Shown: positions 1-51,652 of the stretch, one piece after another
How positions within the stretch are numbered: the first letter of the stretch is position 1
Layout: every line of letters starts with the position of its first letter
Assembly: GCA_947589095.1 (NCBI GenBank)
Contig: CANQBX010000022.1
Location: forward strand, 1-51,652
DNA from: an uncultured Lachnospiraceae bacterium
GTDB taxonomy: Bacteria; Bacillota; Clostridia; Lachnospirales; Lachnospiraceae
Direction of reading: 5' to 3'
DNA length: 51,652 nucleotides
Notes under the pieces: generated by a model
Database searches by the model: none
The model's input: only the letters and a program-made list of their open reading frames with translations
What the model was told of the DNA's origin: nothing
Program-made: the position numbers and the translations under genes

Positions 1-416
1 TTACCGTCAGAAGCGCGGGAACCGCAGAAAATCAGGGAACTCCGGATGATGGTCGTAGAGTAGGTTACTCTGCGACACACGCAGCCGTCAGGTATATTAT
101 ACCGCTTCCGGCCGCGATTGCCTCATCAAAGCACAAAACCTTGAAGGGATTCGCGGGCCTTGGGGAGACGTATCCTATGAGAGGGGTTATATCGGCCACA
201 GCGTATGCGGGATCCTTGGGGTCCGCATAACAGGCGGCGCCATTCGTTCTGCCGGCAAAGGATGGAACGGAGCGGCGAAGCTTACCCATTTGTCCGCTTC
301 ATCGGAAGAGGGGTAAGGTGGCGGAGCCTGCTCATGACGGGCAAGAATGGTTTGCCGCGGGTGCGAATCCGAATGACCGGACGGGATGTGCAGTTGAAGG
401 AGGAGAGGCGCCAGAT
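1..416. other. Leader region of the polysaccharide operon, no gene assigned
   Basis: No confident gene is visible. Plus frame 1 is open from base 1 to a stop at 61-63 and could be the last 20 codons of an upstream gene, but it is not recognised. A 74-codon reading frame on the minus strand (65-289) has no ribosome site I trust and no recognised domain. The stretch holds a small stem CTGCG/CGCAG at 70-84, the symmetric GGTATATTATACC at 91-103, and a stronger hairpin at 204-229. Since the next gene encodes a NusG-family antiterminator, this is the expected place for an untranslated leader. I saw no clear sigma-A promoter. Confidence 0.4.
204..229 (+). promoter_or_regulatory. Leader stem-loop upstream of the antiterminator genes
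   Basis: TATGCGG (204-210) pairs perfectly with CCGCATA (223-229). Further pairing inside leaves a very small loop. No T-tract follows, so it is not an intrinsic terminator. LoaP-type NusG paralogs are known to act through RNA hairpins in operon leaders, so this is a candidate recognition element. That role is inference from position only. Confidence 0.3.
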
Positions 417-1208
417 ATGCTGTGGTATGCGATACAAACCTTCACGGGAAGGGAAGAGAAGCTGGTGGAGATGATCCGCCGTGTGGTACCCGCGGGGATC
501 TATGGGGAGTGTTTCGTGGCCTATTACGAGCAGCTGTGGCACTGCCGACAGAAGAATGAGGTACACATTCTCCGGCTGTTTCCGGGATATGTATTTATCT
601 CGACCGATGAGATCGAACGGATGTATCAATGCCTGAAGGATATTCCGGCCATGTCGAGGATCATGGCGTCCGAGGCGTTCGCTTTCTCACCGCTCTATGA
701 AAAGGAAGCCGCCTTCCTCATGGATATCATGGATGAGGATCATGTAGTACGGCTCTCCTACGCGGCGACGGACGGCCGGAACCATGTATCCTATCTGTCG
801 GGACCGCTTGAGAAATGCGCGGCGAATATCCTGGCCTATGAGTTTGGAAAAAGATACGCGCTGATCCGTCTGCAGATCGCCGGGCAGGACAAGGATGTGC
901 GTCTGGGGATCATTCTGAATAATGATATACGCAGGGAAACCGCCTATGGGAAGGTAGAAGCGCTGATCGCTATACCGGAGCGGTACAGTCTCGCTCCCGC
1001 GGCCTCCGGGAAGAAGGCGGAGCCCGGCGCGGGGCAGATCTCCCGGCTGGCGCCCGGCGACAATGTAGCCGTGATCGACGGCGCCTTTGAGGGAAATATT
1101 GCCGTTATCAGTCAGGTCCGGAAGGATGCGGTGCGGATCCTGGTGCATTTATTCGAGCGGGAGATCTCGGCCGAGGTTCCGGCGGGAAGCGTCAGACGGC
1201 TGGCGTAA
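417..1208 (+). CDS. NusG-family (LoaP-like) processive antiterminator, first paralog
   Basis: A 263-residue specialised NusG paralog, expected to bind RNA polymerase and promote transcription through the long polysaccharide operon downstream. Residues 1-110 form an NGN domain (WYAIQTF at the start, FPGYVFI at 55-61). Residues about 125-168 (SGPLEKC through RLGIIL) resemble the KOW domain of LoaP. A second KOW-like segment, APGDNVAVIDG onward, fills 212-263. That extra C-terminal KOW makes it longer than usual LoaP proteins of under 200 residues. The ATG at 417 is chosen because AAGGAGGAG lies at 397-405 and the NGN domain starts at once; the frame is also open from 318. The target of antitermination is inferred from position. 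Confidence 0.8.
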   Translation: MLWYAIQTFTGREEKLVEMIRRVVPAGIYGECFVAYYEQLWHCRQKNEVHILRLFPGYVFISTDEIERMYQCLKDIPAMSRIMASEAFAFSPLYEKEAAFLMDIMDEDHVVRLSYAATDGRNHVSYLSGPLEKCAANILAYEFGKRYALIRLQIAGQDKDVRLGIILNNDIRRETAYGKVEALIAIPERYSLAPAASGKKAEPGAGQISRLAPGDNVAVIDGAFEGNIAVISQVRKDAVRILVHLFEREISAEVPAGSVRRLA

Positions 1209-1250
1209 GCGGATATATTTCCGGAGACTGTATGGGGAGGGGATGAAAAA

Positions 1251-2009
1251 GTGTTCTGGTACAAGCTGAAGACATGGTATGGCGGGGAAGAAGCGCTGGT
1301 GAAGGAGATCCGGCGAACGGTTCCGCCCTATCTGTACGAGGATGTATTCGTCATTTACAACGAAAGGAACTTAAGGCGTCAGAGACAGAGCATGATTGAG
1401 ACGGAACCGCTGTTTCGCGGCTGCGTATTTCTCACCTGCCGGGAGACGGACTCCCTGCTTCGCCGTCTGGAGCGGATCCCCGCTGTCTCGCGGCTGATCG
1501 CGACCGGCTATCTGTCCATGTTCCCGCTGATGGAGAAGGACGCCCGCTTTCTGGAAATGATCTCGGGAGCCGACCATACGGTGCGCGCTTCCTATGTGCT
1601 GCGGGAAACGGAGGAGGGAAATACCTACCGGATCTGCGGAGCGCTGGAATACCTGACGGACGGAATCGAGAAAATCCATTTCTCCAGCCGGTTCGCGAAG
1701 ACCCACAGAATGCTGTGGGGCGAGGATGTCGTGCTGCCGCTGGGAATACTGGTAAAAGAAGATATGGGAGAACGGCAGCTGCGGCGCGGCGCGGAGCCGG
1801 AACTCCGTACGCCGGATCCCGGGCACTATACGGTGCTTGTGATCGATAAGGACGAGAACGGAAAAAATGTCTACCGCGCAGGGAGCCGCGTGACCGTGCT
1901 TCCGGAACCGGGCGCCGTAGCGCAGTCCCAGCCGGGAGGCGGCGCTGTTGTGCCGGGAGCCGGAGCCGCTTCGGAGAGAGAATATGAGAAGGCGATTCTG
2001 GCAATGTAG
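1251..2009 (+). CDS. NusG-family (LoaP-like) paralog, second copy
   Basis: A 252-residue protein starting at GTG 1251 after a GGAGGGG ribosome site. It lies 42 bases downstream of the first paralog. Residues 1-110 are an NGN domain (FWYKLKTW, FRGCVFLT), with the same HTVRASY/GALEYL pattern that leads into a KOW-like segment at about 126-168. After that it diverges. Residues 192-218 (YTVLVIDKD through VTVLP) look like a decayed KOW, and the tail to 252 is Gly/Ala/Pro-rich low complexity. Two adjacent NusG paralogs suggest duplication followed by division of labour, for example one acting on the leader RNA and one partnering or antagonising it. Function of this copy is inference. Confidence 0.7.
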   Translation: MFWYKLKTWYGGEEALVKEIRRTVPPYLYEDVFVIYNERNLRRQRQSMIETEPLFRGCVFLTCRETDSLLRRLERIPAVSRLIATGYLSMFPLMEKDARFLEMISGADHTVRASYVLRETEEGNTYRICGALEYLTDGIEKIHFSSRFAKTHRMLWGEDVVLPLGILVKEDMGERQLRRGAEPELRTPDPGHYTVLVIDKDENGKNVYRAGSRVTVLPEPGAVAQSQPGGGAVVPGAGAASEREYEKAILAM

Positions 2010-2036
2010 AAAATGCGGGGCAGGGGACAGAGGCAG

Positions 2037-3191
2037 ATGAAGAAAGCATTAATGACCGCCTCGGTTGCGTCCATGCTGGACAACTTCAACCGGAGCAATA
2101 TAAACCTTCTGTTGGAAATGGGTTATAAGGTTACACTGGCCGCCAACTTCAGTGCCGCCGAGGACTCCAGCCCGCTCTCCAGGCTGACGGCGTTTAAGGC
2201 GGAGATGGAGGCGCTGGGCTGCCGGGTGGTGCAGATCGATTTCAGCCGGAAGGCTGCCAACATTTCCGGGCAGATAAAGTCCTATCGTCAGCTGAAGAGG
2301 CTCGCGGGGGAGGATTTCGATCTGGTCCACTGCAATTCGCCGATCTGCGCCGCGATGACGCGGCTGGCATTTAGAAAGAAAAGAAAGACACATGGAACCC
2401 GGGTGATCTACACCGCCCACGGGTTCCATTTTTTTAGGGGAGCGCCGGTTAAGAACTGGCTTCTGTACTTTCCGGTGGAGTGGGTGTGCGCCCACTGGAC
2501 GGACATACTGAATACGGTGAACCGGGAGGACTACCGGCTCGCGAAGCGGTGGCTTAAGGCCGGGCGCGTCGTGCGGCTGCCGGGGGTGGGGATCGACCTG
2601 GAGAAGTTTAATCCCGGCGGTGCGGACCGGGAAGAGGAGCGGGAGTCGGTCCGAAGGGAGCTGGGTGTCGGGAAGGATGAGAAGCTGCTTTTGTCGGTGG
2701 GGGAGCTGATCCGGCGGAAGAACCATGAAAGCGTTATCCGCGCGCTGGCGCTGCTTCGTGATCCGGCATACCGGTACTGCATATGCGGCCGTGGGGAGCT
2801 GGAAGAGGAGCTGAGGAGGCTGGCCCGGGAACTGGGTCTGGAAGACCGTGTGAAATTCCTGGGGTACCGTGAGGATATCCCGCGTCTCTGCCGTGCGGCG
2901 GACCTGTTCGTGTTCCCGTCGCTGCAGGAGGGGATGCCGATGGCGCTGATGGAGGCGATGGCGGAGAAAGTACCGGTGGTGTGTTCGGATATAAGGGGGA
3001 ACCGGGAGCTGGTGGAGGAGAGGGAGCTGCGGTTTGGGCCGCGGGATGCGGGGGGCATCGCCGGCTGCATGCAGCGTGCGTTGAAGATAGATATATCGGA
3101 GACCATTGAAAGACATTATCGCGGAATCCGAAATTACGGGATCGGGGTTGTAAAACAGAAGATGGAGAAGGAATATCTTCCTGAAGAATAA
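2037..3191 (+). CDS. GT4-family glycosyltransferase
   Basis: A 384-residue cytoplasmic glycosyltransferase of the GT-B fold (GT4 type, EpsD-like). The N-terminal half starts MKKALMTASVASM and carries HGFHFF, the usual acceptor-side motif. The C-terminal half has GELIRRKNHE, the nucleotide-sugar-side FPSLQEGMPMALMEAMA with the EX7E spacing, and VCSDIRGNREL. The start at ATG 2037 matches the family N terminus; an upstream in-frame ATG at 2013 would add eight residues and sits only three bases after the previous stop. GC-rich, like its neighbours up to 7,061. The sugar transferred cannot be read from sequence. Confidence 0.85.
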   Translation: MKKALMTASVASMLDNFNRSNINLLLEMGYKVTLAANFSAAEDSSPLSRLTAFKAEMEALGCRVVQIDFSRKAANISGQIKSYRQLKRLAGEDFDLVHCNSPICAAMTRLAFRKKRKTHGTRVIYTAHGFHFFRGAPVKNWLLYFPVEWVCAHWTDILNTVNREDYRLAKRWLKAGRVVRLPGVGIDLEKFNPGGADREEERESVRRELGVGKDEKLLLSVGELIRRKNHESVIRALALLRDPAYRYCICGRGELEEELRRLARELGLEDRVKFLGYREDIPRLCRAADLFVFPSLQEGMPMALMEAMAEKVPVVCSDIRGNRELVEERELRFGPRDAGGIAGCMQRALKIDISETIERHYRGIRNYGIGVVKQKMEKEYLPEE

Positions 3192-3214
3192 AAGAGGATT
3201 CCAATAAGGCGGAG

Positions 3215-4681
3215 ATGAATGTGCGAAAAGCGCTGGGACTTATCCAGACATACGGCGCGGTGAATGCCGCGGTCCAGGCCATAGAAAAATCCGTAAGGTC
3301 CGGAAGAAGACATATCTGTATCCGGGAGGAGACCAGTTCTGACGGGAGATCCGGGGGAAAGATTATCCCGGAAGTCTTACAGGCGGAGAACTTCGGACTG
3401 GAAGATGCTGCGGGAGCGGAAGGATGCGGAAGGCGGGTATCGGTCGTATTTGTGGTGCACCGGTATTTTCCGGACAGCTGCGGGGGGACGGAGCAGTTTG
3501 CCAGAAATCTTGCGCTGGAAATGAAGAAGAGAAACCACAACGTTGTCGTGTGTGCATACTCCGAGGACGAAAGCCACCGGTATACCTGCCGTTCCGGCGG
3601 TATCCTGTGGCGCGAGGGCAAACCTGACGGAATACCGGTACTTTATTTCCGCCGGGAGAGGCCGCGATCCAACCTGATTAAGGACATAGAGTCCGAAGGA
3701 AGGGATTATGCAGATTTTGTGAGGGCGCTGCGGGAACGGTTTAAGCCGGATGTATTCCATTTCACTCACCTGAGCCGGGTAAGCGGCCTCGCACAGTACT
3801 GCAGGCAGCAGAGGATCCCATATATCGTGACCATAACTGATTTTTTTGCCTTGTGCCATTATTCTGTATATATGCGCAGGGACGGACATTTATGCGGCGG
3901 AAGCCGCGGGGGCAGGATGTGCATGGAGGCATGCAAGTGCCGAACGGCCTGCCTGGAGGGACGCTATGAGAGAAGTATAAAAATATTGTCATCGGCCCTG
4001 GCTGTCACGGCGCCGAGCCGGTTCGTGGCGGACATCTTTAAAAGGGAGATGCCGGGACTGGGAATCAGGGTGGTTCCGCATTCCGTGAAGACGATAAGCT
4101 GCGCGGTAAATTCGGCCAGCGGGGAGGAAATCGGCCGGTTCCTATATGTCGGAAGCCTGACACCGGAAAAGGGGATCCGCACGCTTCTTAAAGCGTTTCG
4201 CGGGATGCCGGAGAGCTGTTCCCTGAAAATATACGGAAGCGGCAGGCAGGGATATGTAAAAAAGCTCCGGAAAGCAGCTGCCGGCGACGGACGCATCGTA
4301 TTTGCCGGGACTGCCGGCCATGAAACGATCGAGCACGCCTATCTGGATGCGGACTGTGTGGTAATTCCGTCAGAGGTGCCGGAAACGTACTGCATGGTCC
4401 TGCATGAGGCTCTGGCGAGCGGAAGGTTTGTGGTTGCAAGCCGGATCGGCGCCATCCCGGAGGCAGTGGCCGAGGGCCGCAGCGGACTTTTATTTGAACC
4501 AGGGAATGCCGGAGATCTTCTTGAGAAAATGCTGGCTTCCCTGAATCTGAAAAACACGGAGCACCGGGATCTGGACCCGTTATCGGAGATCAGGACATAT
4601 CTGGGAATATATGGGCGCATTTGTCAGGGAGAAAGTTCCCGAAATGCGTATACCAGCGGAGAGGAAGGAACAGCCGTATGA
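3215..4681 (+). CDS. GT4-family glycosyltransferase with a Cys-rich insert
   Basis: A 488-residue GT-B glycosyltransferase. Residues 1-70 form an unusual N-terminal extension. The Rossmann-like domain then begins with VVFVVHRYFPDSCGGTEQFA. A Cys-rich stretch follows (about residues 215-250: CHYSVYM, CGG, CMEACKCRTAC), seen in related GT4 proteins and possibly metal binding. The C-terminal half has VGSLTPEKGIRTLL and IPSEVPETYCMVLHEALA, the EX7E catalytic region. ATG 3215 is close behind AAGGCGGAG; GTG 3221 is equally possible and has better spacing to GGAG. The stop overlaps the next start as ATGA, so the two are translationally coupled. Confidence 0.85.
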   Translation: MNVRKALGLIQTYGAVNAAVQAIEKSVRSGRRHICIREETSSDGRSGGKIIPEVLQAENFGLEDAAGAEGCGRRVSVVFVVHRYFPDSCGGTEQFARNLALEMKKRNHNVVVCAYSEDESHRYTCRSGGILWREGKPDGIPVLYFRRERPRSNLIKDIESEGRDYADFVRALRERFKPDVFHFTHLSRVSGLAQYCRQQRIPYIVTITDFFALCHYSVYMRRDGHLCGGSRGGRMCMEACKCRTACLEGRYERSIKILSSALAVTAPSRFVADIFKREMPGLGIRVVPHSVKTISCAVNSASGEEIGRFLYVGSLTPEKGIRTLLKAFRGMPESCSLKIYGSGRQGYVKKLRKAAAGDGRIVFAGTAGHETIEHAYLDADCVVIPSEVPETYCMVLHEALASGRFVVASRIGAIPEAVAEGRSGLLFEPGNAGDLLEKMLASLNLKNTEHRDLDPLSEIRTYLGIYGRICQGESSRNAYTSGEEGTAV

Positions 4682-5595
4682 TCGGCGCGGTCATACTGAA
4701 CTACAATACCTGGGAAGAATCCATGGAATGTATGGAAAGCATACTGGCAGGCAGTTCGTCCGGCCATATACGGATCTACCTGGTGGACAATGCCTCGCCT
4801 GTCCGGCAGCCTGCTTCAGTGGCCGGTTACTGCCTGGAGCATTCCGTAACATATATCCAGAATTCAGAGAATACCGGGTATGCCGCCGGCAATAATGTCG
4901 GGATCCGACAGGCCATGGCGGACGGATGCAGCGCCGTCCTCATCAGCAACAGCGATGTGCGGTACGGCGCGGACAGCATAGGTTTGCTGTACCGGTACCT
5001 GACCGGCCACCCCGGCACCGGCATAGTCGGTCCAAAGGTTCTGTTCCCCGACGGGAAAGTCCTGGAGGGGTGCCTGATGATGCGAACAGGCGTCCGGGAG
5101 AAATATCTGCTCCGCACCTGCTTAAGGTTTCTGTTCCCGAAGTACGACAGGCGGTACTGGGGCCGGCAGCACGATTATGAGAATGAGACATTTCCCGCGT
5201 ACGCGGTATCGGGCTGCTGTTTCATGATAAGCAGGGAATGCGCGGAACGTGTCACGCCGCTTGACGAGGGGACATTCCTGTATGATGAGGAACTGATCCT
5301 CGGTATACGGATGGAGGAGGCCGGGTATGGGACGGTCTATTATCCGGAAAGCGCCGTCCTGCATAAAACCGGGCAGAGTACCGGGGGGATCCGGACGAAC
5401 CCTTCCGCCTATACGTATCAGATACGCAGCGAGATCTATTACTGCAAAAAATATCTGCATATGAAGAACTGGCAGATCCTGCCGCTTTACCTGTACCGCG
5501 CGGCAGTATATGCCGGGTACTGTTTGGGGAACAGGAGGTTCCGAGAGATGGCGGGAGCATTCCTCGCGGATACACGGAAGGAATTCCGGAAATGA
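4678..5595 (+). CDS. GT2-family glycosyltransferase (rhamnosyltransferase-like)
   Basis: A 305-residue GT-A glycosyltransferase of the WbbL/rhamnosyltransferase group. It begins with MIGAVILNYNTWEES and has YLVDNAS for nucleotide binding, NTGYAAGNN and the DXD-like SNSDV, then GPKVLFPDG and the acceptor region FLYDEELILG. The ATG at 4678 is chosen because it overlaps the preceding stop (ATGA), has GAGGAAGGAA just upstream, and gives the standard family N terminus. The last four bases overlap the next gene. Donor sugar unknown; dTDP-rhamnose is only a family-based guess. Confidence 0.85.
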   Translation: MIGAVILNYNTWEESMECMESILAGSSSGHIRIYLVDNASPVRQPASVAGYCLEHSVTYIQNSENTGYAAGNNVGIRQAMADGCSAVLISNSDVRYGADSIGLLYRYLTGHPGTGIVGPKVLFPDGKVLEGCLMMRTGVREKYLLRTCLRFLFPKYDRRYWGRQHDYENETFPAYAVSGCCFMISRECAERVTPLDEGTFLYDEELILGIRMEEAGYGTVYYPESAVLHKTGQSTGGIRTNPSAYTYQIRSEIYYCKKYLHMKNWQILPLYLYRAAVYAGYCLGNRRFREMAGAFLADTRKEFRK

Positions 5596-7061
5596 AAATA
5601 CTGCACTATGTTCTGGGGATACCGCCGCTGCGAGGGGGAGGCGCGATCAAATACGCGCAGGACCTGGCGGAAGGGCAGCGGAAGCTGGGACATGAGGCTT
5701 CCCTGATCTATCCGGGGGAGATCCGGAAGGGTTCGGGAAAGGTGAAGATCGTCCGGCACGGGAACAGCAGGAAAGGGATCCTGTATGAGATCATAAACCC
5801 GCTTCCGGTTCCGCTCGCATGCGGGATCGCGGAGCCGGAAGCCTTCATGAGGGAAGGGGATGCGGAGGTCTACAACAGCTTCTTCCGGAGGGAGAGGTTT
5901 GACGTACTCCACATACACAGCCTCATGGGGATGCACAGGGAGTTCCTTGCCGCTGCGAAAAAGCAGGGTGTAAAGGTCTTTTATACGACACATGACTATT
6001 TCGGCCTGTGCCCGAAGACGGATCTTTTCCGAGACGGAAAGATATGCGGCGACGTATGCTGGAAAGAATGCGGAAAATGCTGTGCCGGCGCAGATGGGAT
6101 AAAGCTGCTTGTAAGAAGGCAGTCGCACCTGTTTCAGTGGGCCATCCGGTATGAATGGGTTCCCCGGCTCAAGAGGAAAATCTTCCGTATGGCAGGGATC
6201 ACAACAGGACGGCATCCGGGCGTGGTGGGGGCAGCTGGAGGAACGGACAGCTATGGATCCGGCGGGACGGCAGACGTCGGGTCTGTCTGCTCGGCGGTTG
6301 AGACGGATGCATTTCACGGCGATGCTCGCGGAGCATCTGCAGGGAAGACCCTGGCGGCAGCTTATGGGCTTCTGCGCCAGTTTTATTTGGAGGAGTTCCG
6401 GCAGGTCGATACGTTCCTTTATAACAGTTCCGTGTCTAAGGGAATCTATGAAAGATATATTCACCCACGGAAAGGCACTGTTATCGAAGTCTCCCATAGC
6501 GGGATACAGGATAACAGATGTATACAGACATACGGTATACCCGTGCGGCTGGGATACCTGGGAAAACCTGGCACTTACAAAGGCTATGATCTCCTGATCG
6601 CGGCCTTGGACCGGCTGCTTCCAGAATATACAGGAAGGTTCACGCTGACCGTATTCATGGAGTACCAGAGCTACCGAAGGAATTACCTGATCCAGAAGAG
6701 GCCGTATGATTACCGGCGGCTGACGGAGGTTTACCGGGATATGGATGTGCTGGTTGTTCCCAGCCTGTGGGCGGAAACCTATGGGCTGGTTGTAAGCGAG
6801 GCAATCAGTTACGGAGTTCCGGTAATTGTTACCGGGAATGTCGGGGCATGTGATCTGGTCCGCAGGTATGAAGGTATCGGCTTTATCGTGGAGCCGGAGA
6901 TCGAAAGTCTGGCGGACATGCTTCGGATGGTCATATCGGATGCTTCCGTGCTGGCGGAAGCAAACAGAACAATCTACAGGGTGCCGATCACGTATGGATA
7001 TGAAAATTATGTAAGAAGGATTTTAGAAATATATTCTCAAGAGTTAACTGCAAAAGACTAA
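5592..7061 (+). CDS. GT4-family glycosyltransferase with a doubtful middle segment
   Basis: A 489-residue GT-B glycosyltransferase overlapping the previous gene by four bases. The N terminus (MKILHYVLGIPPLRGGGAIKY), VLHIHSLMGMHREF and THDYFGLCPKTDL with a CGKCC cluster are typical. The C-terminal half has YLGKPGTYKGYDLLI and VVPSLWAETYGLVVSEAIS, the EX7E region. Between about 6,195 and 6,350 the protein turns into a Gly/Ala/Ser-rich string unlike the family. Plus frame 1 stays open there for 149 codons (6151-6597) with more G/C in third positions. A pair of compensating frameshifts is possible. The flanks are clearly in this frame. Confidence 0.75.
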   Translation: MKILHYVLGIPPLRGGGAIKYAQDLAEGQRKLGHEASLIYPGEIRKGSGKVKIVRHGNSRKGILYEIINPLPVPLACGIAEPEAFMREGDAEVYNSFFRRERFDVLHIHSLMGMHREFLAAAKKQGVKVFYTTHDYFGLCPKTDLFRDGKICGDVCWKECGKCCAGADGIKLLVRRQSHLFQWAIRYEWVPRLKRKIFRMAGITTGRHPGVVGAAGGTDSYGSGGTADVGSVCSAVETDAFHGDARGASAGKTLAAAYGLLRQFYLEEFRQVDTFLYNSSVSKGIYERYIHPRKGTVIEVSHSGIQDNRCIQTYGIPVRLGYLGKPGTYKGYDLLIAALDRLLPEYTGRFTLTVFMEYQSYRRNYLIQKRPYDYRRLTEVYRDMDVLVVPSLWAETYGLVVSEAISYGVPVIVTGNVGACDLVRRYEGIGFIVEPEIESLADMLRMVISDASVLAEANRTIYRVPITYGYENYVRRILEIYSQELTAKD

Positions 7062-7091
7062 CAGGCGAAATGATAAGGAGTTAGGATAGTT

Positions 7092-9398
7092 TTGTATGAG
7101 ATACTGAAGCAACAGGAAAGTGAGCAGAATAGAAGTATTGATATTATTGTTCCGATTTATAACGCATATGACGATGTAGTACTCTGTCTCAACAGCCTGT
7201 ATAATTATACGGACTTGAACCAAAACCGGCTGATTCTGATTAATGATCGCAGCACGGACTCAAGAATAAAGGAATATCTGGATAAACAGGCGAGGGAGAA
7301 CATCATTGTAATTCATAATGAAGTTAATAAAGGTTTTTCAAATAATATCAATTTAGGTATTGCACAGTCAGATACACATGACGTCCTGCTCTTAAATTCA
7401 GATACAATAGTAACGAGAAACTGGTTGGAGAAGATTGAAACTTGCGCATATAGCGATCCTGCAATCGCGACGGTTACGCCATTGTCAAACAATGCCTCCC
7501 TTTGCTCAGTACCTGTATTCTGCAGGGAAAACGAGGTTCCTGAAGGTTATACGATTGATTCTTATGCGGAACTGATAGAGAAAGTCAGTTTAAGGAGATA
7601 TCCCACTATTCCTGTGGCAAATGGATTCTGCATGTATATTAAACGGGAGGTCATCAGCAAAATCGGGTCTTTTGATGCGGAGACATTTGGAAGAGGTTAT
7701 GGTGAGGAGAATGATTTCTGTCATCGAGCAGAGCAGACCGGATACCGTCATGCCATGTGTGATGATACATATATATATCACAGCGGTACTGAGTCATTTC
7801 AGAGTGAAGAAAAGAAACAGTACATAGAGGAGCATTCCGCCATTATAAATTCCAGATATCCGCAGCAGGCCCGTGCTACCGATATCCACTGCCGTGATAA
7901 TCCGAATCATGCTGTATTTGACAATATCAATATTCATGCCGGACTTGAGAATGAGAGGAAGAATGTTCTGTATGTGGTTCAGCGTGACTTTAGAAAAGGT
8001 GCGTCGGATAATGTAGGAGGAACACAGCTTCATGTAAAGGATCTGACGATGGGGCTAAAAGGGACCTATAACATATTTGTTGCTGCCCGTGACAGTTCGT
8101 ATTTGAATCTGACGGCTTATATCGGCGAGAAAGAGTACTTTTTTCGTTTCTATATTGGAAATTATCGGGATTATATGTGGTTCCATGACAGAAGAATGGG
8201 GGAGATATTCGGGAGGATTCTTGACTGCTTCCAGATCGATCTTATACATGTTCATCATGTATATACACTGTCCTGTGAAGTTTTCTATCAGGCAGATATG
8301 AGGAAAATACCGATATTTGCAACATTGCATGATTTATATTATATATGTCCTACTGTAAAACTTCTTGATACGGAAGGTAAATATTGCGGAGGCATGGGGT
8401 ATGACTGTAAAAATTGTTTAAAAAAACGGCTGGGTATTGCTTATGAAACACCGCTAATCCAGATATGGCGGAAAGAGTGCGAAAATGTTCTGCGTATGGC
8501 TGAAAAACTGTTTCTGCCATCAGAATCAGCAAAACAGATTTATCTTTCCATTTATCCTGACCTGGCAGATAAAATGCATGTGATTGCACATGGATCGAAC
8601 ATAACTGAAAAACCCAGGCTTAATCACAGAGAAAGCACCTTCAATATTGCATTTATTGGTGGGATCAGTGAGGAAAAGGGCAGCGGCGTATCCGGACAGT
8701 TGATCAGAATGAATATAAGGGGTGTGAAATGGCATCTGTTTGGAGTTTTCGATCATGCAGACCGTTCTGTACTGAAAAACAAGAATTTTATAATGACAGG
8801 TTCATATACCAGGGAAGAGCTCCCGAGATTAATGGAGAAATATCAGATTGATTTGGTATGTATTTTGCCGATCATACCGGAAACTTTCTGTTATACATTG
8901 TCAGAGGCGGTGGCATGTGGTGTCCCAGTGGTTGTGACAGAAATCGGAGCATTGAATGAACGCGTATCAAACATGGAGTGTGGATGGACGGTTCCTACGA
9001 GTGCATCTGCTGTAGATATTATGTCGCTTATTGAAAGAATCAAGGATCGGGGAGTGGAATATCAGGAGAAACTAGCGGCAGTTCAGCGGGTAAAATTGCG
9101 AACAACGGATGAAATGTGTGAATGCTATCAAAGTTATTATAAAGAAAAGCACAAAATGAAGCGGTCAGCTTCAAAAGATTATGTCTGGATGCTGAACGCT
9201 TTTCTGATTGCCCAAAACGCTGGAAACTATGGGGGTGATGAGAGTGTGCTGCTTCGGCTTGCTGAGGCAGAAAAGGAATTGGAGGATATCCGCAATTCAA
9301 CGACTTACAGAGCGATGGGAATTCTTGCGGGAATGAAGATACCATTCCGAAAGCAGATTAAGCAGATATTGACTGTGATGTATAGAAAGGTGAAATGA
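7092..9398 (+). CDS. Bifunctional GT2-GT4 glycosyltransferase
   Basis: A 768-residue fusion. Residues 15-270 are a GT-A domain (IDIIVPIYNAYDD, LINDRSTDS, LLNSDTIV as the DXD region, and GRGYGEENDFCHRA). Residues about 295-680 are a GT-B domain (VVQRDFRKGASDNVGGTQLH, TLHDLYYICP with a CKNCLKK cluster, FIGGISEEKGSG, ETFCYTLSEAVACG). The tail has the ST-TYRAMG motif common at the ends of polysaccharide glycosyltransferases. The TTG at 7092 is the likely start, with AAGGAG at 7075-7080. Base composition changes abruptly here to AT-rich, marking the left edge of a cassette that continues to about 19,735. Two domains suggest it adds two sugars in sequence. Confidence 0.85.
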   Translation: MYEILKQQESEQNRSIDIIVPIYNAYDDVVLCLNSLYNYTDLNQNRLILINDRSTDSRIKEYLDKQARENIIVIHNEVNKGFSNNINLGIAQSDTHDVLLLNSDTIVTRNWLEKIETCAYSDPAIATVTPLSNNASLCSVPVFCRENEVPEGYTIDSYAELIEKVSLRRYPTIPVANGFCMYIKREVISKIGSFDAETFGRGYGEENDFCHRAEQTGYRHAMCDDTYIYHSGTESFQSEEKKQYIEEHSAIINSRYPQQARATDIHCRDNPNHAVFDNINIHAGLENERKNVLYVVQRDFRKGASDNVGGTQLHVKDLTMGLKGTYNIFVAARDSSYLNLTAYIGEKEYFFRFYIGNYRDYMWFHDRRMGEIFGRILDCFQIDLIHVHHVYTLSCEVFYQADMRKIPIFATLHDLYYICPTVKLLDTEGKYCGGMGYDCKNCLKKRLGIAYETPLIQIWRKECENVLRMAEKLFLPSESAKQIYLSIYPDLADKMHVIAHGSNITEKPRLNHRESTFNIAFIGGISEEKGSGVSGQLIRMNIRGVKWHLFGVFDHADRSVLKNKNFIMTGSYTREELPRLMEKYQIDLVCILPIIPETFCYTLSEAVACGVPVVVTEIGALNERVSNMECGWTVPTSASAVDIMSLIERIKDRGVEYQEKLAAVQRVKLRTTDEMCECYQSYYKEKHKMKRSASKDYVWMLNAFLIAQNAGNYGGDESVLLRLAEAEKELEDIRNSTTYRAMGILAGMKIPFRKQIKQILTVMYRKVK

Positions 9399-9402
9399 GC
9401 AG

Positions 9403-10821
9403 ATGCGATTTAAAATGATTAAGAAATATGTAATCGGAATCGGCAGCATTTTAGTTATGGCGCTTATTCTTCGATTTATTGGTAGGGATCAGTTACGTAA
9501 CATTCCTCATACAGATGTATTCACGCAAAATAAAGCAGCGTTATCTGAGATGACAGCAGGGACACTTGTTGAACAGAGCTTTATCTGTCATATGGATGTA
9601 TTAGAAAGTGTAAGTTTTACTCTTGGAACTTATGCGAGAAGCAATAGTGGAATTCTTCGAATGAAACTTGTTGACGAACAGGACAATACAGTACTTGCTT
9701 CAGGAGAAATAGATGTTTCACAGTTAGTGGATAATGAAATTAGAATTTGGACTTTTTCTGAACAGGTTAAAGGTAAAAAGAACAGAAAGCTAGGATTTAT
9801 AGCAGAGGCAAATAGTGAGCCCGGATCCGGAGTTAGCTTTTACTATGGAGATTCTGACAAAAATGATATGGTATTAGTAATTAATGACACAAAATTTCAA
9901 GGATGTCTCGGACTTACATTAGAAGGATATGATGTCAGCCTGTTTGGACTTTATTATTGGCAGTGGATAATCAGCATAATCATTCTATCAGTTGTTTATA
10001 TGCTATGGTCAGACTATCAGAGTGCAAGAGGGAAACTTACAACAGCCACGCTTATGGTTGCAATTTGGAAGAAATATAAATTCCTTATTTTTCAATTAGT
10101 ATCCAGGGATTTTAAAACGAAATATAAGCGCTCTGTTTTGGGATATCTGTGGAGTTTTCTGAATCCGCTGTTGACAATGATGGTGCAGTATATTGTTTTT
10201 TCAACGCTATTTAAAACGGATATAAAAAACTATCCGGTGTATCTGTTAACAGGAATAATTTTGTTCAGTTTTTTTTCAGAAGCAGTTGGACAAGGATTAG
10301 CAGCAATTGTTGCTAATGCTTCTTTAATTACAAAAGTATATGTTCCAAAGTATATTTATCCAATTACAAAAGTAATGTCAGTTTCCATAAACTTATTTAT
10401 ATCAATCATACCCCTTATGATTGTTGTTTTTATAACAGGAGTAAAGTTTACACTGGCGATGTTGTTGTTGCCATTTGCATTAGTGTGTTTGCTTCTGTTT
10501 TGTGAGGGTATGGTACTTATACTTTGCTCAGCGATGGTGTTTTTCCGTGATACCCAGTACCTGTGGGGGATTGTTAGTATGGTATGGATGTATGCGACCC
10601 CGCTTTTTTATCCGGAAACGATTATTCCGTCAAACTTTAGATGGATTCAGACATGTAACCCGCTTTATCATATGATCAAATTTGCAAGGACTATTATTAT
10701 TGAAGGAGTATCACCGTCTCCTTCGTCTTATTTTGCATGTTTGTTTTCAGCGGTAGTCAGCTGTGCAATAGGAGCAATTATATTCAAACGTTCTCAGAAT
10801 AAGTTTGTTCTCTATATATAA
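9403..10821 (+). CDS. ABC-2 polysaccharide exporter permease with external N-terminal domain
   Basis: A 472-residue membrane protein. From about residue 225 it is a standard Wzm/TagG-type permease: the amphipathic SRDFKTKYKRSVLGYLWSFLNPL, then six hydrophobic segments and ATPLFYPETIIP. The first 205 residues are not part of the normal permease. They comprise a membrane anchor at 10-26, an extracytoplasmic beta-rich domain at about 35-180 (SEM, QSF, GTYAR at 75-79) and a second membrane helix at about 186-203. The same domain sits at the same residue numbers in the membrane protein at 17675-19666. Usual Wzm proteins are about 260 residues. It overlaps the upstream frame of the ATPase gene and pairs with it. 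Confidence 0.88.
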   Translation: MRFKMIKKYVIGIGSILVMALILRFIGRDQLRNIPHTDVFTQNKAALSEMTAGTLVEQSFICHMDVLESVSFTLGTYARSNSGILRMKLVDEQDNTVLASGEIDVSQLVDNEIRIWTFSEQVKGKKNRKLGFIAEANSEPGSGVSFYYGDSDKNDMVLVINDTKFQGCLGLTLEGYDVSLFGLYYWQWIISIIILSVVYMLWSDYQSARGKLTTATLMVAIWKKYKFLIFQLVSRDFKTKYKRSVLGYLWSFLNPLLTMMVQYIVFSTLFKTDIKNYPVYLLTGIILFSFFSEAVGQGLAAIVANASLITKVYVPKYIYPITKVMSVSINLFISIIPLMIVVFITGVKFTLAMLLLPFALVCLLLFCEGMVLILCSAMVFFRDTQYLWGIVSMVWMYATPLFYPETIIPSNFRWIQTCNPLYHMIKFARTIIIEGVSPSPSSYFACLFSAVVSCAIGAIIFKRSQNKFVLYI

Positions 10822-10834
10822 GCGGAGGCTTTTT

Positions 10835-11563
10835 ATGATTGATGTAGAACATGTATCTATGAATTTCAGAATGGTGAATGACAGAATCAATAGTTTGAAG
10901 GAATATGTAATAAAACTTTTTCAGCATCAATTGCAATATGAGGAGTTTCAAGTTCTAGACGATATCACGTTTCATGTGTCGAAAGGAGAGGTAGTTGGTA
11001 TTATCGGGAAAAATGGTGCCGGTAAAAGCACTCTTTTGAAGATTATATCCGGGGTTTTGAAGCCTTCAAAGGGAACAGTAATAACAGGCGGTAATATTGT
11101 ACCGATGTTGGAACTGGGCTCAGGGTTTGATTATGAACTGACAGGACGAGAGAATATCTATTTAAACGGAGCGATTCTTGGCTATAGTAAGGAGTTTCTA
11201 AGCAGTAAATATGATGAGATAGTAGAATTCTCTGAACTTGGTCAGTTCATAGATATGCCGATTCGCAATTATTCGTCCGGAATGCTTATGCGTTTAGCGT
11301 TTTCTGTAGCCACAGTGGTTGAACCGGAGATATTGATCGTCGATGAGATTCTAGCTGTTGGGGATGAGGGATTCCAGAATAAGAGTAAATCTCGAATGAT
11401 GGAACTCATGGGCGAGGGGACGACGGTTTTATTTGTATCGCATGGGATTGAGCAGATTGAAGAGATGTGCGACAGAGTAATATGGCTCGACAATCATAAG
11501 ATTAAAATGGATGGCGAAACCAAAGAAGTTTGTGAAGCATATAAGAAAATCTGGAATATGTAA
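10835..11563 (+). CDS. ABC exporter ATP-binding subunit (Wzt/TagH-like)
   Basis: A 242-residue ATPase that powers polysaccharide export with the permease before it. It has Walker A GKNGAGKST, the signature NYSSGMLMRLAF, Walker B ILIVDEILAVGDEGF and the switch histidine in FVSHG. ATG 10835 has GCGGAGG upstream and gives the family start MIDVEHVSM. The family-typical N-terminal region (RINSLKEYV) that contacts the permease is present. It ends at about residue 242 without the C-terminal carbohydrate-binding domain that many O-antigen Wzt proteins use to recognise capped chains. The external domain on the permease may take on substrate selection, but that is inference. Confidence 0.9.
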   Translation: MIDVEHVSMNFRMVNDRINSLKEYVIKLFQHQLQYEEFQVLDDITFHVSKGEVVGIIGKNGAGKSTLLKIISGVLKPSKGTVITGGNIVPMLELGSGFDYELTGRENIYLNGAILGYSKEFLSSKYDEIVEFSELGQFIDMPIRNYSSGMLMRLAFSVATVVEPEILIVDEILAVGDEGFQNKSKSRMMELMGEGTTVLFVSHGIEQIEEMCDRVIWLDNHKIKMDGETKEVCEAYKKIWNM

Positions 11564-11633
11564 GATTAAGAAAAATTATTAATTATTGAAGGTTTTGGAT
11601 TGTATAAGATTTCAAAGAAAAGGTGTTAATAAT

Positions 11634-14600
11634 ATGTTTACCGAAAGATTGAAACAGACAATTGCAGAATGTTTGAAGGATGAAAAAGAATTATCTGCAG
11701 TTATTGACGAGATAATTATGCTTAATAAGAAACTGACGGATTCTTTGCATAAGAAAGAAAATGAACTTTGTCAATTGGAGTGCGCTCTGGAGAAAAAACA
11801 AGAATTGCTATTGAAAAAGGAAAATGATTATCAATGCCAGAAGCAAACCTTAGAAGAGCTACAGAAGCTGTTTTCTGAAAAAAGCAATAATATATTTAAA
11901 TTAAAGCATACACTTTTGGAAACACAGACAAGGTTATCAGAAGCCAATAATCGAGAAATCGAGTTAAAAAATAATATTGAATCCTTAAAGAATCTTTATG
12001 ATCAGTTGAATGAACAGCATAATCAAATTTTGAGTTCCAAGAGTTGGAAATATACGCAGCCATTTAGGAAAATAATATATAGGAATAGATTACTTAAAGA
12101 GTGGATATATATTCATAGACCATCTCAAAGAAAATTGCACAAATTGCTTATAGCTATAAAAATTGTTATCCATAGACCCAGCGTGATTTTTCATTTTATT
12201 GCTAAGTGTTGTCATGAAGGAATAAAAGAGACATTTTCATCCTATAACTCTATAGTAAATGATATATACGATTCCAAACGGTTTGAGAAATATAAGTTTT
12301 CAATATTGATGCCCGTTTATAATGTGGACATCAAATGGTTAAATAAAGCAATTGATTCAGTCCTAAATCAGACGTTCCCCAATTGGGAGTTGTGCATTGT
12401 GGATGATGCGTCTACCGATTCGAAACTTAAAGAATACTTAAAGAAGATTAGTAATCCTAAAATTCAAATAGCATATAATGGAGAAAACTTAGGAATATCA
12501 GAAACAACGAACAAAGCGGCTTCCATGAGTACAGGTGATTATATATTCCTTATGGATAATGATGACGAGATAGATTCACATGCTTTGGAAAAATTTGCAG
12601 AATACATTTTTGAAAAGGAACCAGATCTTTTATATAGTGATCATGATATTATAGACGAAGATAACAATCATATGTCTCCGTTATATAAACCAGATTGGTC
12701 TCCAGACTTATTCCTTTCTCAAAATTATTTAGGGCATTTAGTGGCTTTTCGACGAGAACTATATTTTGAGGTCGGAGGCTCCAGAAAGGAGTATGATGGT
12801 AGTCAGGATTATGACTTATTGCTAAGAATGACAGAAAGGACGGACAGAATTGTTCATATTCCAGAAATATTGTATTCGTGGCGAGCGTTGCCTACATCTA
12901 CTTCTGTGAATCCGCAGAGTAAACCATATGCCCAGTATGCTGCTTTAAAAGCTATACAAGGGCATCTGGATAGAGTCTTGGGCCTTGAAACAGCGCGGGT
13001 GGAGGAAACTGATAATCTCTATGTGTATGATGTACGTTATCCTGCCTATGATAAATTAGCTTCTATTATAATACCTACAAAAGATCATAAAGATGATCTC
13101 AAAAAGGCTATAGATAGTATAATCGAGAAAACAGAATATCACAATTATGAAATAATAGTGCTAAACAATAATTCTGAGAAAGACGAAACATACGAGTTTT
13201 TCAATGAAATACAGAATCAACATACTAATATTAAAGTAATCAATGCAATGTTTGACTTTAATTGGTCCAAATTGAACAATTTAGGTGTGAAATTTGCGGA
13301 GGGAGAAGTATATGTATTTTTAAATAATGATATTGAAATTATAAGTGGGGATTGGTTAGGACGATTGGTAGAGAATGCAATTAGGAAGGATGTAGGTGTT
13401 GTTGGAAGTTTATTATTGTACCCAGATGGTACAATTCAACATGCAGGTGTAGTTGTTGGAATGATGGGGTGGGCTGAACATGTATATAAAGGGACGCTTC
13501 CCGTACATATTGGCACACCATATATTTCTCCGCAGGTAACAAGAAATGTTATGGCGATTACTGGAGCTTGTATGGCGATATCAGCTGAAAACTATCATCG
13601 TATAGGGGGGTTTGATGAAGAATTTATCATATGTGGAAGCGATGTAGATTTTTGCCTCAGAGCTTATGAAAGTGGGTTGCATAATATTTATAATCCTTAT
13701 ATAAAACTGATTCATTTTGAATCAAAGACGCGTGATGCCAAAGATGTACCAGAAATTGATTTTCAAAAATCGTATAAGGCATATACTCCATATAGAGAGC
13801 AGGGAGATCCATATTATAATCCAAATCTTGATTATCAAAGTGTTGTTCCTAAAAAAGCCCGTCAACAATTGGAGTCTGCTGTTCAAACTGAGAAGATCAT
13901 TGATGTATGGGTTCCTGAGATCCGCCCCATTCGCTTTCGCAAAATAAACAGGGAGCGAAAACGACTAAATATACTTCTGCCATCGATTAACGCAGCGCAT
14001 TTTTTCGGTGGAGCAACCACGGCAATGTATTTTTTTGAGTGTATGTGTAAAAATTGGGATGGAGATAGAAGACTTATTTTGGTAGATGCAGATCCTGACG
14101 TAGCAGCGATAGAAAAGTTTTCAAAGGAATATACTTTTTTGGAACCTGAGGAGGATAGTGAAATTTCCGATCAAATAGTTCCTATGTGTAATCGTCATGA
14201 GAGAACCTTGGCTGTATCAGAAAAGGACTACTTTATTTTTACAGGATGGTGGACAGCGTATTGTATTCAAGAAGAGTATAGAAAGTGGATACAAAAAGAA
14301 AGTTGGTATCCTAATATGTTTGTATATTTAATTCAAGATTATGAGCCTGGTTTTTATGCGTGGTCATCTTTATATGCCATGGCTTTATCCACTTATCAAT
14401 GTGAAATGCCTCAGATCGCTGTTTTTAATTCAAAAGAATTAAAAGATTATTTCGGTATCCACGGATATTGTTTCCGAGAACAATTTGTATTTAACCCTGT
14501 ATTAAATCATGGGTTAAAGAATTATATGGCTTCATCATCACCTCAATTAGAAAAGAAGAAACAGATTCTAGTTTATGGGCGTCCAGGAACAGCCAGAAAT

Positions 14601-15092
14601 GCTTTTGAGTTGCTAATAGATATATTACGAAAGTGGGTGGAAATGCAGCCTAATGTACATGAATGGACGGTGTTATCAGCTGGAGAATGGCATGAAACAG
14701 TGAATTTAGGACAAAGTATGTTTTTACGGTCAGTAGGAAAGTTATCAATAGAGGACTACGCGAAAATGCTGGAAGAAACATATGCAGGAGTATCGCTTAT
14801 GATTTCTCCACATCCAAGTTATCCGCCTTTGGAGATGGCGACGTTTGGGGTGAAGGTGATAACAAACGCATATGCAAATAAGGATTTATCAGAATTTAGT
14901 AAGAATATTACCAGTATAAATGGATTTAATCCGGATAAGTTTGCTAGTGCTTTATATGACGTTACAAAAAGATATACTCCGAAAGCAATTAGGGATGAAA
15001 GCAATTATGAATATTGTAAAGGTGGCAGTTTTAATTTCTGCGAAAATATTATTGAACTGTTGCTGGAGAATCAGCATGAGGTGATAAGATGA
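11634..15092 (+). CDS. Multidomain glycosyltransferase: coiled coil, two GT2 domains, WsaF-like GT4
   Basis: A 1,152-residue protein. Residues 1-135 are Lys/Glu/Leu-rich coiled coil, ending in SSKSWKYTQPFRKI, a motif common in such synthases. A first GT2 domain starts near residue 220 (FSILMPVYN, VDDAST, MDNDDEI). A second starts near 474 (ASIIIPTKDH, FLNNDIEI, GSDVDFC). The last part, from about 776, resembles the WsaF rhamnosyltransferase of Geobacillus S-layer glycan: GGATTAMYFFE, IQDYEPGFYAW, VYGRPGTARNAFEL, ISPHPSYPPLEMA. ATG 11634 has AAAGGTG just before it; a TTG at 11586 is in frame. The stop overlaps the next start (ATGA). The coiled coil could act as a scaffold or chain-length ruler, as in WbdD, but this is inference. 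Confidence 0.85.
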   Translation: MFTERLKQTIAECLKDEKELSAVIDEIIMLNKKLTDSLHKKENELCQLECALEKKQELLLKKENDYQCQKQTLEELQKLFSEKSNNIFKLKHTLLETQTRLSEANNREIELKNNIESLKNLYDQLNEQHNQILSSKSWKYTQPFRKIIYRNRLLKEWIYIHRPSQRKLHKLLIAIKIVIHRPSVIFHFIAKCCHEGIKETFSSYNSIVNDIYDSKRFEKYKFSILMPVYNVDIKWLNKAIDSVLNQTFPNWELCIVDDASTDSKLKEYLKKISNPKIQIAYNGENLGISETTNKAASMSTGDYIFLMDNDDEIDSHALEKFAEYIFEKEPDLLYSDHDIIDEDNNHMSPLYKPDWSPDLFLSQNYLGHLVAFRRELYFEVGGSRKEYDGSQDYDLLLRMTERTDRIVHIPEILYSWRALPTSTSVNPQSKPYAQYAALKAIQGHLDRVLGLETARVEETDNLYVYDVRYPAYDKLASIIIPTKDHKDDLKKAIDSIIEKTEYHNYEIIVLNNNSEKDETYEFFNEIQNQHTNIKVINAMFDFNWSKLNNLGVKFAEGEVYVFLNNDIEIISGDWLGRLVENAIRKDVGVVGSLLLYPDGTIQHAGVVVGMMGWAEHVYKGTLPVHIGTPYISPQVTRNVMAITGACMAISAENYHRIGGFDEEFIICGSDVDFCLRAYESGLHNIYNPYIKLIHFESKTRDAKDVPEIDFQKSYKAYTPYREQGDPYYNPNLDYQSVVPKKARQQLESAVQTEKIIDVWVPEIRPIRFRKINRERKRLNILLPSINAAHFFGGATTAMYFFECMCKNWDGDRRLILVDADPDVAAIEKFSKEYTFLEPEEDSEISDQIVPMCNRHERTLAVSEKDYFIFTGWWTAYCIQEEYRKWIQKESWYPNMFVYLIQDYEPGFYAWSSLYAMALSTYQCEMPQIAVFNSKELKDYFGIHGYCFREQFVFNPVLNHGLKNYMASSSPQLEKKKQILVYGRPGTARNAFELLIDILRKWVEMQPNVHEWTVLSAGEWHETVNLGQSMFLRSVGKLSIEDYAKMLEETYAGVSLMISPHPSYPPLEMATFGVKVITNAYANKDLSEFSKNITSINGFNPDKFASALYDVTKRYTPKAIRDESNYEYCKGGSFNFCENIIELLLENQHEVIR

Positions 15093-16315
15093 AGTATAAT
15101 ATTCCGTTTTATATGAAAGATAATGATTCTGCTAGCATGGTAATAAGTAAAATTAATCCTGCAAGTACAGTTTTGGAATTTGGTTGTGCCAATGGAAGAA
15201 TGACAAAGTATATGAAGCAGGAGCTTAACTGCAAAGTGTATATTATTGAAATAGAAGAGGAGGCATATCAAATAGCTCTCCCATTTGCCGAGAGAGGTAT
15301 ATGCGGAGATATCATGGATTTCTATTGGTCAGAACAATACTCTGATGTTGCATTCGATTATATTTTGTTTGCCGATGTGCTAGAGCATCTGTCAGATCCG
15401 TTAGAGGTTCTGATAAGGGCGGAGAAATTATTGAAAACGGATGGGAGGATTATAATATCGATCCCTAACGTTGCACATAGTGATATTGTGGCAAAATTAT
15501 ATGGAGGAAGTTTTGATTATACAAGAACAGGGATTCTGGATGATACTCATGTAAGGTTCTTTACTTGGGAGTCCATGCTTAAATTGGTGAAAGAAGCAAA
15601 TCTTTCTATTGATAATGTTCAGACAACAAATCTTGAATTGTTCGGAACGGAGCAGTATCAAAACCGTCATGATAAGAAGCCGAGTACTTTGATGTGTAAT
15701 TTGTTGCGTTGGAGAGCCGATGCTACAGTTTTTCAATACATTTTGTGCTTGAAAAAGGGTTTAGATATTATTGATAAACCTATAGCCTTTTCGCAGACAG
15801 TATCAGACCAGATGTTGGGAAGAGTATATATAGACTATGGGGATGGCTTTTCAGAAGACCATTGCGAGATAATAGCCGCCCAATATGTAGGAGATGGAAG
15901 CTACAGAGCAACTATAGATTATTCGTCATTTAGAGGAATAAAAAGGATTCGATATAATCCTGTGGATAATCAACCCTGTATCATTTTGACTGATACGATT
16001 AAACTGTGCGAATCCATAAATACGATATATACTAATGGAATTCACATACGTAGCAGGGTATTGTTAAGAGGAAATAATCCGGAAATCATTTATGAATTAT
16101 TAGAGCAGAAAAATGAATTAAGTGGAGATATTATCTTTCAAATAATGGGAGAAGATTTTATTAATAACCTTAGTACTATGCTTATAGAAAGTATAGCTGA
16201 GAACGAGAAATACGAGAAGGATTTAATATCCCTAGAGAAGGCTGCCAGGGAAATAGAAAGCGTGGATATGAAAATAAAAGAGATAAAGAAAACTTTGGAA
16301 CTAGAGTATAAGTGA
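15089..16315 (+). CDS. Class I SAM methyltransferase with C-terminal accessory domain
   Basis: A 408-residue protein. Residues 1-190 are a class I methyltransferase: motif I VLEFGCANGRM, acidic IIEIEEE, and YILFADVLEHLSDP, then DDTHVRFFTWESM. Residues about 245-340 form a separate beta-rich segment (YIDYGDGFSED, YRATIDYSSF, IRYNPVDNQP) that resembles the C-terminal segment of the neighbouring radical SAM protein. The end is a short charged coiled coil. It is coupled by ATGA overlap to the giant glycosyltransferase. In ABC-exported glycans, a methyl group on the last sugar often stops chain growth, so a capping role is a reasonable hypothesis. The acceptor is not known. Confidence 0.82.
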   Translation: MKYNIPFYMKDNDSASMVISKINPASTVLEFGCANGRMTKYMKQELNCKVYIIEIEEEAYQIALPFAERGICGDIMDFYWSEQYSDVAFDYILFADVLEHLSDPLEVLIRAEKLLKTDGRIIISIPNVAHSDIVAKLYGGSFDYTRTGILDDTHVRFFTWESMLKLVKEANLSIDNVQTTNLELFGTEQYQNRHDKKPSTLMCNLLRWRADATVFQYILCLKKGLDIIDKPIAFSQTVSDQMLGRVYIDYGDGFSEDHCEIIAAQYVGDGSYRATIDYSSFRGIKRIRYNPVDNQPCIILTDTIKLCESINTIYTNGIHIRSRVLLRGNNPEIIYELLEQKNELSGDIIFQIMGEDFINNLSTMLIESIAENEKYEKDLISLEKAAREIESVDMKIKEIKKTLELEYK

Positions 16316-16329
16316 GGTGAGGAAATAGT

Positions 16330-17592
16330 ATGGGCGGATATAGTCATGTCACAATAGAGATAACTGGATTCTGTAATGCAAAATGCAAGTGGTGTAAAAC
16401 GGGGCGTAGGAACCGTAAAGTAATTCCAGAGAAATCATTTCTTTCTGCGTCCCATACACAACGATGTATAGAATATTTGAGGGAAAATAAAATTATTGAA
16501 GAAAATGCGTTGATTGATTTGTTTAATTTTGGAGAGCCATTTTTGAATCCTGAGTTGGAGAATATAGTCAGAATTATATCAGACGCTGGATTTCGCATAG
16601 GTTTATCTACAAATGCATCTGTGTATAAGGAACTACCGAGGACGTGTTTAAAAAATGTGGAATATGTGATTATATCTATGTCCGGCTTTTCTGAAGATAC
16701 TTATGAGAGAATACATGGACTATCCTTTAATAATGCGATTAAGAATATTACAAGATTTGCTGATTTCTTTAATTCAAATGGATTTGAGAATAAACTGATT
16801 ATGAACTTCCATGTCTATCAGAATAATATTCATGAAATTGAGAAAGCTTGTTGCTTCTGCAATAATAACAAAATTCGTTTTTCACCAAATATTGCTTATC
16901 TCGCAGATGAAAGCCTTTTTATGGAATACTTAAATCATACAATGAAGAAGGCATTACTGGAAGAATGTTCGAAAGAAATACTATTTGGTGCATTGAGAGC
17001 AACAGGAAAGATAGGATATTGCCGGCAATGGGATAATCTTGTGTTAGATGACAGTCTTAATGTATTGCCATGTTGTATATTTGGCTCTGGCGAAAATATT
17101 CGGGGATCAATTTTCGAGTATAGTTCAGCAAATGAAATAAGAACTATCAATACAGAGTGGTCGTATTGCCAGAAGTGTATGGATTTAAAACAGGCACAGA
17201 TTGTTACTACATCACAATCTTTTGATTACGGATATAGAAATTCTATGGTGACATATCCAAAGGTGTATCTTGGAAATGATCAGAAACAATTTAATGAAAA
17301 TGATATAATTTTATGCCCAGGAATAGAGAATGGTAAAAACTTTTCAATAGAAGTGGCTATACGGGGGGGCATAAATATTATTCGCTTCGACCCTATAGAA
17401 GGGAGAAATGTAATAGTGGAAAACTTAGTAGCGGAATGCAATGGAAACTTGTGTCAGATTGTTTCTGCGAATGGTGAATTGAGAGATAGCGGAATATGGT
17501 TTGATACTTTTGATCCACAGATTATTATTCAGCTACCAGATATTGATGTTTTGCAACAGTTAGTGTTAGTGGGGAAATGTATATGGTATTAA
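16330..17592 (+). CDS. Radical SAM protein with twitch-like Cys cluster and beta accessory domain
   Basis: A 420-residue protein. The 4Fe-4S/SAM motif is CNAKCKWC (Cys15, Cys19, Cys22), followed by FNFGEPFLNPEL, LSTNAS and ISMSGFSEDTYERIHG. Around residues 235-290 are the further cysteines YCRQW, LPCCIF and YCQKCMD, which look like a twitch/SPASM-type auxiliary cluster with a few ligands. The last 110 residues (VYLGNDQ, INIIRFDPIEG, DTFDPQIIIQLPD) are a beta segment like that of the methyltransferase next door. A role in modifying a sugar, lipid carrier or protein during glycan assembly is possible. I cannot assign the reaction; no precursor peptide gene is nearby. Confidence 0.8.
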   Translation: MGGYSHVTIEITGFCNAKCKWCKTGRRNRKVIPEKSFLSASHTQRCIEYLRENKIIEENALIDLFNFGEPFLNPELENIVRIISDAGFRIGLSTNASVYKELPRTCLKNVEYVIISMSGFSEDTYERIHGLSFNNAIKNITRFADFFNSNGFENKLIMNFHVYQNNIHEIEKACCFCNNNKIRFSPNIAYLADESLFMEYLNHTMKKALLEECSKEILFGALRATGKIGYCRQWDNLVLDDSLNVLPCCIFGSGENIRGSIFEYSSANEIRTINTEWSYCQKCMDLKQAQIVTTSQSFDYGYRNSMVTYPKVYLGNDQKQFNENDIILCPGIENGKNFSIEVAIRGGINIIRFDPIEGRNVIVENLVAECNGNLCQIVSANGELRDSGIWFDTFDPQIIIQLPDIDVLQQLVLVGKCIWY

Positions 17593-17674
17593 AAAAATAT
17601 ATGGATATTATGAAGATATATGAAATTGAGTTATCATTCCAGAAAATAAACTCATACTGAGAGAAGGGAACTTT

Positions 17675-19666
17675 ATGAGAAAGAAAGATATAGTATTGAT
17701 TTTATGTGGTACTGCAATTGGATGTCTAATTGTGCTTTTGATTGTGCATTTTATTTCTTATTCTTCTTTGTTCTCTAAGAAACAGAATTTTGAGATACAG
17801 GCAGAAGAGGTGGTAGGTGAAATGGCAGTCGGAACTCAATTTATTCAGAGTTTTGAGATGCCATTTGAAAGATTTAAAGGAATGGATGCAGAGATAGGAA
17901 CATATGCAAGAGAAAATGATGGAGAATTAATTGTTGAGTTATATCAGCAGGAAGATGAAAAAGCACTTTATAATTGGAAAGTGAATTTTGAAATGCTTCA
18001 GGATAATTCGATATATTCCTTTAAAATTCCAGACGGAATTCCTGTAAAAAAGGGGGAAGAGTATCGTGTTACCTTTTCTGTCGAAGATACAAATCCAGGT
18101 CATTCAATTACATTGTATTCTTCATCTGACGATGATTATGCGTTTGGGGAATTATATATTAGAAATGGTGATATGGGGCTGGATACAGGAAAAGATTTGT
18201 GTATTCAAATAAGCGGAAATGATAGTCCTCGCTGGGGGATTTTATTTGTGTTTACGATACTTATTTCAATGGTAGTAAGTATGAGTTTATTGAGATGTAT
18301 AAGGAATCCTTGTATTAATGAAATAAATAGTACGGATAAAATTATTTTAGGTATAATAATTTTTATAATGACGTTTTTTTTCTCGCAGCAGGGGGATATA
18401 AATACAGTATTGGATAATGCAAAGTTATTAATAAATTGTATTATTGAAGGAGAGCTGGGAGATTATTATGGCTATGCTCTCAATTTTATGATACCTATTT
18501 GCGCACCAAATTATAATATTCTTTTGTATGGAATTGTAGCAATAATTATATTACCTTTATTTTTGACAGAGATTTTAGTTGGAATTGTAGTCCCAGATAT
18601 TTTATACGAAATTCTTTTTGCAATTGTTTTGAGCTGTACATTTGTATTTGTAGGAAGAATAGTAAACAAGATAGTTATCAAAATAGGAATTGATAATAAA
18701 AAGGCAGATATTATAGAATATCTATTTTTGTTATCTCCTATTTTATTATTTGGAAGTATTGGGTTTAAACAGTTAGATATTTTTTATATTGCTGTAGTAT
18801 TATATTCTTTACTTTTTTATATTGAGGGTCGATATAACTTATTTGCACTGACCATGTCTATATCAATTGCAATGAAAACTTTTCCGATTTTCATTTTTAT
18901 TCCGCTTGTATTGATGTTTGAAAAACGAATATATAGAATAGTGAAATACTTTGCAGAAGGATTGAGTATACCATTTCTGTTTTATATAATATGGGGTCAT
19001 CAAGAGTCGTATCAAAGTATTCAGAAAACAATGGAAAGTATTTATGGATTTACATATCAAATTTTTGCAAATCAGTTACCGACAGGTATGGGAAGTTTTA
19101 GTATATTTGTTGCTTCATGGTTTATTATATGCTTTTGGTGTTATTATCGAATTTCCCGAGGGTCATGGGAAAATGTCATGTCAATATCTGTATTAGTTTA
19201 TTCATTTTTTGCAGTGTTTGTAACATGGCACCCTCAATACCTTGTAATTTATGCGACTTTTTTGACTCTGGCGACAACTTATGTGAAGAATAAAAATAGA
19301 TATATTGGTATTCAAGCATTTTTATCATTGTCATATTTAATAATATGTCTGTTTTGTAATCCGCAAAATACGGATAACTATATGTTCCTAAGAGGAATCC
19401 TGCCAAGAATAGTAGGGGTACCGATTGAAACAGTTACTTTTCGGCAGATTATTGAGGGACTTAATTTTGACTACATTTATATACTATTTGTGTCTTTATT
19501 TGTAGCATCTGTTTTCGCACTTGCTTGTATATGTTTAGATACACATGAACAACAGAAAAATGAAAATTTAAAGAAAGATATAGTGATAAGAGGATACGTA
19601 TTTCTTCCCCTAATTCCGCTATTGGGATTCATCTTGTTATCTGCAGTATTGTGTTGGGGGATATAG
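17675..19666 (+). CDS. Polytopic GT-C-like membrane glycosyltransferase with external domain
   Basis: A 663-residue membrane protein. A helix at about 7-28 is followed by an extracytoplasmic domain at about 35-190 (GEM at 48-50, QSF 58-60, GTYAR 75-79), then about a dozen hydrophobic helices to the end. The motif IAMKTFPIFIFIPLVLMF resembles the KxFP-type loop of GT87/DUF2029 and related GT-C enzymes, which use polyprenyl-phosphate sugars outside the membrane. The external domain matches that of the exporter permease at 9403-10821 residue for residue in position. The start has GAGAAGGGAA ahead. The operon also holds a Dol-P-sugar-synthase-like GT2 and a GtrA protein, which would supply such a lipid-linked donor. 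Confidence 0.75.
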   Translation: MRKKDIVLILCGTAIGCLIVLLIVHFISYSSLFSKKQNFEIQAEEVVGEMAVGTQFIQSFEMPFERFKGMDAEIGTYARENDGELIVELYQQEDEKALYNWKVNFEMLQDNSIYSFKIPDGIPVKKGEEYRVTFSVEDTNPGHSITLYSSSDDDYAFGELYIRNGDMGLDTGKDLCIQISGNDSPRWGILFVFTILISMVVSMSLLRCIRNPCINEINSTDKIILGIIIFIMTFFFSQQGDINTVLDNAKLLINCIIEGELGDYYGYALNFMIPICAPNYNILLYGIVAIIILPLFLTEILVGIVVPDILYEILFAIVLSCTFVFVGRIVNKIVIKIGIDNKKADIIEYLFLLSPILLFGSIGFKQLDIFYIAVVLYSLLFYIEGRYNLFALTMSISIAMKTFPIFIFIPLVLMFEKRIYRIVKYFAEGLSIPFLFYIIWGHQESYQSIQKTMESIYGFTYQIFANQLPTGMGSFSIFVASWFIICFWCYYRISRGSWENVMSISVLVYSFFAVFVTWHPQYLVIYATFLTLATTYVKNKNRYIGIQAFLSLSYLIICLFCNPQNTDNYMFLRGILPRIVGVPIETVTFRQIIEGLNFDYIYILFVSLFVASVFALACICLDTHEQQKNENLKKDIVIRGYVFLPLIPLLGFILLSAVLCWGI

Positions 19667-19735
19667 GGGATGAATTCCTTATCGTAAACAATGTGGGATT
19701 TTTTATTAATTAAAACTTGAGGAGGTAAGGAAACT

Positions 19736-20731
19736 ATGATAATAACCAAAACCCCCTTCCGGATGTCTTTTTTCGGAGGCGGTACGGACTACCCTGAATT
19801 CTATCAGGATTACGGAGGGGCAGTCTTATCCACAACCTTTGATAAATACTGTTATGTGACGGTGCGGCATCTGCCGCGCTTTTTTGATTACCGGAATTCC
19901 GTCATATATTCCAGGATCGAACGTGTCCCGTCCGTTGACGAGATCCAGCACCCGGCCGTCCGTGAGGCTATGAAATACTTAAAAATGCAGGAGCTGCACA
20001 TCACATATGATGCGGACCTTCCGGCCCGCTCCGGTCTGGGGACCAGCAGTTCCTTTGCCGTGGGGATGCTGAACGCGTTCCATGCGCTGAAGGGACAGTA
20101 CGTGGGCAAGCAGAAGCTGGCGGAGGAGGCGATCTACCTGGAACGTACCCTCTGTAATGAGGCCGGCGGCGTGCAGGACCAGATCGCGGCGGCGTACGGC
20201 GGTTTTAACCGGATCGATTTTGATGCGTCCGGCTTCTATGTACGTCCCTTGATTTTATCCAACTTAAGAAAACAAATCCTGCAGGAGAACCTGATGCTGT
20301 TCTTTACCGGTTTCGCGCGTTACTCCAGTGAGATCGCGAAGGAGCAGAGGAAGGCGGTCCCCGCATCCGTGAAGCAGCTGGGGGAACTGAAGGGGCTTGT
20401 GGATGAGGCGGAGCGTATCCTGGTATCCCGCAACGTCCCCCTGGCGGAATTCGGGAAACTGCTGGATTATACATGGAAACTGAAACGGAGCGTTACCTCC
20501 AGTATCTCCAATCCCGATATTGACGCCATTTATGGGAAGGCTGTGGAGGCCGGCGCGCTGGGCGGGAAGCTCCTTGGCGCCGGAGGGGGAGGCTTTTTCG
20601 TGTTCTACGTGGAGAAGGAGCTCCAGAACAGCGTGCGGAAGGCACTGAAAGGGCTTACATATGTGCCGTTCCGTTTTGAGAATGAAGGGTCGCAGATCCT
20701 GTACTACAATCCGGAAGACTATGACATTTAA
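19736..20731 (+). CDS. hddA: GHMP-family sugar kinase (HddA-like heptose 7-phosphate kinase)
   Basis: A 331-residue GHMP kinase. It has the N-terminal RMSFFGGGTDYPEFY, the ATP loop PARSGLGTSSSF, and LLGAGGGGFFVFYV near the C terminus. These fit the D-glycero-alpha-D-manno-heptose 7-phosphate kinase group that makes heptose 1,7-bisphosphate for GDP-heptose; related kinases use other sugars, so the symbol is tentative. A strong GAGGAGG ribosome site precedes the ATG. GC-rich DNA resumes exactly here. The isomerase, phosphatase and guanylyltransferase needed to complete GDP-heptose are not in the window. The following dehydratase and SDR genes would modify the product. Confidence 0.75.
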   Translation: MIITKTPFRMSFFGGGTDYPEFYQDYGGAVLSTTFDKYCYVTVRHLPRFFDYRNSVIYSRIERVPSVDEIQHPAVREAMKYLKMQELHITYDADLPARSGLGTSSSFAVGMLNAFHALKGQYVGKQKLAEEAIYLERTLCNEAGGVQDQIAAAYGGFNRIDFDASGFYVRPLILSNLRKQILQENLMLFFTGFARYSSEIAKEQRKAVPASVKQLGELKGLVDEAERILVSRNVPLAEFGKLLDYTWKLKRSVTSSISNPDIDAIYGKAVEAGALGGKLLGAGGGGFFVFYVEKELQNSVRKALKGLTYVPFRFENEGSQILYYNPEDYDI

Positions 20732-20743
20732 GGAGGGGAAGAG

Positions 20744-21910
20744 ATGCTGAACATACCGTTAATGAGCAACAACATTTCCCGTGAGGACGTGGAGGTGCTG
20801 ATAGGTTTTCTGAGAGGGACGGACCGTTTCACAAACGGGCCGAAGGTGCGCGAATTTGAAAAGGCCTGGAGTGAATGGCTGGGGGTGAAATACAGCGTGT
20901 TCGTCAATTCGGGGGCGTCGGCCAATTTCATGACGATGGCCGGGATTGCGGAACTGTATGGAAAGGGCGAGGTGATCGTCCCGACCATTTCCTGGGTCAG
21001 TGACATATCAAGCGTGATTGCGGCCGGGCATACCCCTGTATTTGTGGATGTCAGTATGAAGAACCTGGCCATGTCGGAAGAAGCTGTCCTGAAGAATATC
21101 ACAGGCAATACAAAGGCAGTGTTTCTGACCCATGTACTGGGCCTTAACGGTCTGTCTGGACACCTGACGGCGGAACTGAAGAAGCGGGGCGTTTTGCTGA
21201 TTGAGGATGTATGTGAATCCCATGGGACGATGACGCAGGGGAAAAAAGCGGGGACCGTCGGCTTCGCATCGAATTTTTCATTTTATTACGCCCACCACAT
21301 GAGCACGATTGAGGGCGGGGTGGTATGTACGGACGATGAAGACTTTTACCAGATGATGCGGATGTACCGCAGCCATGGGATGCTCAGGGAAAATGACGAT
21401 GGGGGATATAAAAAGAGGATGCAGGAGGCATACCCGGACCTGAACCCGGAATTCATCTTCATGGTCCCCGGCTATAACATGCGCAGCACGGAACTGAATG
21501 CGGTGATCGGCCTGAACCAGCTTGGCAGGCTTGACGGCCAGGTGAAAAAGAGGCAGGAAAACTTCGCGGCCTTTCTGGATGGGCTGGACAGCCGGAGGTA
21601 TTATACGGATTTTGATACGGAAGGCAACAGCAATTATGCGCTGATCGTGCTGCTCCGGGACAAGGACCCGGAGCTTTTTAAGCGCATCAGCAGCCGGCTG
21701 TCCGAGGAAAAGGTGGAATTCAGGAGGGGGACCGCAGGGGGCGGTAACCTGGCCCGCCAGCCGTTCCTGCGGAAGAGGTACCCGCAGATAAAACCGGAGG
21801 AGTATGTGAATGCCGACCACATCCATTTCTATGGTATGTACACCGGCAACTACCCGGGGCTTGAGAGAGAGAAGATCCGCGGACTCTGCAGGATCCTCAA
21901 CACACTGTAA
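20744..21910 (+). CDS. PLP-dependent sugar 3-dehydratase-like protein (ColD-like, His in place of Lys)
   Basis: A 388-residue member of the DegT/DnrJ/EryC1/StrS fold. The PLP site has LIEDVCESHG (Asp155 for the pyridine nitrogen). In normal aminotransferases the Schiff-base Lys lies in a FSFxxTKxL...EGG motif; here it is FSFYYAHHMSTIEGG, so His184 replaces Lys. That swap is the hallmark of GDP-4-keto-6-deoxymannose 3-dehydratase (ColD) and of RfbH. I do not see the RfbH Fe-S cysteine pattern, so the ColD type fits better. Reaction: removal of the 3-hydroxyl of a 4-keto-6-deoxy NDP-sugar. It sits in a run with the GHMP kinase and two SDR genes. Confidence 0.8.
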   Translation: MLNIPLMSNNISREDVEVLIGFLRGTDRFTNGPKVREFEKAWSEWLGVKYSVFVNSGASANFMTMAGIAELYGKGEVIVPTISWVSDISSVIAAGHTPVFVDVSMKNLAMSEEAVLKNITGNTKAVFLTHVLGLNGLSGHLTAELKKRGVLLIEDVCESHGTMTQGKKAGTVGFASNFSFYYAHHMSTIEGGVVCTDDEDFYQMMRMYRSHGMLRENDDGGYKKRMQEAYPDLNPEFIFMVPGYNMRSTELNAVIGLNQLGRLDGQVKKRQENFAAFLDGLDSRRYYTDFDTEGNSNYALIVLLRDKDPELFKRISSRLSEEKVEFRRGTAGGGNLARQPFLRKRYPQIKPEEYVNADHIHFYGMYTGNYPGLEREKIRGLCRILNTL

Positions 21911-21919
21911 GGAGGGGAC

Positions 21920-22882
21920 ATGGACAGAGCGCTTGTGGTGGGATCGACGGGGCTGGTCGGGATGAACCTTGTGGAGGAACTGCATGGGCGGGGGAAGCAG
22001 GTGACGGCCCACATCCACAGAAGGCAGCCCTGCGAGAGATGGGAAGGCGTGGAGTACCGGGATGAAAACCTGGAGAGCCGGGGCAGCTGCAGGGAACTGG
22101 TAAGGGGGCATGACGCGGTGTTCCTGTGCGCATCCGCCAAGTACAGTGCGGGGCTGGCCCGCATAAGGCCGATGGAGCGGGCGTTTTCGACTCTGGGGAT
22201 GACCATGAATGTGCTCCAGGCATGCCTGGAAGAGAAAGTCGGGAAGGTGGTCATGCTGAGCAGCAGCTCCGTGTATACCGGTGGAAGCGGGCCGGCGACG
22301 GAGGAGGACAACATATACGGTGAGGAGGCGCCTGCGGGGCGTTTTTATTATGTGTGGCTGAAGAGGATGGCTGAGAAGTGTGCGGAAATGGCCTACCGGG
22401 CGCAGGAAAAACAGGGGATGGATGTCATCGTTTTCCGTCCGACCAACATCTACGGCCCGTACGATGATTTTGACCTGCAGTCGTCCTATGTCATGCCGGC
22501 CCTGATCCGGAAGGTGGCGGACGGGCTCCTCCCTCTGACCCTCTGGGGGGACGGGGAGACGTCCCGCAATTTCATCTATGTGGGTGACCTGGTGGCGGCG
22601 ATGCTGGAGGCGGCGGAGTCGGTCAGCGGTTTTGAGGTTTTCAATATTGGGGCGGACCGTGCCTGTACCTTGAAGGAACTGTCCGAGATGGTCCTGAGGG
22701 TGTCCGGCGAGCCCTGCACGCAGCTGAGACTGGACCCCACGAAACCGTCGTCGGATACCGTCATAGACATATCGTTCGATAAGGTAAAGGAACGGCTGGG
22801 ATACCGGCCGGGGACGGCCCTGCCGGAAGGAATCGCAAAAACAAGGAACTGGTATCTGGAACATAAGGAACTATTTGAATAA
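21920..22882 (+). CDS. SDR NDP-sugar epimerase/reductase
   Basis: A 320-residue extended short-chain dehydrogenase. The cofactor loop is VGSTGLVGMNL, the catalytic serines are in MLSSSSVYTGG, and the YxxxK is YVWLK. RPTNIYGPYDDFD and NFIYVGDL are typical of the GDP-fucose synthase/ColC branch. It begins nine bases after the dehydratase stop with GGAGGGGAC upstream. The likely step is 4-reduction, with or without 5-epimerisation, of the 4-keto-dideoxy sugar made by the two neighbours. The exact product is not readable from sequence. Confidence 0.8.
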   Translation: MDRALVVGSTGLVGMNLVEELHGRGKQVTAHIHRRQPCERWEGVEYRDENLESRGSCRELVRGHDAVFLCASAKYSAGLARIRPMERAFSTLGMTMNVLQACLEEKVGKVVMLSSSSVYTGGSGPATEEDNIYGEEAPAGRFYYVWLKRMAEKCAEMAYRAQEKQGMDVIVFRPTNIYGPYDDFDLQSSYVMPALIRKVADGLLPLTLWGDGETSRNFIYVGDLVAAMLEAAESVSGFEVFNIGADRACTLKELSEMVLRVSGEPCTQLRLDPTKPSSDTVIDISFDKVKERLGYRPGTALPEGIAKTRNWYLEHKELFE

Positions 22883-22900
22883 TAAGGAGGACTTGTAATT

Positions 22901-23935
22901 ATGACAAAGGCACTTATTACCGGAATTACGGGGATGGTCGGCTCCCATCTGGCCGATTACCTGCTGGAGAATACCGACTGGGACATTTACGGCGTATGCC
23001 GCTGGAGGAGCCCATTGGACAATGTGGAACACCTGATCGACCGCGTCAACCGGAAGGACCGGGTGTTCTTTGACTATGCGGACCTGAATGACGAAGTGTC
23101 CCTTTTGACTGTCGTGCAGAAGGTGAAGCCCCAGTATATCTTCCACCTGGCAGCCCAGAGCTACCCGCTGACGAGTTTCACAGCGCCTATTGACACGCTT
23201 ACCACAAACGTGGTGGGGACATGCAGGCTCCTGGAAGCGGTCAGGATATGCATGCGGGAGGACAGCGGGTATAAGCCGGTCATCCATGTATGTGCGTCGT
23301 CGGAGGTTTTTGGGAAGATCCCGAAGGAGAAGAAGCCGGACACAGGGATCCATGAGGAGTGCCCGTTCCATCCGGCGTCGCCCTATGCCATCTCCAAGGT
23401 GGGGACGGACCTGCTCGGCCGGTATTATGCGGAAGCCTACGGGATGACGGTCATGACCACGCGGATGTTCACCCATACAGGGCCGAGGCGCGGCGATGTG
23501 TTCCATGAGTCGACGTTTTCCAAGCAGATCGCGCTTATCGAGGCGGGACTGATCCCCCCAGTCCTGAAAGTAGGGAACCTGGATTCGCTCCGTACCTATG
23601 CGGACGTCAGGGATGCGGTAAGGGCTTACTATATGCTGGTAACGGTGGATCCCATACCGGGCGAGTATTACAACATCGGAGGTTCCTATACCTGCACGGT
23701 GCGGCAGACCCTGGAGTACCTTCTCTCTCTTTCGCCTATGAAGGATCAGATCCGGGTCGAGGTGGACCCGGAACGGCTGAGGCCCATAGACGCGGACCTG
23801 CAGGTGCCTGACTGCAGGAAGTTCAAGGCACACAGCGGCTGGGAGCCGGAGATCCCGTTTGAGAAGACCATGGGCGACCTCCTGGGATACTGGAGGGAGC
23901 GTGTGAAGAAATACGGAGTATACCTTACAAGGTAG
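22901..23935 (+). CDS. GDP-mannose-4,6-dehydratase-like SDR enzyme
   Basis: A 344-residue extended SDR enzyme. It has the cofactor loop TGITGMVGSHLADYLLE, LAAQSYPLTSF, SSEVFG, the catalytic YAISK (YxxxK) and RMFTHTGPRRGDVF. This is the pattern of GDP-mannose 4,6-dehydratase and of the related enzymes that act on GDP-heptose (DmhA/WcbK). It makes the 4-keto-6-deoxy intermediate that a ColD-like 3-dehydratase needs. A strong AAGGAGG precedes the ATG. With an HddA-like kinase in the same run, a GDP-manno-heptose substrate is possible, but plain GDP-mannose cannot be excluded. Confidence 0.78.
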   Translation: MTKALITGITGMVGSHLADYLLENTDWDIYGVCRWRSPLDNVEHLIDRVNRKDRVFFDYADLNDEVSLLTVVQKVKPQYIFHLAAQSYPLTSFTAPIDTLTTNVVGTCRLLEAVRICMREDSGYKPVIHVCASSEVFGKIPKEKKPDTGIHEECPFHPASPYAISKVGTDLLGRYYAEAYGMTVMTTRMFTHTGPRRGDVFHESTFSKQIALIEAGLIPPVLKVGNLDSLRTYADVRDAVRAYYMLVTVDPIPGEYYNIGGSYTCTVRQTLEYLLSLSPMKDQIRVEVDPERLRPIDADLQVPDCRKFKAHSGWEPEIPFEKTMGDLLGYWRERVKKYGVYLTR

Positions 23936-23946
23936 GAGGAGGGACC

Positions 23947-24672
23947 ATGGAGCTGACAGTGGCGCTGCTGGCGTATGGGGAGGCTGCTAACCTGGATAAA
24001 CTGCTGCCGGCGGTCATCAACACGGCAGAGGGTATCAGTGAGGCTTTTGAGATTATCGTTATTGACGGGATGGAAAGCCGTGACAATACGGAGGAGGTAT
24101 GCCTGAAGCACGGCGTTAGGTACCGTAACCAGGAGGAACCGTATTACGGCGGGGCATACAGGACCGCGATCAGGTATGCAAAGGGGAAGTATTTTGCAAT
24201 CCATGACGCGGACGGTTCCCATGATCCAAGGGACGTGGAGAGACTTTACCGGAAAATGCAGGAGGGATACGATGTCGTCGTGGGGTCCCGGTATATGGAG
24301 GGATCCCATACGCAGGACAAGCCGGTCTCCATAGTGATGTCGAAGTGCCTGAACCTGGCATACCGTCTCTGCCTTGGGCTGAAGGTGAAGGATGTTTCCG
24401 ACAGTTTCCGGATCTACCGGACGGAACAGCTGAAGGCGCTGCAGCTTGAGTGCGATAATTATGACATAGCTGAGGAGATCCTGTTTAAGCTGAAGCTGGA
24501 TGAACCGGGGATCAGGATGGCCGAGGTGCCTATCGTCTTCCATAAGCGGATGGAAGGGGAATCCAAGAGGCATTTGGTTAAATTTATTATCAGCTATATA
24601 AGGTCTTTGGTTCGTTTTATTGGCATGAGGATAAAGGCGGCGTTCAGAAAACAGAAACGGAAGATGCCATGA
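23947..24672 (+). CDS. GT2 polyprenyl-phosphate sugar synthase-like glycosyltransferase
   Basis: A 241-residue GT-A protein of the dolichol-phosphate-mannose-synthase type. Motifs: LTVALLAYGEAANL, VIDGMESRDNTEEV, IHDADGSHDP (DXD region) and VVGSRYMEGS. It has no large C-terminal membrane region, only a basic, mildly hydrophobic tail. Such enzymes load a sugar onto undecaprenyl phosphate at the cytoplasmic face. The GtrA protein directly downstream and the GT-C-like protein upstream would complete a flip-and-transfer module for side-chain sugars. Donor unknown; the dideoxy sugar made just upstream is a candidate. Confidence 0.8.
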   Translation: MELTVALLAYGEAANLDKLLPAVINTAEGISEAFEIIVIDGMESRDNTEEVCLKHGVRYRNQEEPYYGGAYRTAIRYAKGKYFAIHDADGSHDPRDVERLYRKMQEGYDVVVGSRYMEGSHTQDKPVSIVMSKCLNLAYRLCLGLKVKDVSDSFRIYRTEQLKALQLECDNYDIAEEILFKLKLDEPGIRMAEVPIVFHKRMEGESKRHLVKFIISYIRSLVRFIGMRIKAAFRKQKRKMP

Positions 24673-24693
24673 GGATCCGGGGGAGGGAGCGTA

Positions 24694-25101
24694 TTGAAGT
24701 CGTTATATGGGCGGTATAAGGAGATCATAGCGTATCTGTTCTTTGGAGTATGCACCACGCTGGTAAACATAATCAGCTATTATATCTGCGCCCGCCGGCT
24801 CGGGTTTTCTACGGTTGCCGCCACGGTAGCGGCGTGGATAGCGGCCGTGGTATTTGCGTATGTTACGAACAAGCTGTTCGTGTTTGGGAGCCAGTCATGG
24901 GACAGGAAAGTAATCGCAAAAGAGGCGTTTTCATTTTTTGCGTGCCGCGCGGCGACCGGCGTGCTGGATGTTGCGATTATGTATATCGGTGTGGACGTGT
25001 GGGGGTTCTTTGATGTCGGCGTTAAGGTTTTCTCCAATGTCCTGGTGATCATTTTGAATTATGCGGCGAGTAAAATAATTATTTTCAAAACAGGACGGTG
25101 A
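24694..25101 (+). CDS. GtrA-family membrane protein (lipid-linked sugar flippase)
   Basis: A 135-residue protein with four predicted membrane helices (about 10-30, 35-60, 75-95, 105-130). The motifs FGVCTTLVNIISYY and YVTNKLFVFGS are classical for GtrA. The family is thought to move undecaprenyl-phosphate-linked sugars across the membrane. TTG 24694 is the start, with GGGAGGGAG at 24681-24689. It is the last gene of the polysaccharide operon. About 217 bases follow before the next gene; they are AT-rich in part and hold no clear terminator hairpin. Confidence 0.85.
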   Translation: MKSLYGRYKEIIAYLFFGVCTTLVNIISYYICARRLGFSTVAATVAAWIAAVVFAYVTNKLFVFGSQSWDRKVIAKEAFSFFACRAATGVLDVAIMYIGVDVWGFFDVGVKVFSNVLVIILNYAASKIIIFKTGR

Positions 25102-25318
25102 ATTTACAGACCGGATACAGTGGGATATGAGTTCATGGGAAAAATAGTTTTTAGAAGGCAGATTAATTTTTTTATACTGAGAGAAGAGACACATCTGATT
25201 TCGATTTGTTCCATTTGTGAATAAGCGATTCAATATTTTCCCCTTCCCATTTTCCCCGTCCTGTGTTAAAATAATTCTGGCAGGATATCCCCCGCCACAG
25301 AAGGAGGGGGGAATAAAC

Positions 25319-26185
25319 GTGGGTACAACAAGCAAAAGATTTCAGGATCTGAACCTGTCAAACTATTTCCTGTTCGCCGCGGCGGCGGAGGACGAGGAAA
25401 CGAGCCAGCTGCTTCTGGAGACTCTGCTGGGCATCAAAGTCAGCGGCGTGAAGGTGAGTGTCGAGCATTCGCTCCTATACAGCAGCGATTTCCGGAGCGT
25501 ACGTCTGGACGTGTATGTCAGCGACACGGTAGAAGTCCACTACAACATGGAGATGGAGAACGACGAGCGGACGTCATTGCCGCAGAGGAGCCGTTACCAC
25601 CAGGCGGAGATGGACGTTATTGCTTTAAAGCCTGGGGAGGACTTCTCGGAGCTGAAACCGGTGTATGTGGTGTTCATCTGCACGTTCGATCCATTTGGGG
25701 AGGGGCTTTATCGTTACACGTTCATAAACCGGTGCGAGGAGAAGGACTTTTTCCCGCTCGGCGACGGAGCGACCAGAGTGTTCTTAAGCACAAAGGGAAC
25801 GAACGAGTCCGAGGTGCCGAAGGAGCTGGTGAACCTGCTGCATTATGTGGAGAATTCCACGGATGCATATGTGGGCGAGGTGGACGACCCGACGGTGCGG
25901 AAGCTGCGTGAGCGGGTCAGGGATCTGAAACGGAGCAGAGAATGGGAGGCACGATATATGCAGTTTGAGGAGTTGCTGCGGGAACGGGAGCGAGAGGGCC
26001 GTGAACGTGGTCTTGAACAGGGCCGTACGGAGGAGCGTAGCCGTATACTGGCGCTGACCGCTGCGATGGCGGCAGCTGGCGAGGCGGAGCAGATTCCGCG
26101 TCTGAGCAGCGATCCGGCGTTTCTCGAGGAGATGCTTGTGAAGTACCATTTGCAAGATGTGGGTACCGGGGATACTCCGGCATAA
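25319..26185 (+). CDS. Rpn/PD-(D/E)XK nuclease family transposase-like protein
   Basis: A 288-residue protein of the Rpn recombination-promoting nuclease group. Residues 1-30 have FQDLNLSNYFLFA. The nuclease core shows VRLDVYVSD and VHYNMEMEN, matching the D...ExE/Q pattern of PD-(D/E)XK enzymes. The C terminus is a charged repeat (REREREGRERGLEQGR) followed by a short helical tail. GTG 25319 is chosen for the AGAAGGAGGGGGG ahead of it; the frame is open from 25217. It is a solo gene between the polysaccharide operon and coaX. These genes spread within gut Clostridia genomes and often mark sites of rearrangement. Confidence 0.8.
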   Translation: MGTTSKRFQDLNLSNYFLFAAAAEDEETSQLLLETLLGIKVSGVKVSVEHSLLYSSDFRSVRLDVYVSDTVEVHYNMEMENDERTSLPQRSRYHQAEMDVIALKPGEDFSELKPVYVVFICTFDPFGEGLYRYTFINRCEEKDFFPLGDGATRVFLSTKGTNESEVPKELVNLLHYVENSTDAYVGEVDDPTVRKLRERVRDLKRSREWEARYMQFEELLREREREGRERGLEQGRTEERSRILALTAAMAAAGEAEQIPRLSSDPAFLEEMLVKYHLQDVGTGDTPA

Positions 26186-26262
26186 CCGTGCGACAGGAAG
26201 TTTCTATTTGACAGGGAGAGAAATTCAGTCAGTTACAGTCAATGAAAGATCTGAACCAATCA

Positions 26263-26285
26263 AAGCCTGCTGAGAAGGCGGGCTT
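26263..26285 (-). terminator. Candidate terminator of coaX
   Basis: AAGCCTGC (26263-26270) pairs with GCGGGCTT (26278-26285) around a seven-base loop. On the minus strand it lies 35 bases past the coaX stop and is followed by TTTGATT, a weak T-tract. Termination is plausible but not strong. Confidence 0.4.
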
Positions 26286-26319
26286 CAGGCCGGGCGCGGC
26301 GCATACTGCGGCGCGCCCG

Positions 26320-27084
26320 TCAGCTGTTCTTCCGGTACAGGATCAGCAGTCCTTTCAGCAGCAGGTCGTCCACATATGTGATCGTGTGTCTGCAGAGCGG
26401 CGTGAAGAAACGGGCCAGGCCGCCGGTGGCCACCAGGGAGGCGCTCGTGCCAAGCTCTTCTCCCATCCGGTCAATGACGCCGTCCAGCATGGCGGCGGTG
26501 CCGTACATGATACCGGAGCGCATGCAGTCGATGGTGTTCTTGCCGATAACCTTGCCCGGGGTGTCCAGGCTGATATAGGGCAGCTGAGCGGTCTTGCCGC
26601 TTAAGGAATCCAGGGATACCTTGGGGCCGGGAAGGATCACGCCGCCGATGTAGCTGCCGGATCGGTTGACCACGGACATGGTGGTGGCGGTGCCCATATC
26701 GATGATGATGATGGGGCAGGGAAATGCCTGGACGGCCGCTACGGCGTCCACGATCAGGTCGCTGCCCACGGTCTTGGGGTTGTCCATGAGGATGTTCAGG
26801 CCGGTCTTCATGCCGGAGCCGACCAGCATGGGCGTAAAACCGCAGATCTTCCGGACGGCGGAAAGGATCGTGGAGTTCAGCGGCGGGACTACGGACGAGA
26901 GAATGGAACCCTCGATATCCGCGGGCGTGACGCCGTGCAGTTCCAGGATGCTTTTGATGTTGATGGCGTATTCCATGTCGGTCTTGGCGTGGTTGGTAGT
27001 CACGCGTTCCACGAAATAGGTCTGCGTGTCGTCGATGCCGCCGACGACGATGTTGGTGTTGCCCATATCTATGGTAAGGATCAT
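26320..27084 (-). CDS. coaX: Type III pantothenate kinase
   Basis: A 254-residue kinase that phosphorylates pantothenate, the first step of coenzyme A synthesis. The actin-like fold motifs are clear: DMGNTNIVVGG at the N terminus, the substrate motif GSDLIVDAVAA, and DMGTATTMSVV. GGVILPGPKVSLDSL follows. Length is normal for the family. It is on the minus strand. A long hairpin at 27099-27146 stands immediately upstream of its ribosome site. It faces coaBC on the other strand, so two CoA-pathway genes sit back to back. Confidence 0.95.
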   Translation of the reverse strand: MILTIDMGNTNIVVGGIDDTQTYFVERVTTNHAKTDMEYAINIKSILELHGVTPADIEGSILSSVVPPLNSTILSAVRKICGFTPMLVGSGMKTGLNILMDNPKTVGSDLIVDAVAAVQAFPCPIIIIDMGTATTMSVVNRSGSYIGGVILPGPKVSLDSLSGKTAQLPYISLDTPGKVIGKNTIDCMRSGIMYGTAAMLDGVIDRMGEELGTSASLVATGGLARFFTPLCRHTITYVDDLLLKGLLILYRKNS

Positions 27085-27098
27085 ATCTGCTCCGTTCC

Positions 27099-27146
27099 GG
27101 GGGCTTAGGCGGACCGTTCAAATGAACCGGTCCTGCTTAAGCCCCC
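27099..27146. terminator. Long near-perfect hairpin between coaX and coaBC
   Basis: GGGGGCTTAGGCGGACCG (27099-27116) and CCGGTCCTGCTTAAGCCCCC (27127-27146) form about 21 base pairs with two single-base bulges; the stem extends inward through TTC/GAA to an AAAT loop. TTTTCTATTT follows on the plus strand, so by form it is a plus-strand intrinsic terminator. There is no plus-strand gene just upstream, only the antisense of coaX. On the minus strand it would lie in the coaX 5' untranslated region, 14 bases from the start codon. Confidence 0.6.
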
Positions 27147-27156
27147 TTTTCTATTT

Positions 27157-27345
27157 GCGCGGGACGCCGGTGACGCCCTGCCCGTATTTCCATGCGCGCG
27201 GGACGCCGGCGACGCCCTGCCCGTATTTCCATGCGCGCGTGATGCCGGTGACGCCCTGCCCGTATTTCCATGCGCGCGGGACGCCGGTAACGCCCTCCCG
27301 CATTTCCACGCAGGAAAGCGCCGGTGACGCTCTTCTCGTGCGTTC
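27157..27345. repeat. 39-bp tandem repeat (minisatellite), about five copies
   Basis: Four good units begin with the GGGACGCCGG-type core at 27161, 27200, 27239 and 27278, exactly 39 bases apart. The rest of each unit reads through GACGCCCTGCCCGTA and TTTCCATGCGCGC. A fifth, decayed copy follows at about 27315-27345. Differences are single bases. It lies between the hairpin and the coaBC promoter. Short open frames across it on both strands are 13-codon echoes of the repeat and are not taken as genes. Confidence 0.85.
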
Positions 27346-27404
27346 ACGGGCCGCGTTTCTATCAGTTTATCACAGATACTTCTGATTTGCTACTGGAAAT
27401 TTGG

Positions 27405-27433
27405 TTTACAACTAATTTTGACAGTGGTATACT
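27405..27433 (+). promoter_or_regulatory. Sigma-A promoter of coaBC
   Basis: TTTACA (27405-27410), a 17-base spacer, and TATACT (27428-27433), with TGG directly ahead giving an extended -10. The start codon of coaBC is 30 bases downstream. Confidence 0.7.
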
Positions 27434-27462
27434 CTTATGGAGAATTGTATGGAGGGAATGCT

Positions 27463-28662
27463 ATGCTGCAGGGGAAAACAGTCGTGCTGGGTGTCAGCGG
27501 CAGTATTGCCGCGTATAAGATCGCGTCGCTGGCCAGCGCGCTTAAGAAGCTGCACGCGGACGTGCAGGTGATCCTGACGGAGAACGCCGCGCAGTTCATC
27601 ACGCCGGTGACGTTCGAGACGCTGACCGGGAACAAGTGCCTGGTGGATACCTTCGACCGGAATTTCCGGTACAGCGTGGAGCATGTGGCGCTGGCGAAGC
27701 GGGCGGATGTCTTTATGCTGGCGCCGGCTACCGCCAATGTGATCGCGAAGGTGGCCCACGGGCTGGCGGACGATATGCTGACGACCACATTTCTGGCCTG
27801 TAAGTGCCCGAAATACATCGCTCCGGCCATGAACACCCAGATGTATGAGAATCCGATTACGCAGGATAACCTTAAAACCTGTATATCCTATGGGATGCAT
27901 GTGATCGATCCGGCGGTAGGTTATCTGGCCTGCGGGGATACCGGGGCCGGGAAGATGCCGGAGCCGGAGGTGCTTCTGGATTACATTCTGCAGGAGATCG
28001 CCTGTGAGAAGGATCTGGCAGGGAAAAGGATCCTGGTGACGGCGGGGCCGACGCAGGAGGCCATCGATCCGGTGCGGTATCTGACCAACCATTCGTCCGG
28101 GAAAATGGGCTACGCGATCGCGCGGGCCGCGGCGCGGCGCGGCGCGGAGGTGACGCTGGTAACCGGGCCGACGCAGATCGAGAAGCCGCGGTTTGTAAAG
28201 GTAGTGGAAGTGACGGACGCCGGGGAGATGTTCGGTGCGGTGACGGCGGTGAGCGGGCGGCAGGACGCAATTATCAAGGCGGCCGCGGTGGCGGATTACC
28301 GGCCTGCGCAGGTATCGGATGAGAAGGTGAAGAAGAAGGACGGAGAACTCTCGATCGCCCTTGAGCGGACGGACGATATCCTGCAGTACCTTGGCGAACA
28401 TAAGCAGCCGGGACAGCTTCTGTGCGGCTTCTCGATGGAGACGGAGAATCTGCTGGAGAATTCCAGACAGAAGCTGGTTAAGAAGAACCTGGATATGGTA
28501 GCCGCCAATAATGTGAAGGTGGCCGGCGCCGGTTTCGGCGTGGATACCAATGTGGTGACGCTGATCACGGCGGACGGCGAGACGGAACTGGGGATCATGG
28601 GCAAAGACGAGGTGGCGGACAGGCTGCTGACGGAGCTGTTCGCCATGAAGGGATCCGTATAA
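27463..28662 (+). CDS. coaBC: Bifunctional phosphopantothenoylcysteine decarboxylase/synthase
   Basis: A 399-residue fusion that joins cysteine to 4'-phosphopantothenate and decarboxylates the product, two steps of coenzyme A synthesis. The N-terminal CoaC half has GSIAAYKIASL, VEHVALAKRAD with the catalytic His, and PAMNTQMYENP. LACGDTGAGKM carries the CoaC cysteine. The CoaB half begins near residue 190 with ILVTAGPTQEAIDPVRYL and SSGKMGYAIA, and has KVKKKDG, the reactive lysine motif. ATG 27463 follows GGAGGGAA and is preferred to an upstream in-frame start at 27418, which lies inside the promoter. Confidence 0.95.
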   Translation: MLQGKTVVLGVSGSIAAYKIASLASALKKLHADVQVILTENAAQFITPVTFETLTGNKCLVDTFDRNFRYSVEHVALAKRADVFMLAPATANVIAKVAHGLADDMLTTTFLACKCPKYIAPAMNTQMYENPITQDNLKTCISYGMHVIDPAVGYLACGDTGAGKMPEPEVLLDYILQEIACEKDLAGKRILVTAGPTQEAIDPVRYLTNHSSGKMGYAIARAAARRGAEVTLVTGPTQIEKPRFVKVVEVTDAGEMFGAVTAVSGRQDAIIKAAAVADYRPAQVSDEKVKKKDGELSIALERTDDILQYLGEHKQPGQLLCGFSMETENLLENSRQKLVKKNLDMVAANNVKVAGAGFGVDTNVVTLITADGETELGIMGKDEVADRLLTELFAMKGSV

Positions 28663-28698
28663 GGAATGGAATGCTGAGGAGATAAGGAGGAAAAGAGA

Positions 28699-29694
28699 AT
28701 GAGGTATCAGGTGGAGTCGATCGCTGTTCCCGGTCAGAAGACCGGCGCGGCGGAACTGCGGGAGTATATTCTGGATCCGGTCAGCGTGGCGCCGAAGCGG
28801 CTGCGCCCGGCTGTGATCGTCTGTCCGGGCGGCGGATACGCGTTCTGCAGCGACCGGGAGGCGGAGCCGGTGGTCATGCAGTTTCTGGCTATGGGGTGCC
28901 ATTGCTTCTGCTTATATTACAGCGTGGCGCCGGAGAATCATTTTCCGGTATCGTTGTGGGAAGCCGCGAAGGCGGTGGCGGAGGTGCGCAGCCACAGCGA
29001 GGAATGGCTGGTGGACCCGGATCAGATCTATATCTGCGGATTCTCGGCGGGAGGCCATCTGGCCTGCAGTCTGGGAATGTTCTGGAACCGGGAGTTTGTG
29101 TATGAGCCCCTGGGACTTTCGGCGGCGGATGTGAAGCCGGGCGGCATGATCCTTGGATATCCGGTGATCTCCGGCGGGGCGTTCGCTCACAGGGGGTCGT
29201 TTGAAAACCTTCTGAGGAAGGAAGGACAGAAGATAACGGTTGACGAATATTTCCGGCAGTATGTGAGCGCTCCAGGAGAAGCGGGGGCGTCCTGCGGCTC
29301 TGGGAATGAGGCGTTTCCGCAGGGGAATACGGTAAGCGGCGGACCGGCCGGGACGGCCGCCGGGAGCCCGGGCTGCACGGAGGAGGAGAGCCGCGGGACG
29401 ATGGTGGATTTTGTCTCGCTTGAGAAGAGGGCGTCGGCGGATTCGCCCCGCGCGTTCGTGTGGCATACTTACGAGGACGGCTCTGTACCGGTGGAGAACA
29501 GCCTTATGCTGGCGGCGGCTCTGCGCGGCTGCGGCGTGAATGTGGAGCTGCATATTTTCCCGAAGGGCGCGCACGGCCTGTCTCTGGCGAATGAGGAGAC
29601 CTCTGCGCCGAAAAGCACCCAGCTGATGCCGGCGGTGCAGGAGTGGATCCCGCTGGTGCATACATGGATCGATGGATGGAAGCAAACTCCTTGA
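28699..29694 (+). CDS. Alpha/beta hydrolase (esterase/acetyl-xylan-esterase-like)
   Basis: A 331-residue cytoplasmic hydrolase with no signal peptide. The oxyanion-hole motif is CPGGGY (42-47), the nucleophile is Ser116 in GFSAGG, and likely acid and base are Asp260 (TYEDGSVP) and His292 (KGAHGL). The fold matches the BD-FAE/carboxylesterase group that deacylates sugars or small esters. Residues about 191-237 are a Gly/Ala/Ser-rich, low-complexity insertion with no counterpart I recall in the family. It starts 36 bases after coaBC behind AAGGAGG and may be co-transcribed. Confidence 0.8.
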   Translation: MRYQVESIAVPGQKTGAAELREYILDPVSVAPKRLRPAVIVCPGGGYAFCSDREAEPVVMQFLAMGCHCFCLYYSVAPENHFPVSLWEAAKAVAEVRSHSEEWLVDPDQIYICGFSAGGHLACSLGMFWNREFVYEPLGLSAADVKPGGMILGYPVISGGAFAHRGSFENLLRKEGQKITVDEYFRQYVSAPGEAGASCGSGNEAFPQGNTVSGGPAGTAAGSPGCTEEESRGTMVDFVSLEKRASADSPRAFVWHTYEDGSVPVENSLMLAAALRGCGVNVELHIFPKGAHGLSLANEETSAPKSTQLMPAVQEWIPLVHTWIDGWKQTP

Positions 29695-29809
29695 CGGTAC
29701 GGAGATTTCATATTACAATGCGGATGATCTGAGAATTTCGTATCAGTCCGGACGCCGGTATATACAGCGGATCGTCCGGGAACAACGCAGGGAGACCGGA
29801 GGAATCATT

Positions 29810-31402
29810 TTGTCAAATATAGCAGAAGAGATTAAGAAACGAAGAACATTTGCGATCATATCCCACCCGGACGCCGGCAAGACGACGCTGACGGAGAAAT
29901 TCCTTCTCTACGGCGGCGCGATCAACCTGGCGGGCACGGTGAAGGGCCGCAAGGCCACGAAGCACGCGGTCTCCGACTGGATGGACATCGAGAAGGAGAG
30001 AGGAATTTCGGTAACCTCCTCGGCCATGCAGTTCGAGTACGACGGCTACTGCATCAATATCCTGGATACGCCGGGCCATCAGGATTTCTCCGAGGACACC
30101 TACCGGACGCTGATGGCGGCGGACAGCGCGGTCATGGTCATCGACGGCTCCAAGGGCGTGGAGGCCCAGACCATCAAGCTGTTCAAGGTCTGCGTGATGC
30201 GGGGGATCCCCATTTTCACGTTTATCAATAAGCTGGACCGGGAGGCGAAGGATCCGTTCGAGCTGATGGACGACATTGAAAATGTCCTCGGGATCCGGAC
30301 CTGTCCCATCAACTGGCCCATCGGCTGCGGGAAGAATTTCAAGGGCGTTTACGATCGGAATACCCGCAGGATCACGACCTTTACGGCGGCCATGGGCGGC
30401 CAGAAGGAGGTGGCGTCCCAGACCTTCGATCTGGAAAGCGCGGAGGCGGAAACGGCGGTCGGGTTCGATTATTATCGGCAGCTTAAGGAAGAGATCGAGC
30501 TTTTGGACGGCGCGGCGGATGAATTCGATCTGGAGCGGGTGCGGCGGGGGAACCTGTCGCCGGTCTTCTTCGGATCGGCGCTGACCAATTTCGGCGTGGA
30601 GACGTTTCTAAGGCATTTCCTGGATATGACCACGTCGCCGCTTCCCCGGAAGACGACGACCGGCGAGATCGATCCGTTTAAGGAACCGTTCTCGGCCTTT
30701 GTGTTCAAGATCCAGGCCAATATGAACAAGGCCCACCGGGACCGGATCGCGTTCATGCGGATCGTGTCCGGCAGGTTTGAGGCGGGCATGGAGGTCAACC
30801 ATGTGCAGGGCGGCAGGAAGCTGCGTCTGTCCCAGCCCCAGCAGCTGATGGCTCAGGACCGGAAGATCGTGGACGAGGCTTACGCCGGGGATATCATCGG
30901 CGTGTTCGATCCGGGAATCTTCTCCATCGGCGACACCCTGTGCCTGTCCAATGAGAAGTTTGAGTTCGAAGGCATCCCCACCTTCGCGCCGGAGCATTTC
31001 GCCCGGGTGCGGCAGGTGGATACGATGAAGCGGAAGCAGTTCTTAAAAGGCGTGAACCAGATCGCCCAGGAAGGCGCGATCCAGATCTTCCAGGAGTTCA
31101 ACACCGGCATGGAGGAGATCATCGTCGGCGTCGTCGGCGAGCTGCAGTTCGAGGTGCTGACCTACCGGCTGGAGAATGAGTACGGCGTCGAGGTCAAGCT
31201 GGATCAGCTGCCATACGAATACATCCGCTGGGTCGAGAATAAGGATCAGATCGACGTGGAGAAGATCCAGGGCACCTCCGACATGAAGCGTATTCGCGAC
31301 CTGAAAGGCAATCCGCTTCTGCTGTTCGTCAACAGCTGGAGCGTAGGGATGGTAGAGGACCGGAATCCGAATTTGGTCTTGAGTGAGTTTGGTCGCAACT
31401 AG
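29810..31402 (+). CDS. prfC: Peptide chain release factor 3
   Basis: A 530-residue translational GTPase that removes RF1/RF2 from ribosomes after termination. The G domain has SHPDAGKTTLTEKFL (P loop), RGISVTSSAMQF (switch region), LDTPGHQDFSEDTY and FINKLDREAKDP. Domains II and III follow, ending SEFGRN. TTG 29810 is the start: GGAGG lies at 29798-29802 with seven-base spacing, and the resulting length is normal for RF3. An in-frame ATG at 29672 would add 46 residues and run back into the esterase gene. The 107 bases after it hold no T-tailed hairpin. Confidence 0.93.
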   Translation: MSNIAEEIKKRRTFAIISHPDAGKTTLTEKFLLYGGAINLAGTVKGRKATKHAVSDWMDIEKERGISVTSSAMQFEYDGYCINILDTPGHQDFSEDTYRTLMAADSAVMVIDGSKGVEAQTIKLFKVCVMRGIPIFTFINKLDREAKDPFELMDDIENVLGIRTCPINWPIGCGKNFKGVYDRNTRRITTFTAAMGGQKEVASQTFDLESAEAETAVGFDYYRQLKEEIELLDGAADEFDLERVRRGNLSPVFFGSALTNFGVETFLRHFLDMTTSPLPRKTTTGEIDPFKEPFSAFVFKIQANMNKAHRDRIAFMRIVSGRFEAGMEVNHVQGGRKLRLSQPQQLMAQDRKIVDEAYAGDIIGVFDPGIFSIGDTLCLSNEKFEFEGIPTFAPEHFARVRQVDTMKRKQFLKGVNQIAQEGAIQIFQEFNTGMEEIIVGVVGELQFEVLTYRLENEYGVEVKLDQLPYEYIRWVENKDQIDVEKIQGTSDMKRIRDLKGNPLLLFVNSWSVGMVEDRNPNLVLSEFGRN

Positions 31403-31509
31403 GAGCGAGGTGTTATCCGGAGCCATGCGTCCGGCACAGCCGCAGCTCGTCCTTCCACCCCTAAAAGTTTATTTCTAAATAAAATCAAGGAAAGCGAGGT
31501 ATCCCACCC

Positions 31510-33036
31510 ATGAAATACCAAAACGAAATCGCCGCCTACATCGATGCGCACACCGAAGAGATGATCGAAGACATTTTCACTCTCTGCCGCATCAACAGCG
31601 AGCGCATGCCCGCCGAGGAAGGCAGGCCCTACGGCCCCGGCCCTGCCGAGGCCCTCGCCGCCGCCCTTAAAATGGCGGAATCTTATGGCTTCACTACCCG
31701 TAATTACGACAACTACGTAGGGACCGTCGACCTGAACGACAGCCCCAAACAGCTTGATATCCTGGCCCATCTGGACGTAGTCCCCGCCGGCGAAGGCTGG
31801 CAGGTCACGGAACCGTTTTCCCCGATCCGCAAGGATGGCAGGCTCTATGGCCGCGGCACCTCCGACGATAAGGGGCCGGCGGTAGCCGCCCTCTATGCGC
31901 TGCGCTGCGTAAAGGAGCTGGGTCTCCCGGTCTCGAAAAATGTGCGTCTGATCCTGGGCTGCGACGAGGAGTGCGGAAGCTCGGATATCGCCCATTATTA
32001 CAGGATCGAAAAGGAAGCGCCGATGACCTTCTCGCCGGACGCGGATTTCCCGGTGACGAACATCGAGAAAGGACGCCTGGCGGGGCAGTTCGACGCGGAT
32101 TTCGCGGCCGGCGCGGCTCTGCCCAGGCTGGTGAGCGTGGACGCCGGGATTAAGGTGAATGTAGTGCCGGGAAAGGCGTTTGCGGTTGTCGAGGGCCTTG
32201 GCAGGGAGGAAATGGAGAAGACAGCGGCGGATGTGACGGCGGAGACGGGCGTGCAGTTCCTGCTGGAAGCCTGCGAAGGCGGAAACAAAACGGATGCGCA
32301 GGCGGCCGGCGATGCCGGTGCGGCGGCCGGGGACGACGCAGCTTCCGGCGGGAAAACCGCGGCGGCTTCGGATGCGGAGAGCGCGGCGCAAACCGCCTGC
32401 TGTGTAAAGATCACCGCCGTCGGCGAAGGCGCCCACGCGGCCGGCCCGCAGGCAGGCAACAACGCCCTGACCGGTCTTCTGACCTATCTGACGAGACTTC
32501 CGCTTGCGCCATGCCCGCAGATGACGGCGGTGGCGGACCTGTTAAGCCTGATGCCGCACGGCGACGTGAACGGCAGGGCGATGGGGATCGATCTGAAGGA
32601 TGAAATTTCCGGCGAGCTGACGCTGGCCTTCACGATGCTGAAGGTGACAGACGTCCGTTTGGAGGGGATGTTCGACGTTCGATGCCCGGTCTGCGCGACG
32701 GCGGAGAATATGCTGAATGTGGCGAAAGCCGCGATGGCGGCGAAAGGAATCACGCTGCGTAACGATTCCTTCAATCCGCCCCACCATGTGGACGCCAACT
32801 CCCATTTCGTGCAGACGCTTCTGGCGGTTTACGAGGCGTATACCGGGAAGAAGGGGGAGTGCCAGTCCATGGGCGGCGGCACCTATGTCCATCATCTGGC
32901 AAACGGGGTCGCTTTCGGCGCGTCCATGCCGGGAACGGACAACCGGATGCACGGGGCCGACGAGAGGGCGGAGCTTTACGATCTGGTAACCAGCGCCAAG
33001 ATCTTCGCGCTGGCGATCGCGGAGCTGTGCGCGTAG
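31510..33036 (+). CDS. pepV: PepV-like M20 family dipeptidase
   Basis: A 508-residue metallopeptidase of the Sapep/PepV type, which cleaves dipeptides in the cytoplasm. Metal-site motifs are HLDVVP (His88, Asp90), GRGTSDDKGP (Asp119), and CDEECGSSD (Glu153/154), with HH near residue 460 in GGTYVHHL. NNALTGLLTYL and FDVRCPVCAT belong to the lid domain. Residues about 257-297 are an Ala/Gly/Asp-rich low-complexity insertion. The ribosome site is poor: GCGAGG is eleven bases from the ATG. A strong terminator follows the gene. Confidence 0.88.
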   Translation: MKYQNEIAAYIDAHTEEMIEDIFTLCRINSERMPAEEGRPYGPGPAEALAAALKMAESYGFTTRNYDNYVGTVDLNDSPKQLDILAHLDVVPAGEGWQVTEPFSPIRKDGRLYGRGTSDDKGPAVAALYALRCVKELGLPVSKNVRLILGCDEECGSSDIAHYYRIEKEAPMTFSPDADFPVTNIEKGRLAGQFDADFAAGAALPRLVSVDAGIKVNVVPGKAFAVVEGLGREEMEKTAADVTAETGVQFLLEACEGGNKTDAQAAGDAGAAAGDDAASGGKTAAASDAESAAQTACCVKITAVGEGAHAAGPQAGNNALTGLLTYLTRLPLAPCPQMTAVADLLSLMPHGDVNGRAMGIDLKDEISGELTLAFTMLKVTDVRLEGMFDVRCPVCATAENMLNVAKAAMAAKGITLRNDSFNPPHHVDANSHFVQTLLAVYEAYTGKKGECQSMGGGTYVHHLANGVAFGASMPGTDNRMHGADERAELYDLVTSAKIFALAIAELCA

Positions 33037-33162
33037 GAAGGCGCTGCCTATCCGGAAGCTTCAGGCGCTTCGATGCGTCTGCGGCAGACGAAAAATTCGG
33101 ATCTGCCGGGTCCGTTGGCGGTCAGACTTGGCACAGCGGCGCGGTGCTGATGATAAGATAAG

Positions 33163-33199
33163 ATCCTGCGGGGCGGAGAAAACGCCCTGCGGGATTTTT
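33163..33199 (+). terminator. Intrinsic terminator of pepV
   Basis: ATCCTGCGGGGCG (33163-33175) pairs with CGCCCTGCGGGAT (33183-33195) with two G-T pairs, around GAGAAAA, followed by TTTTTC. It lies 126 bases past the pepV stop and 34 bases before the end of the convergent glycosyltransferase gene. Confidence 0.8.
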
Positions 33200-33232
33200 C
33201 TGAATCCATACATAATATTATCCGTCCGGCGT

Positions 33233-34621
33233 TTAATTCCGGAGCGCATCCTGGATATTGAGCTTCCGTTTCTCGTTCAGCTTCTCGTACATCGCCCGTT
33301 CTTCCGGGGAGAAGCCCTCGTACTGGATCTGTTCCAGATCGCACAGGACGAACAAAAGCTCCGACATTACATTTTCCGCTTCCTGCGTTACCGTGTATTC
33401 CTTCTCGCCGGCCTTCTGCTTTTCCTCTTTCTGTTTTGAATCCTTCTGCTTTTCTTCCTTCTGCAGTTTTTTTGCCTCGGCTCTGGTCTTTGTGCGGTCT
33501 TTCTCGACAACTGCGAGCATTTCCTTGCCGAGAAGCTTCTGGATCGACGCGGACAGTTCACGCCTGGTAATATTCAGAAGGGCCGCGATCTCTTTTAAGG
33601 TGCATTTCTCGTGGGGCTGGCCCAGGAAATACAATAGCTTCACGTCGACGGTGGACAGATCGTTCCGCAGCGCCACGATGTCGAGCAGCCGTTCCTGCAG
33701 CTTCCGTTCCCGGTAGGCGTCGAAGAACACGCCTTCCCCTTCCAGGGCGCCTTCGCCGATCCGCGTCCGCTCGTAGCCCAGCCGGTAGGTTCCGGGGATA
33801 TTTAGGGGAGATACGCTGCCGTCGCTGGCGGCGTCGAACAGGAAGCGGTATACCTGCCCTTTCCGCTTCTCGTAATCCATATCGTCGAAAACGTCCTTAT
33901 AGAAATCGTTGTAGCAGGCGAAAACGGTTCGCTTCATCTGGATCGTCTTCTTCACGCTGATCCCCTGGGAGACCAGGGAGCCCTTCGTCTTGACATAATA
34001 ATATACGGGGATCCGAAGGGCGTAGATGGTTCCGGCGTGCCGGACGTATTCCAGATTGAACATAAAGTCCTCGCACCAGCTGACGGAGCAGTCCATCCGC
34101 AAACGGTATTTTTCTATGATCGAACGTTTATACAGCTTGTTCCACAGAACTCCGTAATAGAAATCCGCAGGCTTCTGCATCATCTTGATGGCGAAATCCG
34201 CCTGTTCCATGACTCCTTCTTCTTCGATGCTCCCCTTCTGGGAGACGCGTTCCCCGATCACCCGGTAGAAATCGGCGATGACCATGTCGCAGTTATGCTC
34301 CGTGATGGCCTGCACCAGGAATTTGGTCGCCTCCGGCGTGAGCCAGTCGTCGCTGTCCGCGAACTGCAGATACTTCCCCTTGGCCCGCGCGATCCCCCGG
34401 TTGCGCGTGTCGGAAACGCCCGAATTCGCTTTGTGCAGTACCCGGACGCGCGGATCCTTCTTGGCGTACGCGTCGCAGATCTCCCCCGAAGCGTCCGTGC
34501 TTCCGTCGTCCAATAAGAGAAGCTCAAAATCCCTGTATTCCTGGTTCAGGATGCTGTTCACACATCGGTCGATCGTTTTTTCGGCGTTATAAACCGGTAC
34601 AATAATGCTTACCAGCGGCAT
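33233..34621 (-). CDS. GT2 glycosyltransferase fused to a MarR-like winged helix
   Basis: A 462-residue protein on the minus strand. Residues 1-230 are a GT-A glycosyltransferase: VSIIVPVYNAEKT, LLLDDGSTDAS, the DXD region FADSDDWL (87-94) and WCEDFMFNLEY (182-192). From about 320 the sequence becomes MarR-like: LSTVDVKLLYFL, the helix-turn-helix TLKEIAALLNITRRELSASI, QKLLGKEMLA, then YTVTQEAENVMSELLFVL and a final helix. A Lys/Glu/Gln-rich insertion at 375-407 sits where the wing is expected. No signal peptide or membrane segment is seen. A sugar transferase joined to a DNA-binding fold is unexpected; the helix could serve DNA, protein or dimer contacts. It is monocistronic. Confidence 0.82.
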   Translation of the reverse strand: MPLVSIIVPVYNAEKTIDRCVNSILNQEYRDFELLLLDDGSTDASGEICDAYAKKDPRVRVLHKANSGVSDTRNRGIARAKGKYLQFADSDDWLTPEATKFLVQAITEHNCDMVIADFYRVIGERVSQKGSIEEEGVMEQADFAIKMMQKPADFYYGVLWNKLYKRSIIEKYRLRMDCSVSWCEDFMFNLEYVRHAGTIYALRIPVYYYVKTKGSLVSQGISVKKTIQMKRTVFACYNDFYKDVFDDMDYEKRKGQVYRFLFDAASDGSVSPLNIPGTYRLGYERTRIGEGALEGEGVFFDAYRERKLQERLLDIVALRNDLSTVDVKLLYFLGQPHEKCTLKEIAALLNITRRELSASIQKLLGKEMLAVVEKDRTKTRAEAKKLQKEEKQKDSKQKEEKQKAGEKEYTVTQEAENVMSELLFVLCDLEQIQYEGFSPEERAMYEKLNEKRKLNIQDALRN

Positions 34622-34700
34622 TGTTCTGTAATCTCCTTCTTCGGTGTTCCGCGCTGCCGCGGAAGCTGTCCGGCGGCGCGGATTTCATGACTTTAAAGTT

Positions 34701-34729
34701 ATAATATCATAAAAGAATGGGTTTTACAA
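34701..34729 (-). promoter_or_regulatory. Sigma-A promoter of the GT2-MarR gene
   Basis: On the minus strand TTGTAA (34729-34724) is followed by a 17-base spacer and TATTAT (34706-34701). The start codon is about 80 bases further, so a leader of roughly 70 bases is predicted. Confidence 0.6.
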
Positions 34730-34787
34730 TGCCCGCCGGAAGACGTCTGTTCAGTAAATAAAAGATAGTGAAATGGAGTCTCGGATG

Positions 34788-34878
34788 TGGTATGATAACG
34801 AGGAGAGCGCCAATGACGTTTGTGTCAATCAACATTTGACGAGTAACTCCATCGAGATACAAGTCGAGATGGTATGAT
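34788..34878 (+). promoter_or_regulatory. Duplicated extended -10 elements before the flavodoxin-like gene
   Basis: TGGTATGATAA occurs twice, at 34788-34798 and 34870-34880. Each has the extended -10 form TGnTATGAT but no good -35. An inverted repeat GTCAA/TTGAC (34824-34840) lies between them. This 300-base stretch (34622-34922) shows nothing else I can name apart from the minus-strand promoter. Confidence 0.35.
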
Positions 34879-34922
34879 AAGGTGCAAAACTGTCAAGGTA
34901 TTTTTCGGTTGAGGAGGAGAAG

Positions 34923-35399
34923 ATGAAAACGCTCGTTGTATATTATTCCCAGAGCGGAAACGCACAGTGGATGGCGGAGCGGATCGCGGCCGCGCTTTCC
35001 GCGGACACACTGCGGCTGGTGCCGAAGAAGGCATATCCGGCAAAGGGCTTTGGCAAATATTTCTTCGGCGGCGGCAGCGCCGTTATGAAAGAGGCGCCGG
35101 AGCTGGAACCGTACGAGGCGGATCTTAAGCAGTATGGCCGGATCGTATTTGTGACGCCGGTCTGGGCAGGGACGGTCACGCCGCCGCTCCGGACTTTTAT
35201 TCAAGCGGAAGATCTGGCAGGCAAGCAGTTCGCACTGGCGGCCTGCAGTCTGGGCGGGAGCGCGGAGAAGACCTTTGCGGCGACCAAGGATCTTCTGGGC
35301 GTGACCGGCGATGTGCCGACGCTGTGGCTCGTGGAGCCGAAACAGAAGCAAAAACCGGAGAACGAGAAGGCGATTGAGGAGTTCTGCAGGAAGCTGTAA
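34923..35399 (+). CDS. Flavodoxin-family protein
   Basis: A 158-residue protein with the FMN phosphate loop YYSQSGNAQWMAE at residues 7-19 and the second flavin loop TPVWAGTVTPPLRTF at about 78-92. It fits the flavodoxin/NAD(P)H-oxidoreductase-like group of small cytoplasmic electron carriers or quinone reductases. A strong GAGGAGGAGAAG precedes ATG. The partner enzyme is not evident from the neighbours. Confidence 0.85.
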   Translation: MKTLVVYYSQSGNAQWMAERIAAALSADTLRLVPKKAYPAKGFGKYFFGGGSAVMKEAPELEPYEADLKQYGRIVFVTPVWAGTVTPPLRTFIQAEDLAGKQFALAACSLGGSAEKTFAATKDLLGVTGDVPTLWLVEPKQKQKPENEKAIEEFCRKL

Positions 35400-35550
35400 G
35401 AAATATGGCGATCATCGGCAGATCGGTCGTCGATGTGATGGCAGGACTGGTCACACCGGCGGTGTTTCAGACGGGATCCGTTCGCTGGAAAAGCCGATGG
35501 AACGGTACCGGAATCGGTTTAGTTGAATCAGTCTCCATGCGATAAAAGTG

Positions 35551-35579
35551 TTGAAATCCATTTAGAAAAGTTGGATAAT
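35551..35579 (+). promoter_or_regulatory. Candidate promoter of the histidine phosphatase gene
   Basis: TTGAAA (35551-35556), 17 bases, GATAAT (35574-35579). It would give an untranslated leader of about 120 bases. The whole 309-base gap 35400-35708 otherwise holds no gene, repeat or hairpin that I can support; the open frame running through it from 35523 is only the upstream extension of the next gene. Confidence 0.4.
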
Positions 35580-35708
35580 ATAACGAGCAATCAGTCCGTG
35601 ACTGTATGGTTTTGGAACATATACACACGATCGGGCAGCCGACGAGAAGAGCAACCAGGAACGGATGGAAACGGATCATTACGAATAAATCAGATGGAGA
35701 AGACTGGC

Positions 35709-36353
35709 ATGATCCTATATCTTGTAAGGCATGGCGAAACGAATTGGAACCGGGCGGGCCGGCTCCAGGGGCAGACAGATATTGAATTGAATGAGAAAGG
35801 CAGGGAGCAGGCGGCGAAGCTGCGCGGGAAGCTTGCGGGAGTCGAACTGGACGCTGCGTTCTCGTCAAGCCTCACGCGGGCGAGGCAGACGCGACAGATC
35901 ATTCTGGACGGTCGGAATGTCCCGGCGTGGGACGAGCCGCTGTTAAAGGAAATGAATTTCGGGCAGTGGGAGGGAGATATGCTGAAGGAGATCCGGGCGG
36001 ACAAAGATCATCCGCTGCATGATCTGTTTGTGCGGCCGGGACGGTATGAAGCGCCGCAAACCGCGGAATCCTTTGAGGATCTCTATCGCCGGACGTGGAA
36101 GTTCATGAATGAGAAACTGCGCCCGCTGGAGACGGCGTATGGTCATGTTCTGATCGTTGCCCACGGCGGGGCGGGGCGGAGTATCCTCAATCCTCTTGCG
36201 GGCGTTCCGGTCGGGCGCTTCTGGGAGAAGCCGATGGGGAACTGCGCCGTGGCGCGGATCGCTCTGGAGAACGGAGAATTCCGCCTGCTGGAATATGATC
36301 CCGGGACAGCGGATTCATCGAAAAAGATAGGCATTCTTGGAGAAGAAGAGTAA
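35709..36353 (+). CDS. Histidine phosphatase family protein (phosphoglycerate-mutase-like)
   Basis: A 214-residue cytoplasmic phosphatase. It starts MILYLVRHGETNWNRAGRLQG, with the catalytic RHG at residues 8-10, has SSLTRARQT and the second catalytic His in VAHGGAGRSI. Length fits the CobC/GpmB-like group acting on small phosphorylated metabolites. ATG 35709 is chosen because GGAG lies at nine-base spacing and the family starts right at the beta strand; the frame is open from 35523. The substrate is not predictable. Confidence 0.88.
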   Translation: MILYLVRHGETNWNRAGRLQGQTDIELNEKGREQAAKLRGKLAGVELDAAFSSSLTRARQTRQIILDGRNVPAWDEPLLKEMNFGQWEGDMLKEIRADKDHPLHDLFVRPGRYEAPQTAESFEDLYRRTWKFMNEKLRPLETAYGHVLIVAHGGAGRSILNPLAGVPVGRFWEKPMGNCAVARIALENGEFRLLEYDPGTADSSKKIGILGEEE

Positions 36354-36402
36354 GGGATGCCTGCTTCACTTTGTCATTCACTTTGTCAAGTTCAAACATT
36401 CC

Positions 36403-36431
36403 TTGCTATTCCTCAAAAGCCGCGTTATACT
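36403..36431 (+). promoter_or_regulatory. Sigma-A promoter of the aldo/keto reductase gene
   Basis: TTGCTA (36403-36408), 17 bases, TATACT (36426-36431). The start codon is 49 bases downstream. Confidence 0.6.
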
Positions 36432-36479
36432 ATAAATAAGACACTTTTGACATGGAATGATCTGGTAAGGAGGATCCGA

Positions 36480-37601
36480 ATGAAGAAACTTGGATTTGGC
36501 TTAATGCGTATGCCTACGGTCGATAAGACCAACGCGGCGGACGTGGATATCGAGCAGGTGAAGCAGATGGTGGACCTGTTCATGGAGAACGGATTTACAT
36601 ATTTTGACACCGCTATCATGTACAATGGATTCGCCAGCCAGAGCGTGGCGAAAGCGGCGCTGGTGGATCGCTACCCGCGGGACAGCTTCACGCTGGCGAC
36701 CAAGCTGCACGCGGGATTTTTCGATTCCTTTGAGGATCGGGACCGGGTGTTTAACGAGCAGCTTGCGCAGACCGGTGCCGGGTATTTTGACTACTATCTG
36801 CTTCACGGGGTCGAGGGCGCCATGCTGCCGAAGTATGAGAAATACGACTGCTTCCGCTGGTTTCTGGAGAAGAAGGCCCAGGGGCTGGTTCGGCACGCCG
36901 GATTCTCCTTCCATGATTCCGCGGAACTTCTGGACGAGCTTCTGACGAAGTATCCGGAGATGGAATTTGTCCAGCTCCAGATCAACTATCTGGACTGGGA
37001 GAGCGAATGGATCCAGTCCCGGGCCTGCTATGAGACGGCCGTGAAGCACGGCAAGCCGGTGATCGTGATGGAGCCGGTGAAGGGCGGTACTCTGGCCCAT
37101 GTTCCGGCGGAAGCGGAGAAGCTTTTCAAGGATCACGATCCGGATAAATCCGTGCCGAGCTGGGCGCTCCGCTACGCGGCGTCGCTGGATCATGTGATGG
37201 TGGTGCTTTCCGGCATGTCGGATGTGGAGCAGATGAAGGACAATATCCGTTCCATGAAGGATTTTAAGCCGCTTACGGAGGAAGAGAAGGAGCTCTGCCA
37301 TAAGGCCGCAGAGATCATCAACAGCCAGACCGCGATCCCGTGCACGGGCTGTTCCTACTGCACGTCCGGGTGCCCGATGAAGATCGCGATCCCGCAGTAT
37401 TTCTCCCTGTATAACGCGGTGAAGCGGGAGAATATGGAGGAGAAGGGCTGGACGGCCAGCTTCGCCAGCTACGATGTCCTGGCGCTGAAATTCGGCCGGG
37501 CGAGGGACTGCGTCGGCTGCGGCCAGTGCGAGGGCGTATGTCCGCAGCATCTGCCCGTTATCGAGAATCTGAAACTGGTTTCGAAAATGTTCGACCACTA
37601 A
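36480..37601 (+). CDS. Aldo/keto reductase with C-terminal 4Fe-4S domain
   Basis: A 373-residue protein. The barrel domain has GFGLMRMP, the catalytic region YFDTAIMYNG, LATKLH and LLHGVEG, and VMEPVKGGTL. After about residue 275 come two ferredoxin-type cysteine sets: CTGCSYCTSGCP (about 285-296) and CVGCGQCEGVCP (about 345-356). This domain layout is common in anaerobic Clostridia and probably links carbonyl reduction to an iron-sulfur electron carrier. ATG 36480 follows AAGGAGGATC. The open frame extends back to 36357 through the promoter, so that part is not counted. Confidence 0.88.
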   Translation: MKKLGFGLMRMPTVDKTNAADVDIEQVKQMVDLFMENGFTYFDTAIMYNGFASQSVAKAALVDRYPRDSFTLATKLHAGFFDSFEDRDRVFNEQLAQTGAGYFDYYLLHGVEGAMLPKYEKYDCFRWFLEKKAQGLVRHAGFSFHDSAELLDELLTKYPEMEFVQLQINYLDWESEWIQSRACYETAVKHGKPVIVMEPVKGGTLAHVPAEAEKLFKDHDPDKSVPSWALRYAASLDHVMVVLSGMSDVEQMKDNIRSMKDFKPLTEEEKELCHKAAEIINSQTAIPCTGCSYCTSGCPMKIAIPQYFSLYNAVKRENMEEKGWTASFASYDVLALKFGRARDCVGCGQCEGVCPQHLPVIENLKLVSKMFDH

Positions 37602-37642
37602 GCGGGGATTTTTCGCTTTAAGAGGAGACCGTGCCCTGAAAA

Positions 37643-37677
37643 ATACGAGCAGGACATCACTGGCGTCCTGCTCGTAT
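37643..37677 (-). terminator. Perfect 13-bp hairpin with a T-tract on the minus strand
   Basis: ATACGAGCAGGAC (37643-37655) and GTCCTGCTCGTAT (37665-37677) pair perfectly around a nine-base loop. On the minus strand the stem is followed by TTTTTCAGG, giving a classical terminator form; on the plus strand GGAAACGG follows. No minus-strand gene is visible upstream. It may still end the aldo/keto reductase mRNA less efficiently. The rest of 37602-37799 is rich in short GCCGGC inverted repeats. Confidence 0.5.
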
Positions 37678-37799
37678 GGAAACGGAAAACTCCGCGTGGC
37701 GTGACCGCGCAGTTATTTGCATAGTTTCGCGGCAGTCTACCGGCAGTTGCCGGCGGTTCGCCGGCGGCCTCCCGGCAGTCTGCCGTACGCGGTTATTCA

Positions 37800-37829
37800 T
37801 TGACACGCAGGGTGAAAAAATGGTATGAT
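37800..37829 (+). promoter_or_regulatory. Sigma-A promoter of the mgtC-like gene
   Basis: Consensus TTGACA (37800-37805), 18 bases, TATGAT (37824-37829) preceded by TGG, an extended -10. The leader to the TTG start is about 60 bases; I see no riboswitch-like fold in it. Confidence 0.7.
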
Positions 37830-37896
37830 ACAGGCAGTTGGAATTATTTGACAGAATCTGTCTGAACGGGGTTAATAGAGAAGGCGGGGATGAGTT

Positions 37897-38604
37897 TTGG
37901 AAAAGCTGGCAGAGTGGTCGGCCGTTCTGCATGACCTGAATATGGTATCGATCGTATTCCGTATTTTTCTGGCGGCGTGCTGCGGCTGCGTTCTGGGGAT
38001 CGAACGGGCGAAGAGCAATCAGTCGGCGGGTATGCGCACCTATATGCTGGTGTGCATCGGCGCGGCTGTCGTCATGCTGACCGGGCAGTATATGTTTGCG
38101 TATTATCAGACCGGTGATCCGGGGCGCCTTGGCGCCCAGGTCATCAGCGGCATCGGTTTTCTGGGCGCCGGCAGCATTATGACCGGACGGAAGCTGGAGG
38201 TCCGGGGACTGACGACGGCGGCGGGACTGTGGGTCGCGGCCTGCATCGGACTGGCGATCGGCATGGGCTTTTATTCCGGCGGGCTTCTGGGCACTCTGGC
38301 CGTATATCTGACTGTATCGTGGCTGAAGCCGGTGGCATATCATTTTTCGCGGGAATGCAACTGCTTCGGCCTTTTTATTGAAGTCCAGGCTGCCGAGTAT
38401 CTGCCCGTCGCCTACCGCATCATCGAGGGGGAGGGCGGCTATATTACCGAGAAGGAGATTATCGGCTACGGCGCGGACGGCGGCTGCAGCACGATCATTT
38501 CCGTGAGACTGCCGCGGATCAAGAATCCGGACGAGATCGTGGAGATCCTTTCCATCGAGAAATATGTGAAAATAGTGCGGTTTATCAACTACAGTACCGA
38601 CTGA
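37897..38604 (+). CDS. mgtC: MgtC/SapB family membrane protein
   Basis: A 235-residue protein. Residues 20-150 have about four membrane helices with the family motifs CGCVLGIERAKSNQSAGMRTYMLVCIGAA, GQVISGIGFLGAGSIM-like SGIGFLGAGSIM and VRGLTTAAGLWVAACIGLAIG. Residues 155-235 are a soluble ACT-like domain ending IVRFINYSTD. In Gram-negative pathogens MgtC modulates ATP synthase during magnesium limitation; the role in Clostridia is less clear. TTG 37897 is the in-frame start, behind AAGGCGGGG at rather long spacing. Confidence 0.88.
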   Translation: MEKLAEWSAVLHDLNMVSIVFRIFLAACCGCVLGIERAKSNQSAGMRTYMLVCIGAAVVMLTGQYMFAYYQTGDPGRLGAQVISGIGFLGAGSIMTGRKLEVRGLTTAAGLWVAACIGLAIGMGFYSGGLLGTLAVYLTVSWLKPVAYHFSRECNCFGLFIEVQAAEYLPVAYRIIEGEGGYITEKEIIGYGADGGCSTIISVRLPRIKNPDEIVEILSIEKYVKIVRFINYSTD

Positions 38605-38685
38605 GCGCGCCGGGAAGGCGGAAACCTACGGTACGGTGAGATAAAATAACAGTCAGTTCTCTGACGGATAAGGGGGTAACAGGAG

Positions 38686-39822
38686 ATGGATTTTGCAAAG
38701 CTTGACCGTTTCATCGACGGGTTCTACGCCGACGACAGCCGTCTGCAGTGGAACAAATGGAACTACGCCGACGGCTGCCTGGCGCTGGCCGCCGTGCAGC
38801 TTTACAGGGCGACCGGGAAGGAGCAGTTTAAGGACTATGCGCTGAACTACGCGGACCGGTATGTCCTCGCGGACGGCACGATCCGCACCTACAGGCAGGA
38901 GGATTACAAGCTGGACGACGTTCTTCCGGGGCGTGCGCTGTTCTTTGCGTGGGAGCAGACCGGCGAGGAGAGGTACCACAAGGCGATCGAGAGCCTGGGG
39001 ACCCAGCTGGCGGGCCAGCCGCGGACGGCTTCCGGCAATTACTGGCATAAGAAGATCTATCCGAACCAGGTGTGGCTGGACGGCCTGTTCATGGCGCAGC
39101 CGTTTCGAATGACGCTGGACGCAAGCCGCGGCTCGAAGGATCAGTACCTGGACGTCTGCAACCAGTTTGAGAATGTGCGGAAGAACATGCGGGATCCGAA
39201 GACCGGTCTTTATTTCCACGGTTATGACGAGTCGAAGAGCATCTTCTGGGCGGATCCGGAAAGCGGCTGCTCCCAGAATTTCTGGCTGCGCGCCATGGGC
39301 TGGTATCTGGTCAGCCTGATCGACACGATGGAGGAAATGGACCGGCACGTCTACGACTATCTGCGCCCGCTGCAGGATACGCTGCGGGAGGCGCTGCAGA
39401 GCATTCTGAAATACCAGGATCCCGAGACCGGACTTTTCTGGCAGGTGATCGACCGCGCGGATCTGGCCCCGGAGGGGAATTATCTGGAGACCTCCGGCTC
39501 GGCCATGGTCGCGGCCACGATCTTTAAGGCCAGCCGTCTGCGCCTGATCCTGGGGGAGAAATACCTGCCGGCGGCGGAGAAGATCCTGGACAGCCTGATC
39601 CGGGACCGGATCGTGGAGAAGGACGGGAAGCTGGTGATGACCGGAACCTGCGCCGTGGCGGGCCTGGGCCCGGATCCGGGGCGGCGGGACGGCAGCCTTG
39701 CGTATTATTTCTCGGAACCGGTGGTGGACGACGATAACAAAGGCGTGGCGGCTCTGTGCATGGCCTACGCCCAGTATCTGCTGTATAAGAAGTGGGAGGT
39801 GTCGGAGAGATGGAAGGCATGA
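38686..39822 (+). CDS. GH105 unsaturated rhamnogalacturonyl hydrolase
   Basis: A 378-residue (alpha/alpha)6-barrel enzyme like YteR/YesR. It removes the unsaturated galacturonyl residue left on pectin oligosaccharides by lyases. Motifs: NKWNYADGCL near the N terminus, NYWHKKIYPNQVWLDGLFMAQPF (broken here as WLDGLFM with the catalytic-type Asp), and WLRAMGWYLVSLID. There is no signal peptide, so it works on imported oligomers. The ribosome site is AGGAG just before ATG. The palindrome GTCAG-TTCT-CTGAC at 38652-38665 upstream may be an operator. It is the first gene of a three-gene pectin operon and its end overlaps the next gene by 13 bases. Confidence 0.88.
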   Translation: MDFAKLDRFIDGFYADDSRLQWNKWNYADGCLALAAVQLYRATGKEQFKDYALNYADRYVLADGTIRTYRQEDYKLDDVLPGRALFFAWEQTGEERYHKAIESLGTQLAGQPRTASGNYWHKKIYPNQVWLDGLFMAQPFRMTLDASRGSKDQYLDVCNQFENVRKNMRDPKTGLYFHGYDESKSIFWADPESGCSQNFWLRAMGWYLVSLIDTMEEMDRHVYDYLRPLQDTLREALQSILKYQDPETGLFWQVIDRADLAPEGNYLETSGSAMVAATIFKASRLRLILGEKYLPAAEKILDSLIRDRIVEKDGKLVMTGTCAVAGLGPDPGRRDGSLAYYFSEPVVDDDNKGVAALCMAYAQYLLYKKWEVSERWKA

Positions 39823-41375
39823 TCCGTGTACTTGCGGTTACGATGAGAAGCGCCGTGATCCAGGTGATGGACGACGACGCGGATTACCGGACGAAGGAAT
39901 ATGAGCTGCTGGTAAATGGCGGGCTGTACCTGCGTACGAACCGGACGGTGGAGACTATTTACGATCTGATACCGGACAGTACTTATGAGATTCAGATACG
40001 CCGGGACGGAGAATCTGTCGGGACGGTAAGCGTCAAAACGCGCCATGAATTTGTGACGCTCAACGTCCGTGATTTCGGCGCCCGCGGAGACGGCAAGACC
40101 GACGATACGGCGGCGCTCCAGGCGGCGGTTCTTATATGCCCGGCGGACAGCCGCGTCTATGTGCCGGAGGGCGTGTATAAATTTACCCACCTGTTCTTAA
40201 AGAGCGGACTGACGCTGGAACTGGGCGAGGGCGCGGTGCTTTCGGCGATTCCGGACCGGGATAGGCTGCCGGTTCTGCCGGGGCGGATCGAAAGCTACGA
40301 CGAGACCTCGGAGTTCCTTCCGGCGTCCTGGGAGGGAGATCCCCTTGACGCATACGCCAGTCTGATCACGGGAATGTATGTGGAGGATGTGACGATCTGC
40401 GGCCGGGGAACGCTGGACGGCTGCGCGGATTTCGATACCTGGTGGAACAAGAAGTATATCGCCGGCGGTCCGGCCAGACCGCGGGCCATGTTCTTAAATC
40501 ACTGCAGGAATGTGACGGTCATGGGGATTACGGTTAAGAATTCACCGGCCTGGAACATGCATCCGTATTTCTCCGAGCATGTGCGTTTCTACGATATGCA
40601 TATCCAGTCGCCGGCCAATTCCCACAATACGGACGGCATCGATCCGGAGTCCTGTACGGACGTGGAGATCGCGGGGATCCATTTCTCCGTGGGCGACGAC
40701 TGCATCGCCATCAAATCCGGCAAATACTATATGGGCCGGACGTACCGCACGCCTTCCAGGGATATCCGGGTCCACCACTGCCTGATGGAGCGGGGCCACG
40801 GAGGCGTCACCATCGGCAGCGAGATCGCGGGCGGCGTGGACCAGATCCATATCAGCCACTGCCATTTCGTGGAGACAGACCGGGGCCTGCGCGTGAAGAC
40901 CAGGCGGGGCCGCGGCAAGGATTCCTATCTGCGCGGCATCGTCTTCGACCATATCAAAATGGACGGCGTGCATTCCGCGTTCGTGATCAACAGCTTCTAT
41001 TACTGCGGGCCCGACGGCAAGTCGGAGTATGTGGCCACGAAGGAGACGCTGCCGGCTGACGACCGGACGCCTCGCGTGGGCAATGTGGAGATCCGCAATG
41101 TGGTCTGTAAGGACTGCCATGTGGCGGGGATCTATTTCTACGGGCTGCCGGAGTCGAAGATCGAGCAGGTAGTCATGGAGAATGTGCAGATCGCGTTTGC
41201 CGAGAACCCGGAGCCGGGGACGGCGGCCATGATGACCGGCTGCGAGGAGACGGCCGGGAAGGGGATCTTCATCCGCAACGCGGAGAATGTGGTGCTGAAA
41301 GATGTGGAACTGACCGGGTACCGGGGAGAGCCGGTGGATATTGATGGAGTGGATCACTGGGAGTGGGACCGGTAA
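39810..41375 (+). CDS. GH28 polygalacturonase-family glycoside hydrolase
   Basis: A 521-residue enzyme. Residues about 5-80 form a fibronectin-III-like N-terminal domain (YELLVNGGLYL, IYDLIPDSTYEIQI). The right-handed beta-helix follows with VRDFGARGDGKTDDTAALQAA, then the GH28 catalytic set NTDGIDPESC, GDDCIAIKSG, GHGGVTIGSE and RGLRVKTRRGRG. It cleaves galacturonic acid linkages in pectin oligomers, probably exo-acting given the Fn3 domain. There is no signal peptide. ATG 39810 has GGGAGGT nine bases before it and is preferred over GTG 39792 and ATG 39819. It is translationally coupled to the GH105 gene. Confidence 0.9.
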   Translation: MEGMIRVLAVTMRSAVIQVMDDDADYRTKEYELLVNGGLYLRTNRTVETIYDLIPDSTYEIQIRRDGESVGTVSVKTRHEFVTLNVRDFGARGDGKTDDTAALQAAVLICPADSRVYVPEGVYKFTHLFLKSGLTLELGEGAVLSAIPDRDRLPVLPGRIESYDETSEFLPASWEGDPLDAYASLITGMYVEDVTICGRGTLDGCADFDTWWNKKYIAGGPARPRAMFLNHCRNVTVMGITVKNSPAWNMHPYFSEHVRFYDMHIQSPANSHNTDGIDPESCTDVEIAGIHFSVGDDCIAIKSGKYYMGRTYRTPSRDIRVHHCLMERGHGGVTIGSEIAGGVDQIHISHCHFVETDRGLRVKTRRGRGKDSYLRGIVFDHIKMDGVHSAFVINSFYYCGPDGKSEYVATKETLPADDRTPRVGNVEIRNVVCKDCHVAGIYFYGLPESKIEQVVMENVQIAFAENPEPGTAAMMTGCEETAGKGIFIRNAENVVLKDVELTGYRGEPVDIDGVDHWEWDR

Positions 41376-41586
41376 TGTGAAAGCAGGTTGGCGGCAGGAA
41401 GCTGAAAGCTGGTTACATGGTCGTGGACTGCGGTTCGGATATAGGCAGGAAACAGCGATCAGATGACGCGAAGAATGGCTGAAGTTTGAAGGTTGTCCGG
41501 CAGCAGGGCTCCAGCCGTAAGAGCCGTAAGCGAGAGGCCGTGGCCGGCGGCTATGAATAAGGTGTGCAAGGAAAGGAAGGGAGAGT

Positions 41587-42570
41587 ATGTCTGAGCGGAA
41601 AGAGTATCATGTGATCCGTGTGGGGCGGAATCTGGACGGTTGTCTGGCGACTGTGCAGGAGGCGATCGAGGAGGCGAAACGCTATGCGGACGAGCCGGTC
41701 TGCATCCGTCTGGAACCGGGCGTCTACGAGGAGAAGCTGGTATTTGACCAGCCGGGACTTCTGCTGGAGGGCGACGATCCGCAGAGCACGATCCTCTGCT
41801 ACGGGGATTTTGCCAGGAAAATGATGCCGGACGGTTCGGAATACGGCACGTTTCGGACTGCGTCCGTCCGGATCGACGCGGACGATGTGACTGTGAGGAA
41901 TGTTACGTTCGCGAACCTGGCGGGATCCGGCGCCGAGATCGGTCAGGCGCTGGCGCTGTACGCCGACGGGGACCGGCTCCTGTTTGATCACTGCCGGTTC
42001 CTGGGCGGTCAGGACACGCTTTTCACCGCGCCTCTGCCGGCGAAGGAGCTTCAGCCGGGCGGTTTCAAGGGGCCGAAGGAGACCGCGCCCCGCAGGCCCG
42101 GAAGGCATTATTACCGCCGCTGTTATCTCCGCGGGGACGTGGATTTCATCTTCGGCGGCGCGGCCGCTTATTTCGAGGAGTGCGAGATCTTTTCTTCCAG
42201 CCGCGGAAAGGAGATCAACGGCTATGTCACGGCGGCCTCCACGCCGGAAGGCCAGGCGTACGGTTATGTGTTCGACCGCTGCCGTTTTACCGGCGACTGC
42301 CAGCCGGACAGCGTCTATCTGGGACGCCCCTGGCGCGACCACGCGAAGACGGTGATCCTGAATTCTTATCTGGGCGCCCATATCCGCCATGAGGGATGGT
42401 ACGATTGGAATAAGCCCATTGCTCATGAGACTGCCTTCTACGCGGAGTACGGCAATTACGGCGAAGGCGCCGCCACGGACCGCCGCGCGGATTGGAGCCG
42501 GCAGCTTACGCAGGAAGAAGCGAAGGCGTATACGCCGGTGAATGTGCTGGGAGAGTGGACCGGACGGTAG
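41587..42570 (+). CDS. CE8 pectin methylesterase
   Basis: A 327-residue right-handed beta-helix enzyme that removes methyl esters from galacturonan. Motifs: LLLEGDDPQSTI, GQALALY, FLGGQDTLFT (Gln/Asp), RGDVDFIFGGAAAYFE with the catalytic aspartates, and YLGRPWRDHAKTV. No signal peptide is present, so de-esterification would occur inside the cell before GH28 acts. AAGGAAAGGGAG precedes ATG. The 211 bases before it carry no terminator, so it is likely part of the same operon. Confidence 0.9.
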   Translation: MSERKEYHVIRVGRNLDGCLATVQEAIEEAKRYADEPVCIRLEPGVYEEKLVFDQPGLLLEGDDPQSTILCYGDFARKMMPDGSEYGTFRTASVRIDADDVTVRNVTFANLAGSGAEIGQALALYADGDRLLFDHCRFLGGQDTLFTAPLPAKELQPGGFKGPKETAPRRPGRHYYRRCYLRGDVDFIFGGAAAYFEECEIFSSSRGKEINGYVTAASTPEGQAYGYVFDRCRFTGDCQPDSVYLGRPWRDHAKTVILNSYLGAHIRHEGWYDWNKPIAHETAFYAEYGNYGEGAATDRRADWSRQLTQEEAKAYTPVNVLGEWTGR

Positions 42571-42671
42571 AATGACTGCTAATCCAGAGGAATGAGCCGG
42601 AGGATTGACAGGCAACGATAAGATCAGTCGTTGAGGGAAACATACAACAGAGAACAGCAGAGAACTTTATA

Positions 42672-42700
42672 TTGTCGTATTGTCCAAAATCTGTTATAAT
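42672..42700 (+). promoter_or_regulatory. Sigma-A promoter of the small toxin-like gene
   Basis: TTGTCG (42672-42677), exactly 17 bases, consensus TATAAT (42695-42700). Transcription should start near 42707, about 87 bases before the small reading frame. Confidence 0.7.
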
Positions 42701-42738
42701 CTAAAACATGGGAAACCAGAGCGCATAAAGGCGGCCTA

Positions 42739-42786
42739 CCCTCCATTTTACGGAGGGGCTAACCCTCCAGACGTAAGAAAGGAGGG
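42739..42786 (+). promoter_or_regulatory. CCCTCC/GGAGGG translation switch in the toxin leader
   Basis: Four complementary blocks lie in order: CCCTCC 42739-42744, GGAGGG 42752-42757, CCCTCC 42763-42768, GGAGGG 42781-42786. The last is the Shine-Dalgarno for the ATG at 42794. The third can pair with it and hide it; the second can pair with the third and free it. Alternative pairings like this keep full-length type I toxin mRNAs silent. The functional claim is inference. Confidence 0.55.
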
Positions 42787-42793
42787 CGTGCCA

Positions 42794-42883
42794 ATGATTA
42801 CATATTCTGACTTGATTCAGATTGGTATATTCATTGTAGCCCTGATAGGTCTTTGTTATCAGATCTTCAGGGGAAAGAAATAG
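42794..42883 (+). CDS. 29-residue holin-like toxin candidate (type I toxin-antitoxin)
   Basis: A tiny protein, MITYSDLIQIGIFIVALIG through CYQIFRGKK: a short polar start, one membrane helix (about residues 7-23) and a basic end. This matches the putative holin-like toxins of Firmicutes type I toxin-antitoxin loci. AAAGGAGGG lies seven bases before ATG. The frame is open from 42680, but the upstream part has no ribosome site and crosses the promoter. It has its own promoter, a foldable leader, a hairpin at the stop codon and an antisense promoter beyond. Toxicity would come from membrane insertion. Confidence 0.75.
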   Translation: MITYSDLIQIGIFIVALIGLCYQIFRGKK

Positions 42884-42976
42884 CCGCCACTACTCGCAAT
42901 AGTGACGGCGGCCCGTTAAGGGTGTAATGTTGTGATTATTTGGGGGTAGGCCGTGCGTCTCTGGTTTTCCCTCTGT
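42872..42976 (-). ncRNA. Candidate antisense antitoxin RNA
   Basis: A short RNA of about 100 bases is predicted from the minus-strand promoter at 42983-43011 to the terminator hairpin. It overlaps the 3' end of the toxin mRNA, the usual arrangement of convergent type I toxin-antitoxin pairs. No reading frame is needed. The ends are estimates from the promoter and hairpin positions. Confidence 0.5.
42883..42912 (-). terminator. Terminator at the toxin stop codon, antisense orientation
   Basis: GCCGCC (42883-42888) pairs with GGCGGC (42907-42912) and ACTA with TAGT inside, leaving a three-base bulge and the loop CTCGCAA. On the minus strand TATTTCTTTCCCC follows, so it should end the antisense RNA; on the plus strand CCGTTAAGGG follows, a poorer tail. 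It may work in both directions. Confidence 0.6.
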
Positions 42977-42982
42977 GATTCA

Positions 42983-43011
42983 AATATAACACATCCTGGA
43001 ATGCAGTTCAA
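42983..43011 (-). promoter_or_regulatory. Minus-strand promoter of the antisense RNA
   Basis: Read on the minus strand: TTGAAC (43011-43006), exactly 17 bases, TATATT (42988-42983). Start expected near 42976. Confidence 0.6.
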
Positions 43012-43037
43012 GAGGTTTTTGCTGTTTTTTATACAAT

Positions 43038-43193
43038 CTAAAGCCGAGCACGCTGCAAACAAAAGAGTTTTTTATAACGCTTGCGATGTTTGTTCACGGT
43101 TACGCCAGCATGGTTGCGAACAACTTGCTTGCGTGCGGCGAAAAGCTGACTGCAAAGTATTCGGAACAAGGTATGCACAGGTGCGATATTAGC
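43038..43193 (+). pseudogene. Relic of a TetR-family regulator (C-terminal end)
   Basis: Translated in the frame of the ATG at 43086, the stretch reads KPSTLQTKEFFITLAMFVHG then YASMVANNLL. It matches the C-terminal part of the intact TetR protein at 44209-44775 (AELFHLEMWIFVHGIASMIATSYL). Nothing upstream in this frame resembles the DNA-binding half, and the match fades near 43190. It is therefore a truncated remnant, probably cut when the toxin locus or the deacetylase gene arrived. Confidence 0.5.
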
Positions 43194-43213
43194 GTGATAA
43201 GAGGAGGTATTCA

Positions 43214-43939
43214 TTGGAAAAGCTGCTTTATCCCGGAGGGAAGAAAAAGGTTTTCACGGTCTCCTACGACGACGGTGTCACGCAGGACGTGAGATTTGTG
43301 GAGCTTCTGAATCAATACGGCATAAAGGGAACCTTCAATCTAAACTCTGAGCTCATGCGTTCGGAGTTTGCGTGGGTTCATGAGAGCGGCATGGTGGTTA
43401 AGCGCCTGCCGCCCAGCGCGGCGCTGGGCCTTTACGACGGGCACGAGATCGCCAGCCACAGCCTGACGCACCCGTATTTTGAAGGAAAGCCCCGTGAGTT
43501 CATACTCCATGAGATGGGGCAGGACCGAGACAACCTCCGCCGTCTTTTCGGACAGGAGGTGAGCGGTTTTGCCGCGCCATTTGATTACTGGAGCCCCTTG
43601 ATGGCCGAAGCGGCCAAGGACTGCGGCTTTGCATACGCGAGAATCTCTGAGGAGAGCCATTCTTATGACCCGCCGGAGGATCCGTACTATTGGCGCCCGG
43701 GCATTTTCCATCTTGACGGGGAGCTTGATCAATTCGTGGACGGCTTTCTTGAGACGGACACCGAGCTCGCCGTCTGCCAGATCGTGGGCCACTCCTACGA
43801 TCTTGATGCGGAGAATATGTGGGGGCAAATGGAGAATATCTTCCGCCGTGTCTCCCGGGCAGAGGACGTAGCGTTCATGACAAATATTGAGATTGTCCGC
43901 TATCTTACATTGAGGGTGGGGCTGAGGGCTTTGAACTGA
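43214..43939 (+). CDS. Polysaccharide deacetylase family protein (NodB-like)
   Basis: A 241-residue protein with the NodB fold. Motif 1 is TVSYDDGVTQD, motif 2 HEIASHSLTHPYF with the metal-binding H(S/T)xxxH, and FAAPFDYWSP fits motif 3. No signal peptide or membrane anchor is seen, so the substrate is cytoplasmic or the protein is exported another way. TTG 43214 follows AGGAGGT. It stands alone; 269 bases separate it from the TetR gene. Confidence 0.82.
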   Translation: MEKLLYPGGKKKVFTVSYDDGVTQDVRFVELLNQYGIKGTFNLNSELMRSEFAWVHESGMVVKRLPPSAALGLYDGHEIASHSLTHPYFEGKPREFILHEMGQDRDNLRRLFGQEVSGFAAPFDYWSPLMAEAAKDCGFAYARISEESHSYDPPEDPYYWRPGIFHLDGELDQFVDGFLETDTELAVCQIVGHSYDLDAENMWGQMENIFRRVSRAEDVAFMTNIEIVRYLTLRVGLRALN

Positions 43940-44083
43940 TAGGCTTTGATACATGCTGCTATACAAACAATGATATTGGCAGACGGGAGGTAAGGCTTAA
44001 CTTAGGGTATTTCTTTCACAGGGATGCGCGAAGATTTTGAATTTTTCCTTTTGCGTTCGGTTCTCTCGGTTATTGCAATGAGG

Positions 44084-44117
44084 GGCTGCCTACAATATCA
44101 GGCTGCCTACAATATCA
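44084..44117. repeat. Perfect 17-bp tandem duplication
   Basis: GGCTGCCTACAATATCA occurs twice back to back (44084-44100, 44101-44117), just upstream of the TetR promoter. The rest of the 43940-44208 gap holds only that promoter and operator. Confidence 0.8.
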
Positions 44118-44127
44118 AAATTTCTTC

Positions 44128-44155
44128 TTGACTTTCTCAGAAAAGTGTGTACAAT
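44128..44155 (+). promoter_or_regulatory. Sigma-A promoter of the TetR-ABC operon
   Basis: TTGACT (44128-44133), 16 bases, TACAAT (44150-44155). The start codon of the TetR gene is 54 bases downstream. Confidence 0.6.
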
Positions 44156-44163
44156 AGGTAACA

Positions 44164-44179
44164 TAGGTTGCACAACATA
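44164..44179. promoter_or_regulatory. Candidate TetR operator
   Basis: TAGGTTG-CA-CAACATA is a 16-base palindrome with one mismatch, placed at the predicted transcription start. A repressor bound here would block its own operon. Inference from position and symmetry. Confidence 0.4.
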
Positions 44180-44208
44180 AGATACTTTATGATGAGAGGA
44201 ATAGGGTC

Positions 44209-44775
44209 ATGCCGCCAAAATTCAAATTCACACGGAATGAAATTACAAATGCCGCGCTAAACCTGACACGGAAAGCCGGGCCAGACGGACTCACCGCACG
44301 GGCGCTTGCGGAGGAGCTTGGCTGTTCGGTCAAGCCGATTTTTGATTTGTTCAAAAATATGGAGGAGGTGCAGGGCGCGGTTTTATCTGCCGCTCAGGAT
44401 CTGTACCAGAGCTATCTTGCCGAGGATATGGCGGCGGGAAAATATCCCCCCTACAAAGCCGGCGGCATGGGCTATATCCGGTTTGCCAGGGAGGAAAGGG
44501 AACTCTTCAAGATGCTTTTCATGTGCGACCGCAAAGGGGAGCCGCTGAAGCCGGGTAAGGAAATGGATGTGATCATCCCTGTTATTATGAAAAACACGGG
44601 ACTTTCCAGAGAGAAAGCGGAGCTGTTTCATCTGGAAATGTGGATATTCGTGCATGGCATCGCGTCCATGATCGCCACCTCCTATCTGGACCTGGAGATG
44701 GAAACTGTCAGTGGCGTGCTGACCGATGCCTACATGGGGCTGAAGGCCCGTTTCTGTGCAGCGGAGGAAGAATAG
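44209..44775 (+). CDS. TetR/AcrR family transcriptional regulator
   Basis: A 188-residue regulator. Residues 8-55 are the TetR helix-turn-helix (RNEITNAALNLTRKAGPDGL, LAEELGCSVKPIFDLFKNMEE). The C-terminal part (GYIRFAREERELFKMLFM, WIFVHGIASMIATSYLDLE) is the ligand and dimer domain of the TetR_C_33-like type common in Clostridia. It is followed one base later by the ABC ATPase gene and most likely represses this efflux operon until a ligand binds. Confidence 0.88.
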   Translation: MPPKFKFTRNEITNAALNLTRKAGPDGLTARALAEELGCSVKPIFDLFKNMEEVQGAVLSAAQDLYQSYLAEDMAAGKYPPYKAGGMGYIRFAREERELFKMLFMCDRKGEPLKPGKEMDVIIPVIMKNTGLSREKAELFHLEMWIFVHGIASMIATSYLDLEMETVSGVLTDAYMGLKARFCAAEEE

Positions 44776-44776
44776 C

Positions 44777-45505
44777 ATGGATGCCATCAAAACAGTCGAA
44801 CTCACGAAAAAATACAAAGATGTGACCGCTGTGTATGGGCTGAACCTTACTGTCCGGCAGGGCGAACTGCTGTCCCTGCTGGGGGTCAACGGAGCGGGTA
44901 AAACCACGACCATCAAGATGTTGACGGGACTCACCCGGCCTGCCTCCGGCGATGCGTTTCTGAACGGAAAAAGCATTTTGACGGACAGCGCGGCGGTAAA
45001 AGCCATGATCGCGGTATCGCCCCAGGAAACGGCGGTAGCCCCCAATCTGACAGTCAGGGAGAACCTGGAACTGATGGCGGGCGTTCACGGATTCCGAAAA
45101 TCCGAGGCCGGAAACAAGGTCACAGAATTGAGCGACCGCTTCGGTTTGGGGGAGATCGCAGGCAAAAAGGCCGGAAAGCTGTCCGGCGGATGGCAGCGGC
45201 GGCTCAGCATCGCCATGGCGCTCGTAAGCTGCCCGCAGATCCTGTTTCTGGACGAGCCGACATTGGGGCTGGACGTTTTGGCGAGAAGTGATCTCTGGGA
45301 CATGATCCGCGCCCTTAAGGGGAAAATGACCGTGATCTTGACGACCCATTATATGGAGGAAGCCGAGGCGCTTTCCGACCGTGTGGCGATCATGAAAAGC
45401 GGACGGCTCCTGCTCACCGGCACACCTGCGGAGATCAAAGCCCAGGCGGGTACGGACAAATTCGACGAGGCGTTCGTGCGCATCGTAAAGGAGGCGGCCC
45501 AATGA
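44777..45505 (+). CDS. ABC transporter ATP-binding protein (ABC-2 type export)
   Basis: A 242-residue ATPase: Walker A GVNGAGKTTTIK, Q-loop VSPQETAVAPNLTV, signature LSGGWQRRLSIAMAL, Walker B ILFLDEPTLGLD and switch TTHYMEEAEAL. This is the drug/antibiotic-exporter subfamily (DrrA/CcmA-like). ATG 44777 comes right after the TetR stop, with GGAGGAAG as ribosome site. It overlaps the permease gene by four bases (ATGA) and works with it. Confidence 0.92.
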   Translation: MDAIKTVELTKKYKDVTAVYGLNLTVRQGELLSLLGVNGAGKTTTIKMLTGLTRPASGDAFLNGKSILTDSAAVKAMIAVSPQETAVAPNLTVRENLELMAGVHGFRKSEAGNKVTELSDRFGLGEIAGKKAGKLSGGWQRRLSIAMALVSCPQILFLDEPTLGLDVLARSDLWDMIRALKGKMTVILTTHYMEEAEALSDRVAIMKSGRLLLTGTPAEIKAQAGTDKFDEAFVRIVKEAAQ

Positions 45506-46233
45506 AAGTATTTGCTTTTTCCAAGCGGAACGATCTGGAAATTTTGCGTGACCCGCTGAACCTGTTTTTCGGAGTGGGTTTTCCCATCGTTCTGCTGCTC
45601 CTTTTGACCGTCATCCAGAGGAATGTCCCGGTGGCGCTGTTTGAAATCGAGCATCTTGCGCCGGGAATCGTCGTATTCGGGCTGTCGTTTATGACGCTGT
45701 TCTCCGCCACGCTGATCGCGAAGGACAGGGGCAGTTCCTTCCTGCAAAGGCTGTACACCACGCCCCTGACGGCGGGAGATTTTATTTTGGGCTATCTCCT
45801 GCCGATTTTGCCCATCTGTATTGCGCAGTCGGTCATCTGCTTTGCGATGGCTGTGCTTTTAGGGCTTCCTGTGACGATTCATATTTTGACTTCGGTTTTG
45901 TTCACCATTCCCGTTTCGCTGCTGTTCGTGTCGCTGGGGCTGCTCTGCGGCAGCATTTTCACGGATAAACAGGTGGGCGGCATCTGCGGAGCGCTGCTGA
46001 CGAACCTGACGGCGTGGCTTTCCGGCATCTGGTTTGACCTGAGGCTGGTGGGCGGCGCGTTCCAAAAGATCGCAAATTTGCTGCCGTTCGTCCACGCCGT
46101 GGAGATGGAACGGGCCGCTCTGCGCGGAGATTACGCGGGAGTGTTCCCTCACATCTGGTGGGTAATGGGCTACGCTGCCGCCGTGACGGCTATAGCGGTA
46201 TTCGTCTTTTTGCGGCAGATGAAAAGACAGTGA
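45502..46233 (+). CDS. ABC-2 type permease
   Basis: A 243-residue membrane protein with about six helices, starting with a short cytoplasmic FSKRNDLEILRDPLNLFFGVG and having TLIAKDRGSSFLQRLYTTPLTAGDFILGY, the conserved ABC-2 coupling loop. It forms an exporter with the ATPase before it, probably for a drug or small lipid-like compound as suggested by the TetR regulator. It starts within the end of the ATPase gene. Confidence 0.88.
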   Translation: MKVFAFSKRNDLEILRDPLNLFFGVGFPIVLLLLLTVIQRNVPVALFEIEHLAPGIVVFGLSFMTLFSATLIAKDRGSSFLQRLYTTPLTAGDFILGYLLPILPICIAQSVICFAMAVLLGLPVTIHILTSVLFTIPVSLLFVSLGLLCGSIFTDKQVGGICGALLTNLTAWLSGIWFDLRLVGGAFQKIANLLPFVHAVEMERAALRGDYAGVFPHIWWVMGYAAAVTAIAVFVFLRQMKRQ

Positions 46234-46271
46234 GCTGGCAATATGTGAATCGGAGCGAAAAGAGGTTTGAC

Positions 46272-47270
46272 ATGGAAGAAAAAGTGCGGCTTTCGGATAT
46301 TGCTTCGGAGTTGGGGCTCAGCACGGCGGCGGTGTCGTATGTACTCCACGGCAAGACCGGCATGGTGTCCGAGCGAACGGCGGTGCGTGTGCGCCGCGCC
46401 TTGGAGGAGCGGGGGTATCTGCCGCGGGCGGCGGAGGTGCTGCTGGCGGAGAATCCGGCGAAAATCGTGGGAGTGGTCATCAATGCCCATGAGAAATATG
46501 AATCTCACGTCCTGGAGGACGCCTTTATCGCCTCGGCGCTCAATGCTCTCAGCGCGGAGACGTCCCGGCGCGGATTGCAGCTGATGGTGAGGGCTGTGAA
46601 GGCCCTTGACGAGATTGTCTCCTTCGCCACCATGTGGAACCTGGAGGGGCTGGTGCTCATCGGCTTTTGCAGTGCAGATTACGGGCGCCTCAGAGAGAAT
46701 GTCCGCATACCCTTTGTGGTCTATGACGCCTGCGGAGTCACAGCGGAGCGGGTTTGCGCCGTGAACATCGACGACCGGCACGGGGGATTTCAGGTGGGCG
46801 AGTATTTCCGCCTTTGCGGGCACGAGCGCGCCCTGTGCCTGTCCGACAATGATATTGACATGGACCTGGAACGCTGGAAGGGCTTTCGGGAAGGCTTCGG
46901 GAGCGGCGCGGAGTTTATGATGATCCCGATGGTCAAATCGGAGCGGACGGCTTTCTACCGGGAGAAGCTGCCGGAATTAAGGCGCTTCACCGCCATATTC
47001 GCCGTTTCGGACTACTACGCGGTTGACCTCATCCGTTTTTTGCAGGGCAGCGGCGTCGAAATACCGGGCGAGATCTCCGTCGCCGGGTTCGACGATACGC
47101 CTCTCTGTGGGTTAGTTTATCCGTCTCTAACTTCCGTTCGTCAGGACAACGCGGAACGCGCAGGGACGGCACTGGACGCTATCGCAAAGATGCGGGCCGG
47201 TGAGCCGGCGGAACCGGTCATTACCCTCTCCACGTCCCTGGTGATCCGGGACAGCACAAGGAATTGCTGA
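46272..47270 (+). CDS. LacI family transcriptional regulator
   Basis: A 332-residue regulator. Residues 5-30 are the LacI helix-turn-helix (VRLSDIASELGLSTAAVSYVL) with the hinge region after it. The periplasmic-binding-like domain has VVINAHEKYE, GLVLIGFC, VVYDACG, IFAVSDYYAVDLI and ISVAGFDDTPLC, then LTSVRQD. ATG 46272 follows AGAGG; the frame is open from 46158 inside the permease gene. A palindrome and promoter downstream suggest that it controls the MATE gene, or itself, but no sugar genes sit beside it. Confidence 0.88.
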   Translation: MEEKVRLSDIASELGLSTAAVSYVLHGKTGMVSERTAVRVRRALEERGYLPRAAEVLLAENPAKIVGVVINAHEKYESHVLEDAFIASALNALSAETSRRGLQLMVRAVKALDEIVSFATMWNLEGLVLIGFCSADYGRLRENVRIPFVVYDACGVTAERVCAVNIDDRHGGFQVGEYFRLCGHERALCLSDNDIDMDLERWKGFREGFGSGAEFMMIPMVKSERTAFYREKLPELRRFTAIFAVSDYYAVDLIRFLQGSGVEIPGEISVAGFDDTPLCGLVYPSLTSVRQDNAERAGTALDAIAKMRAGEPAEPVITLSTSLVIRDSTRNC

Positions 47271-47282
47271 ACGGATTGATTT

Positions 47283-47298
47283 TGACATTGTATTGTCA
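47283..47298. promoter_or_regulatory. Palindrome after the LacI gene
   Basis: TGACA-ttgtat-TGTCA, a perfect 5+5 inverted repeat 12 bases after the LacI stop and 50 bases ahead of the MATE promoter. It may be a LacI operator, although it lacks the usual central CG. Confidence 0.3.
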
Positions 47299-47349
47299 TT
47301 TTCAACAAAAACTACGTTCCATTTTTGTCACAGCTTACAGATTTAAGTT

Positions 47350-47379
47350 TTGAAAAGAATTCCTCCACCCGCTTATAAT
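47350..47379 (+). promoter_or_regulatory. Sigma-A promoter of the MATE gene
   Basis: TTGAAA (47350-47355), 18 bases, consensus TATAAT (47374-47379). The start codon is 38 bases downstream. Confidence 0.65.
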
Positions 47380-47417
47380 GGACGAATGAAGGAATTTTTA
47401 CAATCATGGAGGCTGAC

Positions 47418-48764
47418 ATGGAACGAAAAATGATGAGTTCAAAAAAGAAGTCTTTTTTACGCACGGTATGTGCGCTTGCCATTCCCGTGGCGCTGCAGTC
47501 CATGCTTCAGGCGTCCTTCGGCGTGGTGGACCAGGTGATGATCGGCCAGCTCGGGGGCGTGGATGTGGCCGCTGTGGGTCTTGCCGGGAAATTTACGGGG
47601 ATTTATAACGTGGTGGTCTCCGCCGTGGGCGCTGTGGCGGGGATTATGATCTCGCAATACATGGGTCAGAAGAATACTGCCGAGACACGGCGGAGCATGG
47701 CCCTCAATCTGCGGGTATGCGTTCTCCTTGCCGCGCTGTTTACGATGGCCGGTATCCTTGTTCCAGAGCAGATCATGGGCCTTTATATCGCGGACACAGC
47801 GACCGCACAAACGGCAGGGCGGTATCTCGCCATCGTATCCGGCACTTTCCTTCCGGCGGCGGGGATCACGATCCTGTCCACGTATCTGCGGTGCATGGAG
47901 AAGGCGGCCCTTCCGCTCTGGGCCGGGCTTGCCTCGGCGGCGATCAACACGGGCCTTAACTGGATATTGATCTTCGGGCGGCTGGGCGCACCGTCCCTTG
48001 GCGTCACGGGGGCAGCACTGGCGACACTGATCTCGCAGCTTGTATATTTCGCGGTCATCTTTGTGATGTATCTGAAGTACCGGGAGAGAGCGGAGAACAC
48101 CGCGCCGGGTCCCTTCGACTGGAGGCAGTACCTCTCCATGCTGCTGCCGCTGCTGGTCAGCGAATTTATGTGGGTCCTGGGCGAAAACGTGTACGCCGGC
48201 ATTTATGGGCACCTGGGCACCGCTGCCACCGCCGCCATGACGCTGACGAACCCCGTGCAGTCTCTGGCGATCGGGGCCCTGTGCGGCTTGAGCCAGGCCG
48301 CGGCGATCCTCATCGGCAAACGCCTTGGCGACGGGGACCGGGAAACGGCCTACCAGGAAGCCAAAAAGCTCCTTCTCTACGGCCTGACGGGCTCCCTGCT
48401 GCTGAGTGTGGTGATCCTGTACGGCAGCCCATGGTATGTACGCATTTTCAAGGTGGAGGCGGGCATCCGCGAACTGACGGCCCAGATCCTGACCGCCTAC
48501 GCCGCCGTCATGCCCTTCAAGGTGCTGAACATGATCATCGGCAGCGGCATCCTGCGAAGCGGTGGGAAGACAACCTATGTCATGGCCATCGATCTGATGG
48601 GCACCTGGCTTTTCGGCGTACCCCTGGGCCTCCTCTCAGCTTTCGTGTTCCACTGGCCCGTCCCGATGGTTTACCTCACACTGTCGCTTGAGGAATGCAT
48701 CCGCTTTGCCGTTTCTCTCGTCGTTTTCAAGCGCCGCGGATGGATGAATCAACTGAAAGCGTAA
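47418..48764 (+). CDS. MATE family efflux transporter
   Basis: A 448-residue membrane protein with about twelve helices. Family marks: ALAIPVALQSMLQASFGVVDQVMIGQLGG-type N terminus (PVALQSMLQ, VDQVMIGQLGG), ALATLISQ, and the second half repeat MLLPLLVSEFMWVLGENVYAGIYG. It exports cationic drugs or metabolites using a sodium or proton gradient. ATG 47418 has GGAGG at 47408-47412; an in-frame ATG at 47406 is less well placed. It stands alone under its own promoter. Confidence 0.9.
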   Translation: MERKMMSSKKKSFLRTVCALAIPVALQSMLQASFGVVDQVMIGQLGGVDVAAVGLAGKFTGIYNVVVSAVGAVAGIMISQYMGQKNTAETRRSMALNLRVCVLLAALFTMAGILVPEQIMGLYIADTATAQTAGRYLAIVSGTFLPAAGITILSTYLRCMEKAALPLWAGLASAAINTGLNWILIFGRLGAPSLGVTGAALATLISQLVYFAVIFVMYLKYRERAENTAPGPFDWRQYLSMLLPLLVSEFMWVLGENVYAGIYGHLGTAATAAMTLTNPVQSLAIGALCGLSQAAAILIGKRLGDGDRETAYQEAKKLLLYGLTGSLLLSVVILYGSPWYVRIFKVEAGIRELTAQILTAYAAVMPFKVLNMIIGSGILRSGGKTTYVMAIDLMGTWLFGVPLGLLSAFVFHWPVPMVYLTLSLEECIRFAVSLVVFKRRGWMNQLKA

Positions 48765-48786
48765 GACGAAAATTTGCCGTGCGGCA

Positions 48787-48816
48787 TTGGATTTTGTACC
48801 GCAGGTATGCTATACT
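48787..48816 (+). promoter_or_regulatory. Sigma-A promoter of the small membrane protein gene
   Basis: TTGGAT (48787-48792), 18 bases, TATACT (48811-48816) preceded by TGC, an extended -10. Confidence 0.55.
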
Positions 48817-48852
48817 GAGTGCAAAACGGCAAAAAAACGGAGGAAAAGCAAC

Positions 48853-49293
48853 ATGAAAAAATGGTTGTTGTTTGCCTTGACGCTTGTCCCGCTGGCGGCT
48901 GGTCACTTGATCGATATCACCACGCTCGTCCCGGTAGTTGGGAGCGCTGCGTTTTACCTTGTTCCGCTCGCGGTGACGGCATTCTGGTTTTGGCTGGGCA
49001 GGCAGTACGCCAAAACGGACTGGGGCCCCGGCAGAGCCATGCTGATCGGCAATGCCACTGGGCTTATCTCGTTGGTGTTGTATCTGTGGCAGTTCGAACT
49101 GCAAAGTTCTGAAACGCGGGATGTGTTTTGGGCAGGGCTTTCCCAAAAATACTTTACCGCGGCGCCGCTATTCCTGCTTGGCCGCTTCGCCAGGCTGTTG
49201 CCGCATCCCGTGACGGTTTTGATGCTGCTTGCCTTTTTGCTGCTGGCTGCGGTGTTCGCATGGGGCTTTTTCTCCGGCCGGAAAGAAAAGTGA
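48853..49293 (+). CDS. Small four-helix membrane protein, unknown function
   Basis: A 146-residue protein with four hydrophobic segments (about 3-18, 25-48, 63-80, 115-138) and short charged loops, ending SGRKEK. I do not recognise the family. ATG 48853 follows GGAGGAAAA; the frame is open from 48787, but that codon is part of the promoter. It has its own promoter 36 bases upstream and no clear partner gene. Confidence 0.65.
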   Translation: MKKWLLFALTLVPLAAGHLIDITTLVPVVGSAAFYLVPLAVTAFWFWLGRQYAKTDWGPGRAMLIGNATGLISLVLYLWQFELQSSETRDVFWAGLSQKYFTAAPLFLLGRFARLLPHPVTVLMLLAFLLLAAVFAWGFFSGRKEK

Positions 49294-49460
49294 AAAGACT
49301 GTGAGCCGAACGATACGTGGCTCAAAGCGAAAACTTGGGATTTGAAGCCTGCACTGGGTACCTGTTGACACGCCGGTGCCGTACTATCCGGGTTTTTTCC
49401 GAACAGAGCTCCTTGCTCCGGGCCGGGAAGTCAAATATTTTCTGAGCGACGAGCGGCAAC

Positions 49461-49478
49461 GTCCCGATTTTTCGGGAC
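49461..49478. other. Short perfect hairpin before the TfoX gene
   Basis: GTCCCGA-TTTT-TCGGGAC, seven base pairs with a four-base loop, 40 bases ahead of the TfoX-domain gene. No T-tract follows on either side. Role unknown. Confidence 0.5.
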
Positions 49479-49517
49479 ATGGGCCAGGGTGAAAAATCGA
49501 AAATTTGAGGTGAAATA

Positions 49518-49853
49518 ATGGCGTCAAGTAAAGAATATTTAGACTTTATTTTAGGGCAGTTATCCGAATTGGATGAAATTACATACCGGGCTATGATGGG
49601 AGAATTTATCATCTATTACCGTGGCAAAATCATAGGCGGTATCTATGATGACAGATTGCTTGTAAAACCAATAAAAGCAGCAATCAGCTATATGCCAACA
49701 GCTCTGTATGAATTACCCTATGAGGGGGCAAAAGAGATGCTGTTGGTGGACGAAGTTGACAACAGAGAGTTTTTGACAGGTTTATTTAACGCCATGTATG
49801 AGGAACTGCCAGCACCAAAACCGAAAAAAAGAAATAGGCAAGTTCCCGTTTGA
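49518..49853 (+). CDS. TfoX N-terminal domain protein
   Basis: A 111-residue cytoplasmic protein. YRAMMGEFIIYYRGKIIGGIYDDRLLVK is the core of the TfoX N-terminal domain, here divided as MMGEFIIYY, GKIIGGIYDD and LLVKP. The end is basic (KPKKRNRQ). In Haemophilus TfoX controls competence, but the many short Clostridia proteins with only this domain have no established role. GAGGTG precedes ATG. More AT-rich than its neighbours. Confidence 0.8.
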   Translation: MASSKEYLDFILGQLSELDEITYRAMMGEFIIYYRGKIIGGIYDDRLLVKPIKAAISYMPTALYELPYEGAKEMLLVDEVDNREFLTGLFNAMYEELPAPKPKKRNRQVPV

Positions 49854-49878
49854 GCCGTCTGCTCCTGTAAAACGTCCC

Positions 49879-50790
49879 TCATTTCTCCCCGTCCCCGCCG
49901 CTCTGCGGCTTGGAGGCCGCACGGTACTCCCTCGGCGTCATCCGGTATCTGGCCTTGAACTGCCTGTTGAAGTTGGACAGGTTGTTAAAGCCCACGCTTT
50001 GGGCGATGGAGAGGATATTGTCATCCGACTCGCACAGCGCCTCCGCCGCGAAGGTCAGGCGGCGGCCGATCAGGTAGACGACGAAGCTTGAACCTGTCAT
50101 CTGCCTGAACCAGCGCATGAAATGGCTGCAGCTGTAACCGCAGTCCTGCGCCACGGAAGCCACCGTCAGCGGCTCGGCGTACCTCTCCTCGATGAGGGCG
50201 ACCACCTTTTTCAAACGCTCCGTGTCCGGCGTCTCCACTTCCGGCGGCTGGGGGTAATGGAGCATAAGAAGGTACAAAAGCCTCATCATCGCTGCCTTCA
50301 CCCCCAGCTCGTATCCGCGGCGGCGGAAATTGCACAGCGTCTCCGCATCCTGAAGGCAGGCACATATGTCCGCGTACGCCTCGTCCTCAGCCGTCAGGTA
50401 GACCGGGCACAGGAGCCGACCCGCTGTCAGCGGGACAAGGTACTCCTGATCGCATACGTCCGTTGACCTGCCTCCCAGAAAGTCGATGTCAAAGATGATA
50501 TTCTCGTATTCCATACTGGAGCCTGGGATCTCAAAGAACGCGTGGAGAGTTCCCGGCGGAAGGATGAGGATATCCCCCGCGGCGGCCGCGCGGCTTTCGA
50601 GTCCGTACTGCACTGCGCCCAGCCCCTTTTTGATATAAACGATCTCCATGCTCCTGTGCCAGTGGAGCGGGACGGTGGGAAAATCCCTGGGGATGGTGCA
50701 TGGATAAATGTTGAAGTGAAACAGCGGGGTGCCGTGCTGTTTTGTCTCCTGGACGCCCCCCGGCGTGGCGATACGCCACTCCTCGGCCAT
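49879..50790 (-). CDS. AraC family transcriptional regulator with cupin sensor
   Basis: A 303-residue regulator on the minus strand. The N-terminal cupin domain has LHWHRSMEIVYIKKG and GDILILPPGTLH, typical of sugar or small-ligand sensing. The C-terminal pair of helix-turn-helix units has LTVASVAQDCGYSCSHFMRWF and ILSIAQSVGFNNLSNFNRQFK with the closing TPREYR. The start codon complementary to 50788-50790 has GGAGGG seven bases ahead; the frame is open further upstream to 50865 across the promoter. It is divergent to the glycogen phosphorylase gene and may control it. Confidence 0.88.
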   Translation of the reverse strand: MAEEWRIATPGGVQETKQHGTPLFHFNIYPCTIPRDFPTVPLHWHRSMEIVYIKKGLGAVQYGLESRAAAAGDILILPPGTLHAFFEIPGSSMEYENIIFDIDFLGGRSTDVCDQEYLVPLTAGRLLCPVYLTAEDEAYADICACLQDAETLCNFRRRGYELGVKAAMMRLLYLLMLHYPQPPEVETPDTERLKKVVALIEERYAEPLTVASVAQDCGYSCSHFMRWFRQMTGSSFVVYLIGRRLTFAAEALCESDDNILSIAQSVGFNNLSNFNRQFKARYRMTPREYRAASKPQSGGDGEK

Positions 50791-50822
50791 GAATATTCCC
50801 TCCAATGCCCTTTGATGATAGT

Positions 50823-50852
50823 ATAATATCATAATTTGGCGCAATTCCGCAA
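50823..50852 (-). promoter_or_regulatory. Promoter of the AraC gene
   Basis: Minus-strand TTGCGG (50852-50847), 18 bases, TATTAT (50828-50823). It lies in the 145-base divergent gap. Confidence 0.45.
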
Positions 50853-50883
50853 GAGATAACGTCAAAAAAGCGGTAATATATAT

Positions 50884-50905
50884 GTAAGCCGTGTTAGACG
50901 CTTAC
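50884..50905. promoter_or_regulatory. Inverted repeat upstream of glycogen phosphorylase
   Basis: GTAAGC (50884-50889) and GCTTAC (50900-50905) around ten bases, ending 30 bases before the phosphorylase start. It could be a regulator site or a leader hairpin; no T-tract follows. Confidence 0.4.
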
Positions 50906-50935
50906 GACTCAAAAAAACTATCTGGAGGGACACCC

Positions 50936-51652
50936 ATGAACACACCGGTAGAAGTCCGTTTGACCCAGCTTTGCGGCAAGTCTCTGCGTGAAGCCTCAAA
51001 CGAGGAATTGTACCAGGCCCTTTTAAAGCTTACCCAGGAATGCAGCGAAAAAAAGGCCGCCCCGGTGAAGGGCAGGAAGCTCTATTACATCTCCGCTGAG
51101 TTTCTGATCGGCAAGCTGCTCTCCAACAACCTTATCAACCTTGGCCTCTATGACGAAGTCCGCGGCGCGCTCAGCGCGGCGGGCAAGGATCTTGCCGAGC
51201 TTGAGGAGCTGGAAAACGAGCCCAGCCTCGGCAACGGCGGCCTCGGACGTCTCGCCGCCTGCTTTTTGGACAGTCTGGCGACGCTCAATCTGCCCGGCGA
51301 CGGCATCGGCCTTCGTTACCACTGCGGCCTGTTCCGTCAGGATCTGAAGGACGGCTTCCAGAAGGAGCATCCGGACATGTGGCTTGCTGACATCGGCTGG
51401 GCCCAGCGCACCGACACCGTCTATCCTGTGGTGCTGGCAGGCAAGACCTGCAGCGCGCGGCTTTACAGGCTCGCGGTGACCGGCTACAACGGCCGCACCA
51501 ACACTCTGAACCTTTTCGACCTTGACACCATCGACGAGAGCATCATCGGGCAGGGCATCGACTTTGACAAGACCAACATTGAAAAGAACCTGACCCTGTT
51601 CCTCTACCCCGACGATTCCGACCACGCCGGAAAGCTTCTCCGCGTCTACCAG
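50936..51652 (+). CDS. glgP: Glycogen phosphorylase, N-terminal part (cut by window end)
   Basis: The first 239 codons of a GT35 phosphorylase, which releases glucose 1-phosphate from glycogen or maltodextrin. The frame is open to the last base of the window. Recognisable family motifs: LYYISAEFLIGKLLSNNLINLG, then ELENEPSLGNGGLGRLAACFLDSLATL, GIGLRYHCGLFRQ and WLADIGWAQ (given in parts: YYISAEFLIG, LGNGGLGRLAACF, GLRYHCGLF). GGAGGG lies at 50923-50928 ahead of ATG. The PLP-binding C-terminal half lies outside the window. Codon use favours C in third positions more than genes on the left. Confidence 0.92.
   Translation, partial: MNTPVEVRLTQLCGKSLREASNEELYQALLKLTQECSEKKAAPVKGRKLYYISAEFLIGKLLSNNLINLGLYDEVRGALSAAGKDLAELEELENEPSLGNGGLGRLAACFLDSLATLNLPGDGIGLRYHCGLFRQDLKDGFQKEHPDMWLADIGWAQRTDTVYPVVLAGKTCSARLYRLAVTGYNGRTNTLNLFDLDTIDESIIGQGIDFDKTNIEKNLTLFLYPDDSDHAGKLLRVYQ

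Follow-up and report, generated by a model that had tools for sequence, protein, structure and literature searches.

The window, the whole 51,652-nucleotide stretch of DNA analysed here, comes from a contig of an uncultured Lachnospiraceae bacterium. On its minus strand, one open reading frame of 462 residues (33233..34621, stop codon included) joins an intact family 2 glycosyltransferase (GT2, residues 1 to 268) to a complete MarR-fold domain (residues 298 to 462), confirming the fused architecture put forward in the preliminary description. The gene stands singly between a convergent M20 peptidase gene and a divergent flavodoxin gene and, as had also been proposed, has its own promoter (TTGTAA-17-TATTAT, 34701..34729, minus strand), which is preserved as TTGTAA-17-TATNAT in 10 of 11 genus members. 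On the same strand, the 10-bp palindrome ACTTTAAAGT (34690..34699) directly follows the -10 box, and a ribosome-binding site (AGGAG) lies at 34633..34637.

Elsewhere in the window, positions 7092-16315 hold polysaccharide-type genes. Their products are a 768-aa GT2+GT4 protein, a protein of ABC-2 transporter type, a methyltransferase and a protein of 1168 aa that combines GT2 with WsaF N- and C-terminal domains. A further open reading frame of 663 aa (17675-19666) gave zero Pfam matches at 1e-5.

Domain architecture and conservation of the fusion

The GT-A catalytic domain (residues 1-211, 33989..34621, minus strand) matches the Glycosyltransferase family 2 profile PF00535 at 138.5 bits (gathering score 23.3, E 2.7e-40). 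Structure comparison places this GT-A fold nearest to CgT and the teichoic-acid enzymes. The GT2 catalytic motifs noted in the preliminary description are retained throughout the family: D39, D89, D91, W160, N161, K162, E184 and D185 are invariant in all 94 non-redundant fused homologues, and we take D39, D89, D91, E184 and D185 to be the DXD and acidic catalytic residues. Across the fused family, the GT core has a mean pairwise identity of 0.665. The catalytic domain is followed by the C-terminal helices of the glycosyltransferase (residues 212-268, 33818..33988, minus strand), about where the core of the GT-only relatives stops, and by a linker (residues 269-297, 33731..33817, minus strand).

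The MarR-fold domain (residues 298-462, 33236..33730, minus strand) is defined by predicted structure and profile matches. Modelled alone (pLDDT 87), it places a winged helix between the alpha1 and alpha5/alpha6 helices, as in MarR, so the winged helix claimed for the C-terminal half proves to belong to a complete MarR fold. MarR chains of the PDB match this part by sequence profile (down to 1.3e-9). Among Pfam models, HTH_27 passes its cut-off with the C-terminal piece alone and falls slightly under it with the whole protein, and MarR_2 and MarR stay under their cut-offs with both. Within the domain, on the minus strand, lie the recognition-helix region (alpha4, residues 353-365, 33527..33565), the wing region (residues 367-412, 33386..33523) and helices alpha5-alpha6 (residues 413-461, 33239..33385), to which a dimerisation role may be assigned by analogy with MarR. 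The Lys/Glu-rich wing insert of the preliminary description is present (residues about 375-406, 33404..33499, minus strand), in a region of low model confidence; it is missing in four congeners and found in related genera.

The usual MarR wing motif has degenerated in the fused proteins. The 94 non-redundant fused domains (from 130, 85% identity) were compared with 45 stand-alone MarR proteins, which come mostly from the same bacterial family, mix paralogues and carry a bias, since they were selected for their likeness to the fused profile; one fused fragment (L035) was left out of this comparison. The D[RQ]R wing motif occurs in 3/94 fused domains against 36/45 stand-alone relatives, and the looser pattern [DE][RKHQ][RK] in 27/94 against 38/45; neither was found in the wing of the window protein. 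The aligned wing segment spans 16-61 residues in the fused proteins and always 23 in the stand-alone ones. Net charge is higher in the fused set both for the recognition region (+2.3 vs +1.2) and for the wing (+2.3 vs +1.6). In alpha1, alpha5 and alpha6, alignment columns are more conserved in the fused than in the stand-alone set; in the recognition region and beta3 they are less so. Across the fused family, mean pairwise identity is 0.483 in alpha1, 0.372 in alpha2-alpha4 and only 0.203 in the wing. In alpha5-alpha6 it is 0.366, so that at this scale these helices are not distinct from the HTH.

Selection was estimated by the Nei-Gojobori method among 12 close homologues, with synonymous differences near 0.5 per site and values given without confidence intervals, and with a single stand-alone MarR gene (seven close congeneric sequences) as control. 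Outside the MarR domain, dN/dS is 0.084 for the GT core, 0.020 for the GT helices and 0.148 for the linker. Inside it, the values are 0.118 for alpha1, 0.114 for alpha2, 0.169 for alpha3-alpha4, 0.236 for the wing outside the insert, 0.051 for alpha5 and 0.054 for alpha6; the corresponding control values are 0.051, 0.000, 0.125, 0.218, 0.110 and 0.484. Among close homologues, alpha5-alpha6 (about 0.05) is thus the most constrained part of the module. The HTH, which evolves under purifying selection (0.17), and the wing are constrained about as in the control, and alpha1 and alpha2 less so. This unusual constraint on alpha5-alpha6 supports dimerisation, and the likeness of HTH and wing to the control still leaves room for DNA binding.

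Genomic neighborhood analysis, a check proposed in the preliminary description, brought out no conserved gene neighbour. A conserved operon was rejected: across 80 loci, many of them truncated at contig ends and all with mechanical gene calls (the fusion gene being recognised in 78), every neighbour cluster is limited to at most 6. A same-strand open reading frame lies at most 60 bp upstream in 23 of these 78 copies. An autoregulatory operator was sought by a 13-gene upstream alignment with a check of promoter and palindrome, and the palindrome beside the -10 box was confined to 3 of 11 genus members. Exact dyads (5-base arms, gap 0-12) are shared by at most 2 of the 94 upstream regions of fused genes, and dyad density there is 2.11, against 2.41 in 865 control regions, a set that holds none of the fused genes' own upstream regions. 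The clearest enriched upstream 7-mer, AAGGAGA, resembles a ribosome-binding site (34/94 vs 75/865 controls, z 9.4); others, TGTAACA among them, are more weakly enriched (TGTAACA 11/94 vs 23/865, z 5.4). An internal start yielding a free MarR protein was also rejected, as a linker start with an SD-like sequence occurs in 9 of 90 genes (four of the 94 could not be placed) against 135 of 1170 control windows.

Distribution, relatives and origin

The fusion is kept in close orthologs, where the preliminary description had suggested looking for it. Full-length copies occur in 10 of the 25 other sampled genomes of the genus, several of the rest being incomplete, with best stretches 76-95% identical; one congener (G007) has a GT-only relative. 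Within the family, a profile of residues 212-462 recovers the fusion in 42/397 genomes, own genome included, all near full-length at E<=5.9e-41, one of them (G379) at a contig end. The next match, after a gap, is GT-only (G220, 1.8e-33), and those below it are mostly stand-alone MarR proteins about 140-200 aa long; the C-terminal part alone as query matches in 43/397 family genomes at E<=0.001. Among 291 genomes sampled from the class and 199 from the phylum, none outside the family gave a fused match at E<=1e-18. A wider scan of 84,980 species, one genome each, gave at least 544 confirmed relatives of any degree, and the best 80 of these all match from residue 1 or 2 through 455-462. They include Schaedlerella arabinosiphila DSM 106076, Faecalicatena contorta ET51 and ET55, and Lachnospiraceae bacterium GAM79. 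Also among these 80, four contigs that carry the fusion (L124, L141, L144 and L145) are labelled Dysosmobacter, Oscillospiraceae or Oscillibacter, although the class sample gave no fusion beyond the family; this points to transfer or misbinning.

The same glycosyltransferase occurs with other partners. A GT-only profile matches 57/397 family genomes at E<=1e-106, one match each, of which 41 belong to the 42 MarR fusions. Of the 16 others, one is a frame-disrupted copy, four have a C-terminus of uracil-DNA-glycosylase (UDG) type, three end in an HTH-like tail, one begins with a GNAT domain and seven are without a recognised partner. Unexpectedly, relatives were found joined to a DNA-deoxyinosine glycosylase: three (L213:969-2336, L214:953-2515 and L217:789-2681) match TIGR04274 above its cut-off (1.8e-36 to 3.6e-40), and the L217 open reading frame (631 aa) combines GT, DNA-deoxyinosine glycosylase and tRNA-editing domains. 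A fourth (L215:1-1173), which ends at a contig end, has a partial UDG match of 0.0085, below cut-off. The HTH-like tails (L218:1942-3330, L219:1249-2403 and L222:1160-2254) score 0.011 and 0.008 in two proteins, under Pfam cut-offs, and the third is unmatched; the GNAT acetyltransferase domain stands at the N-terminus of L223:562-1899. The G220 copy (L207:5036-5932) has a GT domain within the MarR-fused clade, its frame leaves after the GT core, and it looks frame-disrupted or like an assembly error.

In a tree of 111 GT domains, the 94 fused proteins and the disrupted copy fall on one side of a branch with an SH-aLRT of 100, and 16 GT domains, from the 15 non-MarR family genomes and G007, fall on the other. 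The fusion is conserved and consistent with one origin; the tree is unrooted, and fusion and fission both fit. In an earlier 63-row tree with generic GT2 outgroups, which were badly placed on end branches of 4.5-10, the MarR label needs three changes, with the disrupted copy counted apart.

Two other ideas were rejected. One was a phage origin: of 126 matching phage records, just one among the matches listed covers at least 80% of the protein; this unannotated 4,287-base 'Bacteriophage sp.' record from human faeces (MT839439.1:186-1508; 52% identity over 95% of the protein) is possibly bacterial DNA in a virome. Membership in a defence system was likewise rejected, the PADLOC matches of the window protein being weak (best 1.6e-4, to a winged-helix model); two of the glycosylase fusions gave zero PADLOC matches.

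Possible roles of the MarR-fold module

Enzymes joined to DNA-binding folds are already known, the trigger enzymes BirA, NadR and PutA among them, and judging by its sequence the GT-MarR fusion would resemble these; we know of no glycosyltransferase member of this group. To our knowledge, the wall teichoic acid glycosyltransferases TarS, TarP and RmlT, which count among the closest known systems, are without the MarR domain that the window glycosyltransferase carries. The MarR regulators SlyA, MTH313, MepR and TcaR share the fold, element order and sequence profile of the window domain, but they are stand-alone proteins of about 145 aa, and the fusion mostly lacks the D[RQ]R wing seen in its stand-alone relatives. 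The CgT domain of dGT1 from Streptococcus parasanguinis (PDB 5hea), which acts in Fap1 glycosylation within a bifunctional glycosyltransferase, offers a precedent for activity that depends on oligomerisation (PMC5063993). Its authors state that its helices resemble no known protein (PMC5063993), and these are therefore not a MarR fold, unlike the C-terminal module of the window protein. GmaR of Listeria monocytogenes, with glycosyltransferase, TPR and antirepressor domains, binds the repressor MogR and is a precedent for a glycosyltransferase that also controls transcription (PMC9638930). Both GmaR and the window protein join a glycosyltransferase domain to a regulatory C-terminus in a single protein, but a MarR domain does not figure in the description of GmaR (PMC9638930), and the window protein shows no TPR among its listed Pfam matches and ends in a MarR fold.

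The explanation tentatively favoured here is that a TarS/TarP/CgT-like enzyme captured a MarR protein as a dimerisation or allosteric module. The protein would be a cytoplasmic GT-A enzyme of glycosyltransferase family 2 with the TarS/TarP/CgT type of structure, presumed active, with the captured MarR protein serving as its C-terminal oligomerisation module. Helices alpha1, alpha5 and alpha6 would most likely pair two GT subunits; between these, the winged-helix part, with its usual wing motif largely lost, may form an allosteric or partner-binding lobe. A surface polymer or glycoprotein precursor is the probable acceptor, and the main role would be control of activity, not of transcription. 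Against this explanation, alpha5-alpha6 are family-wide no more alike than the HTH, the recognition helix and wing exceed those of stand-alone proteins in basic charge, the looser wing pattern persists in 27/94 proteins, and the dN/dS of HTH and wing (0.169 and 0.236) is close to that of the control (0.125 and 0.218), in which alpha1 and alpha2 are under tighter constraint (0.051 and 0.000 against 0.118 and 0.114 in the fusion).

The looser wing pattern, the basic wing and the family-wide identities take some weight from the enzyme and dimerisation explanation and give it to a trigger enzyme, with a DNA-binding MarR domain and a glycosyltransferase that senses donor sugar or acceptor, so that one protein would both glycosylate and repress or activate genes according to sugar supply. 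This coupling to transcription is a possible second choice, if a rather unlikely one. The MarR fold is complete, basic charge in the recognition helix and wing is above that of stand-alone proteins, the looser pattern is kept in 27/94 fused proteins, alpha3-alpha4 is under purifying selection similar to one stand-alone control, and the gene has its own conserved promoter with a palindrome adjoining the -10 box in the window; but 91/94 fused proteins are without the D[RQ]R motif, the palindrome is limited to 3/11 genus members, exact dyads recur in at most 2 of 94 upstream regions at a density of 2.11 against 2.41 in controls, and no conserved neighbour offers a candidate target. The DNA-binding reading of the preliminary description, with its suggested link of sugar supply to transcription or glycosylation of nucleoid targets, is weakened by the D[RQ]R counts (3/94 vs 36/45) and by the lack of a shared dyad and of a conserved neighbour in the sets surveyed; what still speaks for it is the basic recognition helix and wing, the looser pattern in 27/94, the HTH dN/dS of 0.17 and the fusions of relatives of the same GT to a DNA-repair enzyme.

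Distinctly less probable is moonlighting of the GmaR type, where the MarR domain would bind not DNA but a further regulator or protein, and the glycosyltransferase would modify a surface protein. It can point to the antirepressor C-terminal domain of GmaR (PMC9638930) and to the variable wing segment (16 to 61 residues), yet this same free variation speaks against one conserved partner surface at the wing, a TPR domain is absent among the Pfam matches listed, and no linked gene is conserved. The least likely reading is that the GT lineage acts at nucleic acid, brought there by the modules it is joined to (MarR, DNA-deoxyinosine glycosylase, HTH-like tail). Three GT relatives with TIGR04274 above cut-off, a fourth with a UDG match below it, and the HTH-like tails of a further three (two under cut-off at 0.011 and 0.008, the third unmatched) suggest such a link, against a GT fold nearest to CgT and the teichoic-acid enzymes and a degenerate wing motif. 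Moreover, among the 15 unbroken non-MarR relatives, seven are without a partner, one carries GNAT and one glycosylase fusion adds a tRNA-editing domain; with partners so mixed, they may be chance fusions of neighbours. It is also doubtful, if slightly less so, that a gut Lachnospiraceae GT lineage works at the nucleoid. Its repeated joining to DNA-acting modules (the MarR winged helix in most members, the DNA-deoxyinosine glycosylase in one related clade and the HTH-like tail in another) would then reflect a transcription enzyme that senses sugar, or else the glycosylation of DNA or of targets bound to it.

A literature search that reached only a minority of subscription papers turned up no description of either the GT-MarR or the GT-DNA-deoxyinosine glycosylase fusion. 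As far as these searches show, the fusion is real, conserved and undescribed, a variant of the enzyme-HTH fusion proteins. Roughly one in ten of the family genomes sampled carries it, and it is present in named strains, which makes it directly testable. A nucleoid-acting glycosyltransferase lineage, if true, would be of a kind not described before within the reach of the same searches. If the MarR domain still binds DNA, the protein would be a sugar-coupled regulator of gut bacteria; if it does not, a transcription factor would have been reused as the dimerisation arm of an enzyme.
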